DNA from: Ferruginibacter sp.
Lineage (GTDB): Bacteria; Bacteroidota; Bacteroidia; Chitinophagales; Chitinophagaceae
Reading direction: 5' to 3'
NCBI GenBank assembly: GCA_025350645.1
Contig: JANXXM010000024.1
Span: 1-34,974 of the forward strand
Length of the DNA: 34,974 nt
A program made the translations under genes and the position numbers. Below the pieces are notes generated by a model. That model did no database searches and had not been told where the DNA came from. It worked only from the letters and a program-made list of their open reading frames with translations. Positions within the stretch are counted from its first letter, which is position 1, and each line of letters opens with the position of its first letter. Positions 1-34,974 of the stretch are shown piece by piece.

Positions 1-252
1 CTAGTAAATTGAGAGGACATGACTTTAGTACGAGAGGACCGAGTCGTATGTACCGCTGGTGTATCTGTTGTGCCGCCAGGTGCAATGCAGAGTAGCTACG
101 TACAGCAAGGATAAACGCTGAAAGCATCTAAGCGTGAAACCAACCTCAAGATGAGTTTACTTTTAAGGGTCGTCAAAGACTATGACGTTGATAGGCTATA
201 GGTATAAGGGTGGTAACATCGAAGCCGAGTAGTACTAATTGCCCGTAAGCTT
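1..252 (+). rRNA. 23S ribosomal RNA, 3' end (5' part outside window)
   Basis: This is the 3'-terminal part of a large-subunit rRNA gene on the plus strand. The universally conserved sarcin-ricin loop (AGTACGAGAGGACC) lies at 27-40. It is followed by the usual terminal helices, including the block around 225-250 (GTAGTACTAATTGCCCGTAAGC) that closes bacterial 23S molecules. The 5' end lies before the window. The 3' end is placed at about 252 from the closing-helix motif and could be off by several bases. The AT-rich stretch to about 346 is the 23S-5S spacer. It contains no tRNA. Confidence 0.96.
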
Positions 253-346
253 TATTTTTTATTTTCTTTATTGAAAATAGTCTTACTATCTTATACAACT
301 TATCCCAATATGTAATTTTATTTTTCGCTCTGCGAATTACCTTTTT

Positions 347-455
347 ATGGTGGTTTTGCCGAGGGTGTTCACCTCTTCCCATACCGAACAGAGAAGTTAA
401 GCCCCTCATGGCCCATGGTACTGCAAAGAAATGCGGGAGAGTAGGTAGCTGCCAT
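347..455 (+). rRNA. 5S ribosomal RNA
   Basis: This is a 5S rRNA of about 109 nt. Terminal helix I is visible: ATGGTGGT at 347-354 pairs with the segment ending GCTGCCAT at 448-455, allowing G-U pairs. The conserved internal core CCATACCGAACAGAGAAGTTAAGCC lies at about 378-403 and GGGAGAGTAGGTAG at about 434-447. It sits about 95 nt after the 23S gene and is followed directly by a terminator, so it is the last gene of the rRNA operon. Confidence 0.95.
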
Positions 456-464
456 ATTTATTTT

Positions 465-495
465 AAACCCTTTCATTTATGAAAGGGTTTTTTTG
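465..495 (+). terminator. Rho-independent terminator of the rRNA operon
   Basis: An 11-bp perfect stem (AAACCCTTTCA at 465-475 with TGAAAGGGTTT at 480-490) closes a 4-nt loop and runs into a T tract (488-494). It is 10 nt after the 5S rRNA and ends the rRNA operon. Confidence 0.9.
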
Positions 496-1094
496 TATTC
501 GTACTTACCAAAATTATAAACATTTTTTTGTGTGTTAATGCCTAGCTAGCATTTTCACAATTTTTAAATATGCTGAGAAGATTATAAATATCCAGCATAA
601 AAAAATCGGTACAATAGTATATCCTGCGTTTATAAATAATTTAAAAAGCCAATATTATGATGTTACCTTTTTGCCGATTATGATGTCAATAAATAACATT
701 CCTACCAATATTAAAATGGGATGAAAGCCTTGCCCCCGTTCGTATCAACGGTAACTATAATAAAGTAAGAAATACAATAATGCAAATCACTTAATCAAAT
801 AAATAAATGGGCATTTGTTGTTCTCCGCAACGATTGTGTTTTATATAACGGCAGGCATAAAAAGAGTAAATAATAAAATAACAACAATTTGTTTATTCGC
901 TTACATTGTTATTTACGTGAAATATTCACCAAGGCTTAGAACTTTTTTAGCCCACCATCTACAATACAGCAATACTAACTTAATTAAAACCTGATAATAA
1001 CATAATTTATAAAAAGTCATGTTATTTTTTTCAACTTTTTCAATTATTTCTTAACATAATAATTGTATTTTTATCATACTAAAACTAAAATACT
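491..1094. other. Intergenic region between the rRNA operon and susC
   Basis: About 600 nt of AT-rich DNA with frequent stops in all frames. I see no gene, tRNA or clear terminator here. A 10-bp direct repeat ATTATGATGT occurs at 654-663 and 677-686, and a weak TATGCTG/CAGCATA inverted repeat at 569-599; neither is strong. The susC promoter must lie in the right-hand part. TATTTTTA near 1066-1073 matches the Bacteroidota -7 box at seven of eight positions, but I cannot pair it with a convincing -33 box. Confidence 0.5.
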
Positions 1095-4000
1095 ATGATA
1101 AAAATCAAAATACTGCTGATTTTTTGCACATTATCTTTTTTTGCAAATGCTCAAACGAAAGAAGTATCTGGTAAAGTTAGCGACTCAAAAGACGGATCAA
1201 CTTTAGCAGGAGTAACAGTAAAAGCCAAAGCTGCTGCCAACACTACTGTAACAAAAACAGATGGTACATTTACATTAAACGTACCAGCAAATACCAAAGC
1301 ACTGGTTTTTTCCTATGTAGGTTTTAAGGTGCAGGAAAGAGCTATTGATAACGTGTCAAATGTTGAGCTTTCGCAGGCTGACAATTCTTTGTCTGAAGTA
1401 ATTGTGGTGGGTTTTGGTACAAAGGTAAAACGGGATTTAACTGGGTCAATAGCTAAAGTAAGCTCAAAAGATATTGCTGGTACACCAGCTATTTCTTTTG
1501 AAAGTGCTATACAGGGTCGTGCCGCAGGAGTTTTTGTTGAACAACAAAATGGAAAACTTGGACAGGGAATTAAGGTAAGGGTTCGCGGAGCAGCTTCAAT
1601 AAATGCAGGAGGAGACCCATTGTATGTTATTGACGGCATAACATTACAGAATAGTAGTCTATCCAGTAATGGCGCTGCAACAAATCCGTTGGCTGATATT
1701 AATGCGAGTGATATTGAGTCAATAGAAATATTAAAAGATGCTTCTGCTACTGCTATTTATGGGGCAAACGGATCTAACGGGGTTGTTTTAATAACCACAA
1801 AAAAAGGGAAAGTCGGCAAATCAAAAATCGAGTTTGGTTATTTCACCGGCACCCAAAAACCAACTCGAAAAAGAGATTTTTTGAATGCCCAGGAATACGT
1901 AGATTATTTTAGAATGGCTGCAGCCAATGCATTCAGATTAGACCCTTCATTTAATTATGTGACTTTTACCGAAAGTAGATTAAAAAGATATTCTGTAGGT
2001 AATGATGATTATAAAACTGCTAAAGTAAATACTGACTGGCAGGAGGAGGCTTTTCAAAAAGCACCCATAAGTCAATACGATATAAACTTTTCGGGTGGTA
2101 ATGAAAAGACTACCTTTTATATGGGCGGACAATTTATAGATCAAAAAGGAATTATAATCAGGAATAGCCTTAAGCGATATAGTGGAAGATTAAACCTTGA
2201 GCACAAAGTAAGAGATTGGTTATCCTTTGGTATGAATATGAGTTTTGTAAGATCTCAAAACAATAGAATTTCTAATGATAATGCTTTCTCTACGCCTTTG
2301 CAGATAGTTGCACTTTCTCCCATTACGCCTTTAATTGACCCAAGAACAGGATTAATAAGCGGGGCTTTGGATACACTAACAGGCAGACCAAATACTAATT
2401 TTCCGGTTTATTATAATCCATTGTTAAGTGCGGATAATGCATCTTACAAAACAATTGTAAACCGTACACTCGGTAATATATTTTCTACCATTAAACTTAC
2501 CAAAGGATTAAATTTCAGGTCAGAATTTGGTATTGATCAAACAAATCAAAACGAAGAAAGTTATAATGGCCGGTTAACTGCGAGAAATTTAGGGGTACAG
2601 AATGGTCAGGGTTTTGCTTCATCTGATGAAATACTTAACCTTACATTAAATAATTTCTTTCAATATAATAAATCATTCAACAGCAAAAATATTTTAGATG
2701 CTGTATTAGGTACGAGTTATCAAAAATATGATATCTCATCGCAAAGTTTAACTGGTGAGCAATTTCCCAGCGATGCATATAAAAAAATAAGCAGTGCTGC
2801 TTTACCAACATCAGCAAGTAGCTCTGGAACCGGCTTTAGATTGTTGTCTTATTTTGGAAGAGCAAACTACAAATTTAATGACCGCTATCTGCTTGCTCTA
2901 AGTGGCAGAATTGATGGATCTTCAAAATTTGGTGTAAATAATCAATATGGATTTTTTCCTGCTGCATCTATAGGATGGATAGTAACTGAAGAAAGGTTTT
3001 TACAAAATATTAACTGGCTAAGTTTTTTAAAATTAAAAGCAGGTTATGGAGAAACGGGTAACTCTTTAGGCATACCTAATTTTGCACCAAGAGATTTGTA
3101 TTCTGGTAATTCTCCTTACGGTGGTTTAGCAGGTCAACATCCTACACAATTGGGCAATAAAGATTTAAAGTGGGAGACAACTGGAAGCCTCGATCTTGGT
3201 ATCGAAGCCAATTTTTTTAAAAATAGAATATCTCTCGAATTTGATTATTATCAAAGAAAAACAAGGGATCTTTTGTTGAATGTAAATGTACAGGGAACAA
3301 GTGGATTTACTACACAATTCAGAAACGCTGGTAAATTAAATAATAAAGGAATCGAATTTACTTTAAATACAGAAAATATTGTAACAAGAAATTTTAGATG
3401 GTCAACTAACCTAAACTTTGCGGCAAATAAAAATAAAATAGTTGATTTGCAAGGCCAACAAATTGGCGCATTAAATAGGGCGAAAGAAGGTGAACCCTTA
3501 GGTGTTTTCTTTGCAAGAGAATTTGCCGGTGCTGACCCTGCAAACGGGGATGCACTGTATTATAAAAACATCACAGGTGCCGATGGAAAACTAGATAGAT
3601 CTACCACCAATGTTTATAATGATGCACAAGATGTTGTAATTGGTAACCCTAACCCCGATTTTATCTATGGAATAAAAAATAATTTTAGTTATAAAGGGTT
3701 GGATCTGGATGTTTTGCTACAGGGTGTTTATGGAAATGAAATTTTTAATGGTGGCGGCCAATATATGTCTGCAAGTGGTAGCAACGGTTTTGATAACCAA
3801 ACTCGTGATCAGCTTAATTCATGGAAGAAACCTGGGGATATAACACAGGTGCCCGAAGCAAGATTGTTTGCTGCTAATGGCACAGATAACTCAAGCCGGT
3901 ATATATCTGATGGGTCATACCTAAGAGTAAAAGCCGTTACATTAGGCTATAACTTACCAAAATCTCTTTTAACAAGGTTGCATATTGACAAAGCAAGGAT

Positions 4001-4160
4001 ATATGTAAGAGGTCAAAATTTATTTACTATTACCCATTATCAGGGTTGGGATCCTGAAGTAAATGCTGACTTTCAGGCAAGTGAAATTAACCAGGGACAA
4101 GATTTTTATTCTGCTCCACAGCTAAAAACTATTGTATTTGGAATAAACATTGGATTATAA
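1095..4160 (+). CDS. SusC/RagA family TonB-linked outer-membrane transporter
   Basis: A 1021-residue outer-membrane beta-barrel that imports an unknown oligomeric nutrient using TonB energy, with its SusD partner as lid. Residues 1-19 form a signal peptide ending ANA|Q. Residues about 23-95 are a carboxypeptidase-regulatory-like beta-sandwich typical of SusC. The plug follows (about 105-237), opening with SEVIVVGFG and ending in the SusC-diagnostic ATAIYGANGSNGVVLITTKKG. The rest is barrel, ending in the strand TIVFGINIGL. Length is normal for SusC. The gene is 18 nt upstream of susD and surely cotranscribed. No glycosidase, peptidase or sigma/anti-sigma pair adjoins it, so the substrate cannot be inferred. 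The start ATG is well supported by the signal peptide. Confidence 0.96.
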   Translation: MIKIKILLIFCTLSFFANAQTKEVSGKVSDSKDGSTLAGVTVKAKAAANTTVTKTDGTFTLNVPANTKALVFSYVGFKVQERAIDNVSNVELSQADNSLSEVIVVGFGTKVKRDLTGSIAKVSSKDIAGTPAISFESAIQGRAAGVFVEQQNGKLGQGIKVRVRGAASINAGGDPLYVIDGITLQNSSLSSNGAATNPLADINASDIESIEILKDASATAIYGANGSNGVVLITTKKGKVGKSKIEFGYFTGTQKPTRKRDFLNAQEYVDYFRMAAANAFRLDPSFNYVTFTESRLKRYSVGNDDYKTAKVNTDWQEEAFQKAPISQYDINFSGGNEKTTFYMGGQFIDQKGIIIRNSLKRYSGRLNLEHKVRDWLSFGMNMSFVRSQNNRISNDNAFSTPLQIVALSPITPLIDPRTGLISGALDTLTGRPNTNFPVYYNPLLSADNASYKTIVNRTLGNIFSTIKLTKGLNFRSEFGIDQTNQNEESYNGRLTARNLGVQNGQGFASSDEILNLTLNNFFQYNKSFNSKNILDAVLGTSYQKYDISSQSLTGEQFPSDAYKKISSAALPTSASSSGTGFRLLSYFGRANYKFNDRYLLALSGRIDGSSKFGVNNQYGFFPAASIGWIVTEERFLQNINWLSFLKLKAGYGETGNSLGIPNFAPRDLYSGNSPYGGLAGQHPTQLGNKDLKWETTGSLDLGIEANFFKNRISLEFDYYQRKTRDLLLNVNVQGTSGFTTQFRNAGKLNNKGIEFTLNTENIVTRNFRWSTNLNFAANKNKIVDLQGQQIGALNRAKEGEPLGVFFAREFAGADPANGDALYYKNITGADGKLDRSTTNVYNDAQDVVIGNPNPDFIYGIKNNFSYKGLDLDVLLQGVYGNEIFNGGGQYMSASGSNGFDNQTRDQLNSWKKPGDITQVPEARLFAANGTDNSSRYISDGSYLRVKAVTLGYNLPKSLLTRLHIDKARIYVRGQNLFTITHYQGWDPEVNADFQASEINQGQDFYSAPQLKTIVFGINIGL

Positions 4161-4178
4161 AAAAGAAAAAAAGAAATT

Positions 4179-5513
4179 ATGAAAAATAAAATAATTTTAA
4201 TACTTATAGCAGGTTTACTTATCATACTTGGTTGTACAAAACCTTTGGATGTTATACCAACACAAAGTATAGATGTAAACAATGCATTACAAACCAGCAG
4301 TGATGTGCAGGTGGCACTTGTAGGCTGTTATGCTGATATGGGAGCTGCTGACCTTTATGGTGGCAGGGTTTATGTCAATACAGAATTACTAGGTAACAGT
4401 AATGAAATTAGCTGGGCAGGTACTTTTCAGGGGCTCACCCAAATTTTTAATAAAACAATACCGGTTGATAATTTATTTGTTACCAATACATGGCTCACAG
4501 GTTACAGAACTATTAATGATGTAAATAATGTTTTAAGTGCATTAAATGTAGTATCAGCAGCACAGGTTAACAGGGTGGAAGGAGAAGCGAAATTTATAAG
4601 AGGTACTGTATATTTTGATTTGGTAAGACTTTTTGGAAAGGCCTGGAATGATGGAACGCCGGGTAACAATCCCGGTTTGCCATTGGTGCTAACGCCCACC
4701 AGAGGTATAACCCAGGAAAGTAATGTAGCACGAAGTAGCGTTTTACAGGTATACGATCATGTAATAAAAGATTTAACAGAGGCTGAAACTAAGTTGCCCT
4801 TATCAAACGGGTTTTTTGCAACAAAAAATGCTGCATCTGCTATGCTTGCCCGAGTTTATTTACAAAAAGGAGATTATGTTAATGCACTACAGGCTGCAAA
4901 CAGGGTTATCATTTCTAACAGGCAGCAATTAAACCAGTCTTACGCCGATGAATTTCCTTATGACCCCAATGGTCCCGTTTCCATAGGTAATACACAGGAA
5001 GATATTTTTATGATGCAGGTTAATGCCACACAAGGTGTTAATGATTTTAATACCTTCTTTTCTTTAAATGGTAGAGGTGATATTACCATTACCAATAATC
5101 ATTTAGCATTGTATGAAGCCGGAGACCAGCGAAAGGCACTTTTTGATGTTGATGTTACAACTAAGTATGATAATGCTTATGGTAATATACACATAAGCCG
5201 TTTGGCAGAAATGTATTTAATAAGAGCCGAAAGTAATTTCAGGTTAGTGTCTGCACTAGGTGCAACCCCATTGGCAGATGTAAATAGAATACGGAGCAGA
5301 GCAGGTTTGCCTGCTTTATTAGTAGTAACCCTGGCAAATATTTTAAAAGAAAGAAAATTGGAGTTAGCTTTTGAAGGATTTGCTTTGCATGATGCAAAGA
5401 GACTTCAAAATAGCGTTGGTGCTCTTTCTTTCAACTCTACAAAATTGGTATATCCAATTCCAGAAAGAGAGATAAGAGTTAACAGCAGCCTGATTCAAAA
5501 TGCAGGTTATTGA
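4179..5513 (+). CDS. SusD/RagB family nutrient-binding outer-membrane lipoprotein
   Basis: A 444-residue surface lipoprotein that binds substrate and caps the SusC channel encoded just upstream. The N-terminus has a lipoprotein signal with lipobox LIILGC; Cys19 is the predicted lipidated residue. The body shows SusD features: the SusD-like N-terminal region with TYFDLVRLFGKAW-type helix (about 146-158, here as VYFDLVRLFGKAW), TPR-like helices (AMLARVYLQKGDY), and the C-terminal RxxLAFEG helix with ...ypIPERE...N..L.QNAGY. It is shorter than many SusD proteins (often about 500-550 residues), with little sequence between the TPR core and the C-terminal motif. This may favour a small ligand, but that is inference. 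Confidence 0.95.
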   Translation: MKNKIILILIAGLLIILGCTKPLDVIPTQSIDVNNALQTSSDVQVALVGCYADMGAADLYGGRVYVNTELLGNSNEISWAGTFQGLTQIFNKTIPVDNLFVTNTWLTGYRTINDVNNVLSALNVVSAAQVNRVEGEAKFIRGTVYFDLVRLFGKAWNDGTPGNNPGLPLVLTPTRGITQESNVARSSVLQVYDHVIKDLTEAETKLPLSNGFFATKNAASAMLARVYLQKGDYVNALQAANRVIISNRQQLNQSYADEFPYDPNGPVSIGNTQEDIFMMQVNATQGVNDFNTFFSLNGRGDITITNNHLALYEAGDQRKALFDVDVTTKYDNAYGNIHISRLAEMYLIRAESNFRLVSALGATPLADVNRIRSRAGLPALLVVTLANILKERKLELAFEGFALHDAKRLQNSVGALSFNSTKLVYPIPEREIRVNSSLIQNAGY

Positions 5514-5540
5514 TATTATTTAACTTAGCAGATAGAATTA

Positions 5541-5576
5541 ACAAATCGCTTCTTATTAAAGGAGCGATTTGTCTTT
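5541..5576 (+). terminator. Terminator-like hairpin after susD
   Basis: A perfect 10-bp stem (ACAAATCGCT at 5541-5550 with AGCGATTTGT at 5563-5572) with a 12-nt loop, 28 nt after the susD stop. The trailing T run is short (GTCTTTATG), so the hairpin is clearer than the T tract. It lies between convergent genes and could serve either. Confidence 0.65.
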
Positions 5577-5838
5577 ATGAAAAACAAACTAGTTAGATGA
5601 ATATGGGATGAGGATAACCTACTAACACAAAAAGAATAGATTACAGATCTCTACATCCTCTTTATTCGTGGCGTTCCAAGTTATTATTAAGTATAAAACT
5701 CTCGAATGAAATGTATGAGGGCTTTCTCACATATACAATCAACCTGTATAGCTATAAGGCTCAATAGAAGATAGTTAGATCTAACTATTGCATTAAAGTA
5801 AATTATATATTGGTTATCGTTTTGTCCTAAAATTATAC
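5577..5838. other. Convergent intergenic region with an 18-nt perfect palindrome
   Basis: No gene is seen between the susD hairpin and the LolA-like gene. The only striking element is the perfect palindrome ATAGTTAGATCTAACTAT at 5771-5788. Both flanking genes end here, so this is not an obvious promoter region. Confidence 0.5.
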
Positions 5839-6540
5839 CTACTTATTTAAAAAGATTGTATCATCTACTCCCTTGTTAATGGTATATGATTTAAAAACAA
5901 GTTCTGCTTTTCCTTTCTTTCTTTTTTCCGGATCTTTTTCTTTTGGCATATTTGGGGCTGCGCCATCATCAAAGTCGAAAGTAACTCCCTTAGGTAACTT
6001 GTAATCTTTTGCATTAAAAGAAAAAATTAATTTATCTGGCAAGCCAAATGCTGCATAAGTGCCGTACGTCATTTCTAATGCATACGTTCCATTATCTCTT
6101 GTAGTAGTTTCAGCTTTTAGAATTAAACTTCTTGCCTCATCAATGTATACTGTACTTAGTATTACATCACCCGTTTTATCTGCAGGTAATAAGGTAGCTA
6201 CTCTTACTACTATTCCTTTTATATTATCAGTACCGGCATCTATTACTTTAAATTTATCGCTGCCGGTAAGGTTATTTAAATTTAAACTTACTGCACCTTT
6301 AGGTATAAAAGAAATGCCCCGCTCACTTTTAAGTTTTAGTTTATTAGGCTTTTTAAAATAGATTTTCACTTTTGCAATGGGCACTTTTAAGAACGCCACA
6401 TTGGTTTTCATTACAGCACTAGCTTCATAATCATTCACCGTTTCAATTTTTGCTTTTGCTTTATTGAGTAACGTATTTATATCTTGCGCTTGTACAAAAC
6501 CTGTGCTTAAGAGTAAGCATACTATTAATAATTTCTTCAT
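5839..6540 (-). CDS. LolA-like periplasmic lipoprotein-carrier / outer-membrane lipoprotein-sorting protein
   Basis: A 233-residue exported protein. Residues 1-18 are a Sec signal peptide (ends VQA|Q). The mature part begins with INTLLNKAKAKIETVNDYEAS and continues with IYFKKPNKLKLKSERG, the pattern of the LolA/LolB-fold superfamily, in which an incomplete beta-barrel holds a lipid or lipoprotein acyl chain in the periplasm. A charged, Lys/Glu-rich insertion (PKEKDPEKRKKGK) lies near residues 199-214. It is 154 nt downstream of the ABC-2 exporter genes and on the same strand, so it might hand on what that exporter releases; this is inference. The call rests on fold-level resemblance, and it could equally be a different LolA-like carrier. 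Confidence 0.65.
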   Translation of the reverse strand: MKKLLIVCLLLSTGFVQAQDINTLLNKAKAKIETVNDYEASAVMKTNVAFLKVPIAKVKIYFKKPNKLKLKSERGISFIPKGAVSLNLNNLTGSDKFKVIDAGTDNIKGIVVRVATLLPADKTGDVILSTVYIDEARSLILKAETTTRDNGTYALEMTYGTYAAFGLPDKLIFSFNAKDYKLPKGVTFDFDDGAAPNMPKEKDPEKRKKGKAELVFKSYTINKGVDDTIFLNK

Positions 6541-6694
6541 TATTTTATTTAATCTTAAATAATATTATTTAATTTACCGTATACGAATCAATGTTTTTAA
6601 AAAGATAAAACTTAGGGAGTAGTTTGTTAAAGTATATGATCCTCACAACGATAAAAGAGAACGCTTACCCCATTAATTCTGATAAATAATTTCA

Positions 6695-7594
6695 TTAACT
6701 CAAAATATCTTTCTTTTTAAAAAAGAACACTGCTGCGCCAAAGAAAACACCAATATGGGCAAACAAAATAAATAAACTGTTTCTTATAGAAGCCCAGTTT
6801 TCCATACTGCCTTTTATGGGTACATTTTCTGCATCATAAGCTATATAGAAAAAACCTTTCCACCCTACAAGATAAGAAGTGAAAAGCCAAGGTTTTATCG
6901 TTCTATCAATAATGGGTACGTTAAGGTTGGAAATGATGGTACAAACAATAACAATGCACACTGTAGCCACTATTGGCCCAATAGAATTTTCTGCAAAAAC
7001 AGATAATAATAGCGCCAGTGCTGCAATTACGGTTAAAGCTATGGCTGCGTATACAAATGCTGCAAGGTATCGCCACATAACATCATCCTGCGTTATTTGT
7101 AAAATTTCCGACTCCCCATTTTTAGACCTGAAAACCAATAAATCATTGGTACCAAAAATAATCATGCTTAAAAATAAAGCAAGCAAAGCCATAAATACTA
7201 ATAACGCAACAGTGTAAATAATAGAAGCTAAAAACTTTACACCAATGATTTTTTGACGGCTGATGGGCTTTGTTAGTAATAACCTTAATGTACCCATATT
7301 TGCTTCTCCACTAATAGCATCGCCTGCCACTAGTGCAACTAAAATGGGCACTTGTATTAATAGTGTGTTTAAAATCATGTAACACATAAAATACCCATTA
7401 ATAACATTGCCTTTGTCTACCGCAAATGTATCATCCACATTTTGTAATAATATATTAAGGTAACCAGGGTCTGCTTTAAATGCTGCCTGTATAATGAGCA
7501 CAATACCAGCAATAGCAATAAATGCAATATACGTTCTTGGCCTTTTAGATATTTTGTACAATTCAATTTGTAAAAGGCTCCACATGTGTATCAT
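6695..7594 (-). CDS. ABC-2 type transporter permease subunit
   Basis: A 299-residue integral membrane protein with about six hydrophobic segments, the first at about residues 20-40. The second segment is followed by AGDAISGEANMGTLRLLLTKPISRQKIIGVKFL (about 87-119), a motif typical of ABC-2 permeases of the NatB/bacitracin-export type. It pairs with the ATPase encoded just upstream. The reading frames overlap by 32 nt (7563-7594), or 23 nt if Met4 is the true start; translational coupling is likely. Substrate unknown: sodium, antibiotic or lipid export are all seen in this family. Confidence 0.9.
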   Translation of the reverse strand: MIHMWSLLQIELYKISKRPRTYIAFIAIAGIVLIIQAAFKADPGYLNILLQNVDDTFAVDKGNVINGYFMCYMILNTLLIQVPILVALVAGDAISGEANMGTLRLLLTKPISRQKIIGVKFLASIIYTVALLVFMALLALFLSMIIFGTNDLLVFRSKNGESEILQITQDDVMWRYLAAFVYAAIALTVIAALALLLSVFAENSIGPIVATVCIVIVCTIISNLNVPIIDRTIKPWLFTSYLVGWKGFFYIAYDAENVPIKGSMENWASIRNSLFILFAHIGVFFGAAVFFFKKKDILS

Positions 7595-8495
7595 TATTGG
7601 TAAGTGATAAAAAATAATCTTCTAGAGAGTGGCGGGGTTGCAGCGCAAGTACGCCTATATCCATATTGGAAAGAGATGATGCTAATGATGGTATATCATT
7701 TTTATTTAGTCGTAGCCTAATGTACCTGCCATTGTTTTCTAAGAAATTTGCCCATTTGCTTTGTTCTAATTTGTAAAGAGCGTCAGCATCATTGGTAGTT
7801 TCTATCTGTAATAAAGTATTTGCCGGGTCCAGCAATTCTTTTACATTTCCTTCAACAACTTTTTTGCCTTTATGAATAATGATCATTCTATTGGCTACTA
7901 CTTCTATTTCGTTTAATAAATGTGAGGACACAATTACTGTTTTACCCATTTCTTTGCTTAAACGAAGAATCATATTTCGCATATCTGCAATGCCTTGAGG
8001 GTCTAAACCATTAGTAGGCTCGTCTAAGATTACCAATTTTGGTTCGTGTATAAGTGCAATGGCAATACCAAGGCGTTGTTTCATTCCCTGGCTAAAGGTC
8101 TTTACTTTACTTTGGTATCTATCCGCAAGGCCAGCAGTTTCCAACTGCTGCATTATTACTGTACGAGAAGCTTTTATACCACTCATTTTTGCGAAAATGC
8201 GTAAATTATCGTAAGCGGATAGGTATTTATACAGATCTGGGCGCTCTATTATTGCACCCGTTTGCCGTAACATCTCGTTTTTATCATGATCAATATTTTT
8301 TTCAAAATATTCAATCGTACCATTTGTAGGAGTAATTAATTTAAGTAACATGCGGAGGGTAGTAGATTTACCTGCTCCATTTTGACCGAGAAAACCATAT
8401 ACATCTCCCTGATTTACAGTGAATGATAAGTTGGTTACTGCATTGGTGTCCTTAAACTTTTTGGAAAGGTTTGTAACCTTAAGCATCAAATTCAT
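7563..8495 (-). CDS. ABC transporter ATP-binding protein (NatA/CcmA-like)
   Basis: A 310-residue ATPase subunit for the ABC-2 permease that overlaps its 3' end. Visible motifs: Walker A GQNGAGKST (37-45), Q-loop region AIIERPDLYKYLSAYDNL (81-98), signature FSQGMKQR (134-141), Walker B LVILDEPTNGLDP (154-166) and H-loop His192 in VSSHLL. All catalytic residues are present. The C-terminal 90 residues after the nucleotide-binding domain are the usual extension of single-domain export ATPases of this type. Met1 or Met4 could start translation; both fit. The upstream minus-strand sequence has TATATTTT at about 8528-8535, one base from the Bacteroidota -7 box. Confidence 0.95.
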   Translation of the reverse strand: MNLMLKVTNLSKKFKDTNAVTNLSFTVNQGDVYGFLGQNGAGKSTTLRMLLKLITPTNGTIEYFEKNIDHDKNEMLRQTGAIIERPDLYKYLSAYDNLRIFAKMSGIKASRTVIMQQLETAGLADRYQSKVKTFSQGMKQRLGIAIALIHEPKLVILDEPTNGLDPQGIADMRNMILRLSKEMGKTVIVSSHLLNEIEVVANRMIIIHKGKKVVEGNVKELLDPANTLLQIETTNDADALYKLEQSKWANFLENNGRYIRLRLNKNDIPSLASSLSNMDIGVLALQPRHSLEDYFLSLTNNDTHVEPFTN

Positions 8496-8561
8496 AGCGT
8501 AAAAGTACTCTCTAATTTTCGGGTAAAAATATATTTTTTAAAAAATAAAACGTAAAAACAC

Positions 8562-8590
8562 TTGTTTTATAAAATCTCTTCCTATATTTG
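8562..8590 (+). promoter_or_regulatory. Bacteroidota-type promoter for the 108-residue secreted protein gene
   Basis: TATATTTG at 8583-8590 exactly fits the TAnnTTTG -7 box of Bacteroidota. A TTG at 8562-8564 lies 18 nt upstream, close to the usual -33 spacing. It would give a 5' UTR of roughly 110 nt before the ATG at 8709, unusually long beside the other genes here. Confidence 0.65.
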
Positions 8591-8708
8591 TTCTACCAAT
8601 TAGAAGTTTTACTACAGATAGTAACAATAATTCTCTCTTAAACTAAAACTTAATTGATCCACTTTTACTCTGATAAACTGTTTTAATAACAATAAAAAAC
8701 AGTCTACG

Positions 8709-9035
8709 ATGAAATTCTTACTAACAATTATCGCAATAATTCTTGTAGTTTTTAATGTATCTGCTAAATCAGTAGAAGACATAAAGTTAGGTACAAATAT
8801 TACAACTAAGAAAGTAGAAGTAAGGTTTACTTCAAAATTTAAGAAAAATACAGCAGCTACTTTTACAGTTACCAATGCAGATGGAGTAATAGTAAGTATG
8901 CAAACCTCTCAACTTGTTTTTGGTGCAAACAGTATATGTATGTGCGATACAATGGAACTTGCAGAAGGTACTTATATAGTTACGATGGTTTCAAAAAACA
9001 AAATACGTACAACTCAGTTTATTATCTGGAAATAA
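8709..9035 (+). CDS. Small secreted beta-sandwich-like protein of unknown function
   Basis: A 108-residue protein with a clear Sec signal peptide (residues 1-19, ends VSA|K). The mature part of about 89 residues alternates hydrophobic and polar residues with turns (VEVRFTSKFKKNTAATFTVTN, EGTYIVTMVSKNKIRTTQFIIWK). This suggests a single Ig-like beta-sandwich, resembling the C-terminal domains and DUF3244-like small proteins of Bacteroidota. There is a CxC pair (CMC, about residues 77-79). It stands alone, with its own promoter and terminator. No function can be assigned. It could be a periplasmic or surface protein of the T9SS C-terminal-domain-like fold. Confidence 0.75.
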   Translation: MKFLLTIIAIILVVFNVSAKSVEDIKLGTNITTKKVEVRFTSKFKKNTAATFTVTNADGVIVSMQTSQLVFGANSICMCDTMELAEGTYIVTMVSKNKIRTTQFIIWK

Positions 9036-9094
9036 TCATCTACCTCAGTTATTATAATTCATAGTTACGTTTTTACAAACTATGAATTTCCCAC

Positions 9095-9128
9095 AATGCC
9101 ACTTCCCTAAAGAGTGGCATTATTTTTT
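9095..9128 (+). terminator. Rho-independent terminator
   Basis: A perfect 9-bp stem (AATGCCACT at 9095-9103, AGTGGCATT at 9113-9121) with a 9-nt loop, followed by ATTTTTT. It is oriented to end the small secreted protein gene and stops 11 nt short of the convergent regulator gene. Confidence 0.85.
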
Positions 9129-9138
9129 GGCACTTATG

Positions 9139-9423
9139 TTATGTATGTGTGTATGATTGTAATGCTTTTACATAATCATCAAAGGCAATAATTCCTTTAT
9201 CCGTTATTTTACAAAGTGTTTGAGGATAATTATCTTTAAAACGCTTTGTTATATCTATATAACCAACCTCTTTTAATTTATTGAGTTGAACACTTAAATT
9301 ACCTGCAGTAGCGCCGGTTTTTTCTTTTATAAAAGTAAACTCTGCCTCCTTTACTGCTACTAGTAAACTCATAGCACCTAGTCTGAGCTGAGCGTGTAAT
9401 ATGGGATCCAATTCTTTAAACAT
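9139..9423 (-). CDS. Winged-helix DNA-binding transcriptional regulator (HTH_34/MarR-like)
   Basis: A 94-residue single-domain wHTH protein. HPILHAQLRLGAMSLL-type helix 1 (here PILHAQLRLGAMSLLVAVKE, 7-26), a FTFIKEKTGATAGNLSVQLNKLKEVGYI recognition region (29-56) and a KRFKDNYPQTLCKITDKG wing (60-77) match the small ArsR/MarR-like winged-helix family common in Bacteroidota, usually dimeric repressors. No ligand-binding domain is present. It is the last gene of a four-gene minus-strand unit, and its start overlaps the upstream membrane-protein gene by 8 nt. It may regulate that operon or act with the membrane protein; this is inference. Confidence 0.88.
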   Translation of the reverse strand: MFKELDPILHAQLRLGAMSLLVAVKEAEFTFIKEKTGATAGNLSVQLNKLKEVGYIDITKRFKDNYPQTLCKITDKGIIAFDDYVKALQSYTHT

Positions 9424-10009
9424 TTACCTGCTGTTGTTGTTTATACCTTCCCCATAAAATAATACCAGGTATAAACCAGGCAAATAAACCGCATGCTGCC
9501 ATGAGTAAAAGATTTGCACCAAAACTGGTGTAGATAGAGATTACTGCTATTAACCAACAAAGTATACCGCCAATTATCATTGGTTTAAAACCAGTAACAC
9601 CACCAGTTACAAACGTAGGAATACCATAGAGCATCATAAACAAAGTAGTAGTTTGATAATCTGAATGATTGCCTGTGTAAAAACTGGTGATGAATATACA
9701 AATTCCAAAAGCTATCCACACAAAGCGTATGGCTGTTTCATTGTGAGATGTAAATTTTTTCTGTTGCTTTTCTTTTATACCAAAATATATCTGGGGAAGG
9801 AGTGCGAAAACGGTAAGCCACCAGATATTAAACCTAATATGCAATTTATAAGTGTATTGTAGCCAGGAAATAATGCTGCAAGTAACTATTATTGTACCCC
9901 AAACAATAGCTGCAATACCTTTTGTAACATAACTGCGTTTAGCTTTACCTATCATTTCAGTAATAAGCTTTAGACTTTCCTCTTGTGTAAAGGATTGTTC
10001 ATTTTGCAT
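9416..10009 (-). CDS. Six-helix integral membrane protein of unknown function
   Basis: A 197-residue membrane protein with a soluble, acidic then basic N-terminus (1-30) and six predicted transmembrane segments at about 31-51, 62-78, 93-111, 119-140, 142-163 and 165-188, ending in a short Gln-rich tail. I recognise no catalytic motif. Its stop overlaps the start of the winged-helix gene by 8 nt, and it begins 9 nt after the TPR-like gene ends. Physical coupling to a small DNA-binding protein hints at a membrane sensor or anti-regulator role, but the sequence does not show it. Confidence 0.85.
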   Translation of the reverse strand: MQNEQSFTQEESLKLITEMIGKAKRSYVTKGIAAIVWGTIIVTCSIISWLQYTYKLHIRFNIWWLTVFALLPQIYFGIKEKQQKKFTSHNETAIRFVWIAFGICIFITSFYTGNHSDYQTTTLFMMLYGIPTFVTGGVTGFKPMIIGGILCWLIAVISIYTSFGANLLLMAACGLFAWFIPGIILWGRYKQQQQVNV

Positions 10010-10018
10010 ACTAATTTA

Positions 10019-10666
10019 TTATTTGCATTGATTAATGAGCATATCAGCATAAGATTTACCCCAGTAAGGTGAAACTTCTGTTGCTGGTTTAAATGTTTTA
10101 AATTTTTCTACAGCTATTTCCAGTTGTGGCTTTGCAGTTTTGCAGCCGCCACCAAATTGCTCCGGAGTATATTGGAGATTTTGTCCTTTAAGCAGGTATG
10201 GGCGTGGGTTTGATGGGTCCTGCTCTTTTGCTTTTTTTAGCAGATTATCACTCAATGCACCATATTGCATATAACGTTGCTGTGGATTCAGCATTAATTG
10301 TAAACTTGCTATCATACTTTTTACGCAGCTTATTTCTGAATTGCCTGGTTGTAAAGAATCTGCTTTGTTTATAAGCGCTGTAGCCTTTTCTGCAATGGCG
10401 TCATTATTAACCGGGTTTTTTTGCATAAACCCGTAATTTACTCTGCTGTAAGCCGCATAATAATATGGCAGCCACTGGTTCTTTTCCGATGTACCTATTC
10501 TTTCGAAGGTATTAGCCAGATCTACAAATGCATCCGGCTTGTTATTGATGGATGCAGAATCTACAAGAGAAATATTTTTTTTCATTGCAGAAATAAATTT
10601 TTCACTTTGACAAAATGATGCAAATGATAAAAGTAAAAAAGCAGTTAGCAGCATTAAATTTTTCAT
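10019..10666 (-). CDS. Exported TPR-like repeat protein
   Basis: A 215-residue exported protein with signal peptide 1-19 (ends FC|Q or SFC|QS). The mature chain is helical, with TPR-like spacing: DAFVDLANTFERIG, WLPYYYAAYSRVNYG, AIAEKATALINKADSL, YLLKGQNLQY. The C-terminus holds the motif EQFGGGCKTAKPQLEIAVEKFKTF followed by PYWG...LINQC. This GGGC...F.P..P.WG pattern is one I associate with uncharacterised Bacteroidota exported proteins. It lies 28 nt after the TonB receptor gene and 9 nt before the membrane-protein gene. It is probably periplasmic, perhaps a partner of the receptor. Function unknown. Confidence 0.8.
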   Translation of the reverse strand: MKNLMLLTAFLLLSFASFCQSEKFISAMKKNISLVDSASINNKPDAFVDLANTFERIGTSEKNQWLPYYYAAYSRVNYGFMQKNPVNNDAIAEKATALINKADSLQPGNSEISCVKSMIASLQLMLNPQQRYMQYGALSDNLLKKAKEQDPSNPRPYLLKGQNLQYTPEQFGGGCKTAKPQLEIAVEKFKTFKPATEVSPYWGKSYADMLINQCK

Positions 10667-10694
10667 GATGTTGGTTTTTAATTTTAAAAAAATA

Positions 10695-12956
10695 TTATAA
10701 ATTATTGTTTATTGCATCCTGCGTTCTGTCTATACCAAAACTAAGAAAGCACCCAATAAACAAAAATCTTTTTGATGGAGGAATAATTGCTTGTTTATTA
10801 GAGTTAAGAGAAGAATAATTATACCCATAAATCTGCGGCTGCCCCAGCACGTTGGTGAACGAAAGTACCCAAACAGAAAATGTTTTTTTTCCGATTTTGC
10901 CAAGGTTAGGCAAATAATTTAAACTAAAAGAAAGACTGTTATAATTTATTGTACGACCTTCCTCTTTTACAATATATTTTGCCTGGGTATTATCAAAACC
11001 AAGGTTATAATATGGCCTGCCTGTAGCAAAATTATAACTGGCATTAAAACCGGTTTTCCAAGGAAGTACAAATTTTTTGGCTACAAAAGAACTGGTGTGT
11101 GTGGCTGCAAAAGTTGGTCTTATACTACCCGGAAAATTAATATAATTTCTTTTAGTATCCAGATAAGAATACGATATCCAGTAATCCAGATTTTTCACTG
11201 TTTTCTTATCTCTCCAAAATAGCTCAAAGCCTTTGGCATAGCCATATCCATTATTATTTGCAGCCACTTCCCTGCCATTGTTGTTGGGTAACGTTTTAAA
11301 TAGATCGTTGTATTTTTTATAAAAAAGTTCTGATCTGAAAATGCGCTCATTACTAGTTTTTTGATATTGTAAAATATAATGTGTGGCTTCGGAATATTTA
11401 AGATCAGTAACAATAGCTGGCAGGTATTTTCTTTCTGGATTTTGATAAAATATACCATAAGCAAATGATACCTGGCTTTTATCTTTTAATTTATATGCCA
11501 GCGATACTCTTGGCGCAATATTCCAGCGGTTCATTAAAGTAGAATGCTCTAACCTTGTACCTGCTTTTAATGCAATATCCCTGGTAAGATAAAGATCTGT
11601 TTCTATAAAAAAAGCATTGAGGTTATCATTTACTTTGTCTGTAAATTTATTTCCATTAAATAAAGTATATGCTGTTTTTTCGTTGCTCAAAAAATAATCA
11701 GTGCCAAACCTCATGGCGTTAATACCATTTAAACGCTTCTCCATTACTATCCTTGCCTGTGCATAAATGGCGCTGTTTACTAAAGAAAAATTTTTGAACG
11801 AATAACCATTAGGTATAGAAAATTGCTGTTTATTATTTTCGGCATCCTGCAGTTCATTCATAATATTATCTTTATTGGTACTAAAACTAAGGCCTGTATT
11901 TATTTTCCAACCTTTGCCTATATTTTCCCGCCAGCTTATGTTTTGAAAAGTATTAAAATTTTCTATTTCAAAAGCGTCTTTTAGCAAAAGCGAATCAATA
12001 TCTGCTGTGCGCAGAGCCGTACGGTTCCAGCTTGCATATCCATAATATTTAATAAAACCACCCTTTGTTGTTTTAATGCGAAAATTTGCATCTCCTTGAT
12101 GATATAATGGAGTTTTATAAAAATCTGGCTTTTGCTTAATAACTGCAAATGCAGGAGCCAGGTTTGTATAATTATAAGATATACCCCATGCTGCTTTTTT
12201 ATTTTTAGCTAATTTTTGGATACCAGCGCCTACTCCAATAACAGATATATTTACGTCTGCTTCTGTACGCTCTGGCAAATCTGCACTTTCTAAAATAAGT
12301 GCTGCGGATAATGCCTGGCCGTACAACGCCGAATATCCGCCTGTAGAAAATATAGTACCCTTAAAAAGAAAGGGATTAAACCTGCCCCTTGTAGCTAAAC
12401 CGGGTAAACTACTATAAAAAAAATTATTTACTAGGCTTCCATCTATAAAAATCTTACTTTCTGTAGCTGAACCACCTCGTACAAAAAGACCTTCACTCTC
12501 GCCCACCTGTTGAGAGCCGGGAAGCGTTTTTAATGCCCCTGTAATGTCCGCATTACCACCCGCTGTTGTTACAATATCCAACGAAGTAAGTACTGTTCCC
12601 TTCTTTTTATCACTTGCCTCAAATGCACCTGCGGTTATCGTTACTGCATTTAATTCCGTTATCAATTCCTTAATAGTTATGTTTTGATCTAAATTCTTTT
12701 CTTCAATTGATATTTTATTTTTATATGATGAATAACCGGAGAGGGTTACTTCTAAATAATGTTCTCCTTTTTCTGTTGTCAAAAAAGAAAAATTACCCAA
12801 AGAATCTGTGGTAGTTCCATCGTAAGAATCTTTTATAACTACACTTGCTCCCCGTAGTATTTTATTTTTGTTATCTGTAAGTTTACCCGATATTTTAATT
12901 TGAGCAGGAGCACTTAAACTCCCCAAAAATAAAGAAAATAGAATAATACTTTTCAT
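10695..12956 (-). CDS. TonB-dependent outer-membrane receptor
   Basis: A 753-residue outer-membrane receptor, not of the SusC type. Signal peptide 1-18 (ends APA|Q), carboxypeptidase-regulatory-like domain at about 20-95 (ISGKLTDNKNKILRGASVVI), then a plug from about 105 (NAVTITAGAFEASDKKKGTVL through GGNADITGALKTLPGSQQVGESEGLFVRGGSATESKIFIDG). The remainder is beta-barrel. About ten residues follow the last clear strand (FLSFGIDRTQDAINNNL), so the terminal aromatic residue usual for barrels is not last. It is the first gene of the four-gene minus-strand operon. Substrate unknown; no siderophore or cobalamin gene is nearby, and no cobalamin riboswitch is seen upstream. Confidence 0.93.
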   Translation of the reverse strand: MKSIILFSLFLGSLSAPAQIKISGKLTDNKNKILRGASVVIKDSYDGTTTDSLGNFSFLTTEKGEHYLEVTLSGYSSYKNKISIEEKNLDQNITIKELITELNAVTITAGAFEASDKKKGTVLTSLDIVTTAGGNADITGALKTLPGSQQVGESEGLFVRGGSATESKIFIDGSLVNNFFYSSLPGLATRGRFNPFLFKGTIFSTGGYSALYGQALSAALILESADLPERTEADVNISVIGVGAGIQKLAKNKKAAWGISYNYTNLAPAFAVIKQKPDFYKTPLYHQGDANFRIKTTKGGFIKYYGYASWNRTALRTADIDSLLLKDAFEIENFNTFQNISWRENIGKGWKINTGLSFSTNKDNIMNELQDAENNKQQFSIPNGYSFKNFSLVNSAIYAQARIVMEKRLNGINAMRFGTDYFLSNEKTAYTLFNGNKFTDKVNDNLNAFFIETDLYLTRDIALKAGTRLEHSTLMNRWNIAPRVSLAYKLKDKSQVSFAYGIFYQNPERKYLPAIVTDLKYSEATHYILQYQKTSNERIFRSELFYKKYNDLFKTLPNNNGREVAANNNGYGYAKGFELFWRDKKTVKNLDYWISYSYLDTKRNYINFPGSIRPTFAATHTSSFVAKKFVLPWKTGFNASYNFATGRPYYNLGFDNTQAKYIVKEEGRTINYNSLSFSLNYLPNLGKIGKKTFSVWVLSFTNVLGQPQIYGYNYSSLNSNKQAIIPPSKRFLFIGCFLSFGIDRTQDAINNNL

Positions 12957-13396
12957 TTCAAAAATTTACACAAACGTAAAGTAGTTTATTTTATAAACCA
13001 AATTATTTTTGATTTTTTAAAATTAATATTAAAAAGTTGAAAGTTTTTTTATCAACTATTTTAATGGTAAGTATATGATAATCATAAAATTAGTAACTTA
13101 GTTTTATCATAGAATGCAATGATGTATTATTTAGTTCTTAAAAATAATTTTTTCTTTCGGGGTGCCTTTTGTAATTTAGCAATAGAATTTAATGGGTTAG
13201 TAAGTACAAAGGGCTATCAGAAATGATAGCCCTTTTACTTTTTAATTATCTGATATTTTTTTTAAAGCGTTTATATATTCCTTAAAAAAATGCTAACGTA
13301 ATATTTTTCTGAGCTCGTGTACAAAAAAATTAAAAAAATAAAATCGTAAAAATGATTGCGTGTTTTGTAATAAATGAAATGCGTTTATTTAAAAAA
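12957..13396. other. Intergenic region between the TonB receptor gene and purD, with an orphan hairpin
   Basis: Transcription from the receptor gene starts leftward from here, and purD transcription ends here from the right. No coding frame is seen. It holds a 13-nt palindrome TATGATAATCATA at 13074-13086 and a strong hairpin at 13211-13232 described separately. The remainder is AT-rich and unremarkable. Confidence 0.5.
13211..13242 (+). terminator. Strong hairpin with GAAA tetraloop, plus-strand terminator (no gene upstream)
   Basis: A perfect 9-bp stem (GGGCTATCA at 13211-13219, TGATAGCCC at 13224-13232) closes a GAAA tetraloop and is followed by TTTTACTTTTT. In this orientation it is a textbook terminator, yet no plus-strand coding gene lies upstream; the nearest transcripts are on the other strand. 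On the minus strand the tail is TTTGTACTT, weaker, so it might also terminate purD about 165 nt after its stop. Confidence 0.7.
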
Positions 13397-14677
13397 TTAT
13401 TTAAATTCATACCCTATATCAGAACGATATTTCATGTCGGTAAAATGAATATTTTGCAAAATATATTCTGATTGTTCTGCAGCTTCTTTAATATTATCTC
13501 CCAGAGACACTGCAATTAAAACCCTGCCACCGGTTGTAATAATATTTTCATTTTCTTTTATTGTACCGGCATGAAAAACCATACTGCCTTTTACAATATT
13601 TTCTTCCAGCCCATAAATAATTTTTCCTTTGACGTATTCTCCCGGGTATCCACCGCTAACTGCCACAACTGCTACTGCAGCCTGCGTTTCAATATCTATA
13701 GCCAACTCATTTAGTGTTCCATTAATTGTAGCAGCAAGTAATGCTACAAAATCGTTTTTTAACCTGGGTAATACTACTTCCGTTTCCGGATCTCCCATAC
13801 GGCAGTTATATTCAATTACTTTAGGCTCTCCATTTTCAATCATTAAACCTACAAAAATAAATCCTTTGTAATGCAGGTTATCTTGTTGTAATCCTTGCAC
13901 AGTAGGTGTTGCAATATGCCGTATAATTTTTTCTTTTAATTGTGGGGTTAATATGGGCACAGGACTTACTGCACCCATGCCACCTGTATTTAATCCAGTA
14001 TCACCTTCCCCTATTCTTTTGTAATCTTTTGCTTCTGGCAAAAACAGATAGTTCTTTCCATCTGTTAATAAAAAAATACTCATTTCTATCCCAGTTAAAT
14101 ATTCTTCTATTACTACTTTATTTCCTGCATCACCAAATTTTGAATGAATAAGCATCAACTCAAATTCTGCCAGTGCTTCTATATGAGTTTCACAAATAAG
14201 CACGCCTTTACCCGCAGCCAAACCATCGGCTTTTAAAACAATGGGTAAACTATGATTTTTTATATAGAGGCAGCCTTCTTCAAAATTTAGAAAAGTAAAT
14301 TCTTTATATTCTGCTGTGGGAATATTGTAGCGATGCATAAAACTTTTTGCATAAGCTTTGCTGCCTTCCAATTGCGCTGCCTGCTGTGCTGGGCCAATAA
14401 TGCCAATATGCTTTGTACTTTGGTTATTCATAAAAAAATCAACTATACCCTTCACCAGGGGTTCTTCTGGCCCTACCAAAATAATATCAATGGCATACAC
14501 TAAGGCAGCTTTGGCAATAGCCTCAAAATCTGCAATGGCAACAGGTAAATTAATACCTAGCGTTTCAGTACCTGCATTACCGGGGGCTATATAAAGGTTT
14601 TTACAAAGGGAGCTTTGCTTTATTTTCCAGGCAAAAGTATGTTCTCTGCCACCGGCGCCTATGAGAAGAATATTCAT
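13397..14677 (-). CDS. purD: Phosphoribosylamine--glycine ligase (GAR synthetase)
   Basis: A 426-residue cytosolic enzyme of de novo purine synthesis: 5-phosphoribosylamine + glycine + ATP gives glycinamide ribonucleotide. The N-terminus MNILLIGAGGREHTFAWKI is diagnostic of PurD. It is followed by LVGPEEPLVKGIVDFF (N domain to about 100), the ATP-grasp domain (about 102-300) with VLKADGLAAGKGV, EEYLTGIEMS, MGAVSPVP and EYNCRMGDPETEVVLPRL, and the C-terminal domain with VVAVSGGYPGEYVKG. Length is normal. It is a single gene. A likely promoter box TACTTTCG lies 40-47 nt upstream, with palindromes AAGTAATTACTT and GCAGCTGC beside it. Confidence 0.97.
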   Translation of the reverse strand: MNILLIGAGGREHTFAWKIKQSSLCKNLYIAPGNAGTETLGINLPVAIADFEAIAKAALVYAIDIILVGPEEPLVKGIVDFFMNNQSTKHIGIIGPAQQAAQLEGSKAYAKSFMHRYNIPTAEYKEFTFLNFEEGCLYIKNHSLPIVLKADGLAAGKGVLICETHIEALAEFELMLIHSKFGDAGNKVVIEEYLTGIEMSIFLLTDGKNYLFLPEAKDYKRIGEGDTGLNTGGMGAVSPVPILTPQLKEKIIRHIATPTVQGLQQDNLHYKGFIFVGLMIENGEPKVIEYNCRMGDPETEVVLPRLKNDFVALLAATINGTLNELAIDIETQAAVAVVAVSGGYPGEYVKGKIIYGLEENIVKGSMVFHAGTIKENENIITTGGRVLIAVSLGDNIKEAAEQSEYILQNIHFTDMKYRSDIGYEFK

Positions 14678-14697
14678 ATTAGGTTAAAGTTTTTGGT

Positions 14698-14724
14698 AAG
14701 TAATTACTTGCAGCTGCGAAAGTA
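14698..14724 (-). promoter_or_regulatory. Candidate purD promoter with adjoining palindromes
   Basis: Reading leftward, TACTTTCG (14724-14717) is one base from TAnnTTTG and is followed by GCAGCTGC (14717-14710) and the 12-bp palindrome AAGTAATTACTT (14698-14709). The sucC upstream region has a similar box, TATCTTCG followed by CAGC. No clear -33 box was found. The palindromes may be an operator, but that is inference. Confidence 0.35.
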
Positions 14725-14882
14725 AAACCCTTTATACGTATAATGAACATTTTATAAAAACTAATAAAATTATTTAATTAACTGTTTTATTCGGCAACTA
14801 TTTAAGAGAAATAGCGAATAGTAAAAAGAATTACTTATTTTGGTATTCATTTCATTTTATACCCAAGTACAAAAACAAAAAT

Positions 14883-16799
14883 ATGATCGAACAAACTGCA
14901 CAAAGAGGACATCCTAAAGGATTGTATGTATTATTTGCAACGGAATTTTGGGAAAGATTTAGTTACTATGGAATGAGGGCGATATTTGTTCTTTTTATGA
15001 CAAAATATCTCTTTTTTAATAAGGGGTATGCATCTAATATTTATGGTACATATACTGGACTAGTTTACCTGACTCCTTTAATTGGTGGGTATGTAGCAGA
15101 CAGATATTGGGGCAACAGAAAATCTATTTTTGTTGGCGGATTACTGATGGCACTAGGTCAGTTCTTACTTTTTACATGCGCTTCTTTACAGCAGGGTTCA
15201 GGTTCTTCATTAATATTTTTATGGGCTGGGTTAGGATTTTTAATATTTGGCAATGGTTTTTTTAAACCAAATATTTCAACAATGGTCGGACAGCTTTATC
15301 CCGAAAATGATGTGCGTAAAGATGGAGCCTATTCTATATTTTATATGGGTATAAACGCCGGTGCTTTTTTTGCACCTATAGTGTGTGGCTGGCTAGGAGA
15401 AAATGTAGATTTTAAATGGGGATTTTTAGCGGCTGGTATTGGTATGCTCGTAGCTTTAGTAATATTTTATTTTACAAAAGATAAGTATGTGACAGGTCCG
15501 GATGGTAAACAATTAGGTGTTGGACCAAATAAATTAAATGATACAACAGCAGACTCAAAAGGAGGAGGCTTTAGTACACAACAAATTGCAATATTGGTGG
15601 GAGGTATATTAACAGTTATGTCTATTTTATTTTTTGTTTTAAAAGTAGATTTTTGGGGTTCTTTAATTTATGGAATGACGATTGTTGCACCTTTTGTAGT
15701 AATAACAGACAAATCATTAACTAAAATAGAAAAAGATAGGTTATGGGTCATCATTTTGGTAATGCTTTTTGTAGTTTTTTTCTGGATGTGTTTTGAACAA
15801 GCTGGCGCATCACTTACCTTTTTTGCTGATGAACAAACTAACAGAACATTATTTGGCTGGACTATGCCGGCAAGTTATTTTCAAAGTTTTAATGCAGGGT
15901 TTATTGTATTACTGGCACCTGTCTTAAGTGTTATATGGCTAAAATTGGGTAAAAAAGGAAAAAATCCTGTGGCTCCATACAAACAGGCGTTAGGCCTGGC
16001 ATTTTTAGCCTTAGGGTTTTTATATATAGCTTTTGGTTCAAGAAACATTCCACCTGCAGGTGCAAGTATATTTTTTCTAACAGGATTATATTTTTTACAT
16101 ACCATTGGGGAGCTCTGTCTGAGCCCGATAGGTTTATCAATGGTAAATAAATTAACCCCTTTACGCTTTACTTCTTTAATGATGGGGGTTTGGTTTTTAG
16201 CCATTGCTACAGGAAACAAATTAGCAGGTACTATGAGTTCTCTTTATCCGGAACAACAAAATCTTTCTGCATCCTTTAAAGCTGACAAAGTAACCATTAA
16301 TGGAAATGCAGTGAATTGGGATTCCATTTCTAATAATCATGGTATAAACATAAATAAAACAATGGAATTGGAGTTTGTAAAGAAAAATGAAAAATCTACT
16401 GAACCAGATTCCTTGGTAAATATTAAACTAATAAGCGGAGAAAAACTAAATGTAGATGCAGACTCCCTAAGAATTAAAAGGATAATTCCTGGTAAATGGA
16501 GTAAAGAAAAAACTGATAAAATTTTTAATCAATATAAAGATAAAGAACCTACATTTATTTTTGCAAAAGGTAAAGAGGTCAGTACTTATTACCTATTAAA
16601 AAATGAAAACTTTTTTAAAAACAATGAAATCAATGTTGAAAAATGGAATACTAATCCGGTATCTCCAACTTTTCTCGGTATTGTTATAAAAGATCTGTAC
16701 ACCTATTTTATGTTATTTGTAGGTTTATCAGGCATAGCAGCACTAATGTTATTTTTTCTTGCAGGCAAACTTAAAAAAATGATGCACGGAGTTTCGTAG
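14883..16799 (+). CDS. POT/PTR family proton-coupled di/tripeptide transporter
   Basis: A 638-residue inner-membrane MFS transporter importing small peptides with protons. It opens with the POT motif EFWERFSYYGMRAIF (about 20-34), in which ExxER binds protons and stabilises. PTR2 signature 1 is at GGYVADRYWGNRKSIFVGG (about 68-86) and signature 2 at FYMGINAGAFFAP (about 154-166). Another conserved FEQAGASLTFFADEQTNR segment lies near 303-320. At about residues 455-597 there is a hydrophilic, probably periplasmic insertion of about 143 residues before the last helix, which lengthens it beyond typical bacterial POTs (about 450-500). It is a monocistronic unit ended by a strong terminator; a weak -7-like TTATTTTG lies at 14835-14842. 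Confidence 0.95.
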   Translation: MIEQTAQRGHPKGLYVLFATEFWERFSYYGMRAIFVLFMTKYLFFNKGYASNIYGTYTGLVYLTPLIGGYVADRYWGNRKSIFVGGLLMALGQFLLFTCASLQQGSGSSLIFLWAGLGFLIFGNGFFKPNISTMVGQLYPENDVRKDGAYSIFYMGINAGAFFAPIVCGWLGENVDFKWGFLAAGIGMLVALVIFYFTKDKYVTGPDGKQLGVGPNKLNDTTADSKGGGFSTQQIAILVGGILTVMSILFFVLKVDFWGSLIYGMTIVAPFVVITDKSLTKIEKDRLWVIILVMLFVVFFWMCFEQAGASLTFFADEQTNRTLFGWTMPASYFQSFNAGFIVLLAPVLSVIWLKLGKKGKNPVAPYKQALGLAFLALGFLYIAFGSRNIPPAGASIFFLTGLYFLHTIGELCLSPIGLSMVNKLTPLRFTSLMMGVWFLAIATGNKLAGTMSSLYPEQQNLSASFKADKVTINGNAVNWDSISNNHGININKTMELEFVKKNEKSTEPDSLVNIKLISGEKLNVDADSLRIKRIIPGKWSKEKTDKIFNQYKDKEPTFIFAKGKEVSTYYLLKNENFFKNNEINVEKWNTNPVSPTFLGIVIKDLYTYFMLFVGLSGIAALMLFFLAGKLKKMMHGVS

Positions 16800-16822
16800 C
16801 TCAAATTTCTAAGAATTTTAAG

Positions 16823-16857
16823 AAGCTGCTGATATTTAACAATCAGCAGCTTTTTTA
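16823..16857 (+). terminator. Rho-independent terminator of the POT transporter gene
   Basis: A perfect 11-bp stem (AAGCTGCTGAT at 16823-16833, ATCAGCAGCTT at 16842-16852) with an 8-nt loop runs into TTTTTT, 23 nt after the stop codon. Confidence 0.93.
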
Positions 16858-16924
16858 TTAATCAAAGTGTATAAAGAACTTTATAAAAATAAAAGTACTA
16901 TTTACTTTTTCTTAATTTTACGCT

Positions 16925-17503
16925 ATGACAATAAAACAGCGATTTTTAAAAACCGTGTATCCATTTTTTAAATTTTTGAATAGAATTTTTAAAACGAATG
17001 CCAATATTTTTTCTTCAGAAAAAAAAGCTGTAGAACCATTTTATGATTTATCTGCAACATTATCTAATGGTGATGAACTGGATTTTTATACACTTAAAAA
17101 TAAGAAAGTACTTATTGTAAATACCGCCAGCGATTGCGGATTTACTGCTCAGTATGGCGAATTGGAAACGTTGTATGAACAAAAAAGACCCAACCTTGAA
17201 ATACTGGCTTTTCCTGCAAATGATTTTAAGCAGGAGCATAAAGATGATTACGCCATAGCAAACTTCTGCAAAAAAAATTATGGGGTTAGCTTTCCTGTAA
17301 TGCGCAAAAGCAGGGTAGGTATTCACTCTTCGCAAAACAAGGTGTATGAATGGCTTACAGATAAAGACCGCAATGGCTGGAATGTAAATGAACCTTCATG
17401 GAATTTTTGTAAATATCTTATAGATGAAAATGGTAACCTTACTCATTTTTTTGAAGCCTCGGAATCTCCATTAGGGAAAAATATTCTTTCGGCACTGGCA
17501 TAA
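16925..17503 (+). CDS. Glutathione peroxidase family protein (Cys type)
   Basis: A 192-residue thioredoxin-fold peroxidase that reduces hydroperoxides; bacterial Cys-type members usually use thioredoxin rather than glutathione. The catalytic tetrad can be placed: peroxidatic Cys71 in NTASDCGFTAQYG, Gln103 in FPANDFKQE, Trp159 and Asn160 in WNFCKYLID. The loop FPANDFKQE is one residue shorter than the usual FPxxQFxxQEP and lacks the following Pro-Gly. A basic N-terminal extension of about 38 residues precedes the domain (KQRFLKTVYPFFKFLNRIF), amphipathic rather than a clean signal peptide; a membrane anchor is possible. The next gene starts 14 nt downstream. Confidence 0.92.
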   Translation: MTIKQRFLKTVYPFFKFLNRIFKTNANIFSSEKKAVEPFYDLSATLSNGDELDFYTLKNKKVLIVNTASDCGFTAQYGELETLYEQKRPNLEILAFPANDFKQEHKDDYAIANFCKKNYGVSFPVMRKSRVGIHSSQNKVYEWLTDKDRNGWNVNEPSWNFCKYLIDENGNLTHFFEASESPLGKNILSALA

Positions 17504-17517
17504 AAAAATTAAACAAC

Positions 17518-18033
17518 ATGTTTAATAAAACCGATATTGAGTACTATTTTAATTGCTTTAAAATCGAAAATATTTTACTAATTGCAGTTGGAATAATTTC
17601 TATAGTTATTGCTATGTTTTTTTTATTTAAAAATACATTGGCCTGGCACAAAGGTTTTGCAATACCCCTTATTGTTTTTGGAACAATGCATGGCATAGCA
17701 GGTTACAATAATTATAAAAAAGTAAACACTTTAAAAATTAGAAATACTTATGGATATGATATGAACCCTGCGGGACTAAAAACCCAGGAATTTGCAAGAG
17801 TACAGGATATTTATAAAAAGACGGCTATTTTTATTTATATAAATACTGCATTGCTTTTGGGTGCACTAGTATTGTTAGCATATTTTAAAAATAAAGCAGA
17901 CGGAAAATATTATTCCGGTGTGGCTATTTCCCTTTTTATAATGACCTTTATAACGCTGGGTTCGTCTTTATTTATGCAAAATAAAACACGACAATATATT
18001 AATGGAATAAAAACATTTGTAATAAAATCCTGA
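17518..18033 (+). CDS. Small integral membrane protein of unknown function
   Basis: A 171-residue protein with four predicted transmembrane segments at about 17-38, 46-66, 99-122 and 130-152. The central soluble loop (67-98) contains YGYDMNPAGLKTQEFARVQDIYKK. I recognise no enzyme motif. It begins 14 nt after the peroxidase stop and is very likely cotranscribed with it, so it may have an oxidative-stress or redox-related job in the membrane; this is inference from position only. Confidence 0.82.
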   Translation: MFNKTDIEYYFNCFKIENILLIAVGIISIVIAMFFLFKNTLAWHKGFAIPLIVFGTMHGIAGYNNYKKVNTLKIRNTYGYDMNPAGLKTQEFARVQDIYKKTAIFIYINTALLLGALVLLAYFKNKADGKYYSGVAISLFIMTFITLGSSLFMQNKTRQYINGIKTFVIKS

Positions 18034-18257
18034 GTTTAGATACTGCTGCTGTTGATCTTAATTGGCATATGCAATAATAAATAACTATTAAAAATTACTT
18101 TGAGTTATTTCAAAATTCTAATTTAAGGCATCAAAATAAACTGCCTCGAATTAACCCGACATTAAATTTAAAATAATATTAATTTTTTAAGAAAAAAATT
18201 CAAGATAAAAGGTAAATGTAAATCTTTGAAAAGAATTTATGCTAAAGTACTATAATA

Positions 18258-19295
18258 TTACAATGGGCAATTTTCATGATAATTTATAATCTCAATCGGG
18301 GTGCGTTCAAAATTATATGTGGCATAATGATCTCCTATTTCGCTGAGCACTTCATTTATAGCTTCGGGCTCAGAAAGGGTTACGAGCTTTAACCTAAAAT
18401 CTTTTATGCCCGGCAACCCTTTTAAATAGTTGGTATAATGGCGGCGCATTTCGTTAATACCGGTTACTTGCCCTTTCCATTCTATCGAACGTTTTAAATG
18501 GCGGCGGCAAACAGCGAGGCGCTCATCTAAAGTAGGTGCGGGCAATATATCGCCGGTAGCCATAAAATGCTTTATTTCTCTAAAAATCCAGGGGTAGCCT
18601 ATTGCCGCTCTGCCAATCATAATACCATCAACACCATAACGCTCTTTATACTCTTTTGCTTTTTGCGGTGAATCGATATCGCCGTTTCCAAAAATGGGAA
18701 TAAGAATACGTGGGTTGTTTTTTACTTTACCAATCAGCGTCCAATCAGCTTCGCCTTTATACAACTGGCAGCGTGTGCGCCCGTGTATGGCCAGTGCCTG
18801 TACACCGATATCCTGCAGGCGTTCTGCTACTTCTTCTATATTTCTTGTATTATCATCCCAGCCCAGCCTAGTCTTTACTGTTACAGGCAGGCTGGTACTT
18901 TTTATTACAGCTTCTGTGAGCCGTATCATTAAATCTATATCTTTTAAAACGCCTGCACCTGCGCCTTTACTTACTACTTTTTTTACGGGGCAGCCAAAAT
19001 TAATATCTACCAGATCAGGATTTACCGTTTCGCAAATGCGTGCGCTCATAGCCATTGCATCTTCATCACCACCAAAAATCTGAATACCAAATGGACGTTC
19101 CTCTTCTTCAAAATCCAGTTTCTTTTTGCTTTTTACCGCATCTCTTATAAGTCCTTCGCTGCTTATAAACTCGCTGTACATAAGATCTGCGCCATTGTCT
19201 TTACATACGGCACGAAATGGCGGATCACTTACATCTTCCATTGGGGCAAGCAGTAAGGGGAATTCTGGTAATTGTATTGATCCAATATTGGGCAT
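18258..19295 (-). CDS. dusB: tRNA-dihydrouridine synthase, DusB type
   Basis: A 345-residue FMN enzyme that reduces uridines in the tRNA D-loop with NADPH. The start LPEFPLLLAPMEDVSDPPFR is the Dus TIM-barrel opening. DINFGCPVKKVVSKGAGAGVL carries the catalytic Cys102. KTRLGWDD, ALAIHGRTRCQLYKGEADW and GNGDIDSPQKAKEY...DGIMIGRAAIGYPWIF are the flavin and phosphate-binding segments. The C-terminal helical tRNA-binding domain follows (about 245-345). Full length, all key residues present. It is divergent from the CPBP gene, with a good minus-strand -7 box TAAATTTG at 19371-19364. Confidence 0.95.
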   Translation of the reverse strand: MPNIGSIQLPEFPLLLAPMEDVSDPPFRAVCKDNGADLMYSEFISSEGLIRDAVKSKKKLDFEEEERPFGIQIFGGDEDAMAMSARICETVNPDLVDINFGCPVKKVVSKGAGAGVLKDIDLMIRLTEAVIKSTSLPVTVKTRLGWDDNTRNIEEVAERLQDIGVQALAIHGRTRCQLYKGEADWTLIGKVKNNPRILIPIFGNGDIDSPQKAKEYKERYGVDGIMIGRAAIGYPWIFREIKHFMATGDILPAPTLDERLAVCRRHLKRSIEWKGQVTGINEMRRHYTNYLKGLPGIKDFRLKLVTLSEPEAINEVLSEIGDHYATYNFERTPIEIINYHENCPL

Positions 19296-19363
19296 AGCTT
19301 TATATTTTACCTTAATCTATCTCTATGAGAGGGGGAAAAGGGTATATTGCGGGCAAATTTACT

Positions 19364-19393
19364 ATAAAAGATTTTAAGCAATGGAATACAAAA
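19364..19393 (-). promoter_or_regulatory. Candidate dusB promoter
   Basis: Reading leftward, TTTTG (19393-19389) is followed after 17 nt by TAAATTTG (19371-19364), an exact TAnnTTTG -7 box. It lies 68 nt before the dusB start. The spacing is slightly below the usual 19-21 nt, and the -33 box falls within the first codons of the divergent CPBP gene. Confidence 0.5.
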
Positions 19394-20391
19394 GCGTTAA
19401 AGGTTTTACGGGCTGGGCGCAACTCGGTTTTTTATTTGCCTTTTTAGGATTGGGATTTATACTTGCTGGCGGCGTGCAGTATTTCATTTCTTTAAAAATG
19501 ACACCCTCAATATCATTAGTTAAAGATACCAGCGCTTTAATGAAAATTATGCTTGCTCCTCAAAATATAAATTTGGTAAGAGCCAGCCAAGTATTAGGGA
19601 CAATGATGTTGCTTTTTGTACCTGCGCTACTTTGGTCTTATGTAAGCAATGGCAAAAATATGTTTTGGCTGGGCTTTAACAAGTACCTTAATGTGTGGCA
19701 GATATTTGCAGGATTTTTAATTATGTATGCAGCGGCATTGGCAGCAGCACCGTTACAGGATATTACAAAAAGTATTGTAGCGTATTTTCCGGCTATAAAT
19801 AATGCTGCACTGCAAATGGAGCATGAATATAATGAACAGGTTGTTGCATTAAGCAATTTAAAAAACTGGCCAGAGTATTTTTTGGCATTGGTAATTATGG
19901 CTTTTTGTCCGGCTCTGTTTGAAGAAGTATTTTTTAGAGGAGTAGTACAAAATCTTTTTATAAAATGGTGGAAAGCTCCCTTAACAGGGATTTTTATTTC
20001 TGCTTTTATTTTTAGCTTAATACACAACAGTATTTATTTATTTGCCAGCAGGCTTTTACTCGGTTATGTACTCGGGCTCATGTATTATTACACAAAAAAC
20101 ATCTGGATAAATATTATTGCACATTTTTTAAATAATGCCGTTGCACTCACCATACTTTTTAAATCTGGCTTGCGTCACGAAATAATTGATCCTCAAAAAT
20201 TAGACCCTCCTGTGCATTGGACTATAGGACTGGCGGGTGTTGCAGCGTTAGTTGTATTATTTATATGGCTGCAAAAATTATCAGTGATTAATAAAGCTAA
20301 AATAGAAGCAAAAGAAAATTTACTACTGGTTGCAGAAAATCCATTTGGATCTTTTTCGAATAATAAAACAAATATGCATGGCGTTAAATAA
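19381..20391 (+). CDS. CPBP family intramembrane glutamic endopeptidase
   Basis: A 336-residue polytopic membrane protein of the CPBP (CAAX protease and bacteriocin-processing, ABI) family. Motif 1 EExxxR is at Glu181-Glu182...Arg186 (PALFEEVFFRG), motif 2 has His215 (FSLIHN) and motif 3 has His248 with Asn252 (IIAHFLNNAV). All three catalytic motifs are intact, so it is probably an active protease. About eight hydrophobic segments are seen. It overlaps the following cdsA gene by 14 nt. Role unknown: family members mature peptides or process lipoproteins or prenylated proteins. Position beside phospholipid genes may indicate envelope homeostasis. Confidence 0.9.
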   Translation: MEYKSVKGFTGWAQLGFLFAFLGLGFILAGGVQYFISLKMTPSISLVKDTSALMKIMLAPQNINLVRASQVLGTMMLLFVPALLWSYVSNGKNMFWLGFNKYLNVWQIFAGFLIMYAAALAAAPLQDITKSIVAYFPAINNAALQMEHEYNEQVVALSNLKNWPEYFLALVIMAFCPALFEEVFFRGVVQNLFIKWWKAPLTGIFISAFIFSLIHNSIYLFASRLLLGYVLGLMYYYTKNIWINIIAHFLNNAVALTILFKSGLRHEIIDPQKLDPPVHWTIGLAGVAALVVLFIWLQKLSVINKAKIEAKENLLLVAENPFGSFSNNKTNMHGVK

Positions 20392-21085
20392 AGCAGCCTT
20401 TAAAACAAGAGCCATTACAGCATTTGTTTTTGTAGTGGTTATGCTTGCAGGGTTGTTTATAAATGGATATACTTTTATTGCACTTTTTGCTATAATTATT
20501 TGTGGCTGTGCTTATGAAACAGGTAAAATTATTAAATTAATAAAACCCGCAACATGGTTTTATTATTTGCCACTGGCATTAATTTACGCTGCGTTTCCAG
20601 TATTTATGATAGACCTCGGTTTTAAGGGAAACCTTTTTACCAGCGAAGTTACATATCAAAATCTCATCAAGAACTATTCAGCATTATTACCAATAGCAGT
20701 TATACTTTCTATATGGATAAATGATACCATGGCGTACCTGGTGGGTTCATTTATCGGTAAAACGCCCTTATCTAAAATATCTCCTAAAAAAACATGGGAG
20801 GGTACTATCGGAGGTATAATTCTTTGTATAATTTGCATAGGAGTTATTGGTTATTTTATACCTTTTGCGCAACAGCTTTTACTAAAGCACTGGTTAATTA
20901 TAGCAGCAATATGCGCTATAGCCGGTACACTGGGCGATTTGCTGGAAAGTAAATTAAAGCGCCTCGCAGGCATAAAAGACAGTGGTAATTTTATGCCGGG
21001 GCATGGGGGATTCTTAGACCGATTCGATTCTCTTTTATTAGCTGCGCCAGCCGTATGGTTATACGTATACTTTTTTGTTTCGTAA
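20378..21085 (+). CDS. cdsA: Phosphatidate cytidylyltransferase (CDP-diglyceride synthase)
   Basis: A membrane enzyme making CDP-diacylglycerol from phosphatidic acid and CTP, the entry to all phospholipids here. The C-terminus carries the complete CDS signature, SKLKRLAGIKDSGNFMPGHG then GFLDRFDS, with the Mg-binding Asp residues. WINDTMAYLVGSFIGKTPLSKISPKKTWEG, typical of CdsA, precedes it. I chose the ATG at 20378 (235 residues, beginning MALNKAAFKTRAITAF). The frame is open further up to 20330, but those extra 16 residues read as the shifted end of the CPBP gene. This start overlaps the CPBP stop by 14 nt, suggesting coupled translation. About seven transmembrane helices. Confidence 0.94.
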   Translation: MALNKAAFKTRAITAFVFVVVMLAGLFINGYTFIALFAIIICGCAYETGKIIKLIKPATWFYYLPLALIYAAFPVFMIDLGFKGNLFTSEVTYQNLIKNYSALLPIAVILSIWINDTMAYLVGSFIGKTPLSKISPKKTWEGTIGGIILCIICIGVIGYFIPFAQQLLLKHWLIIAAICAIAGTLGDLLESKLKRLAGIKDSGNFMPGHGGFLDRFDSLLLAAPAVWLYVYFFVS

Positions 21086-21131
21086 ACCGCTCCCTTTATT
21101 ACCTTTACACTCTTTATAAATAAATTTTACC

Positions 21132-21788
21132 ATGACGATTCACAGAGAAGGTTACGCATCTATAGCGCTTGCAACTATAATATTTATTATTGTAAATGTA
21201 TTATTATTCTGGCTTTTTGGAACTACACTTTTATGGCTCTGTGTAAGTTTATTTTTAGTAACACTTTCTTTGGTTTTATTTATTGTTTCATTTTTTAGAA
21301 TACCTAATAGGAAATTAACTATAAATAATCATCAGATTATTGCTCCTGCAGATGGTAAAGTAGTAGTAATAGAAGAAGCGGTAGATGAGGAATATTTCAA
21401 AGAAAAACGGTTGCAGGTATCTATATTTATGAGCCCGCTAAATGTGCATGTAAACAGAAATCCTATAGATGGAGAAGTAGTGTATAATAAATACCATAAA
21501 GGCAAATATCTTGTAGCATGGAACCCCAAATCATCTACTGAGAATGAGCGACACTCTGTAGTTTTAAAAAAGGGAAGTGTTGAAATTCTTGTAAAACAAA
21601 TAGCTGGCGCAGTAGCTAGGCGTATTGTAAATTACCTGGAAGTTGGTCAAAAGGTAAAGCAAACTAATGAATACGGGTTTATAAAATTTGGCAGCAGGGT
21701 AGATCTGCTATTGCCTTTGGGAACAAAACTATCCGTAAATTTAAATGAAGATGTGCAAGGTGGAGTAACAATAATCGGGGAAATATAA
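21132..21788 (+). CDS. psd: Phosphatidylserine decarboxylase proenzyme-related protein
   Basis: A 218-residue membrane-anchored pyruvoyl enzyme converting phosphatidylserine to phosphatidylethanolamine. Two hydrophobic helices at the N-terminus (about 10-30 and 33-55) are followed by IIAPADGKVVVIEEA, QVSIFMSPLNVHVNRNP, RHSVVLKKG and VKQIAGAVARRIVNYLE. The self-cleavage site is GFIKFGSRVD with Gly187-Ser188, giving a short alpha chain that starts from Ser188 as pyruvate. This is the short, archaeal-type PSD common in Bacteroidota. It follows cdsA by 46 nt, and together they form two steps of PE synthesis; the intervening synthase (pssA) is not in the window. Confidence 0.93.
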   Translation: MTIHREGYASIALATIIFIIVNVLLFWLFGTTLLWLCVSLFLVTLSLVLFIVSFFRIPNRKLTINNHQIIAPADGKVVVIEEAVDEEYFKEKRLQVSIFMSPLNVHVNRNPIDGEVVYNKYHKGKYLVAWNPKSSTENERHSVVLKKGSVEILVKQIAGAVARRIVNYLEVGQKVKQTNEYGFIKFGSRVDLLLPLGTKLSVNLNEDVQGGVTIIGEI

Positions 21789-21955
21789 AATATTATTTAT
21801 TTTGATTTCTATACTTGATCTAAGAATATTTCAATATTTTTCATAAAGTGGTAGCAAAAATTATCATAAGAACAAGTTTAACATTTAAATTACTTAAAAC
21901 CCAAAAATATCGTTATTTTTAGGATGAAATTTTATTAAAAAATAAAACCATAAAA

Positions 21956-22132
21956 ATGAAAAAAATACTATTACTAGCTACTGCAATTATGTTTATAGGA
22001 AGTGCATCTTTTGCAGAAGGTGGAAAAGGAAAGAAAAAGGCTTGTGCTAAAGGCAAAAGCTGCTGCAGCAAATCCGGCAAAAGCTGTAGTAAAGACAAAG
22101 AAGCTAAAGAGGCTAAAGAAGTAAAAATGTAA
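21956..22132 (+). CDS. 58-residue Cys/Lys-rich exported microprotein
   Basis: An ATG at 21956 opens a 58-residue frame ending with TAA at 22130-22132. Residues 1-20 are a clean Sec signal peptide (MKKILLLATA...ASFA|E). The mature part of 38 residues is extremely Lys-rich, with four cysteines (30, 36, 37, 44) in ACAKGKSCCSKSGKSCSK, then a charged Lys/Glu/Ala tail (DKEAKEAKEAKEV-like). The gene has its own short leader and a very strong hairpin downstream. No family is recognised; the CC and CxxxxxC spacing suggests metal binding or disulfide formation in the periplasm. The signal peptide, compositional order and terminator make it a convincing gene despite its length. Confidence 0.78.
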   Translation: MKKILLLATAIMFIGSASFAEGGKGKKKACAKGKSCCSKSGKSCSKDKEAKEAKEVKM

Positions 22133-22183
22133 TTTTTAAGTTTTTAGAGTGCTTGTTTATTATATCAATAATTTAAATTTAGC

Positions 22184-22229
22184 ATAAACGATAAATCCCG
22201 TTCATTTTTGAACGGGATTTATCGTTTAT
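22184..22229. terminator. 21-bp perfect hairpin between convergent genes
   Basis: Two 21-nt arms (22184-22204 and 22209-22229) are perfectly complementary around a TTTT loop. The core stem is AAATCCCGTTCA / TGAACGGGATTT. It sits between the microprotein gene (plus) and sucC (minus) and probably terminates both. No long T tract follows on either side. Confidence 0.8.
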
Positions 22230-22255
22230 ATTGATACTGCTATTAGTTAACACTT

Positions 22256-23467
22256 TTAAGCTACAGCTTTACCTACCAATGCGGCAGCTTCGCTCAATAA
22301 AATTGCACTCTGTACTTTGAGGCCGCTTTCGTCAATCAATTTTTTTGCTACATCTGCATTGGTACCTTGCAGGCGTACAATTATGGGAATATTAATGTTG
22401 CCGATACTGGTATATGCATCTATAACACCTTGTGCTACTCTATCGCATCGTACAATGCCGCCAAAAATATTTATAAGAATTGCTTTTACCTTAGGATCTT
22501 TCATTATAATACGAAAACCAGCTTCTACCGTTTGTGCATTTGCAGTACCACCCACATCTAAAAAGTTTGCAGGCTCGCCACCACTTAGTTTTATCATATC
22601 CATTGTGGCCATTGCAAGTCCTGCACCGTTTACCATACAACCTACATTACCGTCTAATTTCACAAAATTCAAATTAAATTTTCCTGCTTCTACTTCCGTA
22701 GGGTCTTCCTCACTTACATCTCTAAGTGCAGCAATATCTGCATGGCGAATAATGGCATTGTCATCAATATTCATTTTACAATCTACTGCTATTATTTTTT
22801 CATCACTTGTTTTAAATAGCGGGTTTATTTCCAGCATACCACAATCCAGTCCCACATACGCATCGTATAAATTTATCACAAATTTTACGCAGTTTTTTAA
22901 AGCCTCACCACCGAGCCCAAGATTAAAAGCAATTTTTCGTGCCTGAAAACCCTCAAGTTTTCCGCCGGGATGCACCCATTCTTTAAATATTTTTTCCGGG
23001 GTATCGTGTGCTACATCTTCAATATTCATTCCACCCTCTGTGCTGTACATTATTACGTTTTGGCCTTTTGTTCTGTCCAGCAAAATAGACAAATAAAATT
23101 CTTTTACCGGGTTTGGTCCATCATAGTAAACATCCTGAGCAACTAAAATCTTGTTTACTACTTTTCCTGCTTCGCCAGTTTGTATGGTTACCAAAGTGCC
23201 TCCTAATAAATTGGATGCAATTCTTAAAATATCTTCCGCACTTTTTGCTACTGCCACGCCACGCTGGTCTTTACCAATTATTGAACCCTTGCCACGCCCG
23301 CCTGCATGTATCTGCGCCTTTACCACGGCAAACTTACTGCCATACTGCGTGTTTATAAAACGGTAGGCTTCTTCAGCCTGTGCCCGAGTATTGCATGCAA
23401 TGCCTTCCTGTACGGGAACGTTGTATTTTTTAAGTAATTCTTTAGCCTGATATTCGTGAAGATTCAT
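22256..23467 (-). CDS. sucC: Succinyl-CoA ligase (ADP/GDP-forming) beta subunit
   Basis: A 403-residue TCA-cycle subunit, which with SucD makes succinate and ATP or GTP from succinyl-CoA. MNLHEYQAKELLKKYNVPV is the diagnostic start. The ATP-grasp domain contains VVKAQIHAGGRGKG (about 47-60), and LDCGMLEINPLF binds Mg. The C-terminal CoA-ligase domain has GCMVNGAGLAMATMDMIKL, FLDVGGTANAQTVEAGF and the phosphate loop ILINIFGGIVRCDRVAQG. Length is normal. The alpha subunit sucD is not adjacent in this window, unlike in Escherichia coli. A likely -7 box TATCTTCG lies at 23492-23485. Confidence 0.97.
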   Translation of the reverse strand: MNLHEYQAKELLKKYNVPVQEGIACNTRAQAEEAYRFINTQYGSKFAVVKAQIHAGGRGKGSIIGKDQRGVAVAKSAEDILRIASNLLGGTLVTIQTGEAGKVVNKILVAQDVYYDGPNPVKEFYLSILLDRTKGQNVIMYSTEGGMNIEDVAHDTPEKIFKEWVHPGGKLEGFQARKIAFNLGLGGEALKNCVKFVINLYDAYVGLDCGMLEINPLFKTSDEKIIAVDCKMNIDDNAIIRHADIAALRDVSEEDPTEVEAGKFNLNFVKLDGNVGCMVNGAGLAMATMDMIKLSGGEPANFLDVGGTANAQTVEAGFRIIMKDPKVKAILINIFGGIVRCDRVAQGVIDAYTSIGNINIPIIVRLQGTNADVAKKLIDESGLKVQSAILLSEAAALVGKAVA

Positions 23468-23670
23468 GGTTTAGATATTTGCTGCGAAGATATATAAATA
23501 GCCTCACCTATCCTTGCTGAAACAAAGAGAAAATTAAAGATTATACACATGAATTTTAGAAGGGAAAAAAGCTGATGCCAATCAAAATTATAGAACCTTT
23601 TATAGCGTACACAAACCGGCAGGATTGTTAAAAAGAATAACAGCAGTTTTTATTAAAGCATGAAAGAATG

Positions 23671-23678
23671 TATTTTTG
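23671..23678 (+). promoter_or_regulatory. -7 promoter box upstream of purine nucleoside phosphorylase
   Basis: TATTTTTG at 23671-23678 fits TAnnTTTG exactly and lies 44 nt before the ATG. No clear TTG -33 element is at the right distance, only a T-rich stretch near 23646-23652. Confidence 0.45.
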
Positions 23679-23722
23679 AAGATATTTTATAAACAAAAGA
23701 TTTTCATTATCAATAAATATAC

Positions 23723-24544
23723 ATGTCTCAAGTTCTTCAACAAATAAACGAATCTGTTTCTTACATAAAAAGTATTTACAAAGATGAACCACTTGCAGGT
23801 ATTGTACTTGGTAGTGGTTTGGGCAGTTTTACCAGCGAAATAAAAACGGAGTTAGAAATACCTTATAGTAATATTCCAAATTTCCCCGTGAGTACTGTAG
23901 AAGGTCATAGCGGCAAACTAATTTTTGGTGAGCTTTCGGGCAAAAAAGTAGTTGCAATGGCAGGGAGGTTCCATTATTATGAAGGGTATAGTGCACAGGA
24001 GGTAGTTTTCCCCATAAGAGTAATGAAATATCTTGGAATAAAAACACTACTTATAAGTAATGCAGCAGGCGGCATGAATAAAAGTTTTAAAGTAGGCGAT
24101 ATGATGATCATAAACGATCATATAAGTATGCTAACCGTAAACCCGCTGTTGGGTAAAAATGAAAGTGAATTTGGAACCCGCTTTCCGGATATGAGCGAGC
24201 CTTACAAGAAAGACCTTATAAATAAAGCAAAGTTGATTGCAGCAGCAGCAAATTATGAAATAAAAGAAGGCGTATATGCTGGCGTTACTGGCCCCACATT
24301 TGAAACCCGTGCAGAATATAAAATGCTGGCTATCCTTGGTGGAGACGCAGTAGGAATGAGTACCGTGCAGGAAGTTATAGCGGCAGTGCACTTGGGCCTG
24401 CCCGTATTTGCCATGAGTGTAATTACAGATATTGGCATACGGGAAGAAGAAAATACAATTACCCATGAAGAAGTACTACAGGCTGCAAAAGATGCAGAGC
24501 CAAAACTTACTCATATTTTTAAAGCATTGATTGCTCAATTGTAA
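23723..24544 (+). CDS. Purine nucleoside phosphorylase, trimeric PNP-I family
   Basis: A 273-residue cytosolic salvage enzyme splitting purine nucleosides with phosphate into base and ribose-1-phosphate. Motifs: phosphate loop VLGSGLGSF (about 28-36), AGRFHYYEGY (about 80-89), ISNAAGGMN (about 111-119), INDHISM and EFGTRFPDMS. The base-binding segment is GPTFETRAEYKML with Glu194, and the family signature is DAVGMSTVQEV. The residue matching human PNP Asn243, which selects 6-oxopurines, is Asp236 (SVITDIG) with no gap in alignment, so base specificity may differ. Monocistronic or followed by the porin gene 62 nt downstream. Confidence 0.94.
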   Translation: MSQVLQQINESVSYIKSIYKDEPLAGIVLGSGLGSFTSEIKTELEIPYSNIPNFPVSTVEGHSGKLIFGELSGKKVVAMAGRFHYYEGYSAQEVVFPIRVMKYLGIKTLLISNAAGGMNKSFKVGDMMIINDHISMLTVNPLLGKNESEFGTRFPDMSEPYKKDLINKAKLIAAAANYEIKEGVYAGVTGPTFETRAEYKMLAILGGDAVGMSTVQEVIAAVHLGLPVFAMSVITDIGIREEENTITHEEVLQAAKDAEPKLTHIFKALIAQL

Positions 24545-24606
24545 GTAAAAAATAAATGTGCCCCCGAATAATGGTTTAAACAGAAATTATTTGCAATTAA
24601 TATTTC

Positions 24607-26634
24607 ATGAAAAAAATACTGTTTTTTATTGCGCTCATTTTGTCAGCTTCCTCTGTATTTGCACAGATACCAGGCGATATTTTAAAAAATAGGGGAGGGC
24701 GTGTAAACAACAATACAAAAAGAGTTGATACTACTAAAAATAAAAATAATAATAAATTAGATACACTTGGTTTTGAACACAGAGATGATCTTAAAGACTC
24801 CATTGCAGTAAGTTTTCGATATTTGGACTCTACCCGAAGAAATAACATTGACTCCACCATAAATGATTTTGATAAATATTATTCGGTACCTTCTTCTTAT
24901 CAATACCTGGGCAATAATGGCGCAGCAGCTTTTCCACTCATTTTTAAACCTTTTTCGAAAGCCGGTTGGGATGCAGGTTTTCATGCCTATGACATTTATC
25001 GGTTTAAACTGGAAGATTCAAAATTTTATAAAACAACAGGACCTTTTTCTATGCTTGGCTACCAGCTTGCAAGCGGCAAAGAACAAATGATACAGGCATT
25101 GCATACACAAAGCCCCCGGCCAAATATGAATTTTGGTTTTGAATACAGGCTCATAAGCGCTCCCGGTTTTTTTATTACCCAAAATACCAGTCACAACAAT
25201 GTACGCTTCTTTGGTAATTATCAGGGAAAAAGAAAGAGATATAATGGTTACCTTCTCGTTATATCCAATACCATAAAAGCGTCTGAAAATGGCGGTATTA
25301 TAGCTGATTCTTTGCTGCTTAATCCTAACCAAAAGCAGCGGTTTACTATACCCGTAAAGTTGGGTAATGCAGGTATATATTCACCCAACCCTTTAAACTC
25401 CGGAGTATCCACAGGTAATATTTATAAAGACCGTACCATTTTTTTAAGACAGAGTTATGATATAGGAAAGCGGGATTCAATAATGATAAATGACTCTACG
25501 AAAGATTATTTATTTTACCCTAAACTAAGGGTGCAGCACACCATTACCAGTAGCAGCTACGACTATACTTTTAAAGATAAACTTGCAGATTCTATGTTGT
25601 ATAAAAACTGGTATGGATTAAATTTTGGCAGAAAAAAAGACACCATTCTGATAAATGAAAGATGGAAAATACTTACCAACGATTTTTCGCTCATTCAGTT
25701 TCCCGATACAAAAAACAGTTCCCAGTTTTTGCTTGCAGGCGCTACATTGCAAACATTAAATGCCAGCATAAAAAGCGGCAGCAAAAATTTTTATAATGTT
25801 ATGTTGCATGGAGAGTACAGAAACAGAACAAAAAATAAATTATGGGATGTACTGCTTAAAGGCGAATTTTATCTTAATGGGTTTAACAGCGGTGACTACT
25901 CTGTTTATGGTACTATAAGCAGGTTCTTCAATAAAAAATTTGGCGATATAAAGTTATATTTTAATAACGTAAACAGATCCCCTTCTTTTATTTTCGACAA
26001 CAGATCTTCTTTTAATCTTGCTAATAACAATAGTTTAAAAAAAGAAAATATTACTTCTTTTGGAGCTACGGCAAGTAACCCTTTTTTTCAATTAAGGTTT
26101 AATAATTACCTGCTTAATAATTACGCTTATTTTACAGATTATTATCACAGCAGCCAATATAGCAAGCCTATAAATATTATACAGATATCTGGATTTAAAA
26201 AGATAAAGATTACAAAAAAAATTAGCTGGTATGCTGATGCTACAGTGCAACAAACAGATAAAATTGCACCTGTTAAATTACCCTTTATTTTTACAAGAAG
26301 CCGCATAGCTTACGAAGGAAGTTTGTATAAAAATCTTACACTGAGCACAGGTATAGAAATAAGATATTACACTCCTTTTAAAGCCAATAATTACTCACCG
26401 CTTAATGGTCAGTTCGTTCCACAGGATACCGTGGTAATTAAAAACTTGCCCGATGTTGCAGCTTTTTTACAATTTAGAATAAAAGGGTTTTCAGGATTTC
26501 TAAGAGCAGAAAATCTTAATACAGCAAGTTTGCAAAATGGGTTTGGTTTTGTAAATAATAATTTTGCTGCTCCACATTATCCTACACAGGGTTTAATGAT
26601 AAGATTTGGAGTGCGATGGTGGTTTGTAAATTAA
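24607..26634 (+). CDS. Putative outer-membrane porin (Porin_10 family)
   Basis: A 675-residue exported protein. Signal peptide 1-19 (ends VFA|Q), then an Asn/Lys-rich linker (about 25-50), then a predominantly beta chain with features I associate with the Bacteroidota putative-porin family: GWDAGFHAYDIYRF, YQLASGKEQ, FGFEYRLISAPGFFITQNTSHNN and RFFGNYQGKRKRYNG. The C-terminus ends in PTQGLMIRFGVRWWFVN, an aromatic-rich last barrel strand. Probably a large outer-membrane barrel; transport specificity unknown. It follows the PNP gene by 62 nt, but a functional tie to nucleoside uptake is only speculation. Confidence 0.85.
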   Translation: MKKILFFIALILSASSVFAQIPGDILKNRGGRVNNNTKRVDTTKNKNNNKLDTLGFEHRDDLKDSIAVSFRYLDSTRRNNIDSTINDFDKYYSVPSSYQYLGNNGAAAFPLIFKPFSKAGWDAGFHAYDIYRFKLEDSKFYKTTGPFSMLGYQLASGKEQMIQALHTQSPRPNMNFGFEYRLISAPGFFITQNTSHNNVRFFGNYQGKRKRYNGYLLVISNTIKASENGGIIADSLLLNPNQKQRFTIPVKLGNAGIYSPNPLNSGVSTGNIYKDRTIFLRQSYDIGKRDSIMINDSTKDYLFYPKLRVQHTITSSSYDYTFKDKLADSMLYKNWYGLNFGRKKDTILINERWKILTNDFSLIQFPDTKNSSQFLLAGATLQTLNASIKSGSKNFYNVMLHGEYRNRTKNKLWDVLLKGEFYLNGFNSGDYSVYGTISRFFNKKFGDIKLYFNNVNRSPSFIFDNRSSFNLANNNSLKKENITSFGATASNPFFQLRFNNYLLNNYAYFTDYYHSSQYSKPINIIQISGFKKIKITKKISWYADATVQQTDKIAPVKLPFIFTRSRIAYEGSLYKNLTLSTGIEIRYYTPFKANNYSPLNGQFVPQDTVVIKNLPDVAAFLQFRIKGFSGFLRAENLNTASLQNGFGFVNNNFAAPHYPTQGLMIRFGVRWWFVN

Positions 26635-26774
26635 TAAAATGTAAATATTATAGCCACTCCAGGATGTTTTTACAAGAATGATATTTTTAGCAGCAGGTAT
26701 GTTTGCCTTTAATATAATTTAAGTTTTTATGATTAATCCAGCAGTCTTACAGATAAAATGGTATCTAAAATATT

Positions 26775-26805
26775 AAAGCCAGCATTTTTAATGCTGGCTT
26801 TCTCT
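26775..26805. terminator. Bidirectional terminator hairpin
   Basis: A perfect 11-bp stem (AAAGCCAGCAT at 26775-26785, ATGCTGGCTTT at 26791-26801) with a 5-nt loop, between the convergent porin gene and the small exported protein gene at 26824. Short T or A runs flank both sides. Confidence 0.8.
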
Positions 26806-26823
26806 ATAAGCTTTTAATTTTTT

Positions 26824-27300
26824 TTACTCTTTTACTTTTTTAAGCAACATGATATATCCGCATAAAGATTTTTTCTTTTTATTTACCTGCACTGGTTTTA
26901 TCATGTGGTATTCTGTAAATTTTGGGATATAATCATAGTTTACAATATTGCCATCAACATCTCCCCACATTTTTCTTTGATAAACAACTTGTTTCTCATT
27001 CCAGTCAAACATTCGCACTTCATAAACTTTAGAAGTAATATCTCCTACAAATATAATCCTGTACCAGCTCCCTTCTTTAAGCGGCACTATCACGGGTATT
27101 TCATACTCGCTTTCCATGGTCATACTTGCTTCTTTTACTACAATAAAACCATCTTTTTTAAAAAGTTCTTTAAGACTATCTATTTGTTTTGTAATGGCTT
27201 CATTGCTGCATACACTTTGTTTAAGTACATTCTGAGCTTTTGCTCCATTAAAAATACCTGTAAAAAAATATATTATAGCAACTATAAATAAGTTCTTCAT
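26824..27300 (-). CDS. Small exported protein of unknown function
   Basis: I start this at the ATG ending at 27300, giving 158 residues and a clean signal peptide (MKNLFIVAIIYFFTG...AKA|Q). The longer frame to 27348 would add 16 residues that spoil the signal. The mature part begins with a helix (NEAITKQIDSLKELFKKDGFIVVKEASM), then beta-like segments around YEIPVIVPLKEGSWYRIIFVGD, SKVYEVRMFDWNEKQVVYQRKMW and EYHMIKPVQ. There are two cysteines. No family is recognised with certainty. It is alone on its strand, 137 nt downstream of the SDR gene end, and probably periplasmic. Confidence 0.72.
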   Translation of the reverse strand: MKNLFIVAIIYFFTGIFNGAKAQNVLKQSVCSNEAITKQIDSLKELFKKDGFIVVKEASMTMESEYEIPVIVPLKEGSWYRIIFVGDITSKVYEVRMFDWNEKQVVYQRKMWGDVDGNIVNYDYIPKFTEYHMIKPVQVNKKKKSLCGYIMLLKKVKE

Positions 27301-27437
27301 CTCGCTTTTGGGTGGTCTTAAAATCAAAGGATAACATGGATAGTACATTGCAACAAAATAACCAGTTTTTTATAAACGCTAAACTAAACTATTTATTGCC
27401 TGTTTTTTGTAAGATATTCTGCTACAAAATATAGGTG

Positions 27438-28205
27438 CTATTCTACAAAATCTCCCTTGTAAATAAAGCTGGCTTCTGCTTGTTTTAGGCAACTGATGGT
27501 AAGATCATTTATACAAACATTTACCGGCAATTGCGTGCAATAAAATATGCTCTCTGCTACATTCTCAGCAGTTAAAGGTTCAAAACCAATGTAAGTGGCA
27601 TCAGCTTTATTTTCATTCCCTTTAAAGCGTACCAGAGAAAATTCAGTTTCTACTGCACCCGGGTTCACAGATGTTACTTTTATTCCAAATTTTGCAAGAT
27701 CCATCCTCATGCCACGGCTCACAGCATCCACAGCAAATTTAGACGCACAATAAACAGCACCATTTTCGTAAACATTTTTTCCTGCCACGGAGCCTATATT
27801 AATAATATGGCCTTTTGCTTTTTTTATAAGTGGCATAAGTGCCCTGCTTACGTATAATAACCCATCTACATTGGTGTGCATCATTGTTTCCCAGTCAGCA
27901 ATATCTGCAATATCAAAAGCGTCTTTACCCAAAGCAAGACCGGCATTGTTTATAAGAATGTCAATGTAACTGATATTTTCTGGTAATCTTGCGACTGCAT
28001 CAAAAACCTCCTGCTTATGCTGCACATCAAAACATAATGTATGCACGTTAATGTGGTATGCATTTTCCAATTCATTTTTTAGACTGATAAGTCTTTCGTT
28101 TCGCCTTCCGGTTATAATAATATCAAAATTATTTGCTGCAAATTTTTCTGCACAGGCCTTACCAATACCAGATGTAGCACCGGTAATAAAAACTATTTTT
28201 TTCAT
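27438..28205 (-). CDS. Short-chain dehydrogenase/reductase (YdfG-like)
   Basis: A 255-residue NAD(P)-dependent oxidoreductase with a Rossmann fold. Motifs: TGATSGIG (8-15), Arg34-Arg35 at the end of strand 2, which favours NADP, LINNAG (84-89), Asn112, catalytic Ser139 (INIGSVAG), Tyr152 and Lys156 (YCASK), and NPGAVETEFS after the active site. The complete tetrad suggests an active enzyme. Closest in pattern to the YdfG group, which oxidises 3-hydroxy acids such as L-allo-threonine, but the substrate cannot be read from sequence. A -7 box TATATTTG (28247-28240) is 34 nt upstream. Confidence 0.93.
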   Translation of the reverse strand: MKKIVFITGATSGIGKACAEKFAANNFDIIITGRRNERLISLKNELENAYHINVHTLCFDVQHKQEVFDAVARLPENISYIDILINNAGLALGKDAFDIADIADWETMMHTNVDGLLYVSRALMPLIKKAKGHIINIGSVAGKNVYENGAVYCASKFAVDAVSRGMRMDLAKFGIKVTSVNPGAVETEFSLVRFKGNENKADATYIGFEPLTAENVAESIFYCTQLPVNVCINDLTISCLKQAEASFIYKGDFVE

Positions 28206-28239
28206 CGTTAAAATTAAGAATGTAATCCGAGGAATTTTT

Positions 28240-28247
28240 CAAATATA
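28240..28247 (-). promoter_or_regulatory. -7 promoter box for the SDR gene
   Basis: Reading leftward, TATATTTG (28247-28240) exactly fits the Bacteroidota -7 consensus and lies 34 nt before the SDR start codon. No TTTG -33 element is obvious; TTTCC is near the expected place. Confidence 0.5.
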
Positions 28248-28317
28248 GTATAGAGAAATAGATGGAAATTTTATATTAGATAAAATATTCTTTTTAAATA
28301 ATAATGCATGTCGTATT

Positions 28318-30942
28318 TTATCGTATTAAAATTACTGATCCTTTTCTTCGTATCGTTTTGTTTTTATAGTCTGTGCACCGTACTTCCCATACATAAGTTC
28401 CTGCATTTTGCGGATTGCCTTTGTATGTTCCGTCCCATCCTTGGGTAATGGTTTTAGTAGAATACAGGAGTTCTCCCCAGCGGTTAAATACACTAAAGTT
28501 TTCAAGGGATTTTATGCCCAGTGCAATTGGTCGAAATACATCATTCAACTTGTCTGTACCGGGTGTAAATGCAGAGGGTACATACACGTCAGGCGGTACA
28601 AAAAACACTTTTACTTTTATAGTATCTTCTCCAAAACAACCAATACTGTTGCTTACCGTTAATTTATAAGTAATAGTATTTAATGGGTTGGAGATCGGGT
28701 TATAAATAAAAGAATTTGTGAGCCAGGTGTTTGGTGTCCATAAAAAAATATTACCTCCTGTACCTGTTAGTTGTAATGGTTGATCCAATACTATAGCTGT
28801 GTCTTGCGGGCCTGCATCTGCAATAATCTTTACCACATTTACTTTAATAAATGCTGTTACAGGTTTAGGGCATCCCAAAGTATCTTTTACACTTACCTGG
28901 TAAGTAATACTGGTTTTTGGGGCTTGTACAATAGGATTTGCAATATTTGAATTAGTTAGATAACTAGCAGGTGTCCATATATAAATACTACCTCCTGTTG
29001 CAAATAATTGAACATTCTTGCCAAAGCAAATAGTGTCCTGCCCTGTAATAGCCGGCGTGGGATAAGGTACAGTTTTTATTGTTACACTCCCGTTTATAAA
29101 ACATTTATTAGATATAGATGCTCGCACATTAAATATGGTAAACGCAGCATTGGCAAGCACTGTGGGGTTTTTTATGAGAGAATTACTTATGCCGGCTGCC
29201 GGGTTAGAAGTCCAGTTAAAATATAATGCATTGGTAAAAGGTATTTTTAAAACAACACTATCTGTACGGCAAATGGTTGTATCATTTGGTGCGGTAAGTA
29301 TAGTATTGGTTACCACATTTACAAATACACTGGCACTGGTTGTGCATCCAAAACCGTCATCAAAAAAAGCAGTATACCGGGTGGGCACATCAGGGCTCAC
29401 CAGTGGATTAAAACTGTGGATATCACTGATCATATAATTAGGACTCCAGGTAATTGTTCCGCCTGCAAAATTGGTTAAGGCGTTCAATCTTAAAGTATCT
29501 ATAGTGCAGATAAGGGTATCGTTAGTGACTTTAAGGTCAGGTTTATCTACTATTAATATATCTCTGTATATGGTATCCCTGCACCCTTTACTGGTTTCCA
29601 CCACTAACTCCACATTTTTAGTACCTGTAGTGGGATAAATATAGGTAGGGTTTTGCAATCTGCTTGTATCATTATTAACTGTACCCTCACCAAAATTCCA
29701 TCGCCAAAAATTTATTACTCCATAGTTTGCAGTTGTGGCATCATGAAAAACTACTGGCACGTTTACGCAATGTGGTGGCACAGAATCAAACTTAGGATAA
29801 AACCCCGGCCATACTCTTACGAGAGCTGTAGCAGAATCTGCGCAGGAAGTACCCCGGTTTACAGTAAGTTTAATAATATAGTCTCCTGCAGCACTAAAGG
29901 TATGTGGAGCAATTTCTAGTGCAGAATTATTATTTGCACCAGAAGCAGGATCACCAAAATCCCAGTCGAATGTAAGGTTTAGCAACGAGGTATTGTTATT
30001 ATGAAATACTGTAGTGAGGTCATCACAATTAGTATAAACAGGATCTAGTACTGAACTGGCAAAATCACAATCTGCTACCGTCACTATAAAATCTTTTCGA
30101 TGGTCTGCAATAAATACACCGTTGCGGTACGATTTTACAAGAACACAAACTACATATTTACCCGCATTAGGAGCTATACCCGAAATAATACCTGTAGCTG
30201 TATTTATAGTTGCAGTAGCCCCAAAAGGATTAGTACCGTTATAAGGATTATTATAAGGGATAGATGCGTAGGCCGGTGGGGCTGGCTGGGCGAAACCCGC
30301 ACTGGTAGCTGCTCCACCATTGTATGCATTGGTGAGGCTGTATACAAGAGAATCAGTTAAATCAGGGTCTGTGGCACTAAAATCTAATCGAAAAGGTTTG
30401 TTGTAACAAATAATAGAAATACCTGTTGTAAACCTTGCACTATTATCATTACCCACAGCAAGAGTATTTGTACCCGGTATTTCGCCCACATAAGTTGCAC
30501 CTACCATGTTTGCAGTATTGGCAATACCATCTATTCTGCAGCAAGTTTGATATGTTGCGGTATATCCTTTAGCATTTGCAGGCAGGGTTATTTCAAAAAT
30601 ATAATATCCTGCAGAATAATTAAGGCTTGGGGGAGATGTGATACAATTTGGGCTGGAAATGATAGCCAGGACTTCTTCCGATGCCCGGTTTACATTAAGA
30701 TAATCGCTAACATTATCATTGTTATCATTATTAAAAACACTTACTACAAGTGTAGTGGGAAGTGCTGCACCACCATTGGTATTGTTATCTCTAAAGAGTC
30801 TTAAAGTTATTCTGTAATTTTTTAAATTTGGCGTACTTCCGGGTCCTAAATAATCGTAAATAATTTCTCCTCCTGTAATATGTTTAGCAAATACCGGCAG
30901 CATCAATAATATAAGAAAACTAAAAAGCAGCGATTTTTTCAT
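28318..30942 (-). CDS. Large secreted PKD/Ig-repeat protein with gliding-motility-type C-terminal domain (T9SS substrate)
   Basis: An 874-residue surface or secreted protein. The ATG at 30942 gives signal peptide MKKSLLFSFL...VFA|K; two further in-frame codons upstream depend on a TTG and are rejected. The mature start HITGGEIIYDYLG is typical of Bacteroidota CHU_C-type adhesins. Domains: N-terminal beta domain (20-290), two PKD-like domains (about 300-378 with FDWDFGDP, 382-466 with WRWNFGEG), four tandem Ig-like units of about 70-75 residues (474-544, 552-624, 632-704, 711-780), each around an ITWSP/IWTP-type strand, and the CHU_C domain (785-874) beginning VPSAFTPGTDKLNDVF with FNRWGELLY, WDGTYKGNPQNAGTYVW. 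The terminal domain is a known T9SS sorting signal. Monocistronic. Confidence 0.92.
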   Translation of the reverse strand: MKKSLLFSFLILLMLPVFAKHITGGEIIYDYLGPGSTPNLKNYRITLRLFRDNNTNGGAALPTTLVVSVFNNDNNDNVSDYLNVNRASEEVLAIISSPNCITSPPSLNYSAGYYIFEITLPANAKGYTATYQTCCRIDGIANTANMVGATYVGEIPGTNTLAVGNDNSARFTTGISIICYNKPFRLDFSATDPDLTDSLVYSLTNAYNGGAATSAGFAQPAPPAYASIPYNNPYNGTNPFGATATINTATGIISGIAPNAGKYVVCVLVKSYRNGVFIADHRKDFIVTVADCDFASSVLDPVYTNCDDLTTVFHNNNTSLLNLTFDWDFGDPASGANNNSALEIAPHTFSAAGDYIIKLTVNRGTSCADSATALVRVWPGFYPKFDSVPPHCVNVPVVFHDATTANYGVINFWRWNFGEGTVNNDTSRLQNPTYIYPTTGTKNVELVVETSKGCRDTIYRDILIVDKPDLKVTNDTLICTIDTLRLNALTNFAGGTITWSPNYMISDIHSFNPLVSPDVPTRYTAFFDDGFGCTTSASVFVNVVTNTILTAPNDTTICRTDSVVLKIPFTNALYFNWTSNPAAGISNSLIKNPTVLANAAFTIFNVRASISNKCFINGSVTIKTVPYPTPAITGQDTICFGKNVQLFATGGSIYIWTPASYLTNSNIANPIVQAPKTSITYQVSVKDTLGCPKPVTAFIKVNVVKIIADAGPQDTAIVLDQPLQLTGTGGNIFLWTPNTWLTNSFIYNPISNPLNTITYKLTVSNSIGCFGEDTIKVKVFFVPPDVYVPSAFTPGTDKLNDVFRPIALGIKSLENFSVFNRWGELLYSTKTITQGWDGTYKGNPQNAGTYVWEVRCTDYKNKTIRRKGSVILIR

Positions 30943-31163
30943 GTACAATAATGAGATACTAAATTACTGAATAATGCTGTACAGCGAAGAAATTAAGTTA
31001 ATCAGTTTGTAAAAATTGCGATAAAATTAATTTCAATTTTCATTAACTACAAGCATTATCTTCTGACCACTCCGGTGTGAGATATACCTACAAGCAAATT
31101 CCCGAATATGCAAAAAAATATTTATAGAAATATTTTTTTTACTTTTAAATATAGCCTCAATTA

Positions 31164-31922
31164 TCACAGAGTAATAGAAACTGATTTCCTTCTTCCGCCC
31201 ATAAATTTTTTACTCTGTTCTATAGCATCCATAACCTGTTCCATAATTTTTTCTGCAGTTTGAGAGGTGTCTATAACAAGTGCAGGTTTAAAAGTAACAC
31301 TAAGCTGTACTCCCTTCCGTTTAATTTTTAACCCTTTTTTATTAAAAGCTCTGGAAAAACCATTTATTACAACAGGTATTACTATAGGGTTCATCTGCTT
31401 TATAATGTGTGCAGTTCCTTTTCTGCCAGGTGCAAATGCTTTTGTAGTGCCTTGTGGAAAAGTTATTACCCAGTTTTTTTCTAATGCTGAAAATATTTTT
31501 CTTGTATCAGATGGGTCAAGTCCTCTTCTCACCTCTTCACTTCCGTTATTCCATGTGCGTTTTACAGTAAGGGCCCCCGCAAGTGTAAAAAATCTCGTGA
31601 GCCAGTTGCTTTTCATGGTTTCTTCAGCAGCCACATATTTTATTTTAGTAAAAGGCCATAGCAAATAATAGGGTATTCCCAGTTTGTTTATTTTACCCCA
31701 ATTATAGGCACAAAAAATATGAATGAAAGTAATTACATCTGCAAAGTAAGTTTGGTGGTTACTTACAAATAAAACATTTTGTTTAGGAAGACTTTTTAGA
31801 TTTTCTGTACCTGTTATTTTTAATTTGTTTATTATATTAAGTCCGGGGTAAGTAATGATGCCAACAACGGCATATACTACTTTTTTCACAAAAGATGAAT
31901 TTCTAAATTTTAATAAACTCAT
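31164..31922 (-). CDS. PlsC-like lysophospholipid acyltransferase (divergent)
   Basis: A 252-residue membrane-associated acyltransferase of the 1-acylglycerol-3-phosphate acyltransferase superfamily. An N-terminal hydrophobic helix (about 12-32) is followed by VSNHQTYFADV, FPQGTTKAFAPGRKGTAHI and NPIVIPVVINGFSRAF, matching blocks I, III and IV. Two departures are visible: block I spacing is His56-X5-Asp62 rather than HX4D, and the Glu of FPEGT is Gln157. The basic C-terminus (KKFMGGRRKSVS) may bind membranes. It stands alone. It might acylate a lysophospholipid, ornithine lipid or lipid A precursor; catalytic competence should not be assumed. Confidence 0.82.
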   Translation of the reverse strand: MSLLKFRNSSFVKKVVYAVVGIITYPGLNIINKLKITGTENLKSLPKQNVLFVSNHQTYFADVITFIHIFCAYNWGKINKLGIPYYLLWPFTKIKYVAAEETMKSNWLTRFFTLAGALTVKRTWNNGSEEVRRGLDPSDTRKIFSALEKNWVITFPQGTTKAFAPGRKGTAHIIKQMNPIVIPVVINGFSRAFNKKGLKIKRKGVQLSVTFKPALVIDTSQTAEKIMEQVMDAIEQSKKFMGGRRKSVSITL

Positions 31923-31981
31923 TAATGCAATTTATTAAGAGTAAACTTATTAACAAAACAATAATTTTTCTTTATAAACCC

Positions 31982-31989
31982 TATATTTG
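31982..31989 (+). promoter_or_regulatory. -7 promoter box for the small basic exported protein gene
   Basis: TATATTTG at 31982-31989 is an exact TAnnTTTG box, 31 nt before the ATG at 32021. Its context CCTATATTTGTT is identical to that of the promoter at 8583. The upstream -33 region is only T-rich. Confidence 0.55.
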
Positions 31990-32020
31990 TTAGCACATAT
32001 TTTAAATCAAAACCTATAAA

Positions 32021-32257
32021 ATGAAAAAAATATTACTCTCCGGTTTTTCTATCTTTCTGCTATTTTCACTTTCAATGGCTCAACAAAAAAAAGTATTTTT
32101 AAAGAAAGAGGATGAAGATAAAAAAATAAAAGAAATAGCGAAATTTAAAATTGCTAGTGGAAAGGAAAAAATTCCTACTTCTAAAGTGAAACCTACTTAC
32201 AAAGTTATTACTACTGTTGCTTCAGAACGATATGTTCCTGTTGCCAATAAAAAATAA
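32021..32257 (+). CDS. Small basic exported protein of unknown function
   Basis: A 78-residue protein with a Sec signal peptide (residues 1-20, ends SMA|Q). The mature 58 residues are very Lys-rich (QKKVFLKKEDEDKKIKEIAK, then KEKIPTSKVKPTYKVITT), with no cysteine. The first half looks helical and charged, the rest extended. No family is recognised. Its exact -7 promoter box supports expression. It precedes the large secreted protein gene by 110 nt on the same strand; cotranscription is possible. Confidence 0.72.
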   Translation: MKKILLSGFSIFLLFSLSMAQQKKVFLKKEDEDKKIKEIAKFKIASGKEKIPTSKVKPTYKVITTVASERYVPVANKK

Positions 32258-32302
32258 TTATCATTTAACCACAATTTCTTTCTTCAATAAAAATTATTGT
32301 AA

Positions 32303-32339
32303 ATACAGTTTTCAATAATGCTGTATCATAATTATACAG
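32303..32339. promoter_or_regulatory. Three ATACAG/CTGTAT half-sites upstream of the large secreted protein gene
   Basis: ATACAG at 32303-32308, CTGTAT at 32321-32326 and ATACAG at 32334-32339 lie 29-65 nt before the ATG. The last two form an inverted repeat with a 7-nt centre. This could be an operator or an mRNA stem; the short motif means chance cannot be excluded. Confidence 0.3.
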
Positions 32340-32367
32340 AAGTATCGAAAATATCTAATAAAAATTT

Positions 32368-34974
32368 ATGAATATAAAAATTACTATATCTAAAATAAAA
32401 AGTTTATTGTTTAGATATTTTATTACGCTAATCTTTTTATCTTCTTTATGCTTTGTTGCAAAAGCACAACCATACATTAACGGGGGATTAAGTACAGGTG
32501 CTACTGCCACAGGAGGTACTGCAGCACCAGCAGGTTTTAACTGGAGTGAACTTCAAGGCTTGAACACAGGCTTGGGATCGGGTGCAAATATAGCAGCGGG
32601 GTTAACGCTGGCGGATGATTTTACAGTACCAACAGGGGTTACATGGAATATAACTAAAATTACATTCTATGCATACTCAACTGGTTATGCCGGAGCTACC
32701 TCTCCCTTTAATGATACCAGGGTACAAATTTTTAGTACAAATCCATCAGTTGGTACACCTATTCCTGTGTTTGGAAATCTTACCACAAATAGATTTCTGA
32801 CATCTTCAACAGCAAGTTTATATCGTATTGGTAATGCAACTCCTGGTACTACAAGGCAGATTTGGAAAATAGAAGCTGCAGTAACAACATCCTTAGCCGC
32901 AGGAACTTACTGGATTGAATGGCAACATGGTACAATAGCCGGGGTAACCAGCAATTTTTCACCTGCAAAAACTATTATTGGTTCTGCTACTCAACTTGGC
33001 AATAATGCCCAACAGCACACATTAACTCCAAGTTCATGGGCTGCAATTACAGATGGTACGCCTGCGGCCCCCCAAGATTTTCCTTTTCAAATTGATTATG
33101 CGGCAACTGGTGCACCTTGTACCGCAACTCCTCCGGGAGTAACAACAGCCACACCAAATGTTGTTTGCCCTACTACTCCATTTGCACTTTCTGTAGCTAA
33201 CCCAGGTTCAGGATTAGGGTTAACCTACCAGTGGGAAATTTCTACTGACAATATCACTTTTGCGCCTATTGCTGGGGCAACAAGTATTACATATAATACA
33301 ACACAAGCATCTGCAAAATGGTATCGTTTAAAAGTAACTTGCGGCGCAAATGCACCTTTAACTTCCACACCGGTTCAGGTTACCATGTCTGGTAATTGTT
33401 ATTGCATTCCCCCTGCATCCACTTTTGGATGTACTGATGGTGACGTTATAACAAATGTAACAATAGGTGGTATAAATAATAATTCTGCCTGTGCAAATGC
33501 ATCAGGCTATACCAATTATAGTTCTACTGTAGCTCCGGGTACTGTAATCAGGGGAGCAAATAATACAATATCTGTAAGTTTTGACCCTGGATTTACAGAG
33601 TTTGTTGCTGTATGGATAGATTATAACCAGAATGGAACTTTCGAAGCAACAGAATTTACTGCAATCGGTAGTAGTGCAGCAGGAGGCCCGTTAAACGGAA
33701 CTATTATTGTACCTGCTACAGCCTTAACGGGCTCTACTAGAATGAGGGTTCGTCTTAAGTTTGGATCGGCTGTTAATGGAGGTACGGAATCTTGTACTTC
33801 CCCTACTTTTGGCGAAACGGAAGATTATGCTGTCGATATTCAAAATTGTATACCTGTGGCTATTACTGGGTCTCCCTCTAATCTTACTTCAGTATGTGGC
33901 GGTAGTGCGAGTTTCAGTGTAACAACTACTGGTTCATTACCAACTTATCAATGGCAGTATCGTGTTAGTGCTACTTCACCGTGGCTTAATGTGCCTGCAT
34001 CTGCACCTTATTCAGGAGTGAATGCAGCCACCCTGTTCATCAATAGTGTGGTAGTAAGTATGGACGGGTATCAGTATCGGGCTGTAGTAAGTGGTGCATG
34101 TACGGGTGCAGATTTCAGTTCAAATGCTACCTTAACCGTTCCCCCCATTACTTTTGCAATAACCCCTTCGGTTATAACAAAATGTTTATCGGCTGTACCG
34201 GTACTTATAACGGCACCCAATACTCAGAATATTTTAAATTTTACAAACAGTACGCTTGGTTTTATAGATAATGGTTTGGCATTCGGTATCAGCAGAAACG
34301 TAACCGTTTCTGGTATAACAGGCCCAATACAGAAAGTAAGGGTAAAAATAAATGCATCAGGTTTTTATATAGGAGATTTGGTAGCATCACTTAAAGCCCC
34401 AAATGGGCAGATTGTAAATATGGATTATCTGCTAAACAGAACAAACAATGGTGGCGGTGGCGCAGCTGATACTGGTTTTATAAATACAATATTTAATTTC
34501 AATAGGGTAATGAGAGGTACACCTTTCTCTGGAGTTGGCGGAGTTACCGCACCTGCATCTCAAGGAATAGATCAGGGTACATTCCCTTACACTGCTGAAT
34601 ATCCGATAGACAATCAGCAAGCTACCTTTTTTGTAGGTACACCATCTGGTCCTGCAGGATTTGCAGCTACAACAAGCAATATCAATACCTTTTATGCGCA
34701 TTCACCTGCCTCTGCGGCTAACGGCGTATGGACACTAGGCATGTATGATGCGGGTCCTCCAGATTCTATTATTTTCAAAAACTATACTTTGGAAATTACT
34801 TATGGAGGAGCGCCTGCAACTATGGTGTTTACCCCCGTAGCAGGTTTATTTACAGATGCAGCGGGTACTATTCCATATACTGGCACTGCGGTTACGCAGG
34901 TGTATGCAGCACCCACAGCTACGACTACATATTCTGCTGTAGTAAGTGCCGGAGCGTGTTCTACAGCACCGCAA
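32368..34974 (+). CDS. Large secreted multidomain protein, 5' part (Ig-like, GEVED, P-domain-like); cut by window end
   Basis: I read the frame open from ATG 32368 to the last base, 869 codons with no stop; the gene continues outside. Residues 1-33 are a signal peptide (ends AKA|Q). About 35-245 form an N-terminal beta domain (DDFTVPTGVTWNITKITFYA, then AAVTTSLAAGTYWIEW). Ig-like segments lie around Trp289 (TYQWEIS) and Trp529 (TYQWQYR). A GEVED domain (about 395-490) has WIDYNQNGTFE (416 on) and FGETEDYAVDI. A proprotein-convertase P-like domain (about 605-813) shows IQKVRVKINA, GDLVASLKAPNG and NGVWTLGMYDAGPPD. Another Ig-like unit begins at the edge. Such mosaics are typical T9SS cargo, so a C-terminal sorting domain is expected beyond the window. 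Confidence 0.88.
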   Translation, partial: MNIKITISKIKSLLFRYFITLIFLSSLCFVAKAQPYINGGLSTGATATGGTAAPAGFNWSELQGLNTGLGSGANIAAGLTLADDFTVPTGVTWNITKITFYAYSTGYAGATSPFNDTRVQIFSTNPSVGTPIPVFGNLTTNRFLTSSTASLYRIGNATPGTTRQIWKIEAAVTTSLAAGTYWIEWQHGTIAGVTSNFSPAKTIIGSATQLGNNAQQHTLTPSSWAAITDGTPAAPQDFPFQIDYAATGAPCTATPPGVTTATPNVVCPTTPFALSVANPGSGLGLTYQWEISTDNITFAPIAGATSITYNTTQASAKWYRLKVTCGANAPLTSTPVQVTMSGNCYCIPPASTFGCTDGDVITNVTIGGINNNSACANASGYTNYSSTVAPGTVIRGANNTISVSFDPGFTEFVAVWIDYNQNGTFEATEFTAIGSSAAGGPLNGTIIVPATALTGSTRMRVRLKFGSAVNGGTESCTSPTFGETEDYAVDIQNCIPVAITGSPSNLTSVCGGSASFSVTTTGSLPTYQWQYRVSATSPWLNVPASAPYSGVNAATLFINSVVVSMDGYQYRAVVSGACTGADFSSNATLTVPPITFAITPSVITKCLSAVPVLITAPNTQNILNFTNSTLGFIDNGLAFGISRNVTVSGITGPIQKVRVKINASGFYIGDLVASLKAPNGQIVNMDYLLNRTNNGGGGAADTGFINTIFNFNRVMRGTPFSGVGGVTAPASQGIDQGTFPYTAEYPIDNQQATFFVGTPSGPAGFAATTSNINTFYAHSPASAANGVWTLGMYDAGPPDSIIFKNYTLEITYGGAPATMVFTPVAGLFTDAAGTIPYTGTAVTQVYAAPTATTTYSAVVSAGACSTAPQ

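Follow-up and report, generated by a model that had tools for sequence, protein, structure and literature searches.

A relative of the Porphyromonas gingivalis hus operon in Ferruginibacter, with a candidate operator for its winged-helix regulator

The hus haem/porphyrin uptake operon of Porphyromonas gingivalis encodes HusA (PG2227), HusC (PG2225), HusD (PG2224, assigned by locus-tag order and position) and presumably HusB (PG2226). A haemophore has reportedly been described from Riemerella, and the original description of HusA is attributed by others to Gao 2010. HusC and HusD appear, in the passages of the literature that name them, as functionally unknown or as an uncharacterised proposed regulator. 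Published passages disagree on the induction of husA by haem starvation; in those of PMC10913741, RT-qPCR registered no rise of husA in P. gingivalis upon iron and haem depletion, and the signal may be something other than haem starvation. Passages of the hus literature on the P. gingivalis operon describe no operator and no function for HusC or HusD, and neither a HusC operator nor a HusD-HusC module was found in the titles and abstract openings searched or in passages of PMC10434189, PMC6173696, PMC10100897, PMC4222909, PMC12106395, PMC10470040 and PMC10913741. PMC10434189 mentions no hus names, hus locus tags or DUF2141, and PMC3764172 contains no hus names or hus locus tags.

Here we report that four genes in a 34,974-nucleotide stretch of Ferruginibacter sp. 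DNA (the whole of which is called the window below) are, judged by sequence, a relative of this operon. All lie on the minus strand and encode a husB-like TonB-dependent receptor of 753 aa (10695..12956), a husA-like exported haemophore of TPR fold and 215 aa (10019..10666), a husD-like six-helix membrane protein of 197 aa (9416..10009) and a husC-like winged-helix regulator of 94 aa (9139..9423). As the initial annotation described, gaps of 28 nt and 9 nt separate the genes and the last two overlap by 8 nt; the same 8-nt overlap of husC with husD recurs in genome G836. Of 121 mutually related loci that encode this winged helix, 38, the window among them, have their genes in the order receptor, TPR-like protein, membrane protein, winged helix, an arrangement that is not due to chance. 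The four genes are probably carried on one transcript. Terminator-like sites number 9 against 2.8 expected; none falls between two genes of the operon, and four are on the minus strand within husB and husD; the sigma-70 part of the same scan (24 sites against 22.9 expected) was set aside. Downstream of the operon stand an ABC ATPase gene (7563..8495, minus strand), to which 24 of 115 loci have a strong match in the 1.5 kb that follow HusC, and its neighbours, a permease gene (6695-7594) and a LolA-like gene (5839-6540); these three are frequent neighbours of the operon in Chitinophagaceae.

The initial annotation gave the locus no known function, a view that no longer holds, as HusA, already solved and studied, is homologous to its TPR-like protein. 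The protein shares 73 of 184 residues with HusA of P. gingivalis and matches PDB 6bqs (HusA) at E 2.2e-36. In keeping with the TPR-like assignment, its AlphaFold model consists entirely of helices (mean pLDDT 94.2), and its best fold match in the PDB is again HusA (Foldseek, E 8.3e-12). An N-terminal signal sequence is visible by eye. The C-terminal GGGC...PYWG motif, first described as conserved, is so in part: an alignment of 24 relatives keeps two Gly and P-x-WG without exception, whereas the Cys varies, with Lys common at its position. Seven of the ten porphyrin-groove residues reported in PMC6173696 are identical in the window protein (F80, M116, L122, P126, L157, Q160 and Y164), and the remaining three are Met, Leu and Tyr. 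Porphyrin would presumably be the cargo in this organism. In this lineage the receptor-HusA pair is unlikely to import a substrate other than porphyrin or haem: the seven retained groove residues speak against it, whereas the variability of groove positions 130 and 164 among the 24 relatives (Tyr164 is replaced by Asn or Lys in 11), a receptor identity of 30%, which does not fix the substrate, and the suggestion in passages of PMC6173696 that Porphyromonas co-opted the fold for haem would allow it.

The remaining three proteins likewise have relatives in hus loci. In the window the TonB-dependent receptor adjoins the HusA-like gene, the locus also contains relatives of HusC and HusD, and relatives of HusB, HusC and HusD occur in one locus of G836 and its relatives. 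The receptor assignment is borne out by matches to CarbopepD_reg_2 and, just below the curated cut-off, to Plug, as well as by 30% identity to the full length of the receptor adjoining HusA in G836. PDB 9gbc matches the receptor profile over positions 2-177 only, and no substrate was therefore inferred from it. The six helices predicted earlier for the membrane protein are present in its model (H9-54, H62-83, H89-115, H120-139, H142-158 and H163-195). This protein resembles the one at the husD position in locus L357 (BLASTP E 7e-9), has no Pfam match and, in a fold search, matched nothing at E 0.001 or below; its family has a conserved N-terminal helix ahead of the first membrane span. The winged helix was identified correctly (Pfam HTH_34, E 9.9e-28), and the regulator is 50% identical to the HusC-position protein of G836. 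Another pair in the Ferruginibacter genome is located next to a CreD-like gene; no homology to HusD is claimed for the membrane protein of that pair, as it reached an hhalign probability of just 19.6 against the HusD profile.

Upstream of the receptor gene, on the minus strand, stand TTTG (12999..13002) and TACGTTTG (12971..12978, of the form TAnnTTTG), which we take to be the -33-like and -7-like boxes of the operon's promoter; both are conserved at a fixed distance. In the window, a spacer of 20 nt separates them and contains a 15-bp palindrome, GTTTA-N5-TAAAC (GTTTATAAAATAAAC, 12984..12998, minus strand). This palindrome is most likely a binding site of HusC, for which its conservation and tie to HusC argue, and the candidate operator is the new element reported here. 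A palindrome picked out earlier by eye, TTTAC-N6-GTAAA (12965-12980), was dropped, as just 2 of 49 upstream regions contain it. The sole other exact palindrome in the window's own genome (pattern GTTTAYNNNRTAAAC) falls within a predicted gene, and a second regulon target is therefore not claimed.

The tie to HusC was examined in 150 nt at each of 68 loci, with counts that are not independent because the loci are related. The exact palindrome is present in 44 of the 46 receptor-first loci with HusC and, at up to one mismatch, in none of the five receptor-first loci without it (shuffles, 3.2%); it also stands in front of five of the seven HusD-HusC units that have no receptor. Set aside from the 68 were two loci cut at the 5' end, two receptor loci of undefined HusC status (L113, with an exact palindrome, and L175, with none), four HusA-first loci without HusC, none of them with the palindrome at up to one mismatch, and two HusC-first loci whose site lies beyond 150 nt (L171, 287 nt, one mismatch; L177, about 209 nt, exact). 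Across 395 Bacteroidia genomes searched with a 28-base pattern, 59 of 64 palindrome sites have a HusC-type gene downstream of them, and the reversed control pattern gave six matches. Where HusC follows downstream, 15 of 18 HusA loci have an exact site upstream, against 0 of 48 where no HusC lies within 6 kb; the three exceptions have one mismatch (G394) or carry the site between HusA and HusD (G233 and G203). One extra site (G022, C35) is uninformative, lying at the end of a contig.

The exact 28-base pattern is missing from 45 of 104 HusC-type genes. Among 40 of these examined further, 15 have the palindrome at up to one mismatch, seven have a mirror-symmetric form with two changes, and 18 had neither in the first scan. 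A flank scan, using a profile trained on exact-palindrome loci and an analyst-chosen score threshold of 12 (32 of 121 loci fell below it), recovers a site in six of those 18, one of them weak. All seven flank-located sites with two arm changes have these changes in mirror symmetry.

The initial annotation saw one circuit of four genes, in which homologues of the TPR-like and membrane proteins should keep company with receptor and regulator. This is so only in part: 48 of 68 HusA-type loci in the class survey have no HusC-type gene within 6 kb, and in 36 of 59 pairs the distance from operator to HusC is 585-764 nt, space for HusD alone, which points to two joined modules and not one indivisible unit. 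Gene orders among the 121 loci include B-A-D-C (38), D-C (55, the receptor pair being absent within the stretch examined), B-A-C (12, with no HusD next to HusC), D-C-B-A (8), A-D-C (3) and D-C-A (2). The palindrome accompanies the HusD-HusC pair also where the receptor is missing, and across Bacteroidia the pair is found before other cargo or without a receptor. On the sequences compared, the operon is a haemophore-receptor pair joined to an apparently portable, self-regulated HusD-HusC pair.

From the homologies, gene orders, palindrome and tie to HusC observed in this analysis, we consider it probable that this is a Hus-type porphyrin/haem uptake operon in which palindrome-bound HusC shuts off its own promoter, with HusD as partner membrane protein. 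Exported HusA would bind porphyrin or haem in its hydrophobic groove and hand it to HusB for import across the outer membrane, and HusD would either modulate HusC or act on the imported porphyrin. HusC, probably binding as a dimer on GTTTA-N5-TAAAC between the promoter boxes, would keep RNA polymerase away and its own operon off. Repression through cover of the promoter is the most likely mode of action: a site within the spacer fits a repressor, and a dimer covering the spacer is expected to block polymerase. Promoter spacers are also where MerR-type activators act, but a 20-nt spacer is ordinary for this promoter type, and it is highly improbable that HusC activates by bending it.

Two finer models of signal sensing are compatible with the Hus-operon explanation. 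HusC might sense the signal alone (porphyrin, haem or redox, perhaps at Cys71 of its wing), with HusD an inner-membrane effector or transporter and not a sensor, which we regard as quite possible, if short of probable. Cys71 is conserved in 91% of 64 HusC sequences, and the twelve B-A-C loci retain HusC and the palindrome (11 exact, one mirror-symmetric variant) with no HusD beside HusC; however, HusC of L167 has no Cys at position 71, and HusD and HusC adjoin, and often overlap, also in the 55 D-C loci. The earlier guess that HusD is the sensor, capturing or freeing HusC at the inner membrane, draws on the 8-nt overlap in the window and G836, the conserved N-terminal helix and the position of HusD immediately before HusC in every gene order listed above except B-A-C. 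The twelve B-A-C loci tell against it, unless a distant HusD exists there, as does the lack of a known fold match for HusD, and we hold it to be doubtful. Rather unlikely, too, is that in Bacteroidia HusD-HusC forms a portable one-step envelope switch, in which HusD would read an envelope or porphyrin signal and capture or free the ~95-residue repressor on its own promoter, with outer-membrane cargo that would differ between lineages behind the same operator: HusB-HusA in some, in others DUF2141 (whether or not a receptor accompanies it), a small exported protein or no cargo at all.

Under the preferred reading of a HusC-repressed Hus-type operon, HusC now has a base-level candidate operator, open to gel-shift testing, and HusD is tied to that operator across Bacteroidia; the conserved palindrome makes the roles of both testable. 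If HusC answers to something besides iron and haem depletion, this would explain the flat husA in that condition. HusA homologues of free-living Bacteroidetes were already known from passages of PMC6173696, and added here are whole operons including the promoter.

Among known systems, FecIR-type control likewise involves an envelope-spanning receptor operon with its own regulator; in the eight window proteins scanned (5839 to 12956) the receptor lacks an STN domain and neither a sigma nor an anti-sigma match appears, which upholds the annotated envelope-spanning uptake circuit without FecIR-type genes, now as a Hus-type operon carrying its own regulator. PadR-type or other regulators pair with HAAS/DUF1700-type membrane proteins, likewise a small winged-helix regulator next to a membrane protein; the window regulator is HTH_34 and not PadR, and HAAS/DUF1700 is absent among the best 25 of 32 families for 23 HusD members (E up to 1). 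Among solved chains, PH1061 (PDB 1ub9, E 3.9e-8), a distant archaeal protein listed only as hypothetical, is alone in matching the HusC profile with an E value of 0.001 or lower. The hus operon of P. gingivalis and the window operon share the palindrome-promoter block and each of the four protein families; the gene order is D-C-B-A in Porphyromonas and B-A-D-C in the window.

The ORF listing bears out four minus-strand genes at 9139-12956, spaced by 28 and 9 nt and with one 8-nt overlap, and the initial annotation described them correctly; its description of their function as unknown no longer holds, the operon being largely identified as hus-type. With high confidence, held jointly for this identity and the operator described below, we assign the locus to the hus-type operons, with a gene order different from the known one: a HusB-like receptor (10695-12956), a HusA-like TPR-like protein (10019-10666), a HusD-like membrane protein (9416-10009), and a HusC-like winged-helix protein (9139-9423). 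In a Pfam scan of the eight proteins at 5839-12956, the receptor matched a carboxypeptidase-like domain and, below threshold, a plug domain; the last gene matched HTH_34, and neither the TPR-like nor the membrane protein had a secure match. None of the eight matched an STN, sigma or anti-sigma family.

The TPR-like protein has its closest named relatives in Ferruginibacter assemblies. A profile of 24 relatives yielded one strong PDB protein match, PG_2227 (6bqs/6crl, E 3.3e-53), and the window protein as a single query reached 6bqs at E 2.2e-36. Its AlphaFold model (pLDDT 94.2) returned HusA as the best Foldseek match (E 8.3e-12, TM 0.79/0.84) and the sole one with E ≤0.001. Passages of PMC6173696 describe HusA of P. 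gingivalis as a porphyrin/haem haemophore with a TPR-like fold and name its groove residues. The window protein is identical to HusA at 73/184 residues, including seven of ten groove residues (F80, M116, L122, P126, L157, Q160, and Y164), with L123 replaced by Met, V124 by Leu, and W130 by Tyr. Position 164 of the groove is Tyr/Phe in 13 of the 24 relatives and Asn/Lys in 11, so binding may vary among HusA relatives.

When the sequence preceding the receptor gene was compared across the window and 48 relatives, most of these regions shared a strongly conserved block, the window copy being ATTTGGTTTATAAAATAAACTACTTTACGTTTG. It consists of the palindrome GTTTA-N5-TAAAC (window 12984-12998) flanked by TTTG and TAnnTTTG, which we take to be the -33 and -7 boxes of Bacteroidota promoters. 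The exact palindrome occurs twice in total in the window's genome, the second copy within a predicted gene. We propose it as a putative HusC operator; the element and its tie to HusC are new, and the operator falls under the same high, joint confidence.

Because the compared loci include close relatives, the operator counts that follow are not independent events. Among 46 receptor-first loci with HusC, the palindrome was exact in 44, carried one mismatch in one, and took a mirror-symmetric form in the last (L074); at up to one mismatch it was found in 0/5 receptor-first loci lacking HusC, and in 3.2% of dinucleotide shuffles. Seven loci starting with HusD comprised five exact, one one-mismatch, and one mirror-symmetric case (L166). 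L167 carries one exact copy at its HusD-HusC unit and another at the adjacent HusA-like unit. A second exact palindrome was also seen in locus L087 at 11133, 30 nt past the HusC end, and was assigned to no gene.

Across 395 Bacteroidia genomes, the exact 28-base pattern gave 66 rows; removing two readings from the opposite strand left 64 distinct sites. Of these, 59 lie upstream of a same-strand HusC-type gene, within 6 kb, and the reversed control pattern matched six times. The exact pattern was present for 59 of 104 HusC-type genes and absent for 45, of which 40 were examined further: 15 had a palindrome with at most one mismatch, seven had a mirror-symmetric form with two changes, and the other 18 showed neither, a flank scan adding a candidate site for six of the 18. 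In the same genomes, 68 HusA-type loci were found. HusC lies downstream in 18, with the exact operator upstream in 15; the operator was found in 0/48 without HusC within 6 kb and in 0/2 with HusC on the other side. When sites were located by their flanks only (89/121 loci passing an analyst-chosen threshold), the arms were changed in 20, all seven sites with exactly two arm changes were mirror-symmetric, and 87/100 arm pairs were complementary; the highest count reached by 2000 shuffles was 85.

Most likely, HusA would collect porphyrin or haem, HusB would import it, and HusC, seated on the palindrome between the promoter boxes, would block transcription of its own operon. RT-qPCR values in passages of PMC10913741 count against a simple haem-starvation switch: under iron and haem depletion, the fold changes of husA were -1.42 and -2.09 in one strain, and a second strain gave 1.08 and 1.26. 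HusD, which has six helices in its predicted structure and found no PDB fold match in a fold search, may possibly capture HusC; we hold this role with low confidence, and twelve loci of the order B-A-C (letters denoting hus gene types) speak against its being obligatory, unless a HusD copy lies elsewhere.

The 121 loci with HusC, some examined with short flanks so that neighbours may be missed in these counts, comprise D-C without a receptor pair in the examined stretch (55), B-A-D-C (38), B-A-C (12), D-C-B-A (8), A-D-C (3), C alone (3), and D-C-A (2). The palindrome is kept in all twelve B-A-C loci (11 exact, L074 mirror-symmetric), and the receptor adjoins HusA in 26/29 class loci (L296-L324). 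A few loci place other cargo between operator and HusD: DUF2141 followed by an OMP_b-brl_3-family receptor in L280 (1476-4018) and, by eye, in L281; DUF2141 alone in L285 and, by likeness, L284; and a 176-residue protein without a Pfam match in L278. From these architectures we read the operon as a joint of two modules, and a new conclusion is that HusD-HusC spread as a separate module. L286 has a stretch of about 600 nt (1175-1788) separating HusD from the operator, with no predicted gene of at least 70 residues. Two genus relatives have HusC with a palindrome upstream, one-mismatch at 287 nt in L171 and exact at about 209 nt in L177; their examined stretches lack a receptor, HusA and HusD.

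Downstream of HusC on the same strand, the window carries an ABC ATPase, an ABC-2 permease, and a LolA-like gene (5839-8495), a set that many Chitinophagaceae loci likewise have after HusC; 24/115 loci show a strong ATPase match no more than 1.5 kb from HusC. Between HusC and the ABC genes, a gene on the plus strand (8709-9035) weakly matches a T9SS sorting domain and is followed by a terminator-like hairpin (9095-9121, plus strand). Several loci, receptor-less and receptor-bearing, have a small protein downstream of HusC: that of L278 (3010-3273) matches Pfam 2TM, and those of L277 (5423-5704), L287 (2113-2403), L164 (2444-2713), and L165 (6154-6435) resemble it by eye. Elsewhere in the window's own genome (L161, contig C98, 1-2240), another HTH_34 protein is flanked by a membrane-like protein of 223 residues on one side and a CreD-like protein on the other, with no palindrome there; comparison gave no support for the membrane-like protein as a HusD homologue.

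In Porphyromonas, passages of PMC4222909 give husD as PG2224/PGN_2088 and husC as PG2225/PGN_2089, and present HusC as a MarR-family member, proposed to be a repressor but not characterised experimentally; husA is PG2227/PGN_2091 in passages of PMC10913741, and HusB presumably corresponds to PG2226. In genome G836, which encodes a HusA with 99% identity to PG_2227, the genes run membrane protein, winged helix, receptor, HusA, an order which, set beside the locus tags, identifies the membrane protein as HusD and the winged helix as HusC. Window HusC shares 50% identity with its G836 counterpart and HusB 30% with the receptor beside HusA there; HusD matches the protein at the husD place in locus L357 at 35/139 positions (E 7e-9). 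The window and G836 share an identical 8-nt HusD-HusC overlap but differ in order, B-A-D-C in the window and D-C-B-A in G836.
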